From NCBI GenBank assembly GCA_001184205.1, contig LBMP01000004.1, forward strand, positions 385,755-449,754: a stretch of 64,000 bases of DNA. The letters run 5' to 3'. The notes under the pieces are model-generated. The model was not told the DNA's origin, did no database searches, and was given only the letters and a program-made list of their open reading frames with translations. Numbering within the stretch: position 1 is the first letter of the stretch; each line of letters opens with the position of its first letter. Source of the DNA: Desulfocarbo indianensis. Lineage in GTDB: Bacteria; Desulfobacterota; Desulfarculia; Desulfarculales; Desulfarculaceae. The position numbers and the translations under genes were made by a program. Shown in pieces: positions 1 through 64,000 of this stretch.

Positions 1-237
1 GATGGCGGGCGTTGTAAAGAAGCTGGCTTAGCTGCGCGCTTTTTGTATTAGGGTGATTGCCGCACTTCTGTGCCTTGCGGGCGATGCCGAGCCTGGCCCG
101 ATGTTAGCACGGCGGCGATTGGTGTCAATCGAAAACAAAGGGCCGGAGTGGGTAATCGAGGCGGGCGGCTGGATACCCGGCATTAAAACGGGTAGGCTAG
201 GCTTACGCACCCCAAAGCAAGCCAACGGGACAGGACC

Positions 238-531
238 ATGACCAAGAAGCGACCCCCCAAACCCGCTCCGCAGCCGGAGCCCGCAATACAGGGCCAGGAT
301 GACCAGGAATGGATCGACCCCGACCTGCGCTGGAAAAGGGCCAACGAGGCCTGGTTGCAGGCCCATTGGAAGCTATCCATCAGCGTGATAGCGTTCCTGT
401 TCGTAACGCTGTTCGTGCTGCCCTGGGTGTGCTTCCCCTTTCTCACCGCGCTCGGCATCCAGCTTTTCAGCGCGGCGGCCCTGTGGGCGGTGGCCAAGCG
501 CTACACCACCGCCTTCAGCAAGAACCGCTAG
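238..531 (+). CDS. Small membrane protein of unknown function
   Basis: A 97-residue protein of no recognised family. The first 30 residues are hydrophilic and rich in Lys, Pro and Gln, followed by an acidic/Trp-containing stretch. Two hydrophobic segments at about residues 46-68 and 70-86 suggest a two-helix inner-membrane protein, ending in a short basic tail. The ATG is preceded by a purine-rich GGGACAGGA. Its 3' end overlaps the 3' end of the convergent DUF1847-type gene by four bases. The 237 bases before it hold no convincing gene; a short open frame ending at base 31 could be the tail of a gene outside the window. Confidence 0.6.
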   Translation: MTKKRPPKPAPQPEPAIQGQDDQEWIDPDLRWKRANEAWLQAHWKLSISVIAFLFVTLFVLPWVCFPFLTALGIQLFSAAALWAVAKRYTTAFSKNR

Positions 532-1235
532 CCGGCCTGGGTTTTCGGCTTGAACACCTTCGCGTAATAGGTGCCCGAGGTATACAGGGCGGCCAGGGGA
601 TTATGGCCGGTCACCCGGTCTTTCACGGCCAGCACCGTGGTGGGCGCTTGGGCGTGCTGCATAAACAGGGAATCGTGCCCCACGCAGAGCCCCAAAAGCA
701 CGTTGAACTGGGCCCCGGCCGCGGCCAACAGCTTGGCCTGGTAAATGGGGTTGCACATGGATTCGTCCCTGCCCTGAAAAATCTTCTCCTCGTCGCTCAG
801 GCCCAGGAAGCCCTCCTTGGAGGTGCGGCCGGATTTGCAACAGGCGCTGAACACCGTGAATCCCCACGCCTCCAGAATCTTGGCCGCCAGGGCCGCCTCC
901 GGAGCCAGGCCCACGCAAAAGGCCAGGCCCAGCTTTTCATAGCCCATGCGGCGGGCGAACTCGGCGATCTCCACGATACGGGTTTTTTCCGGCTGCATCA
1001 CATAGGGCCGCTCATGGCGGTTGGCGTAGCAGGCGGCCTCCTGGCGCGAGGCCTGGCGGGCGAACTCCAGGGTGGCCGGGTCCTGGTAGGCCGCGTTGGC
1101 CTCGGCCAATACTTGTTCTGCGCTCACGGTGGGACAGCCTTTGCCTGCCTTGCCTTCAGGGCTGACGCAGAGCTTGGCGGGCAGGGGATAATCGCAAGCG
1201 GCGCAGGCGGGAGCGGGCTTTTGGGTCTTGGCCAT
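528..1235 (-). CDS. DUF1847-type cysteine-rich protein
   Basis: About 235 residues resembling the DUF1847 family of anaerobes, whose function is not established. Cysteine pairs sit near the N terminus (CAAC, then KLC and KGC), and further cysteines follow in the motifs GLAFCVG, FSACCKSG and LGLCVGHDS. These look like metal or Fe-S ligands, which is inference. No signal peptide or membrane helix is visible, so it should be cytoplasmic. I chose the ATG at 1235 because AAAGGA lies at a good distance upstream; an in-frame TTG lies two codons earlier. Converges with the small membrane protein gene. Confidence 0.75.
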   Translation of the reverse strand: MAKTQKPAPACAACDYPLPAKLCVSPEGKAGKGCPTVSAEQVLAEANAAYQDPATLEFARQASRQEAACYANRHERPYVMQPEKTRIVEIAEFARRMGYEKLGLAFCVGLAPEAALAAKILEAWGFTVFSACCKSGRTSKEGFLGLSDEEKIFQGRDESMCNPIYQAKLLAAAGAQFNVLLGLCVGHDSLFMQHAQAPTTVLAVKDRVTGHNPLAALYTSGTYYAKVFKPKTQAG

Positions 1236-1362
1236 GAGCAAGGTTCCTTTCGTTTCCGGCTTGCCGATTGTGCTATGGTTGATAGACCTGAATCCACCAG
1301 TTGATAGTCGCGGCTCTCATCTTGCCCCAAAACACGGCACCGCACAAGAAAAGGAGGCTCCA

Positions 1363-1818
1363 GTGCACGCTCCTTGGCAGGTCTTGGGATTGGGCGCGCT
1401 GGCCATGGCCGCCGGGGCCAGCTTCATGGTGCAGGCCGCGGTGAACACCAGCCTGCGCCTGAGCCTGGGCTCGGCTTCCTGGGCCTCGTTCGTCAGCTAT
1501 CTGGGCGGCACCCTGGTGATGCTGGCGGTGATCGTGGTGACCCGCGAGGCCTGGCCCCAGCCCGAGGCCGTGGCCCGCAGCCATTGGCTGGCCTGGAGCG
1601 GCGGCTTGTGGGGCGCTATCTATGTGGTCATCACCGTGCTTTTATTGCCCCATCTGGGCGCGGCCACGCTCTTGGCGCTCATCGTGGCGGGCATGATGCT
1701 GGCCTCGCTCACCTTTGATCATTTCGGGCTCATGGGCGTGCCCCAGCAGGCCATGAGCCTGACGCGGCTTTTGGGCGTGGTGTTCCTGGTGGCGGGGGTG
1801 GCGTTGATACGGCGCTGA
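1363..1818 (+). CDS. DMT-superfamily YdcZ (DUF606) membrane protein
   Basis: A roughly 151-residue protein with four to five hydrophobic helices and small Gly/Ala-rich turns, matching the short YdcZ/DUF606 members of the drug/metabolite transporter superfamily. Such proteins resemble half-size transporters and may dimerise; the substrate is unknown. The reading frame is open upstream, but the GTG at 1363 is the likely start: it has a strong AAGGAGG six bases upstream, gives the family's usual length, and the upstream extension is poorly membrane-like. It ends just before the convergent TIR gene. Confidence 0.75.
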   Translation: MHAPWQVLGLGALAMAAGASFMVQAAVNTSLRLSLGSASWASFVSYLGGTLVMLAVIVVTREAWPQPEAVARSHWLAWSGGLWGAIYVVITVLLLPHLGAATLLALIVAGMMLASLTFDHFGLMGVPQQAMSLTRLLGVVFLVAGVALIRR

Positions 1819-1825
1819 GGCGGCT

Positions 1826-2797
1826 TTATTCCTCGCCGGCCTTGAGGTCGCGCAGCAGGCGGTCAAGGGCCTTTTGATAGGAGTCGTGGTCTTTCCAGCG
1901 AGTGAAATCGCCCACCACTTTGTCCAGGACATCGGCCTTGCGCGGGTGGTCCCATTCCTCGAACAGGTAGTCGTCTATTTTTATGGGGAACAGGATGTGC
2001 TTATGCTCGCGGTCCTCGCGTTGCAGGGCGCGCTCGATCTCGCGCAGCACCGGCCCGCTATTGAGCGAGTTCTCCGAGCAGACCACCATTAGCTTGTCGT
2101 ATATCTTGATGCTCCTGTCTATCTCGTCCCAGACGCCGCGCCCGGTACGGGCGTCCTCCGGGAAAAACCAAACGCGCACGCCCTCGTTTTGCAGGTCGGC
2201 GTGCAGGCGCTTGCAGAAGTCCAAGTCCAGCGAGCTGTGGCTGATGAAGCATTTGTAGAACTCAAAGGGCTGGGCGGTCAGGGAAGGGATGAGCTTGATG
2301 AAGTCCTCGGGAACCCCGCAGCCGCGCAGGAAGGATTCGGGGATTTGACCTTTGGATTGATAAATGGTGTCAAGATCGATGTAAGAATGTGCTACATGGC
2401 TAGCGCTTTCCAGGCCAGCAACTGTTCTTAAATCTACGTCATAAAATTCAGTTTTATATAATGTTACGTGAGAAAAATTTACATTAAAAAAACCTGTGTG
2501 ATGAAATTTTGCACAATGGAGATCAGCTTCTGAAATATCCACATTCTCGAGAGTTACATGATTAAAATCACTGAAAGATAAATCGGCAAAATGAAAAGAA
2601 ACATTCCTAAACTCAGAGGCTGTGAAGTCACAATATTCAAGTTGCCGTCCGTCGAAGCCTGCATGAGATATTTCTAATTGACGAAGATCTGGGTTAAGTA
2701 ACGGATTCTTTGTTCGCCATTGATCCCAATGTCGCTTACTTTGCTTCAATATCTCCACATGCTCTTGATTGGCCAACTTCGCCCCCCGTTTTTTCAT
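1826..2797 (-). CDS. Pentapeptide-repeat and TIR-domain protein
   Basis: A 323-residue two-domain protein. Residues about 40-125 form a run of pentapeptide-like repeats (A/S-D/E-F/L-x-x), expected to fold as a right-handed beta-helix. Residues about 180-315 form a TIR domain opening with FISHSSLD and containing SENSLNSGPVLREIE, where Glu253 fits the position of the catalytic glutamate of NAD+-cleaving TIR domains. The N-terminal half (about 2340-2800) is clearly more AT-rich than its surroundings, suggesting horizontal acquisition. No partner gene lies next to it. A stand-alone defence or NAD+-depletion effector is inference from other TIR proteins; a signalling role is possible. Confidence 0.8.
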   Translation of the reverse strand: MKKRGAKLANQEHVEILKQSKRHWDQWRTKNPLLNPDLRQLEISHAGFDGRQLEYCDFTASEFRNVSFHFADLSFSDFNHVTLENVDISEADLHCAKFHHTGFFNVNFSHVTLYKTEFYDVDLRTVAGLESASHVAHSYIDLDTIYQSKGQIPESFLRGCGVPEDFIKLIPSLTAQPFEFYKCFISHSSLDLDFCKRLHADLQNEGVRVWFFPEDARTGRGVWDEIDRSIKIYDKLMVVCSENSLNSGPVLREIERALQREDREHKHILFPIKIDDYLFEEWDHPRKADVLDKVVGDFTRWKDHDSYQKALDRLLRDLKAGEE

Positions 2798-2983
2798 TCC
2801 TGCTTCTTAACCGCGCTCAGAGCTCCGCCGCGCATCTTGCCCGCCGCCACGCTACCCGAAACCACTCCGCCAGAATAACCGGTTTCCGACCCGCCAAGCC
2901 CTCCCCGCCAGCCGCGGCTTGACTATTCCCCACGCACCCCTTACGTTTTCCATAACGCTATTTCGCACGCAAGGAGAAAAACC

Positions 2984-4141
2984 GTGCCTGTTCACCTGGA
3001 CGAGACCCTCAGCTTCGAGCAGGGGCCCATCCGCCCGCCTTCCGAGGCCCGCAGCCTTTTGATGCGCTTCACCCGCAACTGCCCCTGGAACAAATGCAAG
3101 TTCTGCCCGGTCTACAAGCGCCGCACCTTCAGCCGGCGCAAGCTGGAAGAAATAAAGGCCGACATAGACGCCGCCGCCGCCATGCGCGAGCAGATACTGG
3201 CGCTTTCTCAAGAGATGGGCGAGGGCGGCCAGGTCAGCCACCCGGTGGTGAGCCGGGTTTTCAGCAACCCCCGCCTGAGCGACGCCTACCGCAACGTGGC
3301 GGCCTGGCTCTATTACGGCACCGGCTCGGTGTTCATCCAGGACGCCAACAACCTGGTGATGAAGCCGGAGATCCTGGCCGAGTCCCTGCGCTACCTGCGC
3401 GAGAAAATGCCCGAGACCCAGCGGGTCACCACCTACGCCCGCTCCAGCACGGCGGCCCAGCGCACCGTGGAAGAGCTGAAGATGATAAAGGAGGCCGGCC
3501 TGGACCGGGTGCACATCGGCCTGGAGACCGGCTACGACCCGCTGCTGGAGTTCATGAAAAAGGGCGTCACCGCGGAAAAGCAGGTGCAGGGCGGGCGCAA
3601 CATCAAGGCCGCCGGCCTGGAGCTGAGCGAATACGTGATGCCCGGCCTGGGCGGGCGCAAATGGTGGAAAGAGCACGCCACGGGCACGGCCCAGGTGCTC
3701 AACCAGATCGACCCCGACTTCATCCGGCTGCGCACCCTGCGGGTGCCGGACCGGGTGGAGCTTTACCAGGATTTGCAGAGCGGCGCTTTCGAGAAACAGA
3801 GCGACGACGAGGTGGTGGAGGAGATCAAGCTGTTCATCGAGACCCTGGACGGCATCCATTCCTACGTGGCCTCGGACCACATAATGAACCTCATCGAGAC
3901 CGTGGAAGGCCGCCTGCCCGGCGACAAGCCCAAGATGCTGGAGGTCCTGAATCATTATTTAGGCATGAGCGACCGCGACCGCCTGATGTACCGCCTGTGC
4001 CGCCGCATGGGCCGCTGTCGCGAGCCCTATGACCTGGAGCATCCCGGCATGCGCGATCAATTGGGCGCGGCCCTGCGCCAGGTGGAGGCTCGGGGCGACG
4101 CCGACGTCATTCTGAACGAGATGGCCGACAGCATGGTGTAA
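2984..4141 (+). CDS. Radical SAM protein
   Basis: A 385-residue radical SAM enzyme. The cluster-binding cysteines lie near residues 31-39 in NCPWNKCKFC, a C-x4-C-x2-C variant that I recall from a group of COG1032-like radical SAM proteins. Later features include GLDRVHIGLETGYDP (a SAM-contacting strand) and GLGGRKWW. No B12-binding domain, signal peptide or extra Fe-S cluster domain is visible. The substrate cannot be read from the sequence. The start is ATG or GTG near 2984, after AAGGAG at 2971-2976. It precedes an SDR gene by about 50 bases and may be cotranscribed with it. Confidence 0.8.
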   Translation: MPVHLDETLSFEQGPIRPPSEARSLLMRFTRNCPWNKCKFCPVYKRRTFSRRKLEEIKADIDAAAAMREQILALSQEMGEGGQVSHPVVSRVFSNPRLSDAYRNVAAWLYYGTGSVFIQDANNLVMKPEILAESLRYLREKMPETQRVTTYARSSTAAQRTVEELKMIKEAGLDRVHIGLETGYDPLLEFMKKGVTAEKQVQGGRNIKAAGLELSEYVMPGLGGRKWWKEHATGTAQVLNQIDPDFIRLRTLRVPDRVELYQDLQSGAFEKQSDDEVVEEIKLFIETLDGIHSYVASDHIMNLIETVEGRLPGDKPKMLEVLNHYLGMSDRDRLMYRLCRRMGRCREPYDLEHPGMRDQLGAALRQVEARGDADVILNEMADSMV

Positions 4142-4195
4142 GCTTGGGGAAGCGCGGAGGCGTTCAAGGTTTTTAATAAAGGCGATGAGGCGAAT

Positions 4196-4939
4196 ATGAG
4201 CCTATCAAATGAAGTGGCGCTGGTGACCGGAGGGGGCAGGGGCATAGGCCAGGCCACCTGCCGCAAGCTGGGCTCCCTGGACGCGGCGGTGCTGGTGGGC
4301 GATCAGGACATGACCGCGGCCGAGGAGGTGGCCCTGGCCATCGAGGGCGCGGGCGGCCGGGCCCGGGCCGTGCAGATGGACGTGTGCCAGGCCGCTTCCT
4401 GGCGGCAGGCCGTGGCCGAGGCTATGAACTGGCGCGGCGGCCTTTCCATCCTGGTGAACGCGGCCGGCTTCGACCGGCCCGGCCAGGTTTCCGAGGTGAG
4501 CCTGGAGGATTGGCGGGCCGTGATGGACGTGCATTTGACCTCCTGCCTTTTGGGCATCCAGGCGGTTTCGCCGGTGATGAGGCAAAAGCACTACGGCCGG
4601 GTGGTCAACGTGTCTTCCATCCAGGCCAAGTACGGGGTGCACGGCCAGGCCGCCTATGCCGCGGCCAAGGCCGGGGTGATCGGGCTCACCAGGAGCGCGG
4701 CCCAGGAACTGGCCCATGCCGGGGTGCTGGTAAATTGCGTGCTGCCGGGCCTGGTGGATTCGCCTTCCTTGCGCGAAGGGCTTTCCGACGAGGAGCGCCA
4801 GCGCATCGTCTCGGAAACGCCCCTGCGGCGCTTGGCCCGGCCCCGCGAGGTGGCCAGCGTGATAGCCTTTCTCTGCTCGGACGAGGCTTCTTTTGTGTGC
4901 GGCGCCGCCTGGGAAGTCACCGGCGGCTGGCGCATGTAA
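4196..4939 (+). CDS. Short-chain dehydrogenase/reductase (FabG-like)
   Basis: A 247-residue classical SDR oxidoreductase using NAD(H) or NADP(H). The cofactor motif TGGGRGIG is at residues 11-18, the conserved NAAG-type motif appears as VNAAGF, the catalytic serine lies in VNVSSIQ and the Tyr-x3-Lys pair in AAYAAAKAG. Length and motif spacing match 3-oxoacyl-ACP reductases such as FabG, but an isolated copy away from fatty-acid genes could reduce other substrates. Cytoplasmic. It is followed by the nested dyads at 4948-4990, which may belong to the next promoter rather than end this gene. Confidence 0.85.
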   Translation: MSLSNEVALVTGGGRGIGQATCRKLGSLDAAVLVGDQDMTAAEEVALAIEGAGGRARAVQMDVCQAASWRQAVAEAMNWRGGLSILVNAAGFDRPGQVSEVSLEDWRAVMDVHLTSCLLGIQAVSPVMRQKHYGRVVNVSSIQAKYGVHGQAAYAAAKAGVIGLTRSAAQELAHAGVLVNCVLPGLVDSPSLREGLSDEERQRIVSETPLRRLARPREVASVIAFLCSDEASFVCGAAWEVTGGWRM

Positions 4940-4947
4940 GTTCTATT

Positions 4948-4990
4948 TAGCATTCCATTATGGAATTATATTGTCCATAATGGAATGCTA
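4948..4990. promoter_or_regulatory. Nested inverted repeats, candidate enhancer sites
   Basis: A perfect 17-bp inverted repeat (4948-4964 and 4974-4990) with a 9-base spacer. Each arm is itself nearly palindromic: ATTCCAT-T-ATGGAAT at 4952-4966 and TCCAT-A-ATGGA at 4974-4984. The two dyad centres are 20 bp apart, about two helical turns. They lie roughly 110-130 bp upstream of the predicted start of transcription from the sigma-54 promoter at 5065, the normal position for enhancer sites of a sigma-54 activator. There is no T-run, so a terminator is less likely. Confidence 0.6.
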
Positions 4991-5064
4991 TCTTGCGGGG
5001 CCCGCCAGGAGCTCTAAGAAGCCAACCACTTGATTAATATCTCTAAAATATAATTTGCTCCACC

Positions 5065-5080
5065 TGGCACAAGGGTTGCT
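5065..5080 (+). promoter_or_regulatory. Sigma-54 (-24/-12) promoter
   Basis: TGGCACAAGGGTTGCT matches the sigma-54 consensus TGGCACG-N4-TTGCW at all but one defined position, with GG and GC separated by exactly ten bases. Transcription should begin near 5091, leaving a leader of about 40 bases before the ATG at 5133. It drives the small secreted protein gene and must depend on a sigma-54 activator, probably acting at the dyads at 4948-4990. Confidence 0.8.
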
Positions 5081-5132
5081 CTCTTGATGTGCGACACAGA
5101 GGTATTAACCGCACACTAGGAGTAAAACCGAG

Positions 5133-5438
5133 ATGACTGCCAAAAAGATGATGAGCGTTGTTCTGGCCCTGGCCCTGGCCTTGGCCCTCAGCGCGGCGCC
5201 GGTGTTCGCCGCGGGCCAGGAAGTAATGGATGAATGGAACTGCCCAATGGATCAGAGCGGCGCCAAGGGCGGCGCGCCCACGGGCCAGGCCGAGCTGAAG
5301 GGTTCCCTGGCGCCCGGCGGCGGCAGCAACATGAAGGGCAACTTCAGTGACGACAAGAACTGGAACCCCAATCCCCAGGTGACCAGCGGCGGCGGCAACT
5401 TTGACGGCAATTTCGGCAAGAACGCCGATTGGAAGTAA
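5133..5438 (+). CDS. Small secreted Gly/Asn-rich protein
   Basis: A 101-residue protein with a clear Sec signal peptide: MTAKKMM, then a Leu/Ala-rich core, then APVFAAG with likely cleavage after Ala at about residue 27. The mature part (about 74 residues) is rich in Gly, Asn, Lys and Asp and contains two related phrases, GSNMKGNFSDDKNWNP and GNFDGNFGKNADWK, suggesting a short internal repeat of type NF-(S/G)-(D/K)-(D/N)-x-(N/D)W. One cysteine remains in the mature part. No family recognised. It stands alone between a sigma-54 promoter and a strong hairpin terminator, so it is a monocistronic, activator-controlled envelope or exported protein. Confidence 0.75.
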   Translation: MTAKKMMSVVLALALALALSAAPVFAAGQEVMDEWNCPMDQSGAKGGAPTGQAELKGSLAPGGGSNMKGNFSDDKNWNPNPQVTSGGGNFDGNFGKNADWK

Positions 5439-5454
5439 ACTAGCGATCCTCCCG

Positions 5455-5496
5455 TGCCAGGCCAGGCGATCCCCAAGCCACGCGCTTGGCCTGGCA
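5455..5496 (+). terminator. Hairpin terminator of the small secreted protein gene
   Basis: A perfect 10-bp inverted repeat, TGCCAGGCCA at 5455-5464 and TGGCCTGGCA at 5487-5496, lies 17 bases after the stop codon. It has a 22-base loop that can extend the stem and no marked T-run. Bases 5497-5720 hold no gene. Confidence 0.55.
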
Positions 5497-5720
5497 AACA
5501 AGCCAATACCCGGCGCGGGGTTCCGGGGCCATGGTCGCCGACTACTCCCTGTGTCATTAAGACCGTAACAAAATTGGTTGGATCATCCGGCTAATGAAAG
5601 GCGGCCCCGGCCCCGCGCCGTTATCCCCCCGCCAAGCCCCTATCCCGGCGGAGCAGCCCCCCCAATAAAAACCAGGGCCAAGGCTTATCCCGCCCGGCCC
5701 GCGCCGCCCCGCCCGATCAA

Positions 5721-6668
5721 TCACATGGCGTCCAATGCCTGCGCCAGCCCGATCTTGTTGGAGACGCCCAGCTTTTTATAGATGGATTCCAGGTGGCGGC
5801 GCACGGTGGAGGGTGACACGCCCAGTTCACCGGCCAGTTCCAGGTAGGTCATGCCGCTGGCATAATGGCGCGCCACCTGCTCCTCCCTGGGGGTCAAGAG
5901 GCTGGCGGCTCCGCTGGGCTGGCCTTGCAGCAGGATCAGGTCCTCCAGCAGGTCCGCGCTCAGCGCCAGGCGTTTCCCCTTGTAATCCGGCTGACCGGGC
6001 GCGGAGAGCCAGGAGACCAGCGGCTTGGGAAGCATGGGCGCTTTCCAGCCGGGCCATTCGGCTAAAAGCAGGGCGAGGAACTCGGCGTCCGCGTGGCGGA
6101 GCAGGCCCTGGCGGTCGCAGATGGCGGCGGCCAGGCTGGGTTCGCCGCCGGAGAGGCTTTTCAGGTGGGCGATCTGGTTTTGGTGCCAAACATCGATCAT
6201 CAAGGGAAACACGAACTGCTTGAGCGCCCGCTGCCGGGGGCTGAACTCCGGCTGGCCGGGCTTGCGGTACAGGCTCATCACCTCCATCAGCCCGCTATCC
6301 GGGTTGGGGATGGCGGTGGAGATGGCGCTTTCAATGCCGTAATGGGCCGAGTGTTGTTTATATATCTCCAGGCTGGGGCGCTCGTGGCGGCTGTAAAAAT
6401 CGTACACGTCGCAGGTCAGGCCGGGGTTGGCCATGATATGGGCCAAGAGCCGGTCCTGGTGCTTGTATTGCTCCCAGTTCTCCATCATTTCGGCGGGCAG
6501 CTTGTGCAGGTAGGCATTGTGCACGCTCAAGCCCTGGGTGTGGCCGCTGGCCCAAAGGGCGGTGTCAAAGGGAATGAGCCCGGCCAGGCGCTCCATGGCC
6601 GCCTGTTTCAAGGCAGCGGCCGGGGTGTGAAAACCGTCATGAATCAGGCCGCTTAGAAAGCTTTGCAT
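5721..6668 (-). CDS. LuxR-family transcriptional regulator
   Basis: A regulator of about 315 residues (up to 354 from an upstream TTG at 6785). The last 60 residues are a LuxR-type helix-turn-helix: LTPREEQVARHYASG, then LAGELGVSPSTVRRHLESI and YKKLGVSNK. The preceding 220 residues carry no receiver domain and resemble a PAS/GAF-like sensory region, so it is not a typical two-component regulator. The start is uncertain; ATG at 6668 is preferred because residues before it are low-complexity and Pro/Arg-rich, though no strong ribosome-binding site precedes it. It is divergent from the beta-propeller gene, its possible target. Confidence 0.8.
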   Translation of the reverse strand: MQSFLSGLIHDGFHTPAAALKQAAMERLAGLIPFDTALWASGHTQGLSVHNAYLHKLPAEMMENWEQYKHQDRLLAHIMANPGLTCDVYDFYSRHERPSLEIYKQHSAHYGIESAISTAIPNPDSGLMEVMSLYRKPGQPEFSPRQRALKQFVFPLMIDVWHQNQIAHLKSLSGGEPSLAAAICDRQGLLRHADAEFLALLLAEWPGWKAPMLPKPLVSWLSAPGQPDYKGKRLALSADLLEDLILLQGQPSGAASLLTPREEQVARHYASGMTYLELAGELGVSPSTVRRHLESIYKKLGVSNKIGLAQALDAM

Positions 6669-6986
6669 CTGGTCGTCGAGCACGGGGGGGCTCCGCCTTC
6701 CTGGCCTGGGGCAGGTGGGCCGGATAGCAAGGGTCATTGAGTCAGGGCTTTGCGCCGTCGGCTCCCATTGCCTCGCCACTATCAACCATGAATGTTCCGG
6801 GTTTTGCTTCCGGCCTCAGGCTTTTATCGCGGCATCGACGCGGTTATGGGGTGTTTATAGGGCATTTGCCCAATTGTATCCACTTTTATTAATTCGTAGA
6901 GTCCTCCACAAACAATCAGCAGGCCCCGCGGGAGATGTGGGGCCGAGTAACCAGGCTGGGAGCAAAACTTCTGAGGAGGACCAAAC
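6669..6986. other. Divergent intergenic region
   Basis: No gene is supported here beyond a possible N-terminal extension of the LuxR regulator. A small perfect dyad, GGGCA-TT-TGCCC at 6860-6871, could be an operator between the two divergent genes. GAGGAGG at about 6972 is the ribosome-binding site of the secreted propeller gene. Confidence 0.4.
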
Positions 6987-8189
6987 ATGGGGAGAGTTAA
7001 AGGTATTTTCATCGCGGCCCTAATCGCGCTGGCGGCCCTGGCCATCGGTGCTCCCGCCAGCCTGGCTTTGGCCGACGATCCAGGCACCATAAACGCCATC
7101 CGGGTGGACCCGGAGGTTCCGGGCGCGGTCTACGCGGCCACCAGCCAGGCCGGCGTGCTGAAAAGCGCGGACAACGGCGCGACCTGGACCGCCAAGAACG
7201 CGGGCCTGCCCAGCCGAACCATCCTGGACCTGGCCATTGACCCCTTCACGCCGGGCCGTATCTACATCGTCACCGAGAGCGGGGCCTTCCGCAGTGAAAA
7301 CGGCGGCGATTCCTGGAGCGCCCTTAACCTGAGCGATAAAGACGCGGTTTGCAGCGCCCTGGCGGTGGACCCGGTCACTCCCGGCCTGGTGTTCGTGGGC
7401 ACCCAGGGCAGCGGCGTCTTCGGCAGCGCCGACGCCGGCGATACCTGGACCTTTCTGGAAGGCGGCGCCATGCGGGGCGTGGGCGGCCTGGCTCTGACCA
7501 CCCTGGACCAGGCGCCGGCCATGGCGACCAGCGACAGCGTGGTCAAGGTCTTCAAGACCATGTACGTGATCGACAGCCAAGGCGTGTGGAAAAACATACT
7601 GGGATTTTCCGGGCTGCAATACCAAGGCAGGCTGGTATTAGAGCAGGAGTGGAACAAGATCGAAATGGAAAACAAGAAATTCATCTACGCCTTGCTGGCG
7701 CGGGCCTCGGTGAAGTATGACGGCAAGGCGGTCATCACCATCGGGGTGCACGAGGGCGGCCTCTATATGCTGGAGGATGGAACCGGCACCTGGCGCAAGA
7801 TCGAGACGCCGCAAAAAGACCCCAACATCAACGGCCTGGCCGGCAGCCCGGAGGACAGCGGCGCGGACAACGCGGCCGCGGCCGATCCGGCCCAGGATGT
7901 GCTCTACGCCTCCAGCTACGACGGCTTTGTCATGAAAGGCGTGGAACAGGACGGCCAATGGTCCTGGACCGAGCTGCTCAACGCGGGCATCTTGGGGGTG
8001 GGCGCGGTTCACCCCAAGATGGTGACCACCCAGGGCCTGACCAGTGCGGAGGGCGCCGTCTCCACCGCGCTGTGGGTGGGGACTTTTTCCTCGGAGGATG
8101 CCTCCGGCCCCATCCCGGCCACCATCTACCGCAGCCCGGACGACGGCCGCACCTGGAGCAACGTCCTGGCCGGCGGCTGGTCAGAATAA
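6987..8189 (+). CDS. Secreted beta-propeller (BNR/sortilin-like) protein
   Basis: A 400-residue exported protein. The signal peptide runs from MGRVKG through an Ala/Leu/Ile-rich core to LALADDP, with cleavage near residue 30. The mature part contains repeated blades of the type S-x-D-x-G-x-T-W (SADNGATWTA, SENGGDSWSA, SADAGDTWTF, SPDDGRTWSN), the Asp-box motif of BNR/sortilin-type and Ycf48-like propellers, with intervening D-P-x-x-P-G-x-(V/I)-Y/F strands. Such propellers bind proteins or glycans or act as assembly factors; the ligand is unknown. Ends at a hairpin terminator and appears monocistronic. Confidence 0.8.
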   Translation: MGRVKGIFIAALIALAALAIGAPASLALADDPGTINAIRVDPEVPGAVYAATSQAGVLKSADNGATWTAKNAGLPSRTILDLAIDPFTPGRIYIVTESGAFRSENGGDSWSALNLSDKDAVCSALAVDPVTPGLVFVGTQGSGVFGSADAGDTWTFLEGGAMRGVGGLALTTLDQAPAMATSDSVVKVFKTMYVIDSQGVWKNILGFSGLQYQGRLVLEQEWNKIEMENKKFIYALLARASVKYDGKAVITIGVHEGGLYMLEDGTGTWRKIETPQKDPNINGLAGSPEDSGADNAAAADPAQDVLYASSYDGFVMKGVEQDGQWSWTELLNAGILGVGAVHPKMVTTQGLTSAEGAVSTALWVGTFSSEDASGPIPATIYRSPDDGRTWSNVLAGGWSE

Positions 8190-8210
8190 AGCCATAAGCG
8201 TATAAACACG

Positions 8211-8245
8211 CGCCCCTCGGTCCGTTTGGGCCGGGGGGCGTTTTC
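8211..8245 (+). terminator. Intrinsic terminator after the propeller gene
   Basis: CGCCCCTCGGTCC pairs with GGCCGGGGGGCG (one bulge and one G-U pair) around a short loop and is followed by TTTT. It lies about 20 bases after the stop. Bases 8246-8509 hold no gene that I can support. Confidence 0.7.
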
Positions 8246-8509
8246 GCGCCGCGGTTCATCCTTAACGCGGAGCGCCGCTTCTCAAAAAACCAGGGCCAAG
8301 GCTTATCCAGCCCGACCCCGGCGGCACCCAAGCCTTGTTTGAAGGCTGCCCTTCTCTTGCCCAGAAAACGCAACGCCTCGCCACCACAAACCCGAGTGCT
8401 GTCTCACACCATAGCATAGGTAGCTACATAATAGCTATCAAGATCGGCCCAAAAAATTGCATGGCGGGCGATTTTTTCCGGAGGCCAAAAAGTATTATAA
8501 TCCGCAACG

Positions 8510-9691
8510 ATGAGCCACACGCACGACATAATCGTAACTGGTCTGGGACCGGCCGGCGCCATGGCCGGGGCGACCCTGGCCCGCGCCGGGGCCAAGGTCT
8601 TGATCCTGGCCGGCCAGCCCGGCCACGTCAAACCCTGCGGCGGCTGCCTGAGCCGGCGCTGGGATTGGCTGCTCAGGGAGCTGGGCCTGCCCGCCTGGGT
8701 TTGGCGGCATCCGGTCAGGCGGTTGTGGCTGGCCGCGCCCCTGCAGCCCCCGGTCCATTGGCAGAGCCGCGAGGTGGGCGCTTATCTGGTGGACCGCGCC
8801 CGCTTCAACCAGGCCCTGGCCCAGGCCGCGCTGGAGGCCGGAGCCGAGGTGATCCAGGCGCGGGCGCGGGAGGCGCTGCCCCGCCCCGGAGGCTTTGCGG
8901 TGAAAAGCCGGGTTGGCGATTTTTCCTGCGGCTGGCTGGTGGCGGCCAGCGGGGCGGGCGGGGCGCAGGCCTTGGGCCTGGTCCCCCCCCAAATAGGGCT
9001 GCTTTACCGCGCCATCGTGGAGGAGCGGCCCCTGCCCGCCCGGCTGGAGCCCATCATGCGGGATGCCGCGCTAATAGAGCTGGGAGGCGTGCCCGGCGGC
9101 TATGGCTGGGCCTTCGCCCGGGGGGATACCCTCAACCTGGGCATGGGCTTTTGGCAGGGCAACGGCGGGCCGGGCGGCTATTCCGAAAGCACCGCCGGGC
9201 TGGCCAGGGCCTATCAGAAATTCATCAAGCGTCACGGCTTGGAGCCGGCCCACGGCTGGCGGGGCTGGGTGATCCCCTGCCCGGACGGCAAGCCGCCGCA
9301 AGTGGTGAGCGGCAGGGCCTGCCTGGCGGGCGACGCCGCCGCCACGGGCGATCCCTTTTTGGGCGAGGGCATGGGCCAGGCGCTCTACAGCGGCCGCCTG
9401 GCGGCCCAGGCCATCCTGGCCGGCGATCTGGGGCAATACCAGGCGCGCATGGGGGGCCTGTGGCGGGAGCATCGGCACGGCAGGCTTCTGGCCCGGCTCA
9501 TCTACGGCTGGCCCGGATTGTTCCAGCGCCTGGCCCAGGCCAGGCCCGGCGCGGTGGAGTTGGGCTTCAACGTGCTGCGGGGGGAACTGGCCCAGGCCGG
9601 CATTTGGCGGGCGCTAGGGGCCAAGCTTAAGGGAAGGGAGCCCGCCCTTGACCTGCAAGCTAGAGGATACTATAGTAAGCACTTGAACTGA
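8510..9691 (+). CDS. Geranylgeranyl-reductase-family FAD oxidoreductase
   Basis: A 393-residue flavoprotein. The dinucleotide-binding motif near the N terminus is VTGLGPAGAMAGATLARAG, and the second FAD motif, GDAAATGDPFLGEGMGQAL, is the characteristic GDAAG-type signature of the geranylgeranyl reductase/digeranylgeranylglycerophospholipid reductase family. PCGGCLSRRW near residue 45 is also typical. Members saturate isoprenoid chains or act on quinone-like substrates; the substrate here is not determinable. The start ATG at 8510 lacks a strong ribosome-binding site. It is followed after 23 bases by the ftsB-like gene. Confidence 0.8.
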   Translation: MSHTHDIIVTGLGPAGAMAGATLARAGAKVLILAGQPGHVKPCGGCLSRRWDWLLRELGLPAWVWRHPVRRLWLAAPLQPPVHWQSREVGAYLVDRARFNQALAQAALEAGAEVIQARAREALPRPGGFAVKSRVGDFSCGWLVAASGAGGAQALGLVPPQIGLLYRAIVEERPLPARLEPIMRDAALIELGGVPGGYGWAFARGDTLNLGMGFWQGNGGPGGYSESTAGLARAYQKFIKRHGLEPAHGWRGWVIPCPDGKPPQVVSGRACLAGDAAATGDPFLGEGMGQALYSGRLAAQAILAGDLGQYQARMGGLWREHRHGRLLARLIYGWPGLFQRLAQARPGAVELGFNVLRGELAQAGIWRALGAKLKGREPALDLQARGYYSKHLN

Positions 9692-9714
9692 CGGCCTTCT
9701 TCAGGGAGGAGCCC

Positions 9715-10107
9715 TTGACGGGCGCGGAACGGCAAAATGTCTCTGGCGGCCCGGCGGGCGTTGGGCTGGTCGGCTACTGGTGGCCGGTCATCTTGTTGGC
9801 GGTGGTGGTGATCTGCGGATTCACCCTGTACCGGGGCTTCACCAATTTCAACAAGGTGCAGGACGAGCTTTACCAGGTGCGCCAAACCAACCAGCGCCTG
9901 GACGCCGAGAACCGGGCCCTGTACCGCAAGGTCCAGCGCCTGCGCGGCGATGCCAAGGCCCAGGAATTGGCGGCCCGCAAGGACATGGGCCTGCTGCGTC
10001 CCGATGAGGTGGTTTACGGCGAGGCAACGGCCCAGGCCGCGGCGGCCGCTCCTCTCCAGGCCGGCGCGGCCCGTCCGGCCGCCCAATCCACTCGAGGCGG
10101 GGAGTAA
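9715..10107 (+). CDS. FtsB/DivIC-like septum formation initiator
   Basis: A 130-residue single-pass protein. A hydrophobic helix at about residues 22-40 is followed by a coiled coil with regular heptads (VRQTNQRLDAENRALYRKVQRL), the layout of FtsB/DivIC, which bridges FtsL and FtsQ at the division site. The C-terminal 35 residues are an Ala/Gly-rich tail. The start is TTG at 9715, with AGGAGG placed seven bases upstream. It is directly followed by the TPR gene (5 bases) and then efp, suggesting one transcript. Confidence 0.7.
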   Translation: MTGAERQNVSGGPAGVGLVGYWWPVILLAVVVICGFTLYRGFTNFNKVQDELYQVRQTNQRLDAENRALYRKVQRLRGDAKAQELAARKDMGLLRPDEVVYGEATAQAAAAAPLQAGAARPAAQSTRGGE

Positions 10108-10112
10108 GGCCC

Positions 10113-10679
10113 ATGCCTGAAAACGCTGCCGAACTGTTTCTCCTGGAAGCCTGGGTGGCCGACAACCCCGGCTCCCGGCTTTTCCTCAAACTGGCCCAGG
10201 CCTATCAACAGGCCGGCCGCCTGGAGGAAGCCGCCCAGGTGCTGCAGCGGGGCCTGGTCATGCATCCGACCATGGTGGAGGCCCGTCAGGCCCTGGCCGA
10301 GGTCTTGAAGGCCATGGGCCAGCGCGAAAAGGCCCTGGACCAACTCATGGCCGCGGCCTCGGAGCTTTGCCGCCACGCCGGGGTGTTCAACGGCCTGGCC
10401 GACCTTTGGCGCGACCAGGGCCTGGAGAGCCAGGCCCAGGAAGCCAAGGAACTGGGCAACGCCCTGACCAGGGGCCTTAACGGCCTTTGCCAAGGGCAGG
10501 CCGCTCCCGCGCCCCCCGCCGCCGGCGGCAAGCCGCCCGCCGGCGCGCGCATGGCTCCCCCAGCCCCGGCCGAGCCCTTGGAACCTCCTGAACCTGTCTC
10601 CCCGCGCCGAGGCCCCGAGATGCTCTTGGAGCGTCTGCGGGCCATGGAGAGCGCGGCGCGGCGGCGGGTGCGAGGCTGA
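10113..10679 (+). CDS. Tetratricopeptide-repeat protein
   Basis: A 188-residue protein with about three TPR units at residues 15-125, for example NPGSRLFLKLAQAYQQAGRL and KAMGQREKALDQLMAAAS. The C-terminal third is a Pro/Ala-rich linker ending in a short basic helix (MLLERLRAMESAARRRVRG). No signal peptide, so a cytoplasmic protein-interaction factor is likely. Positioned between the ftsB-like gene and efp. Confidence 0.75.
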   Translation: MPENAAELFLLEAWVADNPGSRLFLKLAQAYQQAGRLEEAAQVLQRGLVMHPTMVEARQALAEVLKAMGQREKALDQLMAAASELCRHAGVFNGLADLWRDQGLESQAQEAKELGNALTRGLNGLCQGQAAPAPPAAGGKPPAGARMAPPAPAEPLEPPEPVSPRRGPEMLLERLRAMESAARRRVRG

Positions 10680-10732
10680 CAGCGGCTTCCTCCCGGTTTC
10701 CTTTTAACCTTAATCAACACAGAGGCATTACG

Positions 10733-11290
10733 ATGTATAGCACCGCGGAGTTCCGTAGGGGGCTCAAGATTGAAATTGATGGCAAGCCGTACGTGATCGT
10801 GGAGTTCCAGCACGTGAAGCCCGGCAAGGGCGGCGCCTTTGTGCGCACCAAGCTAAAGAACCTGGAAACCGGCCAGGTGCTGGAGCAGACCTTCCGTTCC
10901 GGGGCCAAGGTGGACAAGCCCGACCTGGAGGAGCGCTACATGCAGTACCTCTACCAGGAAGGCGAGCAGTACGTGTTCATGGACACCCAGAACTACGACC
11001 AGGTGTTCGTGGTCGCCGATTACCTGGGCGACGCGGTGAATTTCATGTACCCTAACATCGAGGTGCAACTCAGCTATTTCAACGGCAAGCCCATCGGCGT
11101 GGAACTGCCCACCTCGGTGGTGCTGGAGGTGACCCAGACCGAGCCCGGCGTCAAGGGCGACACCGCCACCGGCGCCACCAAGCCGGCCATTTTGGAGACG
11201 GGTTTTTCCGTGCAGGTGCCGCTTTTCGTCAACGAGGGCGACAAGCTCAAGATCGACACCCGAACCGGAGAGTACATAGAGCGTGCTTAG
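10733..11290 (+). CDS. efp: Translation elongation factor P
   Basis: 185 residues, the family's usual length, with three OB-like domains. EF-P binds the ribosome between the P and E sites and relieves stalling at polyproline. The modification loop reads VKPGKGGAF near residues 31-38, with the lysine that is beta-lysylated or otherwise modified in many bacteria; no modification enzyme gene is in this window. The C-terminal signature ends in a KIDTRTGEYIERA-type sequence, as expected. The last eight bases overlap the next gene. Confidence 0.95.
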   Translation: MYSTAEFRRGLKIEIDGKPYVIVEFQHVKPGKGGAFVRTKLKNLETGQVLEQTFRSGAKVDKPDLEERYMQYLYQEGEQYVFMDTQNYDQVFVVADYLGDAVNFMYPNIEVQLSYFNGKPIGVELPTSVVLEVTQTEPGVKGDTATGATKPAILETGFSVQVPLFVNEGDKLKIDTRTGEYIERA

Positions 11291-12341
11291 TGATTTCAGA
11301 CCGAATTTCATGGCCACCGGTATAGGCACCCTGCCTTACAGCGACCCCGCGTTCGCGGTGGACTTGGTGCTCTCCAGGCTGGGCGAGATGCCCTATTGGC
11401 CGCAGCTGCCCAACCTGGGGCCCCAGGAGGATATGAACCTGCAATACGCCCCGGCGCTAAAGCCCCTGGTGACGCCGGATTACGAGCGGGGCGGCCTGAT
11501 CGCTTTTGGCGGCCTGAGCCGCGAGGAGGCCCTGGCCGGATTTTTCGAGCGGCTCCTGGGCGAGGACCTGGAGAGCTTCGCCCTGACCAAGGACAGCGCG
11601 GCCGGATTTTTCACCTTTCTGGAAAAAGTGGGCGCGGCGGCCCCCGACGCCTTTCCCTGGGTCAAGGGCCACGTAACCGGCCCCCTGACCTTGGCGGCCT
11701 CGGTGCCGGGGCCCGACGGCAAGGCGCTTCTCTATGACGACGAGGTGGCCGAGGCCCTGGCCAGGGGCCTGGGCGTGGCCGCGGCGGCCCAGATCAAGCA
11801 ACTGGAGCCCCTGGGCCGGCGGATTATGATCTTCCTGGACGAGCCCTTTCTCTCGGGCTACGGCTCGGCCTTCACCCCGGTGAGCCGGGAAAAGGTGCTG
11901 GGCCTCTTGGGCGCGGCCATGGAGGAACTGCGCGCGCGGGCCACGGCCGTGATCGGGATTCACTGCTGCGGCAACATGGACTGGGGGCTTTTGGCGGACG
12001 CCGGCGCCGACGTGATAAATCTGGACTCGGCCGGCTTCGGCCAGCATCTGCTGCTTTATCCCGCCAAGGTGCGGGAGCTTATGGAGCGCGGCGGGGCGGT
12101 GGCCTGGGGCGCGGTGCCCACCGTGGAATTCCGGGGCGATGAAACCGCGCGCGGCCTGTGGCGGGGCCTGCGCGGGCTTCTGGAGGAGCTGGAGGCCAAG
12201 GGCCTGCCCCGCGAGCTTTTGGCCAGCCAGGCCCTGGTGACCCCGGCCTGCGGCATGGGCTCCCTGGAGGCGGACAAGGCCAAGGCCATTTTGGAGCTAA
12301 CCGCCGGGGTCAGCGAGCTGGCCCGCCAGGAGTACGCCTAG
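11283..12341 (+). CDS. Core MetE/UROD-fold methyltransferase
   Basis: A 352-residue protein resembling the catalytic half of cobalamin-independent methionine synthase (archaeal-type core MetE/MesB group). Zinc-ligand motifs are IGIHCCGNMDW near residue 224 (His-x-Cys) and LVTPACGMGSL near residue 325. The N terminus FMATGIGTLPYSDP matches the family's first strand. It is much shorter than full MetE (about 750 residues), so the methyl donor is probably a corrinoid protein rather than folate; that is inference. The GTG at 11283 has GGAGAG nine bases upstream and overlaps the efp stop, indicating translational coupling. Confidence 0.75.
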   Translation: MLSDFRPNFMATGIGTLPYSDPAFAVDLVLSRLGEMPYWPQLPNLGPQEDMNLQYAPALKPLVTPDYERGGLIAFGGLSREEALAGFFERLLGEDLESFALTKDSAAGFFTFLEKVGAAAPDAFPWVKGHVTGPLTLAASVPGPDGKALLYDDEVAEALARGLGVAAAAQIKQLEPLGRRIMIFLDEPFLSGYGSAFTPVSREKVLGLLGAAMEELRARATAVIGIHCCGNMDWGLLADAGADVINLDSAGFGQHLLLYPAKVRELMERGGAVAWGAVPTVEFRGDETARGLWRGLRGLLEELEAKGLPRELLASQALVTPACGMGSLEADKAKAILELTAGVSELARQEYA

Positions 12342-12374
12342 GGTCAGCCCGCCCATCTCATATAAGCAATCAAG

Positions 12375-12400
12375 GGCCCGGCTTCGCGCCGGGCCTTTTT
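12375..12400 (+). terminator. Intrinsic terminator
   Basis: GGCCCGGC and GCCGGGCC form a perfect 8-bp stem around TTCGC and are followed by five T residues. It ends the ftsB-like to MetE-like transcript. Confidence 0.9.
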
Positions 12401-12529
12401 CGCGGCCCCGCCGGGCCCGCGCTTGTTTTGTTCTCGGCCCGGCCCGTATAATCTCATGTAATAAAGCCTGCTTTTTCACCCGGCTCCGCGCGGCGCGGCC
12501 GGTTTAGGCCAAGGAAAGGAACCCTAGTC

Positions 12530-13927
12530 ATGCCCGATAGCCAGGTAAGATTGGATTTCGGCTTTTGCACCGCCCAGGGGCTGGGCCCCAACGGACTGGC
12601 CGCCGCCGACCTGGAAGGCCTGAGCCGGGAACTGGCCCGGGTTCACCAGGCCATGGCCCAGGAGAGGGCCCAGGACGTCCTGGGCTTCTGGTCGCTGCCC
12701 GCCATGGGTGAAAAAGAGCTGGAGCCCATGCAAGCCCAGGCCCGGCGCCTGGCCGGCCTGGCCGACACCCTGGTGGTGCTGGGCATCGGCGGCAGCGCCC
12801 TGGGGGCCACGGCGGTGGACATGGCGCTGGCCGGCTTCCTGCGCCACGCCTTCCCCCGCCAAAACGGCATGCGGCTCTTCGTGGCCGACAACCCCGACCC
12901 CCGCGCCTTTGGCCAGCTTCTGGAGGGCCTGGACCTGAAGCGCACCGCTTTCAACGTGGTCTCCAAGAGCGGCTCCACCGCCGAGACCATGGCCCAGTTC
13001 ATGGTGGCCCTGGAGCGCATGGAAAAGGCCCTGGGCCATGAGGAGGCGGTGAAGCGGGTGGTGTTCACCACCGACCCGGAAAAGGGCAACCTGCGCCTCC
13101 TGGCCGGGCGCGATCCCTACGCCTGCCTGGAGGTGCCGCCCAACGTGGGCGGGCGCTTCTCGGTGCTGAGCGCGGTGGGGCTTTTGCCGCTCATGTGCGC
13201 GGGCCACGACGTGAAGGCGCTCTTGGCCGGGGCGGCCCGCATGGCCGAGCGCTGCGAAGGCGCCGGGCTCATGGACAACCCGGCCTACATGTTCGCGGCC
13301 CTGGCCATGCACTATTGGCGGGCGGGCCGCAACATCCTGGTGATGATGCCCTACGCCACGGACCTGTTCGGCCTGGCCCAATGGTTCGCCCAGCTCTGGG
13401 CCGAATCCCTGGGCAAGGCCCAGCACCGCGACGGCTCCCCGGCCCTGGTGGGCCAGGTGCCGGTGGCGGCGGTGGGGGCCACGGACCAGCATTCCCAGTT
13501 GCAGCTATATATGGAGGGCCCCCAGGACAAGCTGGTCTGCTTCGTCAGCCTGGATGACTACGGCCGGGAAATCACCATCCCCGCCATGTTCGGCGACATC
13601 GACGCCCTGGCCTATCTGGGCGGGCAGACCATGAACAAGCTCATCGCCTCCGAGGCCGTGGCCACCGCGGCGGCCCTGGCCAAGGGCGGCCGGCCCAGCC
13701 TGTGCCTGCGCCTGCCGGGCCTGGACGCCGATGCCATGGGCCAGGTGATGTTCCTTCTGGAAGCGGCCACCGTGGCGGCGGGCCATATGCTCGACATCGA
13801 TCCCCTGGACCAGCCCGGCGTGGAGCTGGGCAAGAAGCTCACCTACGGCCTCATGGGGCGCAAGGGCTTCGAGGACCAGGCCCGCGAGATGGAGGCCCTG
13901 GACCAGGCGGGCCGCTATCTGGTCTAG
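12530..13927 (+). CDS. pgi: Glucose-6-phosphate isomerase
   Basis: 465 residues, in the range of the shorter bacterial enzymes. Interconverts glucose 6-phosphate and fructose 6-phosphate in glycolysis and gluconeogenesis. The two sugar-isomerase motifs are seen: LGIGGSALGATAVD near residue 85 and NVVSKSGSTAETMAQF near residue 143, the latter binding phosphate. DGSPALVGQ and a GATDQHSQ motif near residue 322 match the C-terminal active-site region. Its own transcript: a terminator precedes it and the start ATG has AAGGAAAGGAA upstream. Confidence 0.92.
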   Translation: MPDSQVRLDFGFCTAQGLGPNGLAAADLEGLSRELARVHQAMAQERAQDVLGFWSLPAMGEKELEPMQAQARRLAGLADTLVVLGIGGSALGATAVDMALAGFLRHAFPRQNGMRLFVADNPDPRAFGQLLEGLDLKRTAFNVVSKSGSTAETMAQFMVALERMEKALGHEEAVKRVVFTTDPEKGNLRLLAGRDPYACLEVPPNVGGRFSVLSAVGLLPLMCAGHDVKALLAGAARMAERCEGAGLMDNPAYMFAALAMHYWRAGRNILVMMPYATDLFGLAQWFAQLWAESLGKAQHRDGSPALVGQVPVAAVGATDQHSQLQLYMEGPQDKLVCFVSLDDYGREITIPAMFGDIDALAYLGGQTMNKLIASEAVATAAALAKGGRPSLCLRLPGLDADAMGQVMFLLEAATVAAGHMLDIDPLDQPGVELGKKLTYGLMGRKGFEDQAREMEALDQAGRYLV

Positions 13928-13960
13928 GCGGCCCGGCGGACGGGTAGTGACGGCGGGGGA

Positions 13961-13999
13961 GGCGATGGGGCGGCGATGGGGGCGGCGATGGGGCGGCGG
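13961..13999. repeat. Short tandem repeat GGCGATGGGG(C)
   Basis: Three near-identical 11-13-base units (GGCGATGGGGC type) lie between pgi and the histidine kinase gene. No function is evident; such G-rich runs are prone to length variation and could form G-quadruplex-like structure. Confidence 0.6.
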
Positions 14000-14098
14000 C
14001 TGGCCTCTCAAGCTTCTGGACCCCCGCCGGTTTTCCTGCTATGCATTGCCTGAAGGCATGGGCCGGGGCGCGGCATTAATCTTTGGCAAGCGGGAAAA

Positions 14099-15628
14099 GT
14101 GGACTATAGCGGCACCTTCAATCTGACCCCCATGACGCCGGGGGGAGCCGGCGAGGCCGAGGCTCAGCGGCCTTTTCAGCTGGTGCGCTATTATTCGGTT
14201 ACCAGCCTGGCCATTTTCCTTTTGTTCACCCTGCTCATCTCCACCGCGCTTTCCCGCCGGGCCGGCGAGCTGGTGCTGCACAAGCGCGAGCAATACGCCC
14301 TGCTTTTGGCCGAAAACCTCAATCACCAGGTGATGACCCGCTTCGTGATCCCCGCCATCCGGGATTACGGCGGCATCAACGTGGGACAGCCCGCCCAGTT
14401 CCAGCTCCTGGACGCGGTGGTGCGCAACACGGTGCACTCCTTCAAGGTGTTGCAGGTGAACATCCTGGATCTGGAAGGCAACATCATCTATTCCACCCAG
14501 CCCGAATACATCGCGCGCACCGGCTATGAGGACCGCTATTTTCCGGTGGCCCAGGCCGGCGGGCACATCAGCGTGCTGGACCCGCCCTGGGGCTATCTGG
14601 AGGTGGGCGGCGGCCCGCCTAGGGTCTTGAGGACCTTCATACCGCTGCGCGACGAGCGCCGCCGCACCGCCGAGCTGGGTCCGCCGCGGGCGGTTTTCGA
14701 GATCACCCTGGACATCACCGAGGACTTCCGCGAAGTCTGGGTGAACCAGATGCTCATCATCAGCACGCTCTTGGCCATGATGGCGCTGTTGTTCGTGATC
14801 CTGCGCACCATCGTCATCCGGGGCCAGCGCATAATGAATCAGCGCGCCACCCTGGAGGCGCGCCTCAAGGAGCAGCTTAACCAGGCCGAGCGCCTGGCGG
14901 CCCTGGGCCGCATGGTGGCCGGCGTGGCCCACGAGATCAGGAACCCCCTGGGCATCGTGCGCTCCACGGCGGAGCTTTTGAAGAACCGCGCCCAGCCCCA
15001 GGACAAGGCCCTGGCCCAGGTTATCGTGGACGAGAGCACCCGCCTGGCCAGCATCGTCACCGAGTTCCTGGATTTCGCCCGCCCCCAAAAGCCGCAGTTG
15101 CAGCCGCTTCTGGTGGAGGAGGTGATCGACCGCAACCTGCAGGTGCTGCAGCCGGAGGCCGAGCGGGCTGGGGTGGAGATCGTGCGCGACTACGCGGAAG
15201 AGCCGGTGAACATCCTGGGCGATCCCGATCTGCTCTACCGCGCGCTCTTGAACGTGTTCAGCAATGCGGTGCAGGCCATGGAGGAGCAGGAGCCGGAAGC
15301 CCAGGAAAACGGCGGGGCCGAAGCCGCCCTGGCCGGGGAAGAAGGAGTCAGCGGGGTGCTCATGGTCACCACCCGGCCCGGCCGGCGCGACGGCCACGAC
15401 TACGTGGTGGTGGCGGTGGAGGACACCGGCCCCGGCTTCGAGGAGGAGGCCCTGGGTTCGCTGTTCGATCCCTTCTTCACCACCAAGGAGCAGGGCACCG
15501 GCCTGGGGCTATCCATCGTGAGCAACATCATCGCCAGCCACCACGGCAAGGTGGAGGTGATCAACCGGACGGAAGGCGGGGCCAGGGTGGAGCTTTGGCT
15601 GCGCACCGCCAGCGATTGGACCGATTGA
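14099..15628 (+). CDS. Membrane sensor histidine kinase
   Basis: A 509-residue kinase. A transmembrane helix at about residues 35-55 and a second at about 218-238 bracket a periplasmic sensor domain of about 160 residues. The dimerisation domain carries the phosphoacceptor His in GVAHEIRNPLG near residue 280, and the ATPase domain has N (NVFSNAVQAME), G1 (DTGPGFEEEAL) and G2 (GTGLGLSIV) boxes. An acidic insertion of about 20 residues lies between N and G1. GTG start at 14099. It is followed 46 bases later by a sigma-54 response regulator, its obvious partner. Signal unknown. Confidence 0.9.
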   Translation: MDYSGTFNLTPMTPGGAGEAEAQRPFQLVRYYSVTSLAIFLLFTLLISTALSRRAGELVLHKREQYALLLAENLNHQVMTRFVIPAIRDYGGINVGQPAQFQLLDAVVRNTVHSFKVLQVNILDLEGNIIYSTQPEYIARTGYEDRYFPVAQAGGHISVLDPPWGYLEVGGGPPRVLRTFIPLRDERRRTAELGPPRAVFEITLDITEDFREVWVNQMLIISTLLAMMALLFVILRTIVIRGQRIMNQRATLEARLKEQLNQAERLAALGRMVAGVAHEIRNPLGIVRSTAELLKNRAQPQDKALAQVIVDESTRLASIVTEFLDFARPQKPQLQPLLVEEVIDRNLQVLQPEAERAGVEIVRDYAEEPVNILGDPDLLYRALLNVFSNAVQAMEEQEPEAQENGGAEAALAGEEGVSGVLMVTTRPGRRDGHDYVVVAVEDTGPGFEEEALGSLFDPFFTTKEQGTGLGLSIVSNIIASHHGKVEVINRTEGGARVELWLRTASDWTD

Positions 15629-15674
15629 ACCGGCCTGACATGTCGGCCGGAAACATATTCAGCGGGAAATAAGC

Positions 15675-17027
<1,353 letters not shown>

Positions 17028-17033
17028 GCCGCC

Positions 17034-18554
17034 ATGGCAAGCCAAGACGCCGGCCGCACGGCCCAAGACAATGGCGCGGGGCGCGGACCCGCGGGAGCCC
17101 GCCGTTTGGGCTCCACCGGCCTCACGGTTTCCCAGGCGGGGTTCGGCGGCTACCGCGTCGATCCCCAGATGGAGGAGCATTGCCTGGCCCTGCGCCACGC
17201 CCTTTTAAGCGGCATCAACCTCATCGACACCTCCAGCAACTACGGCGACGGCGGCTCGGAAACCCTGGTGGGCCGGGTGCTGGCCGAGCTGGAAGGGGAG
17301 GGCGCGCTGGCCCGCGACCGTGTGGTGGTGGTGACCAAGGGCGGCTATATCCAGGGCTCCAACTACGTGGAGAGCCAGGAGCGCAAGAACCAAGGCTCGC
17401 CCTGGCCGGAGCTGGTGGAATACGCCTCCGGCCTGGAACACTGCATCCACCCCGATTTCCTGGCCGCGCAACTGAGCGCCAGCCTGGCGCGCCTGGGCCT
17501 GGCCTCGCTGGATATATACCTGCTGCACAACCCGGAATACTATCTGGGCTGGGCCGCCAAGGCGTGCGTGCCCCTGGACCAGGCCCGCCGGGAATACTAC
17601 CGCCGCCTGCATGAGGCCTTCCTCCATCTGGAAAAGGAGGCCGAGGCGGGCCGCATATCTTTTTACGGAGTAAGCTCCAATACCTTTCCCGCGCCGGCCA
17701 ATTACGACGAATTCACCAGCCTGGATCAATTGTGGCGCATCGCCGAAAGCATCTCGCCGCGCCACCATTTCAGGGTCATCCAGATGCCGCTCAATCTCCT
17801 GGAGACCGGCGCGGTGACCCAGGCCAACCAGCCCGACGGGCGCTCGGTCTTGTCCCTGGCCGGGGAACTGGGCCTGGGAGTGCTGATCAACCGGCCCTTG
17901 AACGCCCTGGGCCCGCAGGGGCTCTTCCGCCTGGCCCTAAACGGCGCGGAGGCCCGGCCGCCCAGCCAGACCGAGGTGCAGGACGCCCTGCAAGAGCTGC
18001 TCAAATCCGAGGACGCGCTCAAGCTGAGCCTCTTGCCCAATCTGCATCTGGTGGAACAAGAGCAACGCCAGCTGGCCGAGTATCTGAGCGCGGCCGGGCT
18101 GCTGCTGCGCTCCTGGCGCGATCTGGCCGGGCTGGAGCACTGGCGGCAGATGGAGCAATACGTCACCGCCCGCTTGAACGCGGCCTTCGCCTTTTTGGCC
18201 CGCCGCCTGAGCCAATCCCCGGAGGGCCTGGCCGCCTTGGACGCCCACCTGATGAAGGCCAAGACCGCCCTGGAGCGGGTGCTTCTGGTCTATGCCTGCC
18301 AGGCCGATGAAAAGGCCGGGGCCCTGTTCCAGCGCGCGCGGGGCCTGGACCCCCACTGGCGGGACGCGGCCGGCCTTTCGCGCCTGGCCCTGCGGGCGGC
18401 GCGCTCCGCCGAAGGCGTGAGCTGCGTTCTGGTGGGCATGCGGCGGCCGGAATACGTGGACGACGTCCTGGCCGAGCTGGCCGAAGACGTTCCCCAGGGG
18501 CCCTATGCCGGGGCCTGGCGCGAGCTGGCCCGCCTGGATATTTCCGGCGGGTAG
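17034..18554 (+). CDS. Aldo/keto reductase with long C-terminal extension
   Basis: A 506-residue protein. Residues about 20-300 form an aldo/keto reductase barrel: the catalytic Asp and Tyr lie in DTSSNYGDGGSE, the Lys in VVVVTKGGY and the His in LLHNPEYYL. Typical members have 300-350 residues; here another 180 helical residues follow, including a late segment GVSCVLVGMRRPEYVDDVL that corresponds to the usual C-terminal NADP-binding region. The extra length therefore comes from an internal helical insertion of about residues 300-440. The start lies 6 bases after the response-regulator stop, suggesting one transcript with the two-component genes. Confidence 0.8.
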   Translation: MASQDAGRTAQDNGAGRGPAGARRLGSTGLTVSQAGFGGYRVDPQMEEHCLALRHALLSGINLIDTSSNYGDGGSETLVGRVLAELEGEGALARDRVVVVTKGGYIQGSNYVESQERKNQGSPWPELVEYASGLEHCIHPDFLAAQLSASLARLGLASLDIYLLHNPEYYLGWAAKACVPLDQARREYYRRLHEAFLHLEKEAEAGRISFYGVSSNTFPAPANYDEFTSLDQLWRIAESISPRHHFRVIQMPLNLLETGAVTQANQPDGRSVLSLAGELGLGVLINRPLNALGPQGLFRLALNGAEARPPSQTEVQDALQELLKSEDALKLSLLPNLHLVEQEQRQLAEYLSAAGLLLRSWRDLAGLEHWRQMEQYVTARLNAAFAFLARRLSQSPEGLAALDAHLMKAKTALERVLLVYACQADEKAGALFQRARGLDPHWRDAAGLSRLALRAARSAEGVSCVLVGMRRPEYVDDVLAELAEDVPQGPYAGAWRELARLDISGG

Positions 18555-18599
18555 GCCGGCTGGCGCCGCCGGACGCGCGGCCCCCGTGAAACATGCGGG

Positions 18600-19826
18600 C
18601 TAGCAGGGGGCCAGGCGCTGCACCATCGCCACCGCGCCCTGGTCCAGGCGTTCCATGCCTTCCGGCAGGGCGGCGATGGCGTCGGAATCGGCCATGGCCT
18701 TCAGGCGGCCGCTGAATTCGTAAGGGCGGAAGAGGGGAGGCCGCGCGGCTTCCTGGGATGGTTCCAGGCGGCCGTGCCAGAGTTGGGTCCAATCGGCCTG
18801 GCCCTTGAGGGCGCAGGCCAGGCGGGCGGGGGTGCGGGGCAGGCCGCAATCGCGGCGTCCGGCCATGGCCAAAAGCCCCGGCAGGGCCAGCTGCAAAAAG
18901 GCCATTTCGTTGGAGGGCGGCCCACCGGGCAGGCAGAACACCGGCTTGCCCTCCAGGAGCCCGAAGGCAACGCCCTTGCCCGGTCCCATGCGCACCCGCC
19001 AGAAAATCAGCTCCAGGCCCATCTCGGCCAGGGCCTCCTTGACCAGGTCGCGGCCGCTGGTCCAGGCGCCGCCGCTGGTGATAAGGGCGTCGCAATCGGC
19101 CATGAGCGCGGCGGCGGCCTGCTTGATCTGCCCGGCGTCGTCGTCCACCACCCGCGAGAGATTGCCCATGCCGTTGATGCCCAGCCAGGCGGCCAGGGAA
19201 ACCAGGTTGCTGGCGTAGACCGCGCCCAGGGGCAGCGGCGCGCCCGGCGCCACCACCTCGCGGCCGGTGGCCAATAGCCCCACCTTGGGCAGGGGGTGGG
19301 CCGGAGCCTGGTCCAGCCCGGCCGCGGCCAGGAGCCCCACGCGGGCCGGGTCCAGGCGGCGTCCGGCCCGGCACACGGTTTCGCCCCGGGCCACGTCGGA
19401 GCCGGCCCGCATCACGTTGCGGCCCGGCGCGGCGTCGGCCAGGCAGAACACCCGGCCGTTTTCCTCGCGGGTGAACTCCACGGCGATCACCGCGTCGGCC
19501 CCTGGCGGCAGAGGCGCGCCGGTGGTGATCCGCATGGCCTGACCCGGAGCCAAGGCCGCAGTGGCCATTTCCCCCGCCGCCACCGAGCCCGCCAGATCGA
19601 GACAAGCCGGGGCGTCCGGGCGGGCTTCGGCCAGATCGCCGCCCAGCACGGCGAAACCGTCCTTGGTGGAGGCGGTCACCGAGGGCGAGGAGACCTTGGC
19701 CAGGATGTCCTGGCCCGCCACCAGGCCGGCCAGGCTGGCCAGGGGAAATTCGCGGGGCGGCGACAGGGGGCTATGGTCCATCACCAGACGGCGGGCTTCA
19801 TCCAGGCCTATGAAATCTCGAGGCAT
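18600..19826 (-). CDS. moeA: Molybdopterin molybdenumtransferase MoeA
   Basis: 408 residues, the usual MoeA length. It inserts molybdate into adenylylated molybdopterin in molybdenum-cofactor synthesis. Seen: the N-terminal S-x-D-G(F)A region (TASTKDGFAVLG), VAAGEMA, TGAPLPPGADAVI, and the MoCF-domain motifs LITSGGAWTSGRD and FCLPGGPPSNEM. The GG-x-S-x-G loop is diverged (Ala-Trp-Thr-Ser), so a variant specificity is possible. It points away from the FmdE-like, ModE-like and MobB-like genes but lies within the same molybdenum-related neighbourhood. Confidence 0.88.
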   Translation of the reverse strand: MPRDFIGLDEARRLVMDHSPLSPPREFPLASLAGLVAGQDILAKVSSPSVTASTKDGFAVLGGDLAEARPDAPACLDLAGSVAAGEMATAALAPGQAMRITTGAPLPPGADAVIAVEFTREENGRVFCLADAAPGRNVMRAGSDVARGETVCRAGRRLDPARVGLLAAAGLDQAPAHPLPKVGLLATGREVVAPGAPLPLGAVYASNLVSLAAWLGINGMGNLSRVVDDDAGQIKQAAAALMADCDALITSGGAWTSGRDLVKEALAEMGLELIFWRVRMGPGKGVAFGLLEGKPVFCLPGGPPSNEMAFLQLALPGLLAMAGRRDCGLPRTPARLACALKGQADWTQLWHGRLEPSQEAARPPLFRPYEFSGRLKAMADSDAIAALPEGMERLDQGAVAMVQRLAPC

Positions 19827-19976
19827 GGCGTTTCCTCAATGGCTTACGGGACCAGCATAGCATCAATGACCCGGCCGCGGAAGCAGCCGCCCCGGGCCGG
19901 CCCGGCTTCGCGCCGGGGGCCGCGATGTAGTAAGATACAGTCCACACCCGACAGCATGGCGTAAAGGAGCGACATC

Positions 19977-20561
19977 ATGGCAGCAAAGACGTGGCCCGAC
20001 TCGTTGGCCGGCATGGACCTGGATGAATTTCTGCATCGCGCCGAGGACCTGCATGGTCATCTATCGCCCGGCGTGGTGGCCGGCGCGTTCATGGTGGACC
20101 GGGCCAGCCGGGAGCACGTGCCCGGCGAGTACCTCAACGCCGTGGTGGAGACCGTGGTCTGTCTGCCCGACGCGGTGCAGATTCTCACCCCCTGCTCCCT
20201 GGGCAACGGCTTCATGCAGGTGCTGGACTGGGGCAAGTTCGCCATCACTTTATACGACCGCATGACCTTGCGGGGCGTGCGGGCCTGGCTGGACCCGGCG
20301 GCGGTCAAGGGCAACCAAATCGTGGCGGGCTGGTACCTGCGGCCGCCCGACGCGGGCAAGGTGGACAAGGAGGTGGTGATCCGCGAGCTGTTTTCCTGCG
20401 GCCGCGAGTTGGTGAAAAGCGCGCCGGTGAAACTGGGCGCGGCGCTCAAATCCACCGAAAAGGTGCCCACCGGCCTGTGCCCCGTCTGCGGCGAAAGCTA
20501 TCCCCTGCGCCAGGGCCCCAGTTGCCTGGCCTGTCAGGGCCAGGGATATTACAGGCTCTAG
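19977..20561 (+). CDS. FmdE-family protein with C-terminal zinc ribbon
   Basis: A 194-residue FmdE-type protein (named for subunit E of molybdenum formylmethanofuran dehydrogenase). The family motif appears as LHGHLSPGVVAG at residues about 24-35, with Ser where I expect Cys in many members. Other conserved parts are CLPDAVQILTPCSLGNG and WGKFAITLYDR. The last 30 residues form a two-CxxC zinc ribbon (CPVCGES ... CLACQGQ). No other fwd/fmd subunits are nearby, so it probably acts alone in molybdenum-enzyme or pterin-related metabolism. Confidence 0.8.
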   Translation: MAAKTWPDSLAGMDLDEFLHRAEDLHGHLSPGVVAGAFMVDRASREHVPGEYLNAVVETVVCLPDAVQILTPCSLGNGFMQVLDWGKFAITLYDRMTLRGVRAWLDPAAVKGNQIVAGWYLRPPDAGKVDKEVVIRELFSCGRELVKSAPVKLGAALKSTEKVPTGLCPVCGESYPLRQGPSCLACQGQGYYRL

Positions 20562-20663
20562 CGCCCGCCGAGTCCCGGCTTGCGCCGGGGCCGCCTCTGG
20601 GGTAGTAATGCACTCCGTGTCCAGAGCCCGTCCGGTTTTGTCCAATTAATTAGAGAGTGACGC

Positions 20664-22976
20664 ATGCCTGACAATCGCCTTGAGCAGGTGGCCCAGGAAC
20701 TGGGCTTCAATCCCCGGCAAGTGGCGGCCGTGGACGGATTGCTGGAAGACGGGGCCACGGTGCCCTTTATCGCGCGCTACCGCAAGGAGGCCACCGGCTC
20801 CCTGGACGAGGTGGCCATCGTGGCGGTGCGCGACCGCCTGCACCAGCTCAAGGAATTGGACGAGCGCCGCGCGGCCATTTTCAAGTCTCTCACCGAGCGC
20901 GAGCTGCTCACCCCGGAGCTGGAGGCCCAGGTAAACGCCGCGGCCACCATGAGCGAGTTGGAGGACGTGTATCTGCCCTACCGGCCCAAGCGCCGCACCA
21001 GGGGCATGATGGCCAAGGAAAAGGGCCTGGAGCCCCTGGCCCTGGCCATCTGGGAGCAGGACCCGGCCCTGGACCCGGCGGCCGCGGCCGGGGCCTGCCT
21101 GGACGAGGAAAAGGGCGTGCCCGACGCGGACGCCGCCCTGGCCGGGGCCCGCGACATCATGGCCGAATGGATCAACGAGGACGCCCAGGCCCGCGCGGCC
21201 ATGCGCCAGCTCTACCTGGACAAGGCCCACTTCGTCTGCAAGGTGATCACCGGCCAGGAGGAGGCGGGCGCCAAGTTCAAGGATTACTTCGAGTGGTCCG
21301 AGCCCGCCGCCGCCGCGCCCAGCCACCGGGTGCTGGCCATGCGCCGGGGCGAAAAAGAGGGCTTCCTGCTCCTGAGGGCCCAGCCGCCCCAGGAGGACGC
21401 CCTGGCCCTGTTGGAGCGCCAGTTCGTGAAAAACGATTCCCTGGCCGGACAGCAGGTGAGCCAGGCCGCGGCCGACGGCTACAAGCGCCTCTTGGGCCCG
21501 GCCATGGAGACCGAGCTCAGGCTGGCGACCAAGCAGAAGGCCGACGAGGAGGCGGTGCGGGTTTTCGCGGCCAACCTGCGGGAGCTGCTTTTGGCCCCGC
21601 CCCTGGGCCAGAAGCGGGTGCTGGCCATCGACCCCGGCTTCCGCACCGGCTGCAAGCTGGTCTGCCTGGACGCCCAAAGCCGCATGCTGCACTACGACAC
21701 CGTAAACATCCTGGGCGAAAAGGCCCAGGCCGAGGCCGGCCGCAAGATCATGGCCCTGATCCAGGAATACGCCAGCGAGGCGGTGGCCATCGGCAACGGC
21801 ACCGCCAGCCGGGAGAGCGAGGCCCTGGTGCGCGGCCTGGAGCTGCCCCGGGCCATCACGGTGGTGATGGTGAGCGAGGCCGGGGCCAGCGTGTATTCCG
21901 CCTCGGACGTGGCCCGCCAGGAATTCCCCGACCTGGACGTGAGCGTGCGCGGCGCGGTCTCCATCGGCCGCCGGCTCATGGACCCCCTGGCCGAGCTGGT
22001 GAAGATTGACCCCAAGAGCATCGGGGTGGGCCAATACCAGCACGACGTGGACCAGGGCGACCTAAAGCGCTCCCTGGAGGACGTGGTGCTGAGCTGCGTC
22101 AACGCGGTGGGCGTGGAGGTGAACACGGCCAGCCCCCAGCTCTTGGCCCATGTCTCCGGCCTGGGGCCCTCTTTAGCCGCCAACATCGTGAGCCACCGGG
22201 AGGCCAACGGACCTTTCCACGAGCGCGGCGAGCTGCTCAAGGTGCCCCGCCTGGGGCCCAAGGCCTTTGAGCAGTCGGCCGGGTTTTTGCGCATTCAGGG
22301 AGGGGCCAATCCCCTGGACGCCTCGGCGGTGCACCCGGAGTCGTATCCCCTGGTGGAGAGCATGGCCCGCGACCTGGGCTGCGCGGTGGCCGATCTGCTG
22401 CGCCAGGCCGAGCTGCGCAAGCGGATAGACCCCCAGCGCTACGTGGGCGGCGAGGTGGGCCTGCCCACCATCAACGACATCCTGGCCGAGCTGGAAAAGC
22501 CGGGCCGCGATCCGCGCCAACGTTTCGAGGAGTTTTCCTTTGCCGAGGGCGTGCACGAACTGAGCGATCTGCAGCCCGGCATGCGCCTGCCCGGCATCGT
22601 GACCAACGTGACCAACTTCGGGGCCTTCGTGGACGTGGGCGTGCATCAGGACGGCCTGGTGCACATCAGCCAACTGGCCGACCGCTTCGTCAAGGACCCC
22701 TATCAGGTGGTCAAGGTGCACGACCGGGTGATGGTAACGGTGCTGGAGGTGGATCTGGCCCGCGCGCGCATCTCGCTGTCCATGCGCCAGAACCCGGCCG
22801 AGGCCAAGGGCTCGGGCCAAGCTCAAGACGCCGCCCAAGCCCCGGAACGGCGGGGCGGCAAGCCGGGCGGCAGGGGCAAGCGGCCGGGCAAGGCGGCCAA
22901 GCCCGCGCCGCCGCCCAAGCCGGGGGCCTTCAACAATCCCTTTGCCCAGGCCCTGGCCGGCTTGAAAAAAGACTGA
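20664..22976 (+). CDS. tex: Tex-type RNA-binding transcription accessory protein
   Basis: 770 residues, the expected Tex size. Domain order: N-terminal Tex helix-turn-helix region (PFIARYRKEATG), YqgF/RNase-H-like domain (about 320-450, VLAIDPGFRTGCKLV), helix-hairpin-helix motifs (VSGLGPSLAANIV, VPRLGPKAFEQ) and an S1 RNA-binding domain near residues 645-715 (GIVTNVTNFGAFVDVGVHQDGLVHIS). The C-terminal 50 residues are a Gly/Pro/Lys-rich tail. Cytoplasmic, nucleic-acid binding. Ends before a strong hairpin. Confidence 0.93.
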   Translation: MPDNRLEQVAQELGFNPRQVAAVDGLLEDGATVPFIARYRKEATGSLDEVAIVAVRDRLHQLKELDERRAAIFKSLTERELLTPELEAQVNAAATMSELEDVYLPYRPKRRTRGMMAKEKGLEPLALAIWEQDPALDPAAAAGACLDEEKGVPDADAALAGARDIMAEWINEDAQARAAMRQLYLDKAHFVCKVITGQEEAGAKFKDYFEWSEPAAAAPSHRVLAMRRGEKEGFLLLRAQPPQEDALALLERQFVKNDSLAGQQVSQAAADGYKRLLGPAMETELRLATKQKADEEAVRVFAANLRELLLAPPLGQKRVLAIDPGFRTGCKLVCLDAQSRMLHYDTVNILGEKAQAEAGRKIMALIQEYASEAVAIGNGTASRESEALVRGLELPRAITVVMVSEAGASVYSASDVARQEFPDLDVSVRGAVSIGRRLMDPLAELVKIDPKSIGVGQYQHDVDQGDLKRSLEDVVLSCVNAVGVEVNTASPQLLAHVSGLGPSLAANIVSHREANGPFHERGELLKVPRLGPKAFEQSAGFLRIQGGANPLDASAVHPESYPLVESMARDLGCAVADLLRQAELRKRIDPQRYVGGEVGLPTINDILAELEKPGRDPRQRFEEFSFAEGVHELSDLQPGMRLPGIVTNVTNFGAFVDVGVHQDGLVHISQLADRFVKDPYQVVKVHDRVMVTVLEVDLARARISLSMRQNPAEAKGSGQAQDAAQAPERRGGKPGGRGKRPGKAAKPAPPPKPGAFNNPFAQALAGLKKD

Positions 22977-23052
22977 GCCCGCATAGACCATCCAACCCTC
23001 ATTAAATATGCGGGCCAAGCCCAGACGCTTTTCAGCATTGCCGTGGCATAAA

Positions 23053-23085
23053 CCAAGCGCCGCCAGTCATCTTGGCGGCGCTTGG
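23053..23085. terminator. Strong 13-bp hairpin after tex
   Basis: CCAAGCGCCGCCA at 23053-23065 and TGGCGGCGCTTGG at 23073-23085 form a perfect stem with a 7-base loop, 76 bases after the tex stop. No T-run follows on the plus strand, so it is terminator-like rather than a canonical intrinsic terminator. Confidence 0.6.
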
Positions 23086-23128
23086 CTGTGGGAGCGTGGA
23101 GGCCTGGGGAGGCCGACATCTTTGCCGG

Positions 23129-23180
23129 TTGACAGGATTGGCCTACCGGCTGGTATTATTATTATGCTTTTACAAGCATA
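23129..23180 (+). promoter_or_regulatory. Sigma-70 promoter and operator-like dyad of the ModE-like gene
   Basis: TTGACA at 23129-23134 and TATTAT at 23154-23159 (19-base spacing, with overlapping TATTAT repeats) form a good housekeeping promoter. Immediately downstream, TATGCTT at 23163-23169 and AAGCATA at 23174-23180 form a perfect dyad, placed where a bound repressor would block initiation. Autoregulation by the ModE-like protein is plausible but inferred. Confidence 0.6.
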
Positions 23181-23205
23181 AGCCAGCCAGCAGGGGAGGC
23201 CGCCA

Positions 23206-23556
23206 TTGGAAATAAGGGTTAAGGTGTGGTTGGAGGAAAACGAAGCGGTTCTTTTTGGCGACGGACGCTTGAAGCTCATGGAGGCGGTGGAGCGCGCCGG
23301 CTCCCTGGCCGCCGCCGCCAAGGAATTGAAAATGAGCTACCGGGCGGCGTGGGGCCGTTTGCGGGCCTCGGAGGAGCGTTTGGGCTTCGCCCTGGTGGAG
23401 CGCAGCCAGGAGGGCCGCCGCTCCATGCGGCTCACCCAGGCCGCCAGGGATATGATGAGCCGTTACGCCGAACTGAAAAAGGCGACCCAGGTCTACCTGG
23501 ACCACCACATGGCCGGCTTGGAGCAATTGCTGAGCAGCGCCAGGCACAAGGAATAA
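23206..23556 (+). CDS. ModE-like winged-helix regulator, DNA-binding domain only
   Basis: A 116-residue protein matching the N-terminal LysR-type winged helix of ModE (LMEAVERAGSLAAAAKELKMSYRAAWGRL). It lacks the C-terminal molybdate-binding (molbindin) domains, so it cannot sense molybdate in the way E. coli ModE does. Such single-domain forms are common in anaerobes. The start is TTG at 23206, with GGGAGG placed six bases upstream. The MobB-like gene follows after about 120 bases. Confidence 0.8.
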   Translation: MEIRVKVWLEENEAVLFGDGRLKLMEAVERAGSLAAAAKELKMSYRAAWGRLRASEERLGFALVERSQEGRRSMRLTQAARDMMSRYAELKKATQVYLDHHMAGLEQLLSSARHKE

Positions 23557-23673
23557 GCGCCTAAGGCCCTGGAATTCAACCGGAGGCAAGACCGGCGGCG
23601 GTGCGCGCTTGACCGCCGGGGCCCATGCCAACCACACCCTAGCAGGGGCAAACCAGACACCAAGCGAGGAATC

Positions 23674-24300
23674 ATGCCATTTGCCATTTGCCTGGCCGGC
23701 GAGGCCGGCCCGGAAAAAACCGAATTCGTGAACGACCTGGCCGCCCAATTGGAAACCCGGCATATCAAGGTGGGTTTCGTCCGCCGCCAGGCTCCCGACC
23801 TGGGCGCCGTGGGCGCCAGGGTCAATTTGGATATCAGCCAGGACGGAACCATGTGCCTGTTGAGCGGCGGGGGCGGCGGGGGCGGCGGGGCCAGCCTGGA
23901 GGAGTTGCTGGGCCGCTATTTCGCCGGCCTGGACCTGGTGATCTGTCAGGGTTTCGAGGAGGAGAAGCGCCCCAAGGTGGAGTGGCTGCCCCAGGGCGGC
24001 AAGCCCTCCCTGGCCCGGGACCCCGGCCTGCGCGCCGTGGTTTCGGCCCAGGCGGTGGAGACCGACAAGGCGGTGTACGCGCCGGGTGACGCCGCCGGCT
24101 TGGCGGCCTTTCTGGTCAGCGAGGTGATTCCCAAAAGCCAGCCGCCGCGCATGCGCATGGTCCTGAACGGCAAGCGCATCCCCATCAAGGAGTTCGTGCA
24201 GGATATCCTGGCCAACACCATCAGGGCCATGGTGGCCTCGCTGAAAGGCGGCAACCGGCCGGGGCGTTTGGAAATATATATAGAGCCGGACAAGGAATAG
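23674..24300 (+). CDS. MobB-like protein with degenerate P-loop
   Basis: A 208-residue protein resembling MobB, the GTP-binding adapter in molybdopterin-guanine-dinucleotide synthesis. The P-loop position reads GEAGPEKT (residues 9-16), with Glu14 in place of the last glycine of G-x4-GK(S/T), so nucleotide binding may be impaired. GLDLVICQGFEEEKRPKVE matches the MobB lid region. A run of eight glycines occurs at about residues 65-72. The last 60 residues (from PPRMRMVLNGKRIPIKEFV) form an extra domain. Neighbours (ModE-like, FmdE-like, moeA) support a molybdenum role. Confidence 0.65.
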   Translation: MPFAICLAGEAGPEKTEFVNDLAAQLETRHIKVGFVRRQAPDLGAVGARVNLDISQDGTMCLLSGGGGGGGGASLEELLGRYFAGLDLVICQGFEEEKRPKVEWLPQGGKPSLARDPGLRAVVSAQAVETDKAVYAPGDAAGLAAFLVSEVIPKSQPPRMRMVLNGKRIPIKEFVQDILANTIRAMVASLKGGNRPGRLEIYIEPDKE

Positions 24301-24849
24301 GCGGGCCTTTTCCGGAACGGCCTTTGGCGCGGCCGGTAGTTCATCGCCGGATTCTGCCGGGAAATCCTGGGCATAGCCCGGTTAGCCTAGCGTATTTCGC
24401 TGGCCACGGCCTGCCTGGCAGGGCCGCCCGCCCTGATTCTGGGGCAGGGCCCTGGTCACTCACGGCCGCGAACGGGCCCGCCGCCCGGCCCCTGATCTTT
24501 GGATATTATGCTTAAACGGCCATGGCTGGAAAACTGCGCTCGGCCAAGGCGGTCTTTTCGATAATATCAATTAAAAACGAATAGATATCATAGATTACCC
24601 CGGTTGGTTGGTTTGAGGCTCCCAGCCTGTGCCGGGGTTTGATGAAAAATGGCCTGCGCGGTTTATAGTTCTAAGCTTGACCCTTTCCTCACAACAGGGT
24701 TAGGATAGCCCGCGATTGGAATAGTCAGCGGCTAAATGGGCTGTTCCGGCGGAAATACTTAAACGGCCGGGCCCGCGGCACGGGGCCGGGTTGCATACGC
24801 GTTATTGGTTGCGCCCCCGCGAGGGGGACGCCCTAAGGAGAACCCCTCT
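24301..24849. other. Intergenic region before the RnfB fusion gene
   Basis: No gene is supported over 549 bases. The 11-base word CTTAAACGGCC occurs twice in the same orientation (24511-24521 and 24758-24768) and might be an operator pair. The leader ends in AAGGAG nine bases before the ATG at 24850. I found no convincing promoter or riboswitch. Confidence 0.4.
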
Positions 24850-26895
24850 ATGTTGGCAGAAGCGTTGGCCATCGGCGGCCTGGGCATGCTAGCGGCTTTC
24901 GGGCTGGGCGTGGCCGCCAAAGTGTTCTATGTGAAAGTTGACCCTCTGGTGGAAGCGGTTGAGGAAGCCCTGCCGGGCGCCAACTGCGGTGGTTGCGGAT
25001 TCGCGGGCTGTTCCTCGGCGGCCTTGGCCATAGCCAGCGGCCAGGCCCAGGCCAACATCTGCGTGGGCGGCGGGCCCGAGGTGGGCCAGGCCGTGGCCGC
25101 CATCCTGGGGGTGGAGATCAAGGAAACCGAGCCCCAGGTGGCGCGGGTGGGCTGTCGCTACCCCGTGCAGCGGGCCGACCTGAAATACGATTACTCCGGC
25201 CTGCGCGATTGCCGGGCCGCGGTGATCCTGGCGGGCGGCCCCAAGGAATGCCCCATCGGCTGCATCGGCCTGGGCTCCTGCGCCATGGCCTGCCCCTTTG
25301 ACGCGCTCAGCATCGGCCCCGACGGCCTGCCCGTGGTGGACGAGTTCAAGTGCACCGGCTGCGGCACCTGCGTACGCACCTGCCCCCAGGGCATCATGAA
25401 CCTCACCTCGGTCTCCGACCGCATCCTGGCCGAGCAGCGCGCGGTGGATTGCTTCGCGCCCTGCCAGCGGGCCTGTCCGGCGGGCATCAACATCCCCGAG
25501 CAAATGCGGCAAAGCTCCCTGGGCCATTGGGACCAGGCCCTGGCCATCATCAAGGAGCGCAACCCGCTGCCCCTTTTGTGCGGCTATATCTGCCCCCATC
25601 CCTGTGAGCAGGCCTGCCGCCGCAACATGGCCGACCAGCCGGTGGCCATCAACCCCTTGAAGCGCCTGGCCGCCGACAAGGAGCGCCAGTCCGGCCGGCG
25701 GGTGCAGCCCTACAAGGCCCCGGCCACCGGCAACAAGGTGGCGGTGATCGGCGGCGGCGTGGAGGGTCTTTCCGCCTCCTATTTCCTGGCCCGCCTGGGG
25801 CACTCGCCGGAGATATTCGAGGCCCGCAAGGAGTTGGGCGGCATCCTGCGCAACGTGATCCCCGCGCAGAGACTGCCTCGCGAGGTGCTGGACTGGGAGA
25901 TCCAGGGCGTCCTGGATCTCGGCGTCACCGCCCACACCGGCCAGTCCTTCGGCCGTGAGGTTACCCTCTCCGGGCTCTTCAATGACGGCTTTCGGGCCGC
26001 GCTCATCGCCACCGGCGGTTGGGACAGCCTGCTCATGCAGGGCGACCTCCAGCCGGCGCCCACCCTGCCCAGCCTGTATCTCATGCTGCCCCTGAACCTG
26101 GCCCTGGCCTCGGGCCGCCAGCTCAATCTGGGCGGCAAGGCGGTGATCGTGGGCGGCGGCAAGAGGGCCCTCTCCCTGGCCCAGGAACTGCGCAAGCAGG
26201 GGGTGGCCAGCGTCACCATTCTTTGGCGGCGCGACCTGGATCAGGTGGGCGTGGGCAAGGAGCAGTTGGCCGAGGCCAAGGAGCAGGGCATCAAGGCCCG
26301 CCTGGGCGTGCGGGTGAGCCGCCTTTTGGGCAAGGGCGACAAGATCACCCAATTGGCCTTCACCGACCGCCGCAGCCAGGAGGCCGCTGGCGGCGAAACC
26401 GGCGAACGCCTGGTGGACGCCGACATGGTGGTGGTGGCCAGCGGACGCCTGCCGGAAATGATCTTCGTGCCCTTAAGCGCCGAGGAGGGCGCCGGCGATG
26501 GCCGGTGGCAGACCCTGGTGCCTTACCGCGATCCCTCGGCCGAGCCCAGGGGACTGTTCGATTCCAGCGACCAGGTGAGCGATTACCGGGCGGCGGTGGA
26601 GGCCGTGGCCGCCGGCCGCCGGGCGGCGTCTTCCGTGCATCAGCGTTTGACGGGCGAGGAGATCGCCCCGCCGGAGACCATGCTCACGCCGGAAAGCAAG
26701 GTGCTGGACGTGAACGCCCTCTCCAACCTGATGGAGGTGCCGCCGGCCCACGTGTTCCCCCGCGTGGATCTGCCCAGCCAGACCTATGGCGAATACCAGG
26801 AGCCGGCCGAACTCAACGAGGAGGAGGCGCGGGAAGAAGCCAAGCGCTGCCTCAACTGCGGGCTCATCTGCTATTACCGCTCCAAGTACAACTAG
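24850..26895 (+). CDS. RnfB domain fused to GltD-like FAD oxidoreductase
   Basis: A 681-residue fusion. Residues 1-30 are a membrane helix, residues about 35-100 carry the RnfB Fe-S motif (ANCGGCGFAGCSS), and about 135-190 hold two [4Fe-4S] ferredoxin motifs (CPIGCIGLGSCAMACP and CTGCGTCVRTCP). From about 205 a GltD-type Fe-S region (CFAPCQRACPAG, CGYICPHPCEQACRRN) leads into an FAD/NAD(P) disulfide-oxidoreductase fold (VAVIGGGVEGLSASYFLARLG; second nucleotide site VIVGGGKRAL). It ends in RCLNCGLICYY. No rnfACDGE genes adjoin. A membrane-attached ferredoxin:NAD(P)H oxidoreductase is inferred. ATG at 24850 is chosen for its AAGGAG. Confidence 0.8.
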   Translation: MLAEALAIGGLGMLAAFGLGVAAKVFYVKVDPLVEAVEEALPGANCGGCGFAGCSSAALAIASGQAQANICVGGGPEVGQAVAAILGVEIKETEPQVARVGCRYPVQRADLKYDYSGLRDCRAAVILAGGPKECPIGCIGLGSCAMACPFDALSIGPDGLPVVDEFKCTGCGTCVRTCPQGIMNLTSVSDRILAEQRAVDCFAPCQRACPAGINIPEQMRQSSLGHWDQALAIIKERNPLPLLCGYICPHPCEQACRRNMADQPVAINPLKRLAADKERQSGRRVQPYKAPATGNKVAVIGGGVEGLSASYFLARLGHSPEIFEARKELGGILRNVIPAQRLPREVLDWEIQGVLDLGVTAHTGQSFGREVTLSGLFNDGFRAALIATGGWDSLLMQGDLQPAPTLPSLYLMLPLNLALASGRQLNLGGKAVIVGGGKRALSLAQELRKQGVASVTILWRRDLDQVGVGKEQLAEAKEQGIKARLGVRVSRLLGKGDKITQLAFTDRRSQEAAGGETGERLVDADMVVVASGRLPEMIFVPLSAEEGAGDGRWQTLVPYRDPSAEPRGLFDSSDQVSDYRAAVEAVAAGRRAASSVHQRLTGEEIAPPETMLTPESKVLDVNALSNLMEVPPAHVFPRVDLPSQTYGEYQEPAELNEEEAREEAKRCLNCGLICYYRSKYN

Positions 26896-26935
26896 GGAGC
26901 GCTTGGTAGCGTAAAGACAAGATCGCCGATTGCAA

Positions 26936-26977
26936 CCCGAGGCGCGTTATCCTGGTGATAGCGCGCCTCGGTCTTTT
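26936..26977 (+). terminator. Intrinsic terminator after the RnfB fusion gene
   Basis: CCGAGGCGCG-TTATC pairs with GATAG-CGCGCCTCGG to form a stem of about 15 bp, followed by TCTTTT. The remaining bases to 27230 hold no supported gene. Confidence 0.9.
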
Positions 26978-27230
26978 GGCCGCCTGTCCCCGGATTCCCC
27001 GCAACGCGCCGGGCAGGGGCATGATGGGAGCCGCTTCCCTAATCCGGCGCTTGACCCGCCCCGCCAGATGGCCGAAGATAATACAAGCGCCGTGCGGGAG
27101 AGGAAGGCGGCCTGGGTTTTCCACAAGACAAAATCCGGGGGCGGCCCGTTCCGCGCGGGGCGTCCTTTTCATTGGCAAGGATTCAAGGCGGCAAAACGGG
27201 AGCGGGCCTCGGTTGGGAGATGACAGCCAA

Positions 27231-27533
27231 TTGAAAATCAACGAGGCGCAGCTGATCCTGGCGGAAAAGCGGACCAGCCTGGCGGCGTTGCGCACCGGCC
27301 TGGCGCTTTTGGGCCTGCCCATGGCCCTGGTCAGCTTCCTGGTGGCCATGTCCGGCCATTACCAGGCGGAAAACGTCCTCGCCTTCCTGGTACCGCTGTT
27401 GATCATTTGCCTGGCCTTGGCGAGCTTGGGCGTTTATTTGTGCTGGCGGGCGGTGCTGCACCTGCATCGGGCCGACGCCCGCCTGGCCCGTCTGAAAAAT
27501 TTCAGCCAAGAGATCAAAGAGGATTTGGATTGA
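27231..27533 (+). CDS. DUF202 (YidH-like) membrane protein
   Basis: About 100 residues. The N-terminal motif INEAQLILAEKRTSLAALRTGLAL is characteristic of the DUF202/YidH family, followed by hydrophobic helices at about residues 24-44 and 55-80 and a charged tail. Function unknown. The frame is open far upstream, but the family sequence begins at the TTG at 27231, with GGGAGA about ten bases before; earlier starts would add non-homologous Arg/Pro-rich residues. The next gene begins 16 bases after its stop. Confidence 0.7.
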   Translation: MKINEAQLILAEKRTSLAALRTGLALLGLPMALVSFLVAMSGHYQAENVLAFLVPLLIICLALASLGVYLCWRAVLHLHRADARLARLKNFSQEIKEDLD

Positions 27534-27549
27534 TTGGGGAGAGGCGGCC

Positions 27550-28548
27550 ATGAGCACGCGCAAGCCCAATGGCGGGGAGAGAGTCCCCACGGCTCCGGCG
27601 ACCCTGGCCCAGGAATTGGCCCGGCACGAAGAGCGCCTGGCCGCCTCCAGAAAAGGCCAACGCCTGGGCCTGGCCCTGACCACCATGCCCAAGCTGGAGC
27701 AGGCCACCGGCGGCTTGCGCGGGCTCATGCTCCTGGCCGCCGCGCCCAACGTGGGCAAGACCGCCCTGGCCGTGCAACTGGGCCTGGACGCGGTGCAGAG
27801 CGACCCCCAAGCCTGCTTTTTATTCCTTAGCCTGGAGATGCCCCGGAGCGAGATAGCCACCCGCCTTTTGTGCAACCTGGCCCGCTTGGACTGGTCGCGG
27901 CTGGTCATGGGGCCGGGGCCGCAAGGCTTCAGCCCGGAGGAACAGGAGGCCCTGGCCGCGGCCCGCGGCAAGCTCGGCGAGCTGGGCCAGCGCGTAATGA
28001 TCCTGGACGCCGGCAATTTCGCGGAGCCCACCGTGCGGGGGGCCCTGGCCAGCCTGGAAGAGCTCAAGGCCCGTTCCGGCTGCGGCCGGGCCCTGGTGCT
28101 GGTGGATTATTTGCAGGTGTTCCCCCTGCCCCAGGAGGTGCGCCGGGAAAGGGGCCTGCGCAGCGACCTGGACGTGGACCGCTGGCGCATCGGGGCCATG
28201 AAGGAGCTGCGGGATTTATCCGGCGAGGCGGTTTTGCTGATCTCCGAGGTCAACAAGCCCGAACCAGGCAAGATTTGGGCCGGCTCCCTGGAGGACATCA
28301 CCGGCAGCGCCCGCGGCAGCTACACGCCGGACATGGTGTTTTTGTTGCAGGCCCTGAACCGGGAGGAAAGCGCCCAGGAGTTGGGCGGCAATCCCCAGGA
28401 GGCCAGGTCCACCCTCAAGCGCCTGGGCATGAGCTTCAACCGCCTGGTAATAGCCAAGGGCCGCGACGGCGTCACCCGGGGCAGCATAGACATGACCTTT
28501 TTCTACCGCCAGGCCCGATTCGCCCAGGGCTTCCGGCATCTGTTCTAG
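27550..28548 (+). CDS. DnaB-C/RecA-fold P-loop ATPase
   Basis: A 332-residue protein resembling the C-terminal motor domain of replicative helicase DnaB and RepA-like ATPases. Walker A is AAAPNVGKTAL (about 63-73), then FLFLSLEMPRSEIATRLL (the DnaB SLEM motif), Walker B ALVLVDYLQVF near 190-200, and a QLSR-like region as ISEVNKPEPG. The DnaB N-terminal collar domain is absent, replaced by 40 mostly charged residues, so it is not the housekeeping helicase. Position between DUF202 and an unknown small gene gives no clear role. Confidence 0.75.
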   Translation: MSTRKPNGGERVPTAPATLAQELARHEERLAASRKGQRLGLALTTMPKLEQATGGLRGLMLLAAAPNVGKTALAVQLGLDAVQSDPQACFLFLSLEMPRSEIATRLLCNLARLDWSRLVMGPGPQGFSPEEQEALAAARGKLGELGQRVMILDAGNFAEPTVRGALASLEELKARSGCGRALVLVDYLQVFPLPQEVRRERGLRSDLDVDRWRIGAMKELRDLSGEAVLLISEVNKPEPGKIWAGSLEDITGSARGSYTPDMVFLLQALNREESAQELGGNPQEARSTLKRLGMSFNRLVIAKGRDGVTRGSIDMTFFYRQARFAQGFRHLF

Positions 28549-28563
28549 ATCGGAGATATAGCA

Positions 28564-28917
28564 ATGCTTGGCTTGGAAGAATTGAAGGCCGACCCCCAAT
28601 TGGTGGCCCAGATAGATTGGCACATCACGCCGCAGGAGGCCTTCGAGACCTACCAGCTCAAATCGCCGGGCAACTGGCGGGGCGGCAACCTGCCGCCGGT
28701 TTATTATTTCTATATCTCCACCTGGCAGGGCCAGGAGCCGCGCCTGTTCTTGGTGCAACGCAGCCTCAAGCACAGCGAGGAGATCGCGGAAATCCAAGCG
28801 CCTCCCGAGCTTCTGCGCGCCGCGGTCGCCGAGCAGGACAAGGCCATGGTGCCCAAGGGCCAGGCCGCCATAAGCGGGGAACTCCGCGATTGGCTGCAAG
28901 AACGCCTGAGCCCATAG
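28564..28917 (+). CDS. Unknown 117-residue protein
   Basis: No family recognised. It is mixed alpha/beta without a signal peptide or membrane helix, with the notable segment WHITPQEAFETYQLKSPGNW and a Tyr-rich strand PPVYYFYIST. The start ATG at 28564 follows GGAGAT. It lies 15 bases after the DnaB-like ATPase gene, so the two are probably cotranscribed and functionally linked. Confidence 0.6.
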   Translation: MLGLEELKADPQLVAQIDWHITPQEAFETYQLKSPGNWRGGNLPPVYYFYISTWQGQEPRLFLVQRSLKHSEEIAEIQAPPELLRAAVAEQDKAMVPKGQAAISGELRDWLQERLSP

Positions 28918-29001
28918 GGCGCTGTCCCAGGTCAGGCGGCTCAGGCTATCCAGATGCCGGGCCCACGGGTTCGCTTTGACGGGCGGCGGCCGGCGGCCCG
29001 C

Positions 29002-29352
29002 TCAAGGCAGGGCGGACAGGTTGCGGAACATGAAAAAGGCGGCCCCCGCCAGGCACAGGCTGGCCCACAGATAATCCCAGGTTAGTTCCTGCTTGAGGTA
29101 GACCACGCAAAAAACCGCGAACACGCCCATGGTCAGCATCTCCTGCATGACCTTGAGCTGCGGCAGCGAGTAGAACTGGCTGCCCAGGCGGTTGGCGGGC
29201 ACTTGCAGGCAATACTCGAAAAAGGCGATGCCCCAGCTCACGGCGATGACGATGAATAGAGGCGTGGCCCGCATGTCCTTTAGATGGCCGTACCAGGCGT
29301 AGGTCATGAAGACATTGGACAGGGCCAATAACAGAATCGGCGCAAAACGCAT
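29002..29352 (-). CDS. DUF486 small multihelix membrane protein
   Basis: 116 residues with four hydrophobic helices, matching DUF486, a family in the drug/metabolite transporter superfamily. Conserved features are SNVFMTYAWYGHL and a central AVSWGIAFFEYCLQVPANR. Function unknown. The ATG at 29352 is supported by AGAGGTGG upstream and by family length; an in-frame start 46 codons earlier would run through the terminator hairpin. Confidence 0.85.
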   Translation of the reverse strand: MRFAPILLLALSNVFMTYAWYGHLKDMRATPLFIVIAVSWGIAFFEYCLQVPANRLGSQFYSLPQLKVMQEMLTMGVFAVFCVVYLKQELTWDYLWASLCLAGAAFFMFRNLSALP

Positions 29353-29390
29353 GACGCGCCACCTCTTGTGAGCGGTTGATGACAAGCCGC

Positions 29391-29427
29391 GAAAACCCCA
29401 AAGGCTCCGGCGGCCTTCGGGGTTTTT
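29391..29427 (-). terminator. Intrinsic terminator on the minus strand
   Basis: On the minus strand, AACCCCGAAGGC and GCCTTTGGGGTTTT form a stem of about 11 bp with one mismatch around CGCCGGA, ending in TTTT. It closes transcription of the carboxypeptidase gene, about 190 bases past its stop and about 40 bases before the DUF486 start. Confidence 0.7.
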
Positions 29428-29617
29428 GTGTGGCCCGCTCCCCACGGAGCGGAGCTGATAATTCAGAGCGACCCCCCGCTGAATACGCATCGGCAGAGGG
29501 GCCCGCCGGTATTAAATATGATGAGCGCGGCGGGAGGCGTCAATGCAAATCACATGGTCCGGCCCGCCGCTTTTTAGGAGCCGCCGCCCTGGGCGCGGTC
29601 GAGAAACGCGTCTTATC

Positions 29618-30388
29618 CTACTGCACCTCTGCGAACATTTCGGGCCGGTATTCAAAGTGCATGGTGTCGTAGTGATACCACCTGCCGCCCCAGACAAAAC
29701 CGTGCCGCTCGAATATCTCCACGATCTCCCGCGGGATCAGATTCTCGTAGCGGTATTTCTGGTCCCATAGCCAATAATGCGTATTTTTGTTGTCCAGGTC
29801 GATGGCGATGCCGTAGCTGTGCGGGCTCAACCGCGTGGTTCCCTGAATGGGACGGTATTGAAAAGTGCTGTCGATATTTTTTAGATACTTCATGTATTGC
29901 GGCGGGAGCCTGTCAAGCTCATTGGAAACTTTCTGCAACTGCGCCGCGGCGTTTTCCCGGCAGTTGAATAGCAGCTTCTTGCCTTCATTGGCCGGCAGCC
30001 AAGTAATTTTCACCAGGTTTTTCTCCACCTCGCTTTTCGTGGCGCCGTAGAGTTTTTTCAGGAGGGCGTCGTTGCGGAAACGGCCGGGATCGAAATCCAG
30101 GGCCGGCGGTGCGATGGGGGCCAAGGCCGGATAGGCTTGGGCGAAGTGGTCCTTTATGTCGGCGTGCTCCAGCTTTTGCCGGAGGGTTTGGGGCTTGCCT
30201 TCATCATAGGGCAGCCAGGTCCCATCCGCGAAAAACACCTTGTTGTCTTTCACCGCTTTCACGCTGGGGTAGTGCAGCAGTAATCGGGGACCATCTTGGG
30301 CGGAGGCGGGACCCGCGGCCTCGGCGGGAAAAGATGCCAGCGCCGCGCAAACCACCAGGACGCAAAAGGAGAACCAAGCGTGTTTCAT
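29618..30388 (-). CDS. Exported M15-family DD-carboxypeptidase-like protein
   Basis: About 256 residues. A signal peptide (MKHAWFSFCVLVVCAALASFPAEAAG) precedes a periplasmic domain. Zinc-peptidase motifs of the M15/VanY type are present near the C terminus: SPHSYGIAIDLD (His-x6-Asp) and WYHYDTMHFEYR (final zinc His). The likely activity is trimming D-Ala or another bond in peptidoglycan peptides. ATG at 30388 gives the clean signal peptide. A lipoprotein gene lies 68 bases upstream on the same strand. Confidence 0.8.
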   Translation of the reverse strand: MKHAWFSFCVLVVCAALASFPAEAAGPASAQDGPRLLLHYPSVKAVKDNKVFFADGTWLPYDEGKPQTLRQKLEHADIKDHFAQAYPALAPIAPPALDFDPGRFRNDALLKKLYGATKSEVEKNLVKITWLPANEGKKLLFNCRENAAAQLQKVSNELDRLPPQYMKYLKNIDSTFQYRPIQGTTRLSPHSYGIAIDLDNKNTHYWLWDQKYRYENLIPREIVEIFERHGFVWGGRWYHYDTMHFEYRPEMFAEVQ

Positions 30389-30456
30389 CGAGATGCGGCT
30401 CCCATGCTGCAGTAGCGGAAAAGCGGCCGTGGTCGAAGACAACCCAGAGCGGCTCC

Positions 30457-30900
30457 TTACTTTTTGTCATCATCCTTGGGAACAAAAGTCAGCAATTTTT
30501 CATCCACGGTTCCCAAAATCTTCCTATAGATAACCTTCAGCTTTTTTTCATCGGTGGTTATTTTATAATCGGTTTCCTTTTCAATGTCAGTGGCCACCAT
30601 CAATACCAATTGCTTGGCCTGGAACGACAAGCGCTCCATCAACTGACTCGATCTTTGCATTTGTTGAAACATGGCGTTGGACTTGCTTTCGCCGGCCGCG
30701 TTGATGGCGGATTTGGCCGCCGACCAGTATTCAGTCGAGACGGCCTTCAGCTTGGCGACGTCTTCCTTGTATTGATTGCTTAGCAATTGCCCGGTTTTGC
30801 TTTCCAGCTCGGCGTCGCTGGGGCCGGAACCTTGGCCGCATGCCATGATTAACAGGAAGAACATGGAAATCGTAACGATAAGAATCGTCTTTTTGTACAT
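30457..30900 (-). CDS. Putative lipoprotein
   Basis: 147 residues. The N terminus MYKKTILIVTISMFFLLIMACGQ is a lipoprotein signal peptide with lipobox LIMAC, cleaved before Cys21. The mature part is hydrophilic and largely helical (Lys/Glu/Gln-rich), possibly coiled coil. Low GC compared with neighbours. No family recognised. The ATG at 30900 follows GGAGGG; the frame is open upstream but without a signal sequence. Confidence 0.75.
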   Translation of the reverse strand: MYKKTILIVTISMFFLLIMACGQGSGPSDAELESKTGQLLSNQYKEDVAKLKAVSTEYWSAAKSAINAAGESKSNAMFQQMQRSSQLMERLSFQAKQLVLMVATDIEKETDYKITTDEKKLKVIYRKILGTVDEKLLTFVPKDDDKK

Positions 30901-31112
30901 GGTCAACCCTCCGCTGCAGGTCGCATGACGGCCGGGGGCGGTGGAAACTGTTACCGCGGCGATTCTCGCCGGCCGGCCGACTTGGGGGCATACTAGCCCA
31001 GTTGGCTCGGGCCGGGCAAGCGGATAGCGCCATGCCCCTGGAGCGGGCTCGCCAGGGAGGCGCTTGGCAGGCCGTCTGTTATGCCCCCGCGGGTTGCGAT
31101 GGCTGCCCCGCT

Positions 31113-31859
31113 TCATAAGCAGAATAACCCGCTGGTTTTCAGGGGGGCGCGTCTGGACTCCTTCAATAGCTCAGCCAGGCTGCCCCGGCCTCGCTTCTCC
31201 GCCGCCTCCAGCATGCGCTGAAAGATCATGGCAGTGACCAGGGCGTCGCCCAGGCTGGTGTGCCGCTCGTGCAGTGGCAGGTTGCACTTGTCGGCCAGCA
31301 AATCCAGGCTGGGCGGGTCGTTGCCGGCCTCCAGGCAAATGGATTGGGAAAACAGGGGCCCCATGGCCAACCTGGCGGTATCCAGCACCAAGTTGCACAG
31401 GGGAAACCCATAGAGGGAGGTCATGACCTTGTTCAGGAAATACAGATCAAAGCGCGCATGATGGGCCACCAGCACCGCGGTTCCCAGGTAGTCCAAAAAG
31501 CGCGGGAACACCTCTTCCACTCTGGGCGCGGCCTCCAAGCGGCCCGGCACAATGCCGTGGATAGCGATGGAGCCGTGTTTGAGGCGGCACTGGGGATTGA
31601 CCAATTCAAAGAAATGGTCATGCAGCCGGATGCGGCCTTCCTGCATACCGATTGCGCCCAGGCTCACGATCTCGTCATGCCTGGGGTCCAGGCCGGTGGT
31701 CTCTATGTCCAAGACCACATAGCGCAATGCTTTGGCGTTCATGCCGCCGGTCAAGCCTTCGATGGCGGCCAGGTTGCGCCGCGCGCAGGCCGGCAGATCG
31801 CGGTTGCGGGCCTTGAAACGGAGCCACCGGTTTCGCAACCGGGCCCGCAGCATGAACAT
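31113..31859 (-). CDS. DnaQ-type 3'-5' exonuclease
   Basis: About 248 residues with a DEDDh-type exonuclease fold: ExoI VVLDIETTGLDP, ExoII LVAHHARFDLYFLN and ExoIII HTSLGDALVTA, supplying the catalytic Asp, Glu and His residues. It resembles DNA polymerase III epsilon but is a stand-alone protein. It starts two bases after the CBS/DUF294 gene's stop. In many proteobacteria such an exonuclease is encoded beside a CBS/DUF294 protein and a symporter; the reason is not known. Confidence 0.85.
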   Translation of the reverse strand: MFMLRARLRNRWLRFKARNRDLPACARRNLAAIEGLTGGMNAKALRYVVLDIETTGLDPRHDEIVSLGAIGMQEGRIRLHDHFFELVNPQCRLKHGSIAIHGIVPGRLEAAPRVEEVFPRFLDYLGTAVLVAHHARFDLYFLNKVMTSLYGFPLCNLVLDTARLAMGPLFSQSICLEAGNDPPSLDLLADKCNLPLHERHTSLGDALVTAMIFQRMLEAAEKRGRGSLAELLKESRRAPLKTSGLFCL

Positions 31860-31861
31860 GC

Positions 31862-33802
31862 TCAGGTCTCCAGGATGAGATGGGTCTGGTAAAGCCAAGC
31901 CAGGCGGTCCTGCAGGCGGTTGACCGCCCGAAAGCTTTCCTTGAGCATCTTGCGCTCCAGGTTGTTCATCAGCTCCGGCGCTATGAAATTATCGGGCTTG
32001 TCGCCCTCGGCCTGCTTTTTGAATTGATGCTGCATGCGCAACAAGGTCATGAAAAGATAGGCCTCGCGCAGGTCGGCGTGGAGCGCGGCATCGAGCAGGC
32101 CCGCCTCCTGGCAGCCGGCCAGCCTGTCCAAAGTGTTGGTCACGGAGAGATCCGCGTCCAGGGCCATGATCCTGGCGGCGTCCACGATGGGGGCCAGGCC
32201 CTTGAGCTTGATGTTGATGGTGGCGGCGTGCTCTCCCTGCTTTTCCATCACCAACTGGCGTAAAAGTCCCAGGGGCGGGCGGTTGTCCAGCGCCCTTTTG
32301 GCCAGAAAACGCAGAAAGTGCCGTTTCTCCCCCACGCCGCGCTTGATGGTCTGGCGCAGGTCCCGGGCCAGGCCTGGGTCGCCGTGCAAGGCCCTGAAAT
32401 CGAAAAACACGCCAGCTTTGAGCAAGTTCTCCCCGCTGGGGTTTTCCAGCCAGGCGGCCACTTGCCCCTGCCACCCGGAGAGGCTCAGGCACCACTGCTC
32501 ATTGGAGGCCATGATCCCCCCGGTGCACAGGGGAAAGCCGTAGCGCTCCAGACCGGCCACCACCTTGCCCCCGAATTCATGGAGCCAGGCTTTCACCCGC
32601 GCCTGCTCGGGCGGGGCGGCGTCGGCGTAAACCAGGCCGTTGTCCTGATCGGTGCTTATGGTCTGCTCCCGCCGGCCCTCGCTGCCCATGGCCAGCCAGG
32701 CGTAGGCGGCCGCAGGCTCTCCCCGTCCCGTGGCGGTCATCTCGGCTTCGGCCAGGGATATGAGCTTGCCGGTGGCCCGGTCGTTCATCTCGGTGATCCA
32801 TTCCATCATCCGGGTCACCGATCTGGTTTGATCCAAGAGCGCCTTCATGACGCGCCGGATTTCAGCGCCCAAGGCGGCCAGTTCCTCCACCGAGGCGGCC
32901 TTGTCCATGTCGCGCATCACGCCCAGGGGAGTGGCCCCCGCGGCCAGTTGGATGTCGTGCTCGCTGATGATGCCGGCCAGGCCGTTGCCGTTTTCCACCA
33001 GAAGATGCCTTACCCCGTGCCGGCCCATCTCCAAGAGCGCGTCAAAGGCGAAGGCGGTGGCGTGAATCGTGCGGGGCCCTTTGGTCATCGCCTTGCGGAC
33101 CTCCAGCTCGCCGGTGAGGCCCTGGGCCAGCACCCGGTTGCGCAAGTCCGTATCGGTGATGATGCCCAGGGCCGCTCCGCCCGGCTGGGCGACCACGATG
33201 GAGCCCACCCGCCTTTGCGACATGAGCTGGGCAGCCTCTCTGACGGATGCGCCGGGCGGGCATACCAAGACCTGCCGGGTCATGAGATCGGCCACCTGTT
33301 GGCCCATGAGATAGGCCTCCAGGCCCTGGCCGGCCTTGGCGCAAGGCATGAGGGGAGCCGAGGGAGCCCCGCGCACCGCGCGGATGTTATGGGCCAGGGA
33401 GTCGGTGAAAAAGCGCTTGAACCGGGCGTTGCCGGCCGCCAGCTCCAGGAAAACGCCGGCGGGCAACAGATAGGCTATGACCTCCTGCTCGGCCGTGACG
33501 TCAAAGAGCGCCTTTTTGCCCTCCAGCAAACTGGCCGCGCCGAAATAGTCGCCCTCGCCGCGGAGGTCCACCGGGATCACCGTGCCGTCTTCGTCGCTTA
33601 TGCTGATGCTCACCGAGCCGGATTTGATGATGTAGAGATGGGCCGGGGGCTCGTCCCCCCGCCTCAAGATGACCTTGAGGCGGGGGTAGTAAGCGATTTC
33701 GATGTTCGAGCCGGCGCGGATCAGTTCATCGCGAGTGAGCACCTCAAAGGGCGGCGCCTGGCCCAGGAAGTCCAACACGGGTTGGAAGGGGAATTCTCCC
33801 AT
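31862..33802 (-). CDS. cNMP-binding, CBS and DUF294 nucleotidyltransferase protein
   Basis: A 646-residue cytoplasmic signalling protein. Residues about 20-140 are a cyclic-nucleotide-binding fold, about 170-290 a pair of CBS domains (typically binding adenosine nucleotides), and about 330-480 a GlnD-like nucleotidyltransferase domain with the motif GSEGRREQTISTDQDN, followed by the DUF294 C-terminal helical domain. It might nucleotidylylate a partner protein. It lies 7 bases downstream of the symporter gene, which suggests control of uptake; that is inference from conserved context. Confidence 0.88.
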   Translation of the reverse strand: MGEFPFQPVLDFLGQAPPFEVLTRDELIRAGSNIEIAYYPRLKVILRRGDEPPAHLYIIKSGSVSISISDEDGTVIPVDLRGEGDYFGAASLLEGKKALFDVTAEQEVIAYLLPAGVFLELAAGNARFKRFFTDSLAHNIRAVRGAPSAPLMPCAKAGQGLEAYLMGQQVADLMTRQVLVCPPGASVREAAQLMSQRRVGSIVVAQPGGAALGIITDTDLRNRVLAQGLTGELEVRKAMTKGPRTIHATAFAFDALLEMGRHGVRHLLVENGNGLAGIISEHDIQLAAGATPLGVMRDMDKAASVEELAALGAEIRRVMKALLDQTRSVTRMMEWITEMNDRATGKLISLAEAEMTATGRGEPAAAYAWLAMGSEGRREQTISTDQDNGLVYADAAPPEQARVKAWLHEFGGKVVAGLERYGFPLCTGGIMASNEQWCLSLSGWQGQVAAWLENPSGENLLKAGVFFDFRALHGDPGLARDLRQTIKRGVGEKRHFLRFLAKRALDNRPPLGLLRQLVMEKQGEHAATINIKLKGLAPIVDAARIMALDADLSVTNTLDRLAGCQEAGLLDAALHADLREAYLFMTLLRMQHQFKKQAEGDKPDNFIAPELMNNLERKMLKESFRAVNRLQDRLAWLYQTHLILET

Positions 33803-33808
33803 CTCCCG

Positions 33809-35332
33809 CTAGCGCTCGAAGCCAACCGCGATGATTTTAGGGTCGGGCTTTTTGGTGAACAGGCTCACCAGGATATAGCTGCCCACCCCCACGATCAAGC
33901 CGGGCAGGATGGGGTATATCCAGGTGGTGCGATAGTAGAAGATGTACCAGATGATGCAGCTTACCGTGGAAAGCACCATGGACACGGTGGAGCCGGCCGA
34001 GGTGCCCCCCTTCCAGTAGAGTCCGCCCATGAGGGGGGCCAAAAAGGCTGAGCCGATCACCGAGAAGGACAACCCCACCAGTACCACCACCACCGCCGGC
34101 GGATTGATGGCGATCAGGAAGGGGATGATGGCCAGGGCTATGGAGGAAACCCTGGTTATCATGAGAATCTTTTCATTGGAGACGCTGGGTTTCAAAGCCT
34201 GGACCACGTCCCGGCCCAGAGAGGTGGCCAGGGTCAGCAAGAGCGAATTGATGGTGGACATGCCGGCGGAGACCACGGCCACCAGAATCACGGCTCCCAC
34301 CGCGGGCGGGAGCATCTTTAGGGTCAGGAAGGGGATCACCTGGTCCGGGTTTTTAAAGAAGTTGGCCAGCTCCGAGGCCGGGACCATTTTAGGCAGCACC
34401 AACCAGGCGAAGGGGCCGATGGAGTAGACGCACAGGGTGAACACCGCCACCAGGATGGGACAGAGGATCATGCCCCGGCTGATGATGCGCTGGTCCTTGG
34501 CGGCGTAGAAGCGGACCACCATGTGGGGCGCCGACAGGAACACGATGCCGATGGCCAGGCTCAAGGTGATCAGGAAGTGAACCATGCGCCCGGCCTTCAT
34601 TATGGGCGGCGGGCCAAAGCCGTCCAAGTGCAGCAGGCTTTCGCCCGATTGGCCGCCTATGACCTGCACCTGCTTGAGCTGCTCGATGCCGGCGCTCCAG
34701 CCTCCCACCTCCACCATGAGCAACACGAAAAGGAGGACTCCTCCGAAGAGGATCAGGGCCCCCTGGATCAGGTCCGTCATGGTGACCGCCCGGAATCCGC
34801 CTATGGCGGTATAGATCATGACCGGGATCAGGGTTATCAGGATGCCCACGATATACGGGATGTCCAACAGGGTCCGAAACGCCTCGCCGGCCGCCTTGTA
34901 AATGGAAACCATGTAGAAGATGTAGGCGAACAAAATGATCGCCGCCGCCACCACGCGCGGCATCACGCTGCCGTAACGAAAGCCCAGGAAATCGGGCAGG
35001 GTGATGGAACCGAGCTTATCGGTGTAATTCCGCAATTTGGGGCCCACCACGATCCAGGCCAGGGAGGCGAACAAAATACAGAAAAACGGGTCGGTGGATG
35101 ACCAGCCGAAACCCATTTGAAAACCATATCCGCCGCCCCCGATAAAGCCCGAGGAGCTGAAATAGGTGGCGAAAAAAGAGAATGACACCACCCAGAGGCC
35201 CAAGGTGCGGCCGCCCACGTAATAATCGGAAAGGGTCTTGCTCCTGAGATAGCCCCACCAGCCGATGCCCATCAAGACCACTATATAAATACCCAGGATC
35301 ACCCAGGCCAAGGTATGGTCATTACCTTCCAT
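33809..35332 (-). CDS. Sodium:solute symporter (SSS family)
   Basis: About 507 residues with 13 predicted helices. Family features include the N-terminal SDYYVGGRTLG, FSSSGFIGGGGYGFQ and AIGGFRAVTMTDLIQG. SSS members use the Na+ gradient to import organic acids, amino acids, sugars or similar; the CBS/DUF294 and exonuclease neighbours are typical of acetate/monocarboxylate-type symporters. ATG at 35332 is chosen because GGGAG lies 8 bases before it; a GTG three codons earlier overlaps that site. The upstream small accessory gene stops 5 bases before. Confidence 0.88.
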   Translation of the reverse strand: MEGNDHTLAWVILGIYIVVLMGIGWWGYLRSKTLSDYYVGGRTLGLWVVSFSFFATYFSSSGFIGGGGYGFQMGFGWSSTDPFFCILFASLAWIVVGPKLRNYTDKLGSITLPDFLGFRYGSVMPRVVAAAIILFAYIFYMVSIYKAAGEAFRTLLDIPYIVGILITLIPVMIYTAIGGFRAVTMTDLIQGALILFGGVLLFVLLMVEVGGWSAGIEQLKQVQVIGGQSGESLLHLDGFGPPPIMKAGRMVHFLITLSLAIGIVFLSAPHMVVRFYAAKDQRIISRGMILCPILVAVFTLCVYSIGPFAWLVLPKMVPASELANFFKNPDQVIPFLTLKMLPPAVGAVILVAVVSAGMSTINSLLLTLATSLGRDVVQALKPSVSNEKILMITRVSSIALAIIPFLIAINPPAVVVVLVGLSFSVIGSAFLAPLMGGLYWKGGTSAGSTVSMVLSTVSCIIWYIFYYRTTWIYPILPGLIVGVGSYILVSLFTKKPDPKIIAVGFER

Positions 35333-35337
35333 GCTGC

Positions 35338-35481
35338 TCACTCCCTTTCACCAGATTTGGGTTTGCGTCCCAATTCGCCGCGCGATATCGCCCGGATGAT
35401 GGCGTATAAGGCCGTGGCGGCTGTTATGACCACGCTCAGCAAATAGAAAATGCCGGTTGAAAAGGGCAAATCGAATAACAT
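35338..35481 (-). CDS. Symporter small accessory membrane protein
   Basis: A 47-residue protein with one transmembrane helix (residues about 9-30) followed by a basic tail, RAISRGELGRKPKSGERE. CAGGAGAAG lies upstream of its ATG. The position directly before an SSS gene, the size and the single helix match the small accessory proteins described next to such symporters. The gene's end provides the symporter's ribosome-binding site, indicating translational coupling. Confidence 0.75.
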   Translation of the reverse strand: MLFDLPFSTGIFYLLSVVITAATALYAIIRAISRGELGRKPKSGERE

Positions 35482-36044
35482 GCCTGACTTCTCCTGTTTT
35501 TGGGCGTTGGCAGATAGTTATACGGTTAACCTAAAGTTGGAATCTTGCGGCGGCCCTGGACATAGATGGGGCGGCAATCTCTCATGGCGTAATGCAAAAA
35601 ATAAGCCGCGAACCAGCGGTGGAGAGCGGAAAAACCCACGCTGGCCGGCGCCATGCGGGCCAGGAGAAAATTTAAAATTATATTGGCCGGTTAGTCCTGG
35701 GAGACAAGCGGTTTTTCAGGCGCGGGCAATGCCGATTTTGCAGGCTATCAGGGTGGACAATAAGTTAATGGCCGCCAAATGGCGTTCCATCATAACCGGC
35801 TTGACGTTTATGTATGACAAAAAGGCATATTGTCATGGTTGGAAGAATTCAGCTCTGATTAGAAGGCATTGGCGGCATATATCTTTTTTAAAATAGTTTA
35901 TCGCTTCCGGCGGTGTCAATTGCCGAGCCATGTTGATCCGGCCAGCCCTGGCGGCGGCCTCGATTCAGGACTGACCCATGCTTAGGTGGCTGGGCCTGCC
36001 CGCCCCAGCATCGCGCAACGCCGCCGGAGCGGAGGCGGCTCTAA
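35482..36044. other. Intergenic region between the symporter operon and nifB
   Basis: About 560 bases with lower GC than the flanks. It must contain the symporter-operon promoter (minus strand). A 148-codon open frame on the plus strand (35450-35896) shows no protein-like features and I do not accept it. Together with 36080-36188 it holds no gene I can support. Confidence 0.4.
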
Positions 36045-36079
36045 GCGCGCCAAGCCATCCGGGGGGTGGCTTGGCGCGC
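36045..36079 (-). terminator. Perfect 13-bp hairpin downstream of nifB
   Basis: GCGCGCCAAGCCA at 36045-36057 and TGGCTTGGCGCGC at 36067-36079 form a perfect stem with a 9-base loop, about 110 bases after the nifB stop. The T-run is weak on either strand. It is the best candidate end of the nif transcript. Confidence 0.6.
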
Positions 36080-36188
36080 GAAGGAATCATCCGGAGATAT
36101 GTAGTCGCTAAGTTCTATCCTCGCTGGCTACCCGCGCCGCAGGCCAATCCGGAGCGGCGCGCTATACCGCCTGCACGGAGCCGCGGCC

Positions 36189-37466
36189 TCAGCAGCAGCC
36201 CAAGCCGCCGCCTTGCCCCATTTTCTCGGCGCAGCAGGCCCGGTTCTTGCGGACCCGCATGGCCGAGAGATCGTCGCCGGCATAGATCGCCTTGAGCGCT
36301 TCTTCAATGAAGCCGTTCACCTCCAACGGCTCCACGCCATAGCTGGCCAGCACCGCCCTGGGGGTCTCGCCTATGCCGCTGGCCAGCACGTTGCGGCAGT
36401 CCGCCAAAAGCTCGGCCAACTGCCGCCAGCGGAGTTCGCCGGTGCCGGCGGGCGGGGCGGGCCGCACGTCGATCAGCCCATAGCCATCGCCCTCGGGGCC
36501 CCAAATCTGGAATTCCCCGGCCTGGCCCAGGTGCAGGTTCACCAGGGAGCCCTCCCGGCTGGCCACGGCCACGTAAGGCCTGGTTGCGCTCTTGGTATCG
36601 CGCAGCCCGGCGCAGGAGGAAAGGCAGCCGGCCATTTCGCCGGAACGGTCTTCCCCCAAAAGCCCCACCGCGTCCGCCCGGCAGCGGGTGCAGTGGGTCA
36701 TCTGCTCGATGAACTGGCTGCACTCCTGGCGAAGCTCCTGCATCAGGGCGCGGCTGGGCTCGCCCAGGCTTTCAAAGGGAGTGTTGGCCGTGGGGTGCAT
36801 GGGGATGAGGTTCATGAGGTCCGCGCCCAGAGCCACGCTCCAGCGGGCCACTTCCCCCACGTGGCGGTCGTTCACGCCCGGAACCACGATGGTGTTTATT
36901 TTAACGGTGATGCCCCGCTCCTTGAGGCCGGCCACCGCCTCGGTCTGCCGTTCCAAGAGCAGCTTGGCCCCTTCCTCGCCGCGATAGGCTATCTTGCCTT
37001 CCCGCACCCAGGAATAGATGCGGGCTCCGATGGCCGGGTCCACCGCGTTCACCGTGATGGTCATGTGGGTGACGCCGACCCCGGCCAATTCAGGCAAGTA
37101 GGCCGGCACCGCCAGGCCGTTGGAGGAGAGGCAGAGCAGCATGCCGGGAAAGCGCTCCTTGATGAGTTGCAAGGTGGCCAGGGTGTTGCCGGGGTTGGCC
37201 ATGGGATCCCCCGGCCCGGCGATGCCGGCCACCCTGATGCGGGGCTCGGCATTCAAGACCCGCTCCATATAGACCTGGGCCTGCGACGGAGTGAGCACCG
37301 CGCTGGCCACTCCGGGACGCGACTCGTTCACGCAGGAGTATTTGCGGTCGCAATAGTTGCATTTTATGTTGCAGGCCGGAGCCACCGGCAGGTGCACCCG
37401 GCCGTGGCTGCCCTTGGCCGCCCGGTTGAAACACGGATGGATTTCGCTGATAGATGTACCCGCCAT
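36189..37466 (-). CDS. nifB: NifB, FeMo-co precursor synthase with NifX-like domain
   Basis: A 425-residue radical SAM enzyme that fuses two [4Fe-4S] clusters into the 8Fe NifB-co precursor, adding carbide from SAM and a sulfide. The SAM-cluster cysteines are C32, C36 and C39 in ACNIKCNYC, preceded by PCFNRAAKGSHGRVHLPVAP; GPGDP lies near residue 85, and the pair HCTRC near residue 260 is a further Fe-S ligand site. Residues about 295-400 form a NifX/NafY-like domain (HLGQAGEFQIWG), the common fused form. It ends in GGGLGCC. Last gene of the nif operon, 10 bases after nifN. Confidence 0.95.
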   Translation of the reverse strand: MAGTSISEIHPCFNRAAKGSHGRVHLPVAPACNIKCNYCDRKYSCVNESRPGVASAVLTPSQAQVYMERVLNAEPRIRVAGIAGPGDPMANPGNTLATLQLIKERFPGMLLCLSSNGLAVPAYLPELAGVGVTHMTITVNAVDPAIGARIYSWVREGKIAYRGEEGAKLLLERQTEAVAGLKERGITVKINTIVVPGVNDRHVGEVARWSVALGADLMNLIPMHPTANTPFESLGEPSRALMQELRQECSQFIEQMTHCTRCRADAVGLLGEDRSGEMAGCLSSCAGLRDTKSATRPYVAVASREGSLVNLHLGQAGEFQIWGPEGDGYGLIDVRPAPPAGTGELRWRQLAELLADCRNVLASGIGETPRAVLASYGVEPLEVNGFIEEALKAIYAGDDLSAMRVRKNRACCAEKMGQGGGLGCC

Positions 37467-37476
37467 GATGCTTCCC

Positions 37477-38853
37477 CTATATGTATCCGTAGCCCACGGA
37501 TGAATCGTTCTGTTTCTTGCTGATGAGCGCGTTGACCAGACGGTCGAAAAGCTCTTGCGCGCCGAGATAGCCCAGGTGATGCAGGCGCGGGCCGCCGAAG
37601 CGGTCGTGGATGGGGAAGCCCACCCGCACCAGGGGGGCGTCCAGTTCCCGCGACAGCCGGTAGCCCTTGGAGTTGCCCACCATGAGGTCCGGTTGCATTT
37701 CCCCGGCCAGTTGGGCGATGGCGTAGAAGTCCACGCCCGCCAGGGCGGTCACCGGCTCCCGCACCAGGCCCTCGGTGACCTGCTCGATGCGCTCCGCAAA
37801 GCCCGGCGTGTTGCCGCCGCTGGCGCACAAGACCGGCTGCACCCCGATTTCGGCCAGGAAAGAGGCCAGGCCGATCACCAAATCCTGCTCGCCATAGACC
37901 ACGGCGCGTTTGCTCGCCAGGTATTTGTGGCCGTCGGCCATGGCGTCCAGGAGGCGTCCCCGCTCCAGGCTGTGCCGCTCCGGGGTGTCTCGCTGGCTGA
38001 TCTCCTCTAAAGCGGAGAAAAGGGCGTCGCTCTGGCGGAGGCCGATGGGCATACCCAGGCCATGCAGAAACACGCCGCAGCGGTCGTGCAAGTCCTGTCC
38101 CGCCCGCTGGGAATCGGGTGTCCAGCCAAAGGCCAGGCTGGCCGAGGCCCCGCCCATTTTCCTGATGACGGAGAGGGGAAGGCCGCCCTGGGGCAGTATC
38201 TGGTATTCCGAGCTGGCCGGCGCGTCCAGGGTGCGGGCATAATCCGGCAGCACCGCGGCCGCGATGCCGAAGCCGGACGCGATCTCGCGCAGGTGGCGGA
38301 TATCCGCCGGGGTGACCAGGCCGGGGAAGATGTTAACCCCGCCGTGACGGGCCACCGGCTCGGTCATCTGCTTCACGGTGGCGGCCACCGCCGCGTGAAA
38401 GCCTTCCATGTGGGTGGCCGCGTAAGACGGGGTGGCGGCGTGGATCAGGGTGGGCATCTCGCCCCGTGAGCCCTCCAGGCAAGCCTCTGCCATGAATTCC
38501 TTGATGATGGCCGGCACGTTGTCGCCGATGGTTTCCGTGAGGCAGGTGGTGGCTATGCCCACCGCTTTGGCCTGGTATTTGTTGATCACGTTGACCAGGC
38601 CCAGCTTTAAATTTGGGCCGCCCCCGAAGACCGCTTCCTTTTCGCCCAGGGAGCTGGAGGCGATATCCAGGGGCTCCCGGAAATGGCTGATTAGGTAGCG
38701 CCGCATGTAGGTGGCGCAGCCTTGGGAGCCGTGTAAAAAGGGCACGCAGCCTTCTATGCCCTTGAAGGCGATGCAGGCGCCCAGGGGCATGCAGGCCTTG
38801 CAGGCGTTGGTGCTGGAGACGTAATCGCGCTTTTCCGCCAGATTGGTTTTCAT
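37477..38853 (-). CDS. nifN: NifN, FeMo-co scaffold subunit
   Basis: 458 residues, homologous to NifK. With NifE it forms the scaffold on which NifB-co matures to FeMo-co. The cysteine-rich N terminus (ACKACMPLGACIAFKGIEGC, then FLHGSQGCATYMRR) corresponds to the P-cluster side of NifK, and TTCLTETIGDN matches NifK's TTCLSETIGDD. ATG at 38853 overlaps the nifE stop by 4 bases (ATGA), indicating coupled synthesis; longer in-frame starts inside nifE are rejected. Confidence 0.93.
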   Translation of the reverse strand: MKTNLAEKRDYVSSTNACKACMPLGACIAFKGIEGCVPFLHGSQGCATYMRRYLISHFREPLDIASSSLGEKEAVFGGGPNLKLGLVNVINKYQAKAVGIATTCLTETIGDNVPAIIKEFMAEACLEGSRGEMPTLIHAATPSYAATHMEGFHAAVAATVKQMTEPVARHGGVNIFPGLVTPADIRHLREIASGFGIAAAVLPDYARTLDAPASSEYQILPQGGLPLSVIRKMGGASASLAFGWTPDSQRAGQDLHDRCGVFLHGLGMPIGLRQSDALFSALEEISQRDTPERHSLERGRLLDAMADGHKYLASKRAVVYGEQDLVIGLASFLAEIGVQPVLCASGGNTPGFAERIEQVTEGLVREPVTALAGVDFYAIAQLAGEMQPDLMVGNSKGYRLSRELDAPLVRVGFPIHDRFGGPRLHHLGYLGAQELFDRLVNALISKKQNDSSVGYGYI

Positions 38854-40217
38854 GCCGCCACCTTCAGGGCCGGCCTGGCCTTGCGGGGCATGAAGCGCCA
38901 CACCGGGCTCATGGCCGTGGCGTGGATCTCTTCGGCGAAATTCAGCATGCCCACAAAGCCCTCCAGGGCCAGCTTGCGTTCATGGTTGTGGTCGCAGAAG
39001 CCGATGCCCAGCTTGTAGGCGATGGGCCTTTCCTTCACGCCACCCACGAAGACGTCCACGTCTTTTTCAATCAGGTATTTCATCAGCTCCAAGGGGTTGG
39101 CGTCATCCACGATCACCGTGCCCGGCTCGCAGATGGAGGCCAGCTCCTGGTAATCCTCCTGGGTGCCGGTCTGGGAGCCGGCCAGCATCACCTTCATGCC
39201 CAGGAGCCGGAAGGATTTGATGAGGCTGAAGGCCTTGAAGGCCCCGCCCACGTAGAGGGCGGCCCGTTTGCCCTGCAAATCCTTGCGCAGCTCCATGAGG
39301 CGGGGATAGATGTCGGCCACCTCCCGGCGGACCAGCTCCTTGGCGCGCTCCATGGCCTCCTGGCTCTTGAAGAATTCGGCCACGTCGTAGAGGGCCTGGG
39401 CCATGTCGTCCACGCCAAGGTAGCTCACCCGCATGAAGGGGGTGCCGTAGGCTTCCTGCATCATCTTGGCCAGCTCCATGGTGGAGCCGGAGCATTGCAC
39501 CAGGTTCAAGGCCGCGCCGTGGGCCCTGCGCAGATCCGCCACCCGGCCGTCGCCGGTTACGTTGGCCACCACGCTGACGCCCATGCGCTCCAGGTACTCG
39601 CGGATGATCCATATCTCGCCGGCCAGGTTGAAATCGCCCAGCAGGTTCACCGACATGGGGGGGGTGCCGTCGGTGTCGCCGGTGCCCACCAGGGTGAACA
39701 GGGCCTTGCAGGCCGCGTAGTAGCCGGCCCTTTTGCTGCCTTTGAACCCCTCGCTCATGACGGGGATAACCGGAATGCCGTGCTTCTCCTCCGCCTTTCG
39801 GCAGGCCGCCTCCAGGTCGTCTCCGATCAGGCCCACCATGCAGGTGGAATAGACAAAGGCCGCCTGGGGCCGGTGCCGGGGAATCAGCTCGTCAAGGGCG
39901 CGGGCCAGCTTTCTTTCCCCGCCGAAGATCACGTCGGTTTCGCCCAGATCAGTGCAAAAGGAATAGCGGTGCAGCTCCGGCCCCGAGGACAAGGCGCCCC
40001 GGATATCCCAGGTGTAGGAAGCGCAGCCGATGGGGCCGTGGACCAGGTGCAGGGCGTCGGCGATGGGATACAGCACCACCCGCGAGCCGCAGAAGGTGCA
40101 GGCCCGCTGGCTGACCGCGCCGGCCAGGCTCTGTTTGTCGCAACTGATCCGGAAGGGCTCGTCGCCGACCTTCTCGAATATCTGGTCCTTGCGTTCCTCG
40201 AAGATTGCGTGGCTCAT
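38850..40217 (-). CDS. nifE: NifE, FeMo-co scaffold subunit
   Basis: 455 residues, homologous to NifD. Forms the NifEN scaffold for cofactor maturation, including molybdenum and homocitrate insertion. Conserved stretches: QRACTFCGSRVVLYPIADALHLVHGPIGCASYTWD, split by the expected spacing of the three Fe-S cysteines, STCMVGLIGDDLEA and LVQCSGSTMELAKMM; the late segment KERPIAYKLGIGFCDHNHER replaces the catalytic cofactor region of NifD. It follows a GNAT gene by 10 bases in the nif operon. Confidence 0.93.
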   Translation of the reverse strand: MSHAIFEERKDQIFEKVGDEPFRISCDKQSLAGAVSQRACTFCGSRVVLYPIADALHLVHGPIGCASYTWDIRGALSSGPELHRYSFCTDLGETDVIFGGERKLARALDELIPRHRPQAAFVYSTCMVGLIGDDLEAACRKAEEKHGIPVIPVMSEGFKGSKRAGYYAACKALFTLVGTGDTDGTPPMSVNLLGDFNLAGEIWIIREYLERMGVSVVANVTGDGRVADLRRAHGAALNLVQCSGSTMELAKMMQEAYGTPFMRVSYLGVDDMAQALYDVAEFFKSQEAMERAKELVRREVADIYPRLMELRKDLQGKRAALYVGGAFKAFSLIKSFRLLGMKVMLAGSQTGTQEDYQELASICEPGTVIVDDANPLELMKYLIEKDVDVFVGGVKERPIAYKLGIGFCDHNHERKLALEGFVGMLNFAEEIHATAMSPVWRFMPRKARPALKVAA

Positions 40218-40227
40218 GGTCGCTCCT

Positions 40228-40686
40228 TTAAATCCCCCTCATTCGCAAACAGATCAACTGGGTTTTCTCCCAGCCCAGCCTCGCGTAGAACCGAAAGGCC
40301 GGCTGGTTGTCCCGGTCGGCCAGGAGCTGAAGCCGGGTGGCGCCTTGCTCGCGGGCCCAGGCCGCCAGCGCCTCCAAGAGCATCCTGCCCACTCCCTTGC
40401 CGCGCCAGGAGGATTCCACCACCACGTCCTCCACCCAGGCCGATGGGCCGCCCTCGGCGGTGGAGACGACCAGTTGGCCCGAGCACATTCCGATCACCCG
40501 GCCCTGCGCCTCGGCGGCCAGCAGGCGGGCCTGGCCGCGGCCCAGTAATGTCTCCAGCCCGCGGATTTGCCTGGCGTCGTCTCCGGCGAAATCCTTTTCC
40601 AGGGAGAACAGGTCTTGCAGCAGCGTCGCCAGGGCCGGCACGTCCCCCGGTCCGGCGTCGCGCACTGTCACTTGCGTATCATGCAT
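40228..40686 (-). CDS. GNAT-family N-acetyltransferase within the nif operon
   Basis: A 152-residue GNAT protein. The acetyl-CoA-binding motif A reads SSWRGKGVGRMLLEALAAWA (Q/R-x-x-G-x-G/A type), preceded by the strand AWVEDVVVES; the C-terminal motif NQPAFRFYARLGWEKTQL is typical. It could acetylate a small molecule or a protein N terminus. It sits 18 bases after the ferredoxin gene and 10 bases before nifE, so it is cotranscribed with nif genes, but no nitrogen-fixation role is known to me. Confidence 0.85.
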   Translation of the reverse strand: MHDTQVTVRDAGPGDVPALATLLQDLFSLEKDFAGDDARQIRGLETLLGRGQARLLAAEAQGRVIGMCSGQLVVSTAEGGPSAWVEDVVVESSWRGKGVGRMLLEALAAWAREQGATRLQLLADRDNQPAFRFYARLGWEKTQLICLRMRGI

Positions 40687-40704
40687 GGCGGCCCTGCCCG
40701 TCCC

Positions 40705-41007
40705 TCAAACGATCAGGTATTCCTGGGCCGGTTCGCCCGCCTCCAGGCCGTCCAGGATGGCGTCGATGGCCTCTTCGCTGTCCACCCCCTTGAACCACCA
40801 GTTGTGGGGCTGGATCACCATGGCCGGACCGTTTTCGCACTGCTTCAAACAGCCGGTGGCGGTGACCTGACAGTCCAGGCCGCGGTCCAGTATTTCCTCC
40901 TCCAGGTACTGCAAGAACCCGTTGGTCTTTTTGTGGCAAATGCCTTTGGGATCGCCGTTTACACGGAAACTTTGGCAAACTAGAATCTGACTGGCGGGGA
41001 TGCCCAT
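40705..41007 (-). CDS. Thioredoxin-like [2Fe-2S] ferredoxin
   Basis: 100 residues with the pattern of thioredoxin-fold [2Fe-2S] ferredoxins: Cys11 and Cys24 (VCQSFRVNGDPKGIC) and Cys53 and Cys57 (ATGCLKQCENGP). This is the Clostridium pasteurianum 2Fe ferredoxin type, a family reported to interact with the nitrogenase MoFe protein and often encoded in nif clusters. It could donate electrons or act in protection or cofactor assembly. ATG at 41007; located between the NifB-like paralogue and the GNAT gene. Confidence 0.88.
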   Translation of the reverse strand: MGIPASQILVCQSFRVNGDPKGICHKKTNGFLQYLEEEILDRGLDCQVTATGCLKQCENGPAMVIQPHNWWFKGVDSEEAIDAILDGLEAGEPAQEYLIV

Positions 41008-41056
41008 TTTTTCAACTCCGGATAAATGATTGAACGCCTAGTGCCAGCGCGGCCGG

Positions 41057-42217
41057 TTATTTCTTGCCGCCCTTTTTCTTGCCGCCGTATAGCAAATCCA
41101 CCAGCCCCTCCAGGTTGCCCTCCTGGGTAACCACGGGAAGGCCTTTTTCGCTGAGTATCCGCTGGGGCGCCTCGCCGGCGGCGGCGGCCAGGACGGCGAA
41201 GCAATCGCTCAGGATCAGGGAGGTCTCCTGCCAGCGGGCGTCGCCGCCGCCCGGCTCCGGGGCCGGCCTGGTCGCCAAGAGCAGCACCGGCCCGTCCTGG
41301 GGCCCGAAGATCAGGAAGCGTTCGGCCTGTCCCAAATGCAGGTCCACGTCGAAGCCATTGGAGCTGCACACGGCCAGGTAGGGCCGTTTCTCGCTGGGCT
41401 TGGGCAGGCCAACCGTGGCGAAGGCCGCTTCGTTGAATTCCAATTCTTCCATGTCCTGGCAGGCGGCCAGGTCGATGAACACGGCGGGCAGATATTGACT
41501 GGCCTGGCGGGCCAGGTAGGCCAGCTCCGTGGGATCGGCCTCCTCGGCCGGCCGCGGACAGTCTTCGCCCGAGGCCAGGAAGGGGAACACCTTCATCTCG
41601 CTGACGCCCAAAGCCGCCGCCTTGCTGGCGATCTCGGTGACATGGCCAGAGTTGATGCCCGCATAGACCGTGGTTTTCACCTGCACCGGAATTTTTTTCT
41701 CCACCAGGGCGGTGATGGAGGCGGACTGCTCTTCCATCAGCAAGCGGGCCGCCTCGGCCAGGGCCAGGTTCCTGGTGCCGGGCCTGATCCAGGCGTAGAT
41801 CTTCTGGGCGATCTCCGGCTCCACCGCGTCCATCAGGATGGAGACGTGGGCCAGACCGTACTTGGCGAGAGGGTCGGCTAACTTGGCGGCCCCGCAACCC
41901 AAGGTGGTGAGACAGAGGGAGATGTCGGGGTGCCTCTCACGCATCAGGTGCAAGGTCTGTATGGTCAGCTCCGGCGTGGCCAAGGGATCGCCGGGGCCGC
42001 TCAAGTTAGCCACCTTTATGTTTTCGCCTTGATCGTGCAGATAATCTATCCAGTTCAGGGCCTGCTCCGGCGTCAGGGCTCGCGGCAAGGGTTTTTCCGG
42101 GCTGAACCTGATCCGGGCCTGCGCCTTGGGGGCGATCGGCAAGTGCACTCTGCCGGAGGCCCGCCGGTTGCCCGCGCAATAGTGTTTTGCGGATTTGTGA
42201 CCAATCGTTTCGCTCAC
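41057..42217 (-). CDS. NifB paralogue lacking radical SAM cysteines
   Basis: A 386-residue protein that aligns with the nearby NifB from residue 21 (SGRVHLPIAP at 21-30 versus HGRVHLPVAP), but the three SAM-cluster cysteines C32, C36 and C39 of NifB are Ala32, Ile36 and Ser39 here. About ten residues after them are deleted, and NifB's HCTRC pair is also gone. The barrel (LSGPGDPLATPE, VQVKTTVYAGINSGHV) and the C-terminal NifX-like domain (DVDLHLGQAERFLIFG) remain. It ends in a Lys/Gly tail. GTG start. It cannot do radical SAM chemistry in the usual way; a NifB-co or FeMo-co carrier or scaffold role is inferred. Confidence 0.88.
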   Translation of the reverse strand: MSETIGHKSAKHYCAGNRRASGRVHLPIAPKAQARIRFSPEKPLPRALTPEQALNWIDYLHDQGENIKVANLSGPGDPLATPELTIQTLHLMRERHPDISLCLTTLGCGAAKLADPLAKYGLAHVSILMDAVEPEIAQKIYAWIRPGTRNLALAEAARLLMEEQSASITALVEKKIPVQVKTTVYAGINSGHVTEIASKAAALGVSEMKVFPFLASGEDCPRPAEEADPTELAYLARQASQYLPAVFIDLAACQDMEELEFNEAAFATVGLPKPSEKRPYLAVCSSNGFDVDLHLGQAERFLIFGPQDGPVLLLATRPAPEPGGGDARWQETSLILSDCFAVLAAAAGEAPQRILSEKGLPVVTQEGNLEGLVDLLYGGKKKGGKK

Positions 42218-42259
42218 GGCCGCACCTGCCTTGCTCGTTGGGGTTAAAAGGCTTTCGCC

Positions 42260-43639
42260 TTACATCACCAATTCAAAAGCCTGCTCAGTGTCATCCCGGT
42301 CCTTGCGGTCCAGGATGGCGGTCAATATCTTTTCCAAAAGCCGCAGGCCGCCCTTGTAGCCCACGGTGGGGAAGTACTGATGGCCCACCCGGTCCAGGAT
42401 GGGGAAGCCCCAGCGCACCAGGGGAATGTCCTCGTCCCGGGAGATGTACTTGAGATAGGAGTTGCCTATCAGCAAATCCACCGGCTGCTGCTTTATCCAT
42501 TGGTGCAGCAGGAACATGTCCGCGTTGCGGTCCGACTTCACGTTGACCTGGCAGGGCAAATCCGCGGTGAGTTCCTTGATCCTTCCCACAAAGGCCTTGC
42601 CCGGCGTGCCGGAGACTATGTGGATGGGCCACATGTCGATGGATACCAGGAACTCGGTCAGGGCGATGAGCTGGTCCGGGTCTCCGGCCAGGGCCACCGT
42701 CTTGTGGTAGAAGTACTGGTGCATGTCGCTGATCATGTCCACCAGCTGGCCCCGCTCGTGGGTCACCTCCTCGGGCACGCTGACCCCGGCGATGATGCGC
42801 AGGGCGTCCACGAAACGGTCCGTGGCCTTCAGGCCGATGGGGATGTCCAGCACCCGGCAGGGCACCTTGTTGTTGGTGTCCAGATAGCGGGCCGCGTCCG
42901 CGCTGCACCATTCGCCCAGGGCCAGGGTGCCGATGGAATCGCCCGCGGACTTGAGCTGCTCGATGGTCACCCCGCCTTCGGGAAACATCTTGAATTCGCC
43001 GGACAGGGGGCCGTTCAAGATGCCCGAGGTATCCGGGAACAGGATGATGCCCACCCCGATGAGCCCGGCCAGCCGCTTGATCTCCTCCATGTCGGCCGGC
43101 TCCACCCAGCCGGGGATCACGTTGACCTTGCCGTTTTTGTGCCCCCCGCTTTCGGCCATCCTGGCCATTCCCTTTACCATGTTGGAAAACCCGGTCACGT
43201 GCGAGCCGACGTAGCTGGGGGTGTTGGCGTAGATGACATGCTTGCCCGCCGGAATCTTGCCGTCCTTGCCCGCCTTGTCGATGATCTGCGGCAGGTCGTC
43301 GCCGATGGTTTCCGACAGACAGGTGGTGTGCACCGCCACCACTTCCGGCTCATAGACGGTGAACATGTTGTCGATGGCCTGCAGCAGGTTGGCCTGCCCG
43401 CCGAACACGCTGGCGCCCTCGGTGAAGGAACTGGTGCCCGCGCTGATGGGCTCCTTGTAATGCCGGGTGAGCGCGCTGCGGTGGTAGGCGCAGCAGCCCT
43501 GGGAGCCGTGGCTGTGCGGCAGACAGCCATGCACCCCCAGGGCGGCGTACATGGCGCCTATGGGTTGGCAGGTCTTGGCCGGGTTTATGGTCAAGGCCCG
43601 CCGCTCGTTGATCTCTTTTGGCGTGTGTCTAAGCAGCAT
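42260..43639 (-). CDS. nifK: Nitrogenase MoFe protein beta subunit
   Basis: 459 residues, the short clostridial-type NifK without the roughly 50-residue N-terminal extension of Azotobacter NifK. P-cluster cysteines are Cys24 (KTCQPIGAM), Cys49 (HGSQGC) and Cys107 (TTCLSETIGDD). Forms the alpha2-beta2 MoFe protein with NifD and holds the P-cluster at the interface. ATG at 43639 has GAGGAAAC upstream; 25 bases separate it from nifD. Confidence 0.96.
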   Translation of the reverse strand: MLLRHTPKEINERRALTINPAKTCQPIGAMYAALGVHGCLPHSHGSQGCCAYHRSALTRHYKEPISAGTSSFTEGASVFGGQANLLQAIDNMFTVYEPEVVAVHTTCLSETIGDDLPQIIDKAGKDGKIPAGKHVIYANTPSYVGSHVTGFSNMVKGMARMAESGGHKNGKVNVIPGWVEPADMEEIKRLAGLIGVGIILFPDTSGILNGPLSGEFKMFPEGGVTIEQLKSAGDSIGTLALGEWCSADAARYLDTNNKVPCRVLDIPIGLKATDRFVDALRIIAGVSVPEEVTHERGQLVDMISDMHQYFYHKTVALAGDPDQLIALTEFLVSIDMWPIHIVSGTPGKAFVGRIKELTADLPCQVNVKSDRNADMFLLHQWIKQQPVDLLIGNSYLKYISRDEDIPLVRWGFPILDRVGHQYFPTVGYKGGLRLLEKILTAILDRKDRDDTEQAFELVM

Positions 43640-43664
43640 GTTTCGTTTCCTCGTATAGCGGAGA

Positions 43665-45305
43665 TTATTCCCAGACGTAGGTGGCCGAAAGTTCGGGGTT
43701 CTCCTGCCAGGGGGCCTTCATGTATCCCCAGACCCTGCTGTTAACCAGACGGTCTATCTCGTGGTAGAAGTTGACGGCCCCCCGGAAACCGGCGTAGGGC
43801 CCGCCGGAATCGTAGCTGTGCAGCTGCTTCATGGGGATGCCCAGCTTCTGGATGGAGAACTTTTCCTTGATGCCCGCGCAGAAGATATCCGGCTTGAGCA
43901 TCTCCACCATCTTCTCCGCCTCGTACTGGTTCAGGTCGTCGATGACCATGGCCCCCGGATTCATGTCCGGGATCATGCCGTCATATTCCTTGAACTTGAG
44001 CCCCGCCTCGGTGAGCTCCGTCATCTCGGCCTCGCTCTTGCGCGGATTGTGGCGGCTTTCGTCGGGGTGCACCTCGATCTCCTCGATGTTGCGCGAGTCC
44101 GCGTCCACCTGCAGGTTGGGCAGCACGTGGCGGCCCTCGTAGTCGTCGCGGTGGGCGAACTCGTAGCCGGCGCTGATGGTCTGCATGCCCAGTTCCTTGA
44201 ACAGCTCCTGGTAATGGTGGGCCCGGGAGCCGCCCACGAACAGCATGGCCGTCTTGCCTTCGGTGCGGGGGCGCACCTCCTCGGCCACCGCCTTCACCGG
44301 GGGCAGCTCCTCGGCGATGACCTCCTCCACCCGGTCGATGAGCTTCCGCTCGCCGAAATACTGGGCGATCTTGCGCAGCGACTTTGAAGTGGCCTCGGCC
44401 CCGATGAAGTTCACCTTGACCCAGGGGATGCCGAACTTTATCTCCAGCATGTCGGCCACGTAGTTGATGGAGCGGTGGCACATCACCGCGTTCAGGTCGG
44501 CGGTGTGGGCGCTGGCGAACTGGTCGTAGGAGGAGTTGCCGCTGAAGGTGGCGATGTTGGTGATGCCGCATTTTTTCAGGATGCGGTCGATCTCAAACCC
44601 GTCGCCGCCGATGTTGTACTCGCCCAGGAGGGATATCTTGTACTCGCCCGGCTTGGGCTCGTCGTTCTGGCCCACCAGGTGCCGGAACACCTGGTTGTTG
44701 GCGATGTGGTGGCCGGCCGACTGGGAAACGCCCTTGTAGCCTTCGCAGCTGAAGGCGAACACGTTGCAGTCGCCCAGCTTTCTCTTCATCTTGGCGGCCA
44801 CGGCGTGGATGTCGTCGCCGATGAGCCCCACCGGACAGGTGGCGAAAATCGCGATGCCCTTGGGGTGAAAAAGGTCATAGGCCTCCTGGATGGCCTGCTC
44901 CAGCTTTTTCTCGCCGCCGAAGATGATGTCCTTGTCCTGCATGTCGGTGCTGAAGCAATAGGTCATGTAGTTATGGGCGTCCGGGGCGGAGGCGTCGGTC
45001 TGGTTGCGGCGGGTGAGCCAGGAATAAAAGCCGCAGCCGATGGGGCCGTGAGTGATGTTCACGATGTCCCGGGTGGGCCCCATGATGACGCCCTTGCAGC
45101 CGGCGTAGGTGCAGCCCCGCATGGTGATGATGCCGGGGATGGTGCGCACGTTGGCGGTGATCTCCGGGGTATCGTTTTCCAGCGCCTCGTTGATCAAAAT
45201 CTGTTTGGCGCGCTTGCGGGCCACCTTGGGGGGATACTTCTTGAGTATTTCCTCCTTGAGGCGGGCCGGAGTGGGCCGCGCTAGCTTGCTATTTTTAGCG
45301 GGCAT
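43665..45305 (-). CDS. nifD: Nitrogenase MoFe protein alpha subunit
   Basis: 546 residues. P-cluster ligands are Cys65 (RGCTYAG), Cys91 (GPIGCG) and Cys157 (ATCPVGLIGDD). FeMo-co ligands are Cys276 (VMCHRSINY) and His496 (QLHSYDSGGPYAG), and the substrate-site Gln/His lie in SQSAGHH at 194-200. An insertion at about residues 385-450 (rich in Asp, Glu and His) is the hallmark of clostridial/cluster III Mo-nitrogenases. VnfD/AnfD are unlikely because no delta subunit gene is present and the sequence matches Mo-type motifs. ATG at 45305 has GGGAGA upstream; an open frame extending further into nifI2 is rejected. Confidence 0.96.
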   Translation of the reverse strand: MPAKNSKLARPTPARLKEEILKKYPPKVARKRAKQILINEALENDTPEITANVRTIPGIITMRGCTYAGCKGVIMGPTRDIVNITHGPIGCGFYSWLTRRNQTDASAPDAHNYMTYCFSTDMQDKDIIFGGEKKLEQAIQEAYDLFHPKGIAIFATCPVGLIGDDIHAVAAKMKRKLGDCNVFAFSCEGYKGVSQSAGHHIANNQVFRHLVGQNDEPKPGEYKISLLGEYNIGGDGFEIDRILKKCGITNIATFSGNSSYDQFASAHTADLNAVMCHRSINYVADMLEIKFGIPWVKVNFIGAEATSKSLRKIAQYFGERKLIDRVEEVIAEELPPVKAVAEEVRPRTEGKTAMLFVGGSRAHHYQELFKELGMQTISAGYEFAHRDDYEGRHVLPNLQVDADSRNIEEIEVHPDESRHNPRKSEAEMTELTEAGLKFKEYDGMIPDMNPGAMVIDDLNQYEAEKMVEMLKPDIFCAGIKEKFSIQKLGIPMKQLHSYDSGGPYAGFRGAVNFYHEIDRLVNSRVWGYMKAPWQENPELSATYVWE

Positions 45306-45331
45306 GATGCTCGTTCTCCCTTGGGGTGCGG

Positions 45332-45703
45332 CTAAAGGGCCTTTTCGCCGGCTTCGCCAGTGCGAACCCGGATGGCGTCGGAGACGGGCAGCACGAAAAT
45401 CTTGCCGTCTCCCGGCTTGCCGGTCTGGTTGACTTCGATCAAGGTCTGAACCAGGGCGTCCACTTGGTCGTCGTGCACCACCATGGTCAGCATGCGCTTG
45501 GCGTAGAGCTTGCCGTTTTCGCCCAGGAGGGCTATGGCCTCCTCGTAGCCGGCCTTGGCTCCGGCCAGTATCTTGCTGTCCACCAGCCCCTTGCCGCGCC
45601 CCTGGCACTCATGGGCGAACATGGAATCCACGCCCACCTCGGTGAGGGCCTTCTTGGTCTGGTTCATGGTGTTCATGCGCACCACGGCGATAACCTCTTT
45701 CAT
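45332..45703 (-). CDS. nifI2: NifI2, PII-family nitrogenase regulator
   Basis: 123 residues of the GlnB/PII superfamily. With NifI1 it forms a complex that binds the MoFe protein and blocks Fe-protein docking when nitrogen is sufficient; 2-oxoglutarate relieves this, as shown in methanogens. Visible features are the N-terminal strand MKEVIAVVRMN, the T-loop region CQGRGKGLVDSKI and the C-terminal GDGKIFVLPVSDAIRVRTGE. Its ATG overlaps the nifI1 stop by 4 bases. The position between nifH and nifD is diagnostic. Confidence 0.93.
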   Translation of the reverse strand: MKEVIAVVRMNTMNQTKKALTEVGVDSMFAHECQGRGKGLVDSKILAGAKAGYEEAIALLGENGKLYAKRMLTMVVHDDQVDALVQTLIEVNQTGKPGDGKIFVLPVSDAIRVRTGEAGEKAL

Positions 45704-46056
45704 GCCGAGGCCTCCTGTTCCACGGGGGCGGTGTCGCAGACGCCGGAACTGATGGTGTAGACGTCTTCCACGTCGCTGATGAAAATCTTGCCGTCGCCAA
45801 AGGCGCCCTTGCCCTCGCTGCGGGCGGCCTGCATGATGGTCTTCACCACGAAGTCCTTGTCTTCGGCCTTGATCACGCTCATCAGCATGGTCTTGGGGAT
45901 TTCGTCATAGGTGACTTGGCCGATCTTGATGCCCCGCTGCTTGCCGCGGCCGGCCACGGCGTACTTGGTGACCGAGGGGAACCCCGCGTCCATCAGGGCC
46001 TTAAGAACCTCGTCGGCCTTCTCCGGTCTCACGATTGCTCTCACCATGATCATCAT
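45700..46056 (-). CDS. nifI1: NifI1, PII-family nitrogenase regulator
   Basis: About 118 residues of the PII superfamily: VRAIVRPEKADEVLKALMDAGF, T-loop AGRGKQRGIKIGQVTYDE and GDGKIFISDVEDVYTI. It partners NifI2 in post-translational switch-off of nitrogenase. Three closely spaced ATGs (46056, 46053, 46047) are possible starts; AAGGAA lies 6 bases before the first. It follows nifH by 32 bases. Confidence 0.93.
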   Translation of the reverse strand: MMIMVRAIVRPEKADEVLKALMDAGFPSVTKYAVAGRGKQRGIKIGQVTYDEIPKTMLMSVIKAEDKDFVVKTIMQAARSEGKGAFGDGKIFISDVEDVYTISSGVCDTAPVEQEASA

Positions 46057-46088
46057 TTGGTTTTCCTTCTTGTCGCCGGCCGGGCCGG

Positions 46089-47340
<1,252 letters not shown>

Positions 47341-47398
47341 TAGCGCCGCGATTCAAGCCCGCGGCCAAGGATGCCAAAGCCGCCAGCGCGCGGCGCTA
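47341..47398 (-). terminator. Long inverted repeat overlapping the nifA stop
   Basis: TAGCGCCGCG at 47341-47350 and CGCGGCGCTA at 47389-47398 are perfect complements around a 38-base GC-rich interior that can fold further. The right arm includes the nifA stop codon (47396-47398). On the minus strand CTACGTTTTC follows. A terminator separating nifA from nifH is the likely reading. Confidence 0.5.
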
Positions 47399-49036
47399 GC
47401 CGTGCACCAGGCGATGGCGCTCCTTTTTGACTTTTTCTTCCAGGCCGTACTTCCTGAGACGGTATCCCAGCTTGCGCAGGGTGATGCCCAAATCCTGGGC
47501 GGCCCGCGACTGCACCCAGCGGTTGCGCTGCAAGGCTTCCAGCAGTTCGGAGCGTTCCAGGTCTTCCAGCCTGGAGCCGGGCGGGTTTTCCTCTCCGCCG
47601 GCCTCCTCGCCGTTGTGGCTGGCCAGGATGAACCTGGGCAGGTCGTCGCGGCGGATCACGTCCTGCTCCACCATTATGGCCAGGCGCTCCATGATGTTTT
47701 CCAGCTCCCGCACGTTGCCCGGCCATTGATAGGTCAAGAGCGCCCTTTGCGCCGGGCGGTCTATGGTCAGGCGGCGGTTGTACTCCTGGGAGTTTTTCTC
47801 CAGGAAATAATTGATCAGCAGGGGGATGTCATCCACCCGCTCCCGCAAGGGCGGCAGGTGCAGGGGAAACACGTTCAAGCGGTAATACAGGTCCTGCCGG
47901 AACTCCTTGCCCTCCACCAGGGCCGGCAGGTTCTGGTTGGTGGCGGCGATTATGCGCACGTCCACCTTGCGGGTTTTGGGCGAGCCCAGACGCTCGAATT
48001 CCTTGTCCTGCAAAAAGCGTAAGAGCTTGGCCTGCAGGGCGATGGGCATCTCGGCGATCTCGTCCAGGAATATGCTGCCGCCGTCAGCCTCCTCGAAACG
48101 CCCCGGCTTTTCGTCGGTGGCCCCGGTGAAGGCTCCCTTGGCGTGGCCGAACAGCTCGGACTCCAGGAGGTTCTCCGGCAGGGCCGCGCAGTTGATCTTA
48201 ACGAAGGGGCCTTCCGCGCGGCCGCTCATCTCGTGGATGATGCGGGCCACCAGGGTCTTGCCGGTGCCGGATTCGCCCAGGAGCAGCACCGAGGCCTTGG
48301 CCGGGGCCACTTTTTTCAGCATGTCCTGCAGGGCGCTCATGGCCGGGCTCTTGCCCACGATGAAAAAGTCATTGTACAGGTCCGAGATCTCGTCCCGGAG
48401 CTGCTTGTTCTTGCGGCGCAGCAATTCCTCGCGCTGCTCCACCAGCCGGTTGAGCTGCACCAATTGGCCGATGATCTGGGCCACGATGCTGAGGAAGCGG
48501 ATGTCCTCGAAGGCCGACACCTCCTCGCCGAACAGGCGGTCCACGTTGAGCACCCCGATGGGTTCGCCGTGCAAGAGGATGGGCACCCCCACGAAAGCCA
48601 CCTGGCCCTTGTCCAGGTCCCGCGACTGGGTCTTGTTCAGGAACAGGGGCTCCCGGCTGACGTCGGGCACGTAAAAGGGCTTGGCGGTTTCGAAGATGCG
48701 GCCGGTGACGCCCTCGCCCTGGCTGTAGACGCCGCGCTTCATCTCCTGGGGAGTGAGCCCGTGGGAAGCGAAGATGGCCAAACCGCCGGTGCGCCGGTCG
48801 CGCAGGGTGACCGTGGCCCGCTTCATGGAGAGGGTTTCGGAAATTATGGCCAGCACCCGGTCGAGGGTCTGGGAAAGGTTGAGAGCTTCGCCGATTATGC
48901 GGCTGATCTCAAACAAGACCCTTAATTCGAGTTCTGTAACCCTGGCGCGCATATTGGACTCATCAGCCGTTTGAGGAGGAGCCTGGCCATATTGGCCGGC
49001 AAATTCATACAAATTGGGAAAAGTTCTTAAGCTCAT
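47396..49036 (-). CDS. nifA: NifA, sigma-54 activator of nif genes
   Basis: About 546 residues. Domain order: N-terminal GAF domain (about 45-195), AAA+ domain with Walker A GESGTGKT, the sigma-54 loop GAFTGA and FLDEIAEMP, and a C-terminal Fis-type helix-turn-helix ([21 protein letters not shown]). The linker between AAA+ and DNA-binding domains has no cysteines, so it is not the redox-sensing NifA type of rhizobia. ATG at 49036 or a TTG at 49063 may be the start; neither has a strong ribosome-binding site. The position upstream of nifH and the architecture support NifA over NtrC or VnfA. Confidence 0.9.
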
Positions 49037-49063
49037 GATTTTGGGGCGCGATAGCCCGGGCAA

Positions 49064-49743
49064 AAGCTACAATTAAGAATGATATTTTTAATTTCATACA
49101 TTTAAGTAGCACAATTCTTGGTTTTCGACTTTTTCGTCGGCTAATATTTGTGGCCTAACGGCCGTTCCTGACAAACTGACGAGGCGCGGCTCCAGCACAA
49201 GGTCTCATAAGGGGTCTGGTCTGGTTCAGCGGGGCGGCTCGGGCCGCTTTTACGCGCGTAGGCAGGAATGCTTACCGATTCTGGGCAATGGGGCGGTTGA
49301 GACGGACATCCTGGCGCCGCCAGAACGCGGGACGGGAAAACGCGGGGGCCAGCCTTTGCTAACCGTCGCATATTGCTTGGCTTTGTACAGTATGCCGGCA
49401 TTTGCGGTTATTCCGGTTGCCTGGTTTTCAATGCGGCTGGCAGCCACCTTGCCTACTTAGCGCCTCGGCAACTTACTTTGCAAAGACTGCACCAAAAAAC
49501 GCCAAAGCGGAGTCTGCCAAATTTGTATTAAAAAATTAATATGTTACCCAGGCGAGTTCAACAGGCGAACATGGTTTGGGCCGGGTTTGGCTTCCAGAAG
49601 GTAGGAGCGATCCTGAAAACCAGCCGTTCGCGGTAGTATTCGTCAATGAATCAGGGCAGCTAACCGCGCGGCCCGCCGCCCGCTTCCGGGGGCGAGTCAG
49701 GGGATGGCAGCTTGGGGGAGCGGGGCCTGGGCCGGAAAAGTGA
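49064..49743. other. Intergenic region upstream of nifA
   Basis: About 680 bases without a supported gene. AT-rich stretches near 49075-49140 and 49520-49545 probably contain the nifA promoter. A weak minus-strand match to sigma-54 sites, TGGTGCAGTCTTTGC at 49480-49494, has correct GG/GC spacing but poor -24 bases. Confidence 0.4.
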
Positions 49744-49770
49744 GGCCCCTGGTGGGAGCAACCAGGGGCC
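49744..49770 (-). terminator. Intrinsic terminator of the hydrogenase-chemoreceptor operon
   Basis: GGCCCCTGGT and ACCAGGGGCC form a perfect 10-bp stem around a 7-base loop. On the minus strand it is followed by TCACTTTTCC. It lies about 60 bases after the chemoreceptor stop and ends that operon before nifA. Confidence 0.85.
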
Positions 49771-49830
49771 GAATGAGGGTCCGGTTATAGATTGGAAGGG
49801 GAAAGGTATTAGCCGACTCCCTTTCGGGTT

Positions 49831-51387
49831 CTACTTTGGCTTTTTATTGTGATTGGCTTTGGGCCCATCGTAATCGAGCCGCTTTTGAGTCGTGGTGGTG
49901 GTCAACTCCAGGGCGGCGTCGGTTTGGAAGGTGGACATGGTTTTCGAAAGCTGGGCGGATTTGCCCGCGTTCACCTGGGTGGCTTTGTCAATGCTCTGCA
50001 AGGTGGTGTTGATCTGATCGATATCCTGGCGCTGCCGCTCGGAGGAATCCGCCACCGTCTCCATGAGCGCGCTGGCCTGGTTGATGGTTTCCCGCACCTC
50101 GCCGAAAACCACGTTGGTCTCTTGCACCAGGGAGGTGCCGCTGTCGATCTGGCTGATGGTCCCCTCGACGATCTCCGAGGTATTGCGGGCGGCCTCGGCT
50201 GCCCGCGACGCCAGGTTCCTGACCTCGTCGGCCACCACCGCGAAACCGGCCCCGGCCTCGCCGGCCCTGGCCGCCTCCACCGCGGCGTTCAAGGCCAGCA
50301 GGTTGGTCTGCATGGCGATCTCGTCGATGGTCTGCATGATCTTGGCCACCTGGCCGCTGGCTTGCGAGAGCTCGACCATGGATTTTTCCAACACGCCCAC
50401 TTTTTCATCCGCCTCGATGACCCCAGAGCGGACCGATTTCATCAGCTCGTGGGCCTCGTGGGCGTTATCGGCGTTTTTTCTGGCCAGGGCGGCGATGGCC
50501 GCGGAGGAGTTGGTGATCTCGTCCAGGGCGGTGGCGCTGCTGTCCGTATTGGTCCCGATGGCCACGGCCACGGCCTGGGCCTGGCCGATGATTTTGTTCA
50601 GCTTGCTGACGAAGCGGTTCAACAACTGGGCCACCCGGCCGATTTCGTCCTTGGACTGAACCGGAATCTGCAGGGTCAAATCCACGTCGTATTGCTTCAA
50701 GGCCTCCACCAGGCGGTCCATGGGAACCGCCACGAAGCGGCGGACGGTCACGAACATGCCCAGCACGAAAATCACCACCACCGCCAGGACGCCGATTCCC
50801 ATTGAGTAAAACGAGCTGGCCTGGATGGAGGCAAGGGTCTGCGCGGCGTCGGACCTGGCCTGCCGCAGCGCCTCGTTGGAGAACTTATAATAGGTCACGC
50901 CCCGTATTTCGCCGGATTTCCAGGAGGTGTGGCAGCGGATGCAGTCGGCCACCACCCGGTGGGGAATATATACTTCAAAGGCCTGGTCGGTCTCGTTGCT
51001 GATCTGTTTGCCGTCGCTGAATATCTTGGCCTTGACCTTCTTGTCCATCTCCCGGCCCACCCCGGCCGGCTTGGCCGAATGGGTGACCACTCCCTGAGCG
51101 CTGAAGAGAAACACCTCTTCCAAGCCCTTTACCTGCTGCAGCGACTCCAGCAGGTTGGTGAATTTGACCATCTCGCCGCGGACCAGCGAGCCTTCGATGG
51201 CCCGTTCCACGGTGTAATACAAGTTGGTGGCTTGCTTGCGCTCCTGCTTTTGCAAGAGTTCCAAGTTATGGTCGGAGAAGTTGGCGAACAAGCCGGACGT
51301 CCACACGTATTGCACCACTTGGGTGATCAGCACCGCCAGCACCAGAACCACGACCAGGGAGAGAATCAATTTCGTCCTAAGCTTCAC
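49831..51387 (-). CDS. Methyl-accepting chemotaxis protein with c-type heme sensor
   Basis: 518 residues. TM1 at about 7-28, a periplasmic domain to about 193, TM2 at 194-214, a HAMP region, and a cytoplasmic signalling domain with the conserved hairpin EIAMQTNLLALNAAVEAARAG at about 356-376. The periplasmic domain carries CIRCH (Cys149, Cys152, His153), a covalent heme c site just before TM2, as in the heme-PAS chemoreceptors of Geobacter. No C-terminal NWETF-like pentapeptide. The GTG start overlaps the hydrogenase small-subunit stop (GTGA), with GGGAGAG inside that gene as ribosome-binding site, so the two are translationally coupled. Hydrogenase-linked redox or H2 sensing is inferred. Confidence 0.92.
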   Translation of the reverse strand: MKLRTKLILSLVVVLVLAVLITQVVQYVWTSGLFANFSDHNLELLQKQERKQATNLYYTVERAIEGSLVRGEMVKFTNLLESLQQVKGLEEVFLFSAQGVVTHSAKPAGVGREMDKKVKAKIFSDGKQISNETDQAFEVYIPHRVVADCIRCHTSWKSGEIRGVTYYKFSNEALRQARSDAAQTLASIQASSFYSMGIGVLAVVVIFVLGMFVTVRRFVAVPMDRLVEALKQYDVDLTLQIPVQSKDEIGRVAQLLNRFVSKLNKIIGQAQAVAVAIGTNTDSSATALDEITNSSAAIAALARKNADNAHEAHELMKSVRSGVIEADEKVGVLEKSMVELSQASGQVAKIMQTIDEIAMQTNLLALNAAVEAARAGEAGAGFAVVADEVRNLASRAAEAARNTSEIVEGTISQIDSGTSLVQETNVVFGEVRETINQASALMETVADSSERQRQDIDQINTTLQSIDKATQVNAGKSAQLSKTMSTFQTDAALELTTTTTQKRLDYDGPKANHNKKPK

Positions 51388-52292
51388 TTGCTCTCTCCCT
51401 TTCTGTAAAAGGGCAGGGAAGGCGACTTGGCAAATATTTCAGAAGCGCATCCTATGCAAGGAGCCCCGGCCATGATGCAGGTGTTGGCGCCCCGGTTCCA
51501 CAACCGGGTGGTGCAATCGGCCTTGGTCACCGGACCCAGGCAGCCCAACTTGAACAAGCATCCCTCGCCGGAAAAAGTTTGGGCGAAATTTTCGCGCTCA
51601 TAATCAGCGAATCGCGGGCACTGATCGTGCAAAAAGCGGCCGTAGAACACCTCCGGCCTTCCGTCCTCATCCAATTTGGGCAGCCCGAACTTGATTACGT
51701 GCACCAGGGTTCCCACCACCCAATCCGGGTGGGAGGGGCAGCCGGGCAGCCTGATTATGGGGGCGGTGTTGCCTTCTTTTTTCAGGAATTCGGCCACACT
51801 GACAGATCCGGTGGGATTGTTTTCCGCGGCCGGAATGCCGCCATAGGCCGCGCAGGTGCCCACGCAGATTACGGCCTTGGCTTTTCTCGCGGCCCTGGCG
51901 ACCAGCTCGGTGACGGGTTTATGCCCCATGACGCAAGCTTGGGGCATGCCCGCGGGCAGGGCTCCTTCCACCGCCAGGTAGTAGCCTCCCGCCTCGATGG
52001 ACTTTTCCACCACCTCCATGGCCGTATGCCCGGTGGCGGCCGATAGGGTGGAATGAAACAGCAGGGATATATACTGGGTCAGCACTTCGCTGGGAGAGGG
52101 GTTTTCAGTATTCAGCAGCGATACCGAGCAGCCCGAACAACTCTGCCCCTGGAGCCAGAGCACCGGCGCCTGGCCCGAGGATAACTCGGACAGAGCCTCC
52201 ACTATGCGGGGGACGGACGCGGGTTCCAGCCCCATGGCCGCGGCCAGGCTGGCGCCCATCTTCAGGAATTGTCGTCGATTGAATTTGAACAA
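51384..52292 (-). CDS. Periplasmic [NiFe] hydrogenase small subunit
   Basis: 302 residues. A twin-arginine signal (NRRQFLKMGASLAAAMG) marks Tat export with the large subunit. Fe-S ligands are seen in QSCSGCS (Cys52, Cys55), GTCAAYGG and LPGCPSHPDW (proximal cluster), then HDQCPR, GEGCLFKLGCLGP and PCIGC (distal and medial clusters). There is no C-terminal hydrophobic anchor, so it is probably soluble or held by partners. TTG start at 52292, with AAAGGGAG just after the large-subunit stop. Overlaps the chemoreceptor start. Electron acceptor unknown; no cytochrome gene adjoins. Confidence 0.93.
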   Translation of the reverse strand: MFKFNRRQFLKMGASLAAAMGLEPASVPRIVEALSELSSGQAPVLWLQGQSCSGCSVSLLNTENPSPSEVLTQYISLLFHSTLSAATGHTAMEVVEKSIEAGGYYLAVEGALPAGMPQACVMGHKPVTELVARAARKAKAVICVGTCAAYGGIPAAENNPTGSVSVAEFLKKEGNTAPIIRLPGCPSHPDWVVGTLVHVIKFGLPKLDEDGRPEVFYGRFLHDQCPRFADYERENFAQTFSGEGCLFKLGCLGPVTKADCTTRLWNRGANTCIMAGAPCIGCASEIFAKSPSLPFYRKGESK

Positions 52293-52307
52293 GAATCTCC
52301 GCTCCCT

Positions 52308-53813
52308 TTAGTGAACAGCGCAGGCCAGACATGGATCAAAGGACCTGACCACCCGCGCGGCCTCCAAGGGGTTGTTGCTGTCCACCACCGGCGTTCCTTC
52401 CAAGGCTTGTTCCATTGGTCCGGGCACGCCGTTAGAGTCCCTGGGAGAGCCGTTCCATGTTGTAGGCACCACGCACTGATAATTCTTGATCTTGTGATCG
52501 GCTATTTCGATCCAATGCCCCAGGGCTCCTCTGGGCGCCTCGGTGAGTCCGGCGCCCTTCCCAGAAGCGGGGATTTCGAAATCCGTGAAAGTAGGTTGGC
52601 CGGGTTGCAGCTTATCCAGCCACTGCGCGCAGGCGTCGGCCACCAGCTTGCATTCCAGGGCCCGGGCGGCATGACGCCCCATGACCGAATCCAGGGCCGT
52701 GGCTTCCAGGCCGAGATCGCCGAGCAGCTTATCGATCATGGGCTTGGCCTGGGCGTGGCCCTTTTGGTGGGCGACCAGCATGCGGGCCAAGGGGCCCACC
52801 TCATAGGGCTGGCCCTCGTAACGGGGGGCCTTGAGCCAGGAATAGGCTCCCGGCTTATGGGGCGAGGGTTCGGTCTGGCCCTGGTAGGGGTGCAGCCCGG
52901 ATTGGGAGGAGAAAAAGGCATGGGAGGTGTCTTCGCTGATTTGGGCCGGATCAGTGGATGACAGCGCGCCCTGCTTGATTCTTCCGGCCGGCAGGAGATG
53001 CCCGCCGTTGTCCTGATCGAAAACGCCATAGGCTAAAAAGTTGCCGCAACCCCGCCCCACCTTGAAGTAGGCGGGGAAGGCCGAAGCCACGGCCACCACG
53101 TCCGGGATGTAGATCCGATCGATAAAGGAGCGCAGCCGGCTCAGGATGCTGCCGTAGGCGGCGATCTTCTTGGCCGTCACCTTTTCGGTTATACCGCCGG
53201 GAATGAGCGCGGTGGCGTGGGGGGCCTTGGCGCCGAACAGGGCCAAGGCCTCCTGGGCAACGGCGCGCATTTCCAGGGCATCCACGTAATCCTTGATGGC
53301 TCCGATGTTGGCATCCAGGTTTGGCAGGTAATCGCCATTGTAACGGGGAAGAAACGGGGCGGCCGGAAACATCGTTTGCGAATCGAGCTGGGCTTTAACC
53401 CAAGCCTGCAGCCCCTTCAGTGTGGCGTCCGATCCGCCGTAATTGAGAATAGCCGTGATATCAACGAAATCCAAAGCGGACAGATGATAGAAATGGACCA
53501 GGTGGGACTGAATATAATTGGCGCCCAGGATCAGGTTGCGGGTCAGCCGGCCGTTATCGGTGAGTGTGAGATTATAGGCCTGCTCCTGGGCCTTGAGCGA
53601 GGCCATGCCGTGGGAAATGGGGCAGACGCCGCAGATGCGCTGGGTGATCTGCTGGGCGTCCATGGGACTCCTGCCCCGCAGGATATTTTCAAAACCGCGG
53701 AACATCTCGCCGGAGCAATAGGCCTTTGCGACCTGCCCCGATTCGATCTCAAGTTTTATGGCGAGATGACCCTCGATGCGGGTCAAGGGATCGATTTCTA
53801 TTTTGGTCGGCAT
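52308..53813 (-). CDS. [NiFe] hydrogenase large subunit ending at the L2 histidine
   Basis: 501 residues. The Ni-Fe site ligands are Cys61 and Cys64 in RICGVCPISHG (L1) and Cys495 and Cys498 in DPCLACAVH (L2). The TAA stop follows directly after His501, so there is no C-terminal extension for the usual maturation protease to remove. The first L2 cysteine codon is TGT, not TGA, so this is not a selenocysteine enzyme. The gene comes before the small subunit, the reverse of the common order. No hyp maturation genes are in the window. Group 1-like by overall sequence and the Tat partner; exact class needs phylogeny. Confidence 0.93.
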   Translation of the reverse strand: MPTKIEIDPLTRIEGHLAIKLEIESGQVAKAYCSGEMFRGFENILRGRSPMDAQQITQRICGVCPISHGMASLKAQEQAYNLTLTDNGRLTRNLILGANYIQSHLVHFYHLSALDFVDITAILNYGGSDATLKGLQAWVKAQLDSQTMFPAAPFLPRYNGDYLPNLDANIGAIKDYVDALEMRAVAQEALALFGAKAPHATALIPGGITEKVTAKKIAAYGSILSRLRSFIDRIYIPDVVAVASAFPAYFKVGRGCGNFLAYGVFDQDNGGHLLPAGRIKQGALSSTDPAQISEDTSHAFFSSQSGLHPYQGQTEPSPHKPGAYSWLKAPRYEGQPYEVGPLARMLVAHQKGHAQAKPMIDKLLGDLGLEATALDSVMGRHAARALECKLVADACAQWLDKLQPGQPTFTDFEIPASGKGAGLTEAPRGALGHWIEIADHKIKNYQCVVPTTWNGSPRDSNGVPGPMEQALEGTPVVDSNNPLEAARVVRSFDPCLACAVH

Positions 53814-54294
53814 GAGAGGCAGCCCTATGTTGATTAGCGATTTCAGTCTTAGCCGAGGTCTTGAGCTTTGACATGATGGACTAGATGTGGGGGATCAGTC
53901 AATTTGTCTTTTTTATGATCGTTCTAAAAATGACGCTCCCCAATAGTGTGACGGTCAATTCTCGGGGATTACGCTCTCGGTATCGAAAAGGCTAATGCCG
54001 GACTGGCCCGCAATTGGGACCTGAAACCGTATTGTTAGCCAGACGGTAGTGCCTATGGATTGCTAGGATTTTTTTGTTGAAGCTCTATCTGGAACTCTGG
54101 AATCCACAACTGGTATGGCTGAAAGCGAGACGGTTGGGAGCGGATTGAAAAACCGGGTTAATAGCTTAAATTAATCGATAAAAAATACCTTTTTATTGTT
54201 ATGTGGCCGCGCCCCCGCATATTATTTGGGAAGGGGAATTCCGCCCCAAAGCGGCGATGCCCCTCCCCAAAGGGCCACGATGACGGGGAAAAAT
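53814..54294. other. Intergenic region upstream of the hydrogenase operon
   Basis: About 480 bases without a supported gene, more AT-rich toward 54170-54230. It should contain the hydrogenase promoter on the minus strand, but I could not identify one with confidence; no sigma-54 match was seen. Confidence 0.4.
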
Positions 54295-54326
54295 AAAAAG
54301 CCTGGGCGAAATCGCCCAGGCTTTTT
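54295..54326. terminator. Bidirectional terminator beside the attachment site
   Basis: AAAAAGCCTGGGCGA and TCGCCCAGGCTTTTT are perfect complements with A and T tracts on either side, so it can act in both directions. It lies 8 bases beyond the 3' end of the tRNA-Asn fragment and is probably the original terminator of the tRNA gene. Confidence 0.9.
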
Positions 54327-54334
54327 GTTTTAGT

Positions 54335-54382
54335 TGGCTCCCCGGGCCGGATTCGAACCAGCGACAGGGTGGTTAACAGCCA
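54335..54382 (-). other. Attachment site: 3' half of tRNA-Asn(GTT)
   Basis: Read on the minus strand, these 48 bases contain the anticodon loop CTGTTAA, a variable region, the T arm (GCTGG-TTCGAAT-CCGGC), the acceptor strand CCGGGGA, G73 and encoded CCA of tRNA-Asn. The D arm and 5' half are missing and replaced by AT-rich sequence. This is the duplicated 3' segment left by site-specific integration into a tRNA gene. The integrase gene lies 74 bases away. The intact tRNA should lie at the other end of the element, outside the window. Confidence 0.88.
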
Positions 54383-54455
54383 TATCTTAATGATTACAAT
54401 AACTTGTAATTATTAAAAATAAATTTGGCTGTTATATTTTTGTGATACCTGGTCC

Positions 54456-55652
54456 CTAATGATGAACTTTCATCATTTCTGAATAGAGGGGCGCAATCGA
54501 GGCCATGCCTTTGGTGTAGCGCTGGGTGGTGACGATGCTGGCGTGGCCCATGACGGCCTGGATCACGCGCTCTGACACGCCGTTGGCGGCCAACCAGGTG
54601 GCGGTGGTGTGGCGGGCGTCGTGCAAGTGGGCGTCCTGGATATCGGCCCGGCGGCAGGCCGCCTTGAACCAGCGGCTGATTACGCCGGCGGTCACCCTTC
54701 GCAGGCCCGGCGCCGGAGTCTTGGCCCATTTGCGCACCGCGGCTTCCGACACCCCGTAACGGCGGCCGATCTCAATGTTGCTGAGCCCCTCGGCCTGCAA
54801 AGCCTGGATTTCGGCCTGGTCCGGCCGCCGGCGGATCGGTGAAAACATGAAAACCGGGCCCACGTCCTTGATGCCGAAAACCGCCAAGGCTTCGGCCGCC
54901 TGGGGAAGAAGCGGCACCACGCGCTCTTTTTCGCCTTTGCCTTTGACCTGGCACCAGGGCTCAGGACCGTCCGCATGCACCTGGGGCCACTGGAGGCCCC
55001 AAAGCTCGGACAGGCGAAGCCCGGTCCAGAACGCGAACTGCCATAAGGCGCGGCGTTCGGGGTCCGGTTCGGCTTGCAGGAGCTTGTCCACTTCTTCCGG
55101 CAAAAGAGCGCGGGGCAAGAGCTCTGGGAGCTTCACCACCTTGCGGGGCTTGACCTTGGGCGGTCGTTCCAGGCAACGCCAATCGTCCTCGGCCGCTGTC
55201 TCCAGGGCGGCCAGGATATGACTCAGGTAGGAGCGCACCGTAAAGGGTGAGCGCCCCTGAGCCAACAGGGAGTTGGCCCACTCCTGAAGCCGTTTCTGGG
55301 TGATGGATCGTAAGAGGGTGCGCCGGCCCAGGCAGGCGATGAGGCTTTGCAGGGCTTTGGAATCCTGCTTGACCGTGTGGGGGCTGAGGCCGCCGCCCTT
55401 GCCCCGGCTAACTTGGGCCCGGCGGTGTTCCAGGTATTCATCCGCGAAGCGGTGCAGGGTTACGGTGGAGGGGTCCAAAAGGGCCAAGCGCTCTTTATAG
55501 CGGGCCTCTTCCATGGCGCTGGCCCGCTTTTGGGCTTCAAGCGGGTCTGCGGTCTCCAAGGAACGCACCACCAGCCGGCCGCGCACGCGCCAGCGCACGT
55601 AAAAGATGCCGTTGGCAGCGTCTCTGATATAAGGCTTGCCCATGGAGGTCAT
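54456..55652 (-). CDS. Tyrosine recombinase (integrase) with internal helix-turn-helix
   Basis: 398 residues. SAM-like core-binding domain at about 65-165, then the catalytic domain: Arg213 (TGLRLSE), Lys near 238-242 (KGKGEKER), His344 and Arg347 (HLHDARH), His370 (VMGHAS) and nucleophile Tyr379 (TQRYTKG). Between Lys and His344, residues about 276-316 contain LQAEGLSNIEIGRRYGVSEA, a resolvase/sigma-like helix-turn-helix not normal at this place. The N terminus resembles arm-type binding domains. It ends near the tRNA-Asn fragment, so it should catalyse integration there. Confidence 0.93.
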   Translation of the reverse strand: MTSMGKPYIRDAANGIFYVRWRVRGRLVVRSLETADPLEAQKRASAMEEARYKERLALLDPSTVTLHRFADEYLEHRRAQVSRGKGGGLSPHTVKQDSKALQSLIACLGRRTLLRSITQKRLQEWANSLLAQGRSPFTVRSYLSHILAALETAAEDDWRCLERPPKVKPRKVVKLPELLPRALLPEEVDKLLQAEPDPERRALWQFAFWTGLRLSELWGLQWPQVHADGPEPWCQVKGKGEKERVVPLLPQAAEALAVFGIKDVGPVFMFSPIRRRPDQAEIQALQAEGLSNIEIGRRYGVSEAAVRKWAKTPAPGLRRVTAGVISRWFKAACRRADIQDAHLHDARHTTATWLAANGVSERVIQAVMGHASIVTTQRYTKGMASIAPLYSEMMKVHH

Positions 55653-55936
55653 GGTACGGCAGCTATCTTTTTGCGGTCAAGGAACTCTTGGCGGGCCTTG
55701 CGGCCGGAGCGGCGGTCGTGCCATGCCCAAACCGAGGGCAGGTATATCCACCAGCGGCCCTTGGACTTGAGGCCGCCGCGCTTGTCGTCGGGGTCTTGAT
55801 AGCCCTCGATTTCGCCGGCCAAGGCCAGGGCCTTGAGGCGAGCCTCTCCCAGGTGGGTGAGTTCGGCGGCGAAACCCGCCGGCACCCATGGTGCGACCGG
55901 CAAGGTTACGCTGGGAGGCGGAAGGGCGGGGGGCAT
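55649..55936 (-). CDS. Possible excision factor / small DNA-binding protein
   Basis: 95 residues. The central part, HLGEARLKALALAGEIEG, followed by a basic wing (KRGGLKSKGRWW) and YLPSVWAWHDRR, resembles the winged-helix layout of excisionases and MerR-like proteins. The family is not certain. Its stop overlaps the integrase start by 4 bases, the usual arrangement for a recombination directionality factor. Confidence 0.5.
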   Translation of the reverse strand: MPPALPPPSVTLPVAPWVPAGFAAELTHLGEARLKALALAGEIEGYQDPDDKRGGLKSKGRWWIYLPSVWAWHDRRSGRKARQEFLDRKKIAAVP

Positions 55937-55938
55937 GG

Positions 55939-56520
55939 CTAGGAGGCCGCCTCCTTTAGCAGCTCGGCCTCAAGCATGTAAGGCAAGCATTGGGGGGGCC
56001 TCGGCCGAACCACGGCCGCCATGGCCTTGCTGTCCAGCCCGCCGCAAAAATCCGATAAACGTCGGCCGGCCACGTCGGGGTTTGCAAGGATGCTTTCAAA
56101 GGCGATCGCCAGGGGAGGCTTGCCGCCCAGCCGCGCTAGAAGATTCAGGCAAAGCGGCCGGTCCTTGCGTAGGGAGCGTTGCAGCTTTTTTCGATCGTTA
56201 CGAGTGAGCGGAGCCATGCCGCTTATTACTTGCAGGAATTTAGCTATGCTCCTGGCTTGCTCCCCTGGATGGCGGTCCACCCAAACAAAGCGATAGACCA
56301 GGCCCGGCTTCGGGGTGTTCAGGTGAGGGTCCAATATTTTTACAGCCTTGCCCGGCAGCTCTTCGAGGAATTCCCATGAAGCGGGGAGGTTCATAACCTC
56401 TGGGATTTCATAGGCCGGCGCTTCTCCCACGCAGGGCATGCCGCCGGCGGCCAGCATTTGCATGACCAGGCTGGAACCGCAACGTCCAAAGCCGCAAACA
56501 ACGGTGATGGGCCGATCCAT
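55939..56520 (-). CDS. Sulfotransferase-like P-loop protein
   Basis: 193 residues. The N-terminal VCGFGRCGSSLVMQML matches the 5'-phosphosulfate-binding loop of PAPS-dependent sulfotransferases, and the later VWVDRHPGEQARS fits the 3'-phosphate-binding strand (R-x-P). It is shorter than most sulfotransferases (250-300), so the acceptor-binding part is reduced. Cargo in the element; acceptor unknown. It lies 2 bases upstream of the excision-factor candidate. Confidence 0.7.
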   Translation of the reverse strand: MDRPITVVCGFGRCGSSLVMQMLAAGGMPCVGEAPAYEIPEVMNLPASWEFLEELPGKAVKILDPHLNTPKPGLVYRFVWVDRHPGEQARSIAKFLQVISGMAPLTRNDRKKLQRSLRKDRPLCLNLLARLGGKPPLAIAFESILANPDVAGRRLSDFCGGLDSKAMAAVVRPRPPQCLPYMLEAELLKEAAS

Positions 56521-56570
56521 ATTTCTTTTCGCCCTTGACTAGTGATATCGCATTTGATATCAAGTTATTC

Positions 56571-56816
56571 ATGAGCAAGGCGGACAAAATTCTGGGCCAA
56601 ATGCGGCGCAATCCGCTGGACTGGCGCATCGAGGATATTATCCGGGTTGCCGAAAGCAAGGGCATCCTGGTCCGCAAGCCGGGCGGCGGGTCCAGCCATG
56701 TGACCTTCGGCCACCCGTCCAGCGACTTGATAGTCACCGTCCCGGCCAAGCGCCCGATCAAGTCGGTGTACATCAAGAATTTTCTGGGCCTGGTGGACGC
56801 GGTGGAGGGCAAGTAG
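56571..56816 (+). CDS. hicA: HicA-type toxin
   Basis: 81 residues, slightly longer than usual HicA. HicA is an mRNA interferase with a double-stranded RNA-binding fold. The catalytic His region is GGGSSHVTFGHP, and the C-terminal VTVPAKRPIKSVYIKNFL corresponds to the family's last helix. ATG at 56571 is preferred to a start 12 codons earlier because it gives a normal N terminus. Paired with the downstream hicB. Confidence 0.8.
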   Translation: MSKADKILGQMRRNPLDWRIEDIIRVAESKGILVRKPGGGSSHVTFGHPSSDLIVTVPAKRPIKSVYIKNFLGLVDAVEGK

Positions 56817-56866
56817 CCTTCCGCTCCCCGGCCGGGCTTGCGCGCCTTGCCTGAAAGGTGGAAGAT

Positions 56867-57343
56867 ATGAGCATGGAAAACCTTTATAAATATCCCTGCG
56901 AGATAGTCCCGCTGGCGGAAGAGGACGGCGGCGGCTATCTGGCCCGCTTCCCGGATTTGCCTGGAGTCGCGTCCGACGGGGAAACCCCCGAGGAGGCCCT
57001 GGCCAACGGTTTGGACGCCCTCAAGGGAGCCTTGGAGGCCATGGCCGAATGGAACAAGCCCATTCCCGAGCCCGGCCACGCCAGCGGCCGAATGGCCCTC
57101 CGTCTGCCTAAAAGCCTGCATGCCAAGCTCAAGCTCCGCGCCGCGGCCGATGAGGTCAGCGAAAACATGACCGCCGTGGCTCTCATAGCCGAAGGCTTGG
57201 GCTTGCGCGAGGGAACCTCCGGCCAGGAGATAATAAAAAAGAGCACAGGCAAGTGGTCCGGTCCCCTTAGCCGCAACAAGGCGGGCAGGTTTGTCGCCGC
57301 GGAAAAGAAGCCCGTCCAGCGCCGCAAGCGCAAAACCGGCTAG
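56867..57343 (+). CDS. hicB: HicB-type antitoxin
   Basis: About 158 residues. The N-terminal HicB fold is clear (YPCEIVPLAEEDGGGYLARFPDLPGVASDGETPEEALANG), followed by a ribbon-helix-helix-like region (MALRLPKSLHAKLKLRAAADEVS) for DNA binding and autoregulation. An extra 50-residue basic tail ends in KKPVQRRKRKTG, longer than usual. It follows hicA by 50 bases on the same strand, opposite to most element genes. Confidence 0.85.
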   Translation: MSMENLYKYPCEIVPLAEEDGGGYLARFPDLPGVASDGETPEEALANGLDALKGALEAMAEWNKPIPEPGHASGRMALRLPKSLHAKLKLRAAADEVSENMTAVALIAEGLGLREGTSGQEIIKKSTGKWSGPLSRNKAGRFVAAEKKPVQRRKRKTG

Positions 57344-57416
57344 CGCCTCGTTCCCGCCTATCCTCATAGGCCGGCCCTTCCCGCAGTATGGAATCATGAC
57401 GCCCTCACTTAGCGGC

Positions 57417-57635
57417 TCATGCTACCGCCTCCTCAGTCCCTGGGTCAGATGTCGAACGCCGCGTATTGCTCTGCATCCATTTGTCCAGGTCCGAACGGCG
57501 GTAAAGGCAACGCTTGCCCGCCTTTATGTAAATGGGGCCGCCGCCACGCACCCGAAATCCTTCCAAGGTGCGCGGACTCAGCTTGATGTGTTCAGCGGCT
57601 TCCTTTGTGGTTAGGTAAATCTCTTGCATGTTCAT
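57417..57635 (-). CDS. AlpA/excisionase-like DNA-binding protein
   Basis: About 72 residues. LTTKEAAEHIKLSPRTLEGFRVRGGGPIYIK followed by YRRSDLDKWM is the helix-turn-helix-plus-wing pattern of AlpA-like regulators and excisionases. ATG at 57635 or 57647. It may regulate integrase expression or excision. Confidence 0.8.
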   Translation of the reverse strand: MNMQEIYLTTKEAAEHIKLSPRTLEGFRVRGGGPIYIKAGKRCLYRRSDLDKWMQSNTRRSTSDPGTEEAVA

Positions 57636-57653
57636 AAGTAGCTCCAATGTGTA

Positions 57654-58196
57654 TTAGGTTTTAATGGTGAAAGAAAAAGGCCTGCGTTTGATGATTAGAG
57701 GCCCGCTTTTAATGAGACCCTTGAAAACGAGCCGCCAGATATCCAGCCAACCAAGCTCGGCCACGTCGTTTCTAATTTCATGTCTGGACAACGATAAATA
57801 GTAGCGCCGAATTTTCTTTGTCCCGAAGTCCGTAATCTCTTGCTCGCCAGTAGCAATGGCTTCAGGTACGGGCGGAGCGGCCCAGCGGATCAGGCGGTGG
57901 ATTTTTTGCGATTGTCCATTGCTTGCTTTTTTGCGCGCCTTTGGACCAAGGCGCGGGCTGGGCTGCCATGCTGCGCAGTCGATAATTTTTCTGGAAATAT
58001 AATCGTACATAAAGAATGGGGGAGTTTTGTCCCACTCGACACGACCTAAAAACAACAAAGGAGAGTATCTATAGTAAACGGCAGGCATGCGGCGGGGGAC
58101 AGGATAGGCGCATTCACCAAGTTTGTGTGCTGAGTCGGGCTTTCCAGTCCATCCAAACCCGCGACCAAAACGACAAGTCCGGCAGTCTTTTTTCAT
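57654..58196 (-). CDS. Cysteine-containing protein of unknown function
   Basis: 180 residues, no family recognised. The N terminus KDCRTCRFGRGF carries a CxxC pair, with a third Cys in LGECAYP and a fourth in IIDCAAW, suggesting a small zinc or Fe-S site. Low GC relative to neighbours. The start overlaps the radical SAM stop by 4 bases, so the two are translationally coupled. Confidence 0.55.
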   Translation of the reverse strand: MKKDCRTCRFGRGFGWTGKPDSAHKLGECAYPVPRRMPAVYYRYSPLLFLGRVEWDKTPPFFMYDYISRKIIDCAAWQPSPRLGPKARKKASNGQSQKIHRLIRWAAPPVPEAIATGEQEITDFGTKKIRRYYLSLSRHEIRNDVAELGWLDIWRLVFKGLIKSGPLIIKRRPFSFTIKT

Positions 58197-58993
58197 CTAA
58201 CGCGCTCCAGGTCTTGCTTGATGTAGTAGTGGCGGCAGCCCAGGAAAGGGCCGGCCTGCATTTGGCTTTTATCCACCCTGGCGAAGCCCAGGGATTCCAA
58301 GAGGGCCGCGACCTGCCGGCGGAAGCTGGGCCAATGGATGGGCTTGGGCGGGGCCATGTGATTGAGCTTGCCCACGGCGATGAGGTTGCAATAGGCGGCG
58401 GCCTCCCGGATGGCGTTGACGGTCCATTGGGGGGTGATCACCGGCTCGAAGCTGGCCCAGGTGGCCACCTTGAACCCCATGGCGGCCCTGAGGTTGTCCA
58501 CCCGCGCCAGGCCGCCGGCGTCCGCGCCGGGCTCCCAGGATGAGCGCGCCTGCTCGGATAGGCTGGTGAGGGAAACCCCGAAGGAACCGCCGGCGGTAAG
58601 CAGCAAGCCCAGGTCCCGGCGGGCGGCCGGGCCGGCCTTGGTGAGAATCTTGGGCCTGAGGCCGTGGGCGCGCAAAATCCGCAAGGCGGTGCGGGTGAGG
58701 CGGTGATCCTGCTCCAGGGGCTGGTAAGGATCGCAGGTGAAGCAAAGCAGCACCGGGCCGCGCTCGCCTTTTTGGGCAAGCTTGCAGGCGTCGCGCTCCA
58801 GGGCCTCCAGCACGCCCTCGCGCGGCTGGGGCCGGCCGTGAAAGGCGGCGCGTTTCTCCGGGGTGTTTTGCCAGGTGGCGGCGGGCGCGTAGCAATACAC
58901 GCAGCCGTGGGAGCAGCCCTTGTACAAGTTGCAGGCCCAAGGCGCGTATTCCTCGGCCGGGGAGCCCGGCTTGGGGCGGTAGATGGCCTGCAT
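58193..58993 (-). CDS. Radical SAM protein of the spore-photoproduct-lyase-like type
   Basis: 266 residues. The [4Fe-4S]-SAM motif is YKGCSHGCVYCYAP (C-x3-C-x2-C). LLCFTCDPYQPLE and LTKAGPAARRD match the SplB-like radical SAM group often found in phage and mobile elements, sometimes acting on nucleic acids or as unknown modification enzymes. No partner domain. It lies between cysteine-rich small genes, with start and stop codons almost touching. Confidence 0.82.
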   Translation of the reverse strand: MQAIYRPKPGSPAEEYAPWACNLYKGCSHGCVYCYAPAATWQNTPEKRAAFHGRPQPREGVLEALERDACKLAQKGERGPVLLCFTCDPYQPLEQDHRLTRTALRILRAHGLRPKILTKAGPAARRDLGLLLTAGGSFGVSLTSLSEQARSSWEPGADAGGLARVDNLRAAMGFKVATWASFEPVITPQWTVNAIREAAAYCNLIAVGKLNHMAPPKPIHWPSFRRQVAALLESLGFARVDKSQMQAGPFLGCRHYYIKQDLERVR

Positions 58994-59191
58994 CTAGCAA
59001 GCCTCCTTTTTGGCCTTGAAGCTTAGGCAGCGCAGGCGCTCGGTTTTGGAATCGAGATTAAGGCAGGGCTTCATGTCCACGTGCAGCAGGGTGCAGCGGC
59101 CCAGGACCTGCTTGCCCGCGTCGGGCCGGTGGAACTCGCACTGAGGCTTGCAGCAATCGAAGCGCTGGTATTGGATGCGGACAAAGGGCAT
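58994..59191 (-). CDS. Small cysteine-rich protein
   Basis: 65 residues with six cysteines: DCCKPQC, GRC, KPC and LRC, ending in KKEAC. Spacing suggests a zinc or Fe-S fold. The ATG at 59191 precedes the family-like start MPFVRIQYQRFD. The stop lies directly before the radical SAM start. No family recognised. Confidence 0.55.
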   Translation of the reverse strand: MPFVRIQYQRFDCCKPQCEFHRPDAGKQVLGRCTLLHVDMKPCLNLDSKTERLRCLSFKAKKEAC

Positions 59192-59207
59192 GGGCTTTTC
59201 TCCGGTT

Positions 59208-59630
59208 TTAAGCGCGGGGGGCGCTTTGTGTTCCAGGCTCGGGGCCAGGCTCAAGCGCCGGCCCCGGCCCCTTCCCTGGCTTCCAGCCGGTTTTTTTATG
59301 GTACTCAGCTAAGGTGTGTTCCAGGTCCCACGGCTCAACGCAGTAACCCAGAGCGTCCAGATTTAGCCAAATCTCGCCGCATTTTTCGCAGAGATAGCAG
59401 GGTGAAAACGGAATCTCGTCGCCTTTGATCTTGTATTCTATGTAGTTGTAAGGGGCTCGGATTCTGGGAAACTCAATACAAGGGGCTCCGATGTTGATTA
59501 GCTCATTGCAGTTTTCACAGCGCCGCCTGCGCTTTTGGTCAAAAGGGGCAAAATCTTTATTCTCCGGTGGATACCAGGCCCAAGAGCCATAATCACCGTC
59601 CCAATCGCCACAACTACAAGATAAAGACAT
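59208..59630 (-). CDS. Cysteine-rich putative zinc-binding protein
   Basis: 140 residues. Three pairs of cysteines (CSC near the N terminus, RRCENC at about 38-41, CYLCEKCGE at about 78-83) suggest one or two zinc ribbons. The C-terminal 30 residues are a Gly/Pro tail (GKGPGPALEPGPEPG). Aromatic-rich N terminus (WDGDYGSWAWYPP). No family recognised. Confidence 0.55.
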   Translation of the reverse strand: MSLSCSCGDWDGDYGSWAWYPPENKDFAPFDQKRRRRCENCNELINIGAPCIEFPRIRAPYNYIEYKIKGDEIPFSPCYLCEKCGEIWLNLDALGYCVEPWDLEHTLAEYHKKTGWKPGKGPGPALEPGPEPGTQSAPRA

Positions 59631-59655
59631 GGCCGGTTTTCCTTTCCTGTAGCCC

Positions 59656-59943
59656 CTAGCGCCTGCCGCCGGGGCGGCGGCGGTAGTAGAGGGCCAGGGC
59701 CAGCACCAGGGCCACCGCCGCGAAGCTCACCGCATAATTGGCCAGCACCAAGGGGGAGCCGCCGGTCAAAGGCACCACGGCGCCGGCGCAAAGGATCATG
59801 GCCAGGCACAGGGCCTGGGTGAGCAGGCTTATGTCTCGGCTGGACTTGCGGGCCACCAGGCGCTTGATTTGGGGCAGCTGCACCACCACGGCCAGGCCGA
59901 AGCCGATCCAGGCCAGGGCGGCGGAAATAGTTTCATGGCTCAT
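59656..59943 (-). CDS. PQ-loop / SemiSWEET-like membrane protein
   Basis: 95 residues with three hydrophobic helices. The first contains GFGLAVVVQLPQIKRLVARKSSRDIS, the PQ-loop signature of SemiSWEET sugar transporters and relatives. These work as dimers; the substrate is unknown. ATG at 59943 overlaps the stop of the upstream gene by 4 bases; a longer frame is rejected because it adds unrelated residues. Confidence 0.7.
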   Translation of the reverse strand: MSHETISAALAWIGFGLAVVVQLPQIKRLVARKSSRDISLLTQALCLAMILCAGAVVPLTGGSPLVLANYAVSFAAVALVLALALYYRRRPGGRR

Positions 59944-60164
59944 GGCAGGGGGTCTTTCATTGAAACCCGGCCAACATACAAGCCCTCCATATAGGCTTGC
60001 TTTATGTGGCGCAGAATAAGGTCGTAAGCTCTTTTTTGCTGATCGGCCGTTTTGCAATTGACAGGAACGCTTCGGATTTTTTGGGCAATGCCGGTCTTCT
60101 CAATCCAAGCATCCGCCATTCCTTCCAGCAGTTCCATCGCCTTAAGCGTTGTTTGATCGGGCAT
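59940..60164 (-). CDS. Small unknown protein
   Basis: 74 residues, helical, no family recognised (TLKAMELLEGMADAWIEKTG). GGGGG lies 8 bases before the ATG at 60164. An alternative ATG at 60365, with GGGGGA upstream, would give 141 residues with a Pro/Arg-rich N terminus; I cannot decide fully but favour the shorter form. Confidence 0.45.
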   Translation of the reverse strand: MPDQTTLKAMELLEGMADAWIEKTGIAQKIRSVPVNCKTADQQKRAYDLILRHIKQAYMEGLYVGRVSMKDPLP

Positions 60165-60368
60165 GTTATAAGCCCCCTTTTTCTTCACCGAGACACCAAT
60201 TAAAGGGCCCGGCCGCTCCGTTGCGCCCGGCCGGGGAAGAGGTCGATCGGTACAGGAGGAACCTAAGTCGGTCAGACGAGAACCCTGGGCCTCGGACGGC
60301 ACGGAGCTTTTAAGGGCACGCCGGGCCGCAATCATGACGGCCGGCCTCAGGGGTAGCGAAGCCATGGT

Positions 60369-60821
60369 TCAATCCCCCGCGAACATGACCGCCTGGGCGG
60401 GCCGGGCGGGGGGAGGGGTTTGAGTTCGGCCGGGCTCCATGGGGATGGGCTGGGCCCCGGCCAGCACCCACAGATAGCTATATGGCGGCCGGTCCTGGCC
60501 CAGGTTGAAGTGGGCGTCGTAGCCGAAGGGGCAGCGCGGCGAATCCAAGCGCCAGCAATCCACCACCTCGGCCCAGCCCACCAGGCCCCTGGCCAGGCAG
60601 AGGCGGATATAGGCGGTGCCGTTGAAGAGATTCACCCCGGCCCGGTGGGCGGCGTTTATGAGGCAGCGCTGGGAAGGGGTGAAGCGCTGGGAGGCCTCCT
60701 GGATGACGGCCACCTGGCCCCGGTAGGGAGTGGGCCGGGGCTGCAGGGCCGCCCGCACCAGGCCGATGACCACGGCCGCGCCCCAGGGGGCGGGCAGGAT
60801 GAGGGAGGGCAGCTCAGGCAC
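60369..60821 (-). CDS. Unknown element-encoded protein
   Basis: 150 residues, no family recognised. Contains a short hydrophobic strand (PWGAAVVIGLVRAAL) and the segment FTPSQRCLINAAHRAGVNLF. The GTG at 60821 overlaps the end of the FliS-like gene and has AAGAGGCGG upstream. It is part of the minus-strand operon. Confidence 0.5.
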   Translation of the reverse strand: MPELPSLILPAPWGAAVVIGLVRAALQPRPTPYRGQVAVIQEASQRFTPSQRCLINAAHRAGVNLFNGTAYIRLCLARGLVGWAEVVDCWRLDSPRCPFGYDAHFNLGQDRPPYSYLWVLAGAQPIPMEPGRTQTPPPARPAQAVMFAGD

Positions 60822-61152
60822 GGCCGCCCGCCTCTTGCCAGGCCTGGTGCAGTTCCTCGGCCAGGTCACGGCAATACTGCAGGCCGTCGGCGGCGTCGCG
60901 GCCGGCCAGGGCCCGATCTATGAGCGCCAGCATGCAGAGGTAGACGTGATGAAAGGCCAAGGCCGGCATGCCGCGGTGATAATCCAGGCCGTTATCCAGG
61001 ACGCTGAGCGCGGCCTTGGCCGAAATCGCGTAGTAGCGAAAATCTTCCCGCTGATCCTGGGCCAGGGCCAGGCAGGCGCGGTCCAGAAAGCGGCGCAAGG
61101 AATCGTAGGGGCCGGCGGCCGCCTGGGGGGAATCAAGCATCACTTGCGGCAT
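60814..61152 (-). CDS. FliS-like helical protein
   Basis: 112 residues, all-helical. The order AISAKAALSVLDNGLDYHRG, then a hydrophobic helix HVYLCMLALIDRALAG, then YCRDLAEELHQAWQEAG is reminiscent of FliS, the flagellin export chaperone, whose pattern is K-A-I-(x)-I-(x2)-L-(x)-x-LD followed by LYxYM and a terminal W. The match is by eye only. Strong AGGAGG lies close before ATG 61152. A flagellin chaperone-like gene in a mobile element is unexpected. Confidence 0.5.
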   Translation of the reverse strand: MPQVMLDSPQAAAGPYDSLRRFLDRACLALAQDQREDFRYYAISAKAALSVLDNGLDYHRGMPALAFHHVYLCMLALIDRALAGRDAADGLQYCRDLAEELHQAWQEAGGRA

Positions 61153-61298
61153 GGGGCCTCCTTCAGGCGGGCCAGGATGCGGCCGATGGCGGCTCCCGGC
61201 ATGGCCCGGCGCAGCTCGGCCAGGTAGGCCAGGCTGCCGCCCAGGCCCCTGGGTTGGGGGACCGGGCGCGGGCGCAATGGCAGGACCTGGGCCGGCAT
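61140..61298 (-). CDS. 52-residue unknown protein
   Basis: A short basic, Pro/Arg-rich protein ending in GAAIGRILARLKEAPCRK. It starts two bases after the CII-like gene ends and overlaps the FliS-like start, consistent with a coupled phage operon. Function unknown. Confidence 0.45.
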   Translation of the reverse strand: MPAQVLPLRPRPVPQPRGLGGSLAYLAELRRAMPGAAIGRILARLKEAPCRK

Positions 61299-61300
61299 TG

Positions 61301-61798
61301 TTAGGCCCCGGCCAGGTGCAGGACGCGGGCGGCCTGCATGACTGATGCGACTTGGGAGGCCAGGTCGAAGCCGGCGGCCTCTATGAGCATCAGCTCGGAG
61401 CGGCTTACATAGGAGCCGCGCTGTCCCCGGGGATCCACGGCCAGCACCGCGCGCTCGCCCAAATCGCCGTGGGCGCGGGCCAGGCGGCTTAGGCCCAGGA
61501 TCACGTCCGGCGGGGAGGGGGCCTGGGGCAGGGGATAGATGCCGCAGCCGGTCTCGCCGGCCAGGGCGGCCAGGGGCTCCAGGGCGCGCCGGGGGCCCAG
61601 GCGCTCGACGCCCAGGCGCAAGGCGGGCCCCAAATCGCGGGCCCTGAAGAAGGCGCCGCAATCCCAGGGATTGGCCATGCGGGAAAGGTAGCCGGGCTTG
61701 AGGCCCAGGAGCTTGCCCAGGTCCGGGGCTCCCAGGGCATCCACCAAACGATGCAGAGACCATTCGAACCGGCTGGGCAGGGATGCTTGGTTTAGCAT
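61301..61798 (-). CDS. CII-like phage regulatory protein
   Basis: 165 residues. The first 100 resemble the CII/CP76 family of P2-like and related phages: LVDALGAPDLGKLLGLKPGYLSRMANPWDCGAFFRARDL has the 'lysogenic regulator' pattern with conserved NP before a helix. The rest (SRSELMLIEAAGFDLAS) is unassigned. GGAGGCGAGC precedes ATG 61798. It probably regulates lysogeny with the CI-like protein. Confidence 0.55.
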   Translation of the reverse strand: MLNQASLPSRFEWSLHRLVDALGAPDLGKLLGLKPGYLSRMANPWDCGAFFRARDLGPALRLGVERLGPRRALEPLAALAGETGCGIYPLPQAPSPPDVILGLSRLARAHGDLGERAVLAVDPRGQRGSYVSRSELMLIEAAGFDLASQVASVMQAARVLHLAGA

Positions 61799-61812
61799 GC
61801 TCGCCTCCAATG

Positions 61813-61956
61813 CTAATTGACCCGATGGCGGCGGCGGGTTAGCTTGGCCGCGTCAGGGCCGTGGACGATCTCCCGCAAGGCATGGGCTATGACCGCCAGG
61901 CACAAGGCCGTGAGCGGCGGGCCCAAGAGGATTTGCAGGAGAGTTTGGATTGCCAT
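61813..61956 (-). CDS. 47-residue single-helix membrane protein
   Basis: A small gene with GGAG 7 bases before the ATG at 61956. Residues 2-26 form a hydrophobic helix (IQTLLQILLGPPLTALCLAV) followed by a basic tail ending in KLTRRRHRVN. It lies 14 bases upstream of the CII-like gene. Function unknown; a small phage membrane protein is possible. Confidence 0.55.
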   Translation of the reverse strand: MAIQTLLQILLGPPLTALCLAVIAHALREIVHGPDAAKLTRRRHRVN

Positions 61957-62014
61957 TTCAATCTCCGGGCGGAGCTAGCGGTTCAGACGCCCTCTGGCCG
62001 CGGCGCGCGCGCCT

Positions 62015-62428
62015 CTAGTCTGTTAAGGGCCCTTGGGCCCCTTCCCGGCGAACGGGGGGCCGGCCGCCGGGAAGAGGCCTTTGGGACCTGGGGGGCAATG
62101 AACAGGGGTTGTGATGCACCCCTGGGAAATCACTGGACATAACGCGCTCGCCTGTCCTATTCTCATAGGCGGCGTGAAAGTGTGACGGGACGTGGGCGAA
62201 CAGCCACGATTCCGCCATGCCCGTTTTCTGGGACAAGGACTCCCTGATGCGCGCGTGCAACTCGGTGGTGTTGATGCCTTGGCGGACCACGCGGCTGACC
62301 ACGGCGCGGTTGCAGTTGCAGGCTTCGGCGATTCTTTCCTGGCATGAGCCAACGGCGCGCAAGGCGACGTATATCCGGCGGGGGCCGGGAGGCTCGGTCA
62401 GGAGGCGTTGGCGCGTGGTGTCATCCAT
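62015..62428 (-). CDS. Putative helix-turn-helix phage protein
   Basis: 137 residues. Residues about 18-55 look like a helix-turn-helix (ERIAEACNCNRAVVSRVVRQG), and the C-terminal 40 residues are Pro/Arg-rich and probably disordered. It follows the 101-residue gene on the minus strand and is a candidate Cro-like or activator protein opposed to the CI-like repressor. Confidence 0.55.
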   Translation of the reverse strand: MDDTTRQRLLTEPPGPRRIYVALRAVGSCQERIAEACNCNRAVVSRVVRQGINTTELHARIRESLSQKTGMAESWLFAHVPSHFHAAYENRTGERVMSSDFPGVHHNPCSLPPRSQRPLPGGRPPVRREGAQGPLTD

Positions 62429-62467
62429 GGCTCTTTCCTGGAGGTACGGTTAGTTGACGCGGTCCGG

Positions 62468-62773
62468 CTAGACTCCCAAATCCCCCGCGATATCCTCCAG
62501 GGCTTCGAGCTGGGATATGGCCAGGCCGAGGAGGGCGCGGCGATCATCCGGCTGGAAGCCATGGAGCCGGGAAAGTTCATCGAGGAGGCGCTGGACCTCC
62601 GATGCGGCGGATGAATTGGAGGGCTGGGCCTCATCAAGGAGTTGGTAGAGCAGGCCCAGGCTTTCCTCCGAGGAGAGGCCCAGGCGCTGCAACAAGAAAC
62701 GTATTTCGTTGGCCGAGTCATGGCTGGGGTCCATGGGCAGGGCGGCGAATCCGGCCATGAATTCCGGGGTCAT
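62468..62773 (-). CDS. Unknown helical protein, first gene of the minus-strand operon
   Basis: 101 residues, acidic and helical (NEIRFLLQRLGLSSEESLGLLYQLL), no family recognised. It is the first gene reading leftward from the divergent control region with the CI-like repressor, the usual place of a Cro or early phage gene, but no helix-turn-helix is obvious. Confidence 0.5.
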   Translation of the reverse strand: MTPEFMAGFAALPMDPSHDSANEIRFLLQRLGLSSEESLGLLYQLLDEAQPSNSSAASEVQRLLDELSRLHGFQPDDRRALLGLAISQLEALEDIAGDLGV

Positions 62774-62884
62774 GCGGATGCAGGCGGCTTCGTTTCCGAC
62801 TTACTGGTTTTGCGCGTTTCTAAATAGCATTGTTGGCCCCTTGTTTGTTTGAGTATGTGACCATGATTACAGAAAACAAGTAGT
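62774..62884. promoter_or_regulatory. Divergent control region of the phage-like switch
   Basis: 111 AT-rich bases between the leftward operon and the CI-like gene. CTTGTTT (about 62842) and AAACAAG (about 62875) form a long-spaced inverted repeat and could be operators. Promoters in both directions must lie here. Confidence 0.5.
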
Positions 62885-63403
62885 ATGTCAACGATTAAAT
62901 TACGCGATAACTTTAATCTTGATAAGGCGCTTGAACGCCTTGCTAATTTGGCTGGCTGCCAGCTAACGCAGAGGGCTATTGCTAAAACACTTGGAATTAC
63001 AGAACAAAATTTTTCAGATCGAAAGCGGCGCGGCACTTTACTTGAACCTATGGCGCGCTGGGCCTTAGAAAAAGGCCATTCGCTGGACTACATATTTCAA
63101 GTAGTAAATGAGGCTTGCCCAAAAGAGGCTGTGATGGCTGGGCAAGATTACATAGGCCTGCCCAAGGGAGACGACAAGGAGCTTAGCGAGCCGGAAAGGG
63201 CCACACTGGAGCAGGCCTTGGAGGTCCTGCGGGCCTCGGGCGAGCCGGGCGGCGGGTATGCCAAGGCGCTATACCAAAACATACAAATGTTTCACCGGGG
63301 ATTAAGAGACGCCAAGGCGGCGGCTCAAAACCCCTCAAGCGGGGCGGGGGCAGTGGGGAGCTCACGCGGCGGGCGCAAAAGGCGGTCCGGCGCGGGCAGC
63401 TGA
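62885..63403 (+). CDS. CI-like phage repressor, DNA-binding domain form
   Basis: 172 residues. The N-terminal 70 match the bacteriophage CI repressor N-terminal family: LDKALERLANLAGCQLTQRAIAKTLGITEQNFSDRKRRG gives the helix-turn-helix, with ALEKGHSLDYIF next. No LexA-like peptidase domain follows; the C terminus is a basic, Gly/Ser-rich tail (GGRKRRSGAGS). The 5' half is AT-rich. Divergent from the minus-strand operon, so it probably maintains lysogeny. Confidence 0.75.
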   Translation: MSTIKLRDNFNLDKALERLANLAGCQLTQRAIAKTLGITEQNFSDRKRRGTLLEPMARWALEKGHSLDYIFQVVNEACPKEAVMAGQDYIGLPKGDDKELSEPERATLEQALEVLRASGEPGGGYAKALYQNIQMFHRGLRDAKAAAQNPSSGAGAVGSSRGGRKRRSGAGS

Positions 63404-63446
63404 TTTTCATAGAGGAGTGGCTGAGGAAGAAAGACTGGGGGGAATC

Positions 63447-64000
63447 ATGAGGGGGGCTTCTTTCTGCTTATTGGTCTTTTTGATCCTTTCGGCCGGATGC
63501 GCGGCAAAGCAAGAAAACTTAGATCAATCTATCTAAAAAATCGGTGGAACATTTCGCTGTGAAAGACAGCGAAGGCCGCTTTTCACCTTTCAAAATGGGC
63601 CTGTATTTTTGCGGGAAGAATCCGTTCAGGGGGAATTGAAGCTATCTTGAGCGAGGCTTTGTCCCAGATGATTCAAGCCCTCGGCTTGGAGGTCGCCGCC
63701 ATCCAAAAGAAAGGCGGCGGAAACCAAGTTGAATTGCGGGGTGGTGAAAGACTTGGCCAATCCGAAGGGGGTTGGCTTTATAAATTCTTACTTTCCGAAG
63801 ATGCCTACTTTAGAGATGATACGCCGGTGCGCATTATATGCGGCCAAGAGGATATTCCCGGCACACTGATTTCTTTTCGCGATGGGGTTTTGGTAGTTGC
63901 GATTGAAAAGGATCTGGGACCGACCATCAACCTGGCGCGGCTGGTGACCAACGATTCTTTTTTGTTGGAGAGGCTAAAAGAGCAATTAGAAAAAGTCGGT
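63447..64000 (+). pseudogene. Frameshifted lipoprotein gene, truncated by the window edge
   Basis: An ATG at 63447 encodes a lipoprotein signal (CLLVFLILSAGC, lipobox SAGC) but stops at 63534. The coding then continues in the next frame (FAVKDSEGRFSPFKMGLYFCG) and, after 63633, in a third frame (ALSQMIQALGLEVAAI through VRIICGQEDIPGTLISF) that stays open to base 64000. The breaks fall at an A6 run (63535-63540) and a G5 run (63629-63633), so sequencing errors in homopolymers are as likely as a true pseudogene. No family recognised. Confidence 0.6.

Follow-up and report, generated by a model that had tools for sequence, protein, structure and literature searches.

A [NiFe] hydrogenase and a heme c chemoreceptor encoded as one conserved unit suggest H2 sensing in bacteria of several phyla

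The window analyzed here, a 64,000-nucleotide stretch of the Desulfocarbo indianensis genome, contains an operon of three genes on the reverse strand that encodes, in this order, the large subunit of a [NiFe] hydrogenase, a Tat-exported small subunit, and a chemoreceptor (MCP) with a heme c motif (Table 1). The open reading frames, the Pfam domains, and the CIRCH motif agree with the original prediction for this locus, as does the junction between the last two genes: the start codon of the receptor gene overlaps the stop codon of the small-subunit gene, and its Shine-Dalgarno sequence, AAAGGGAGAG, lies inside the last small-subunit codons. The same 4-nt overlap is found in 10 homologous loci. 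One terminator-like stem (positions 54295 to 54326) is located upstream of the large-subunit gene and another (Table 1) lies beyond the receptor gene; therefore, we take the unit to comprise three genes. Matches to the sigma-54 pattern are no more frequent than expected by chance and no site stands out, so control of the operon by sigma-54 and NifA was rejected.

Table 1. Coordinates of the genes and sequence features of the hydrogenase-receptor operon (window positions)
Feature	Positions	Strand	Evidence
[NiFe] hydrogenase large subunit, first gene, 501 aa	52308-53813	-	Pfam PF00374 (NiFeSe_Hases), 528 bits; NCBIfam NF033181, 655 bits (cut-off 600)
Hydrogenase small subunit, Tat-exported, 302 aa, TTG start	51384-52292	-	PF01058 (Oxidored_q6), PF14720 (NiFe_hyd_SSU_C), PF10518 (TAT_signal); PDB 2wpn, 4.3e-70
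Chemoreceptor (MCP), 518 aa, GTG start	49831-51387	-	PF00672 (HAMP), PF00015 (MCPsignal), 125 bits
GTGA, 4-nt overlap of receptor start and small-subunit stop (TGA); translational coupling	51384-51387	-	Sequence
Heme c motif CIRCH, receptor residues 149-153	50929-50943	-	C149, R151, C152, and H153 invariant in 30/30 heme-bearing homologues
Met73 codon, proposed second axial heme ligand	51169-51171	-	Met in 30/30 heme-bearing sensors; ligand role putative
Promoter-like site TTGACT-18-CATCAT, upstream of operon	53873-53902	-	9/12 matches; consensus match only
Terminator-like stem-loop, 3' of receptor gene	49744-49770	-	10 pairs, 8 G-C

Within the window, there are no matches to hyp genes or cytochrome c3, as the original prediction had noted. 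This does not extend to the whole genome, which outside the window holds a match to HypD (the only Hyp protein searched) and five matches to cytochrome c3; thus, the accompanying claim that the receptor heme is the only encoded electron partner fails. The remainder of the genome also encodes flagellins and several CheW/CheA-type proteins, and the signalling domain of MCPs is matched there 29 times; together with HypD, this inventory is in keeping with an H2-sensing chemotaxis unit. Closer to the operon, at 45.3 to 49.1 kb of the window, lie NifH, P-II-like genes, and a NifA-like sigma-54 activator. This proximity would fit a hydrogenase that merely recycles the H2 released by nitrogenase, with an incidental receptor. 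Yet the receptor recurs in the other loci and the nif neighbourhood does not, and the sigma-54 search likewise speaks against this explanation, which we regard as disfavoured and very improbable.

The arrangement of large subunit, small subunit, and receptor occurs in 37 loci from at least seven phyla, and the receptor adjoins the hydrogenase in all 35 of these loci that have a readable flank. The gene order is therefore conserved far beyond chance, and neither coincidence nor a peculiarity of a single genome, which would have undermined the original prediction, can account for it. An all-against-all comparison of neighbours revealed no other gene, be it a cytochrome, hyp, or protease gene, that is conserved across the MCP-linked loci, which argues against a larger operon with further partners; hyp genes are found near the unit in only a few loci. 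The linked hydrogenases of these several phyla form one clade (support of 100/99). Since they do, traits associated with the linkage are not independent events, and testing "receptor-linked" against "no extension" by independent pairs yielded two pairs only, too few for any power, as linkage arose about once. Six diverged relatives keep the arrangement, for a total of 43 linked loci. Three of them (L189 to L191) have, in the receptor position, a CheA-like kinase with Hpt and HATPase domains and two CxxCH motifs (diheme), followed by CheX and CheY. Sensor divergence tracks that of the small subunit (r of 0.88, with 0 of 1,000 permutations as high) and is much less correlated with that of the sensor's own signalling domain (r of 0.52). 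Among the high-scoring sensors in the phylum, 8 of 25 do not adjoin a hydrogenase, and 7 of those 8 are in genomes holding the unit.

The large subunit carries both nickel-ligand motifs, RxCGxC (RICGVC, near the N terminus) and DPCxxCxxH, and ends in SFDPCLACAVH with no residue beyond; that is, it lacks a C-terminal maturation peptide. Comparison of C termini showed the same in 43 of 43 linked large subunits, and nearly all other large subunits compared have an extension of 12 to 29 residues or a Sec codon. One exception, L085, lacks the extension although no receptor is present; hence, a missing extension alone is no proof of sensing. The extension is also absent from the H2-sensing [NiFe] groups 2b and 2d (PMC7294309). 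The small subunit has a twin-arginine motif (NRRQFLKM), which its homologues share, and a TAT_signal domain that scores over its cut-off; its sequence reveals no C-terminal membrane helix. All 12 ligands for three [4Fe-4S] clusters (proximal, medial, and distal) are present. The fourth medial ligand is Cys, as in NiFeSe enzymes, whose small subunits are the closest solved relatives. The surroundings of the distal cluster differ from those of other enzymes, in which position 252 is K or R in 40 of 41 and position 228 is R in 31 of 41; in 36 of 36 linked sequences these basic residues are replaced by L, Q, A, or V and by F or Y, respectively.

In sulfate reducers, cytochrome c3 is a common partner of soluble periplasmic hydrogenases, and with five such matches in the genome, the enzyme could be a respiratory uptake hydrogenase that feeds a diffusible cytochrome c3. 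The receptor would then read the redox state of the periplasmic cytochrome pool, and the operon would merely co-express the two. Such redox (energy) taxis would also agree with the existence of sensor paralogues without a hydrogenase and with the known heme c MCPs, for which redox potential or O2 is the stimulus (PMC8396549). We consider it unlikely, however, given the strict pairing in 35 of 35 loci, a sensor that co-diverges with the hydrogenase and not with its signalling domain, the lack of a conserved cytochrome gene nearby, the altered residues around the distal cluster, and the missing maturation extension. Rather, the absent extension, the absence of any other conserved gene, the exchange of MCP for CheA-like kinase, and the co-divergence of sensor and hydrogenase point to sensing and not respiration, and H2 sensing by the hydrogenase and receptor as a unit is well supported.

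The receptor consists of a first transmembrane segment, a periplasmic heme c single-Cache/PAS domain, a second transmembrane segment, HAMP, and the MCP signalling domain. A sensor-profile sequence search of the PDB gave no significant match, but the AlphaFold model of the receptor (pLDDT of 82) allowed a fold search that recovered relatives, namely, WalK, GSU0935, and GSU0582, with 3b42 and 3b47 among the structures. These matches (Foldseek 2.5e-5 for 3b42 and 1.9e-6 for WalK; VIA Z scores of 9.7, with rmsd 2.1 over 77 aligned residues, and 13.2, with rmsd 2.1 over 132) assign the sensor to the PAS/Cache fold. The protein thus combines an MCP signalling domain with a periplasmic CxxCH domain of this fold, as heme c chemoreceptors do. 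In heme-bearing sensors the motif follows the pattern C[ILVR]RCH and is accompanied by Met73 in 30 of 30; judging from this pattern, the heme is probably ligated by His153 and Met73. In Geobacter heme c sensors, an axial Met is found in the reduced form (PMC8396549). CxxCH and Met73 were lost together in a branch of the PVC group, three members of which have Ala, Ala, and Tyr at the Met73 position.

This heme-less branch (L066, L067, and probably L063) still pairs hydrogenase and receptor; therefore, not every member can be coupled by direct heme reduction. The pair might instead communicate by protein contact, an H2-driven change in conformation or cluster redox state reaching the receptor through direct binding, in the way suggested for HoxBC and HoxJ, with the heme tuning the signal or secondarily reading O2 or redox state. 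Regulatory hydrogenase-kinase complexes are indeed thought to act through interaction (PMC6978683). Against this, all other members without exception keep the heme motif and the probable axial Met, and CxxCH occurs twice in the kinase-linked relatives, which makes sensing by contact quite doubtful.

We thus favour a heme-based mechanism and think that the three genes probably form one H2-sensing chemotaxis unit, in which the receptor heme takes up electrons from the small subunit and the signal reaches CheA. The Tat-exported heterodimer would oxidize H2 in the periplasm, and electrons would travel through the small subunit by way of its three [4Fe-4S] clusters, the distal one last, to the c-type heme of the Cache/PAS domain. 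A change in heme redox state or ligation could then alter the signal that HAMP relays to the complex of CheA and CheW, and cells would presumably steer in H2 gradients as a result. We infer a physical complex of hydrogenase and receptor and direct electron transfer to the heme. An AlphaFold model of the small subunit fused to the sensor (L047, with the stop codon read through) reached a pTM of 0.43, too low to be informative, and its tether has the wrong topology. Direct heme reduction is the likely coupling outside the heme-less branch. The original prediction that electrons from H2 reduce the receptor heme and signal to CheA is thereby upheld as regards sensing, through conservation, co-divergence, the missing extension, and output exchange, and weakened as regards the heme, which is not the sole possible partner and is dispensable to the pairing in one branch.

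Several known systems resemble parts of this unit. [FeFe] group C2 of HydDB, putatively chemotactic and MCP-linked, is likewise thought to sense H2 and signal via an MCP (PMC5037454), yet it is an unrelated hydrogenase class with another active site, whereas the unit described here joins a Tat-exported [NiFe] enzyme to a heme c transmembrane receptor. Group 2b (HoxBC/HupUV with the kinase HoxJ) also couples an H2-sensing [NiFe] heterodimer, whose large subunit has no extension, to a signalling protein (PMC7294309). However, HoxBC resides in the cytoplasm and controls transcription through a histidine kinase, while our unit has a Tat signal, the gene order large-small, a NiFeSe-like small subunit, and a heme c receptor; in the phylogeny, HupUV-like sequences, identified by context only, lie far from it. 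DcrA, GSU0582, and GSU0935 likewise combine the MCP architecture with a single c heme and a PAS/Cache-like domain in the periplasm. Redox potential or O2 is taken to be their stimulus, and descriptions of them mention no dedicated enzyme, in contrast to the present sensor, which is co-inherited with a hydrogenase. The closest family models and solved relatives are periplasmic NiFeSe and group 1 uptake hydrogenases, from which the unit differs by its lack of a Sec codon (the gene has a Cys codon at the DPUxxC position and reads through without TGA) and of a maturation extension, its reversed gene order, its changed distal-cluster residues, and a receptor in place of a cytochrome partner.

In the literature searched, we found no description of a [NiFe]-MCP pair or of a chemotaxis receptor for H2, and MCP-linked hydrogenases were described only as the putative [FeFe] group C2. 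The HydDB table, as consulted, contains no MCP-linked [NiFe] class (PMC5037454). A 2025 neighbourhood survey has a table row for a cluster of 87 MCP genes that lie no more than five genes away from [NiFe] large-subunit matches, at loci that may include ours (PMC12727194); this row is undiscussed and specifies no heme, clade, or mechanism. H2 chemotaxis in sulfate reducers has been merely supposed in recent work (PMC12004927). On balance, we lean towards a previously undescribed class of periplasmic [NiFe] sensory hydrogenases, in which H2 oxidation directly reduces the c-type heme of a transmembrane receptor. Such a class would supply H2 input in portable form, connected either to MCPs or to a CheA-like kinase plus CheX and CheY. 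It would extend over at least seven bacterial phyla and provide the first candidate at the molecular level for H2 taxis based on a [NiFe] enzyme.

In anoxic habitats, H2 serves as a key currency, and one enzyme with one receptor makes a compact, genetically separable candidate for H2 chemotaxis. If this reading is correct, the electron output of an enzyme serves as sensory input, one and the same H2 input has become linked to more than one kind of chemosensory output, and H2 taxis would become open to gene-deletion tests. Overall, an enzyme and a receptor encoded as one conserved unit suggest that a hydrogenase may act as a "nose" for H2, steering bacteria of many phyla.

The original prediction placed a [NiFe] hydrogenase and a heme-c chemoreceptor in one operon of Desulfocarbo indianensis, and all three genes lie where it had them, on the minus strand, with identities confirmed by domain annotation. 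The sequence features behind its claim of coupled expression are also borne out: the receptor gene, which begins with GTG, overlaps the end of the small-subunit gene by 4 nt, and its ribosome-binding site lies within the latter. Terminator-like stems are found on both sides of the trio. Among solved structures, the small subunit is closest to those of NiFeSe enzymes; despite this likeness, the large subunit has Cys in place of Sec in its DPCLAC motif. A further [NiFe] large subunit of the source genome (G000:C1:530268-531521; L003, L004, L043), beside what looks like HdrA, has an in-frame TGA near its C-terminus and is possibly a selenocysteine enzyme. Next to the operon lie nif genes (45332-49063) for P-II-like regulators, NifH and a GAF-sigma-54 activator resembling NifA, and a phage-type integrase gene (54456-55652) is located immediately upstream. 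No tRNA gene was detected within the 64,000-nt window.

Positions of the operon genes and of homologous loci (window positions where no locus is named)
Feature	Position	Strand	Basis or remark
[NiFe] large subunit	52308-53813	-	Pfam, NCBIfam
Small subunit with Tat signal	51384-52292	-	Pfam
Chemoreceptor with HAMP and MCP signalling domains	49831-51387	-	Pfam
Verrucomicrobial locus	L061:2441-4943 and 5353-11144		two divergent hydrogenase copies, two heme receptors in tandem
Receptors beside linked-clade hydrogenase, Lentisphaerae/Phycisphaerae	L066:7966-9600, L067:7951-9525		heme cysteines and conserved Met lost
Receptor beside linked-clade hydrogenase, Lentisphaerae/Phycisphaerae	L063:5692-6039		conserved Met lost; sequence ends before heme cysteines
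Same-family heme-c MCPs without adjoining hydrogenase	L192, L193:10681-12552, L194-L199		nearly all in genomes with a linked unit

We searched for large-small-MCP neighborhoods in one genome per species and in 395 genomes of the Desulfobacterota. A separate search of relatives showed the trio in a same-family genome (small subunit 71% identical) and in one distant genome of the phylum. Together, the two scans gathered 37 distinct loci in a single small-subunit clade (support 100/99), defined by a profile score of at least 343. The receptor gene adjoins the hydrogenase in all 35 loci with a readable flank, the contig ending in the other two; the arrangement is thus not unique to this genome. 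Small subunits sampled below 343 nearly all show small-large order without such a receptor. According to record titles, the carriers, mostly metagenome-assembled genomes, belong to the Desulfobacterota, Omnitrophota, Hydrogenedentota, Riflebacteria, Verrucomicrobiota, Lentisphaerota and Planctomycetota. Ten loci show the 4-nt overlap. Gene order in L048 is small-receptor-large, and the draft assembly of L051 interrupts the receptor reading frame. In the small-subunit tree, the only clade member that lacks an immediately following receptor is the second copy of L061, which adjoins an intact unit with two tandem receptors.

A sensor-profile search of the phylum, followed by examination of the stretches around matches, added six diverged relatives that keep the large-small-sensor order. 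Three of their sensors are MCPs (L186-L188). In the others (L189-L191; genomes G251, G294 and G352), a sensor with two CxxCH motifs is fused to Hpt and HATPase domains, giving a CheA-like kinase; genes for CheX and a CheY-like regulator come next, and the same genomes also carry an MCP-type unit. One input is therefore joined to different chemosensory outputs. In the tree of both subunits, one clade takes in all receptor-linked enzymes (99% SH-aLRT), along with one unlinked row, L093.

The linked large subunits stop exactly at DPCxxCxxH (43/43), whereas nearly all others continue for 12-29 residues or contain a Sec codon. As a positive control, presumed HupUV pairs of Proteobacteria, beside HupSL-type genes, also end there; an exception is a Bacillota hydrogenase (L085:6890-9179), which lacks the extension and has no receptor nearby. 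This extension is absent from H2-sensing groups 2b and 2d and some group 4 enzymes (PMC7294309). Cluster ligands are complete in linked small subunits, save one differing residue in L067. Two positions at the distal cluster, where electrons leave, set the linked enzymes apart: position 252 holds L/Q/A/V in 36/36 linked rows but K/R in 40/41 others, and position 228 holds F/Y in 36/36 linked rows but mostly R elsewhere. Being shared by descent, these traits count as one event.

The AlphaFold model of the sensor (18 sequences, pLDDT 82) has a single-Cache/PAS fold matching WalK, GSU0935 and GSU0582. R70, G71, M73, C149, R151, C152 and H153 are invariant in 30/30 heme-bearing sensors. By analogy with the axial Met of Geobacter heme-c sensors (PMC8396549), M73 probably serves as the second axial ligand. 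Three PVC-branch members (L063, L066, L067) have replaced M73, and the cysteines too where visible; judging from sequence, L066 and L067, and probably L063, which is cut before the cysteines, represent a natural heme-less variant. Sensor divergence follows that of the small (r 0.88; reached by 0/1000 permutations) and large (r 0.86) subunits more closely than that of its own signalling domain (r 0.52); the sensor has therefore descended together with the hydrogenase more than with the output domain attached to it.

The trio is best read as a periplasmic H2 sensor signalling to CheA. Oxidation of H2 by the periplasmic hydrogenase would send electrons along three [4Fe-4S] clusters and on to the heme of the receptor, and the resulting change at the heme would reach CheA by way of HAMP. 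The source genome also encodes HypD, CheA/CheW-type proteins, many MCPs and flagellins, and CheW-domain proteins occur in seven named carrier genomes. Electron transfer from hydrogenase to heme is probably direct, as originally proposed; against this count the heme-less branch, the cytochromes c3 encoded in the source genome, and the 8/25 high-scoring sensors without a neighboring hydrogenase, of which seven come from genomes carrying the unit as well.

HydDB includes an [FeFe] group, C2, with a putative role in chemotaxis, and two [NiFe] groups, 2b and 2c, linked to a kinase or cyclase; no MCP-linked [NiFe] class was seen in its table (PMC5037454). A 2025 survey has an MCP cluster near [NiFe] genes as a table entry without discussion (PMC12727194). 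Our literature search covered open-access papers; thus, a missing report is weak evidence of novelty. The trio differs from group 2b in two defining features, cytoplasmic location and place in the tree, and is therefore not assigned to it. It is best placed among the sensory hydrogenases, as an apparently undescribed variant, and may work like group 2b.
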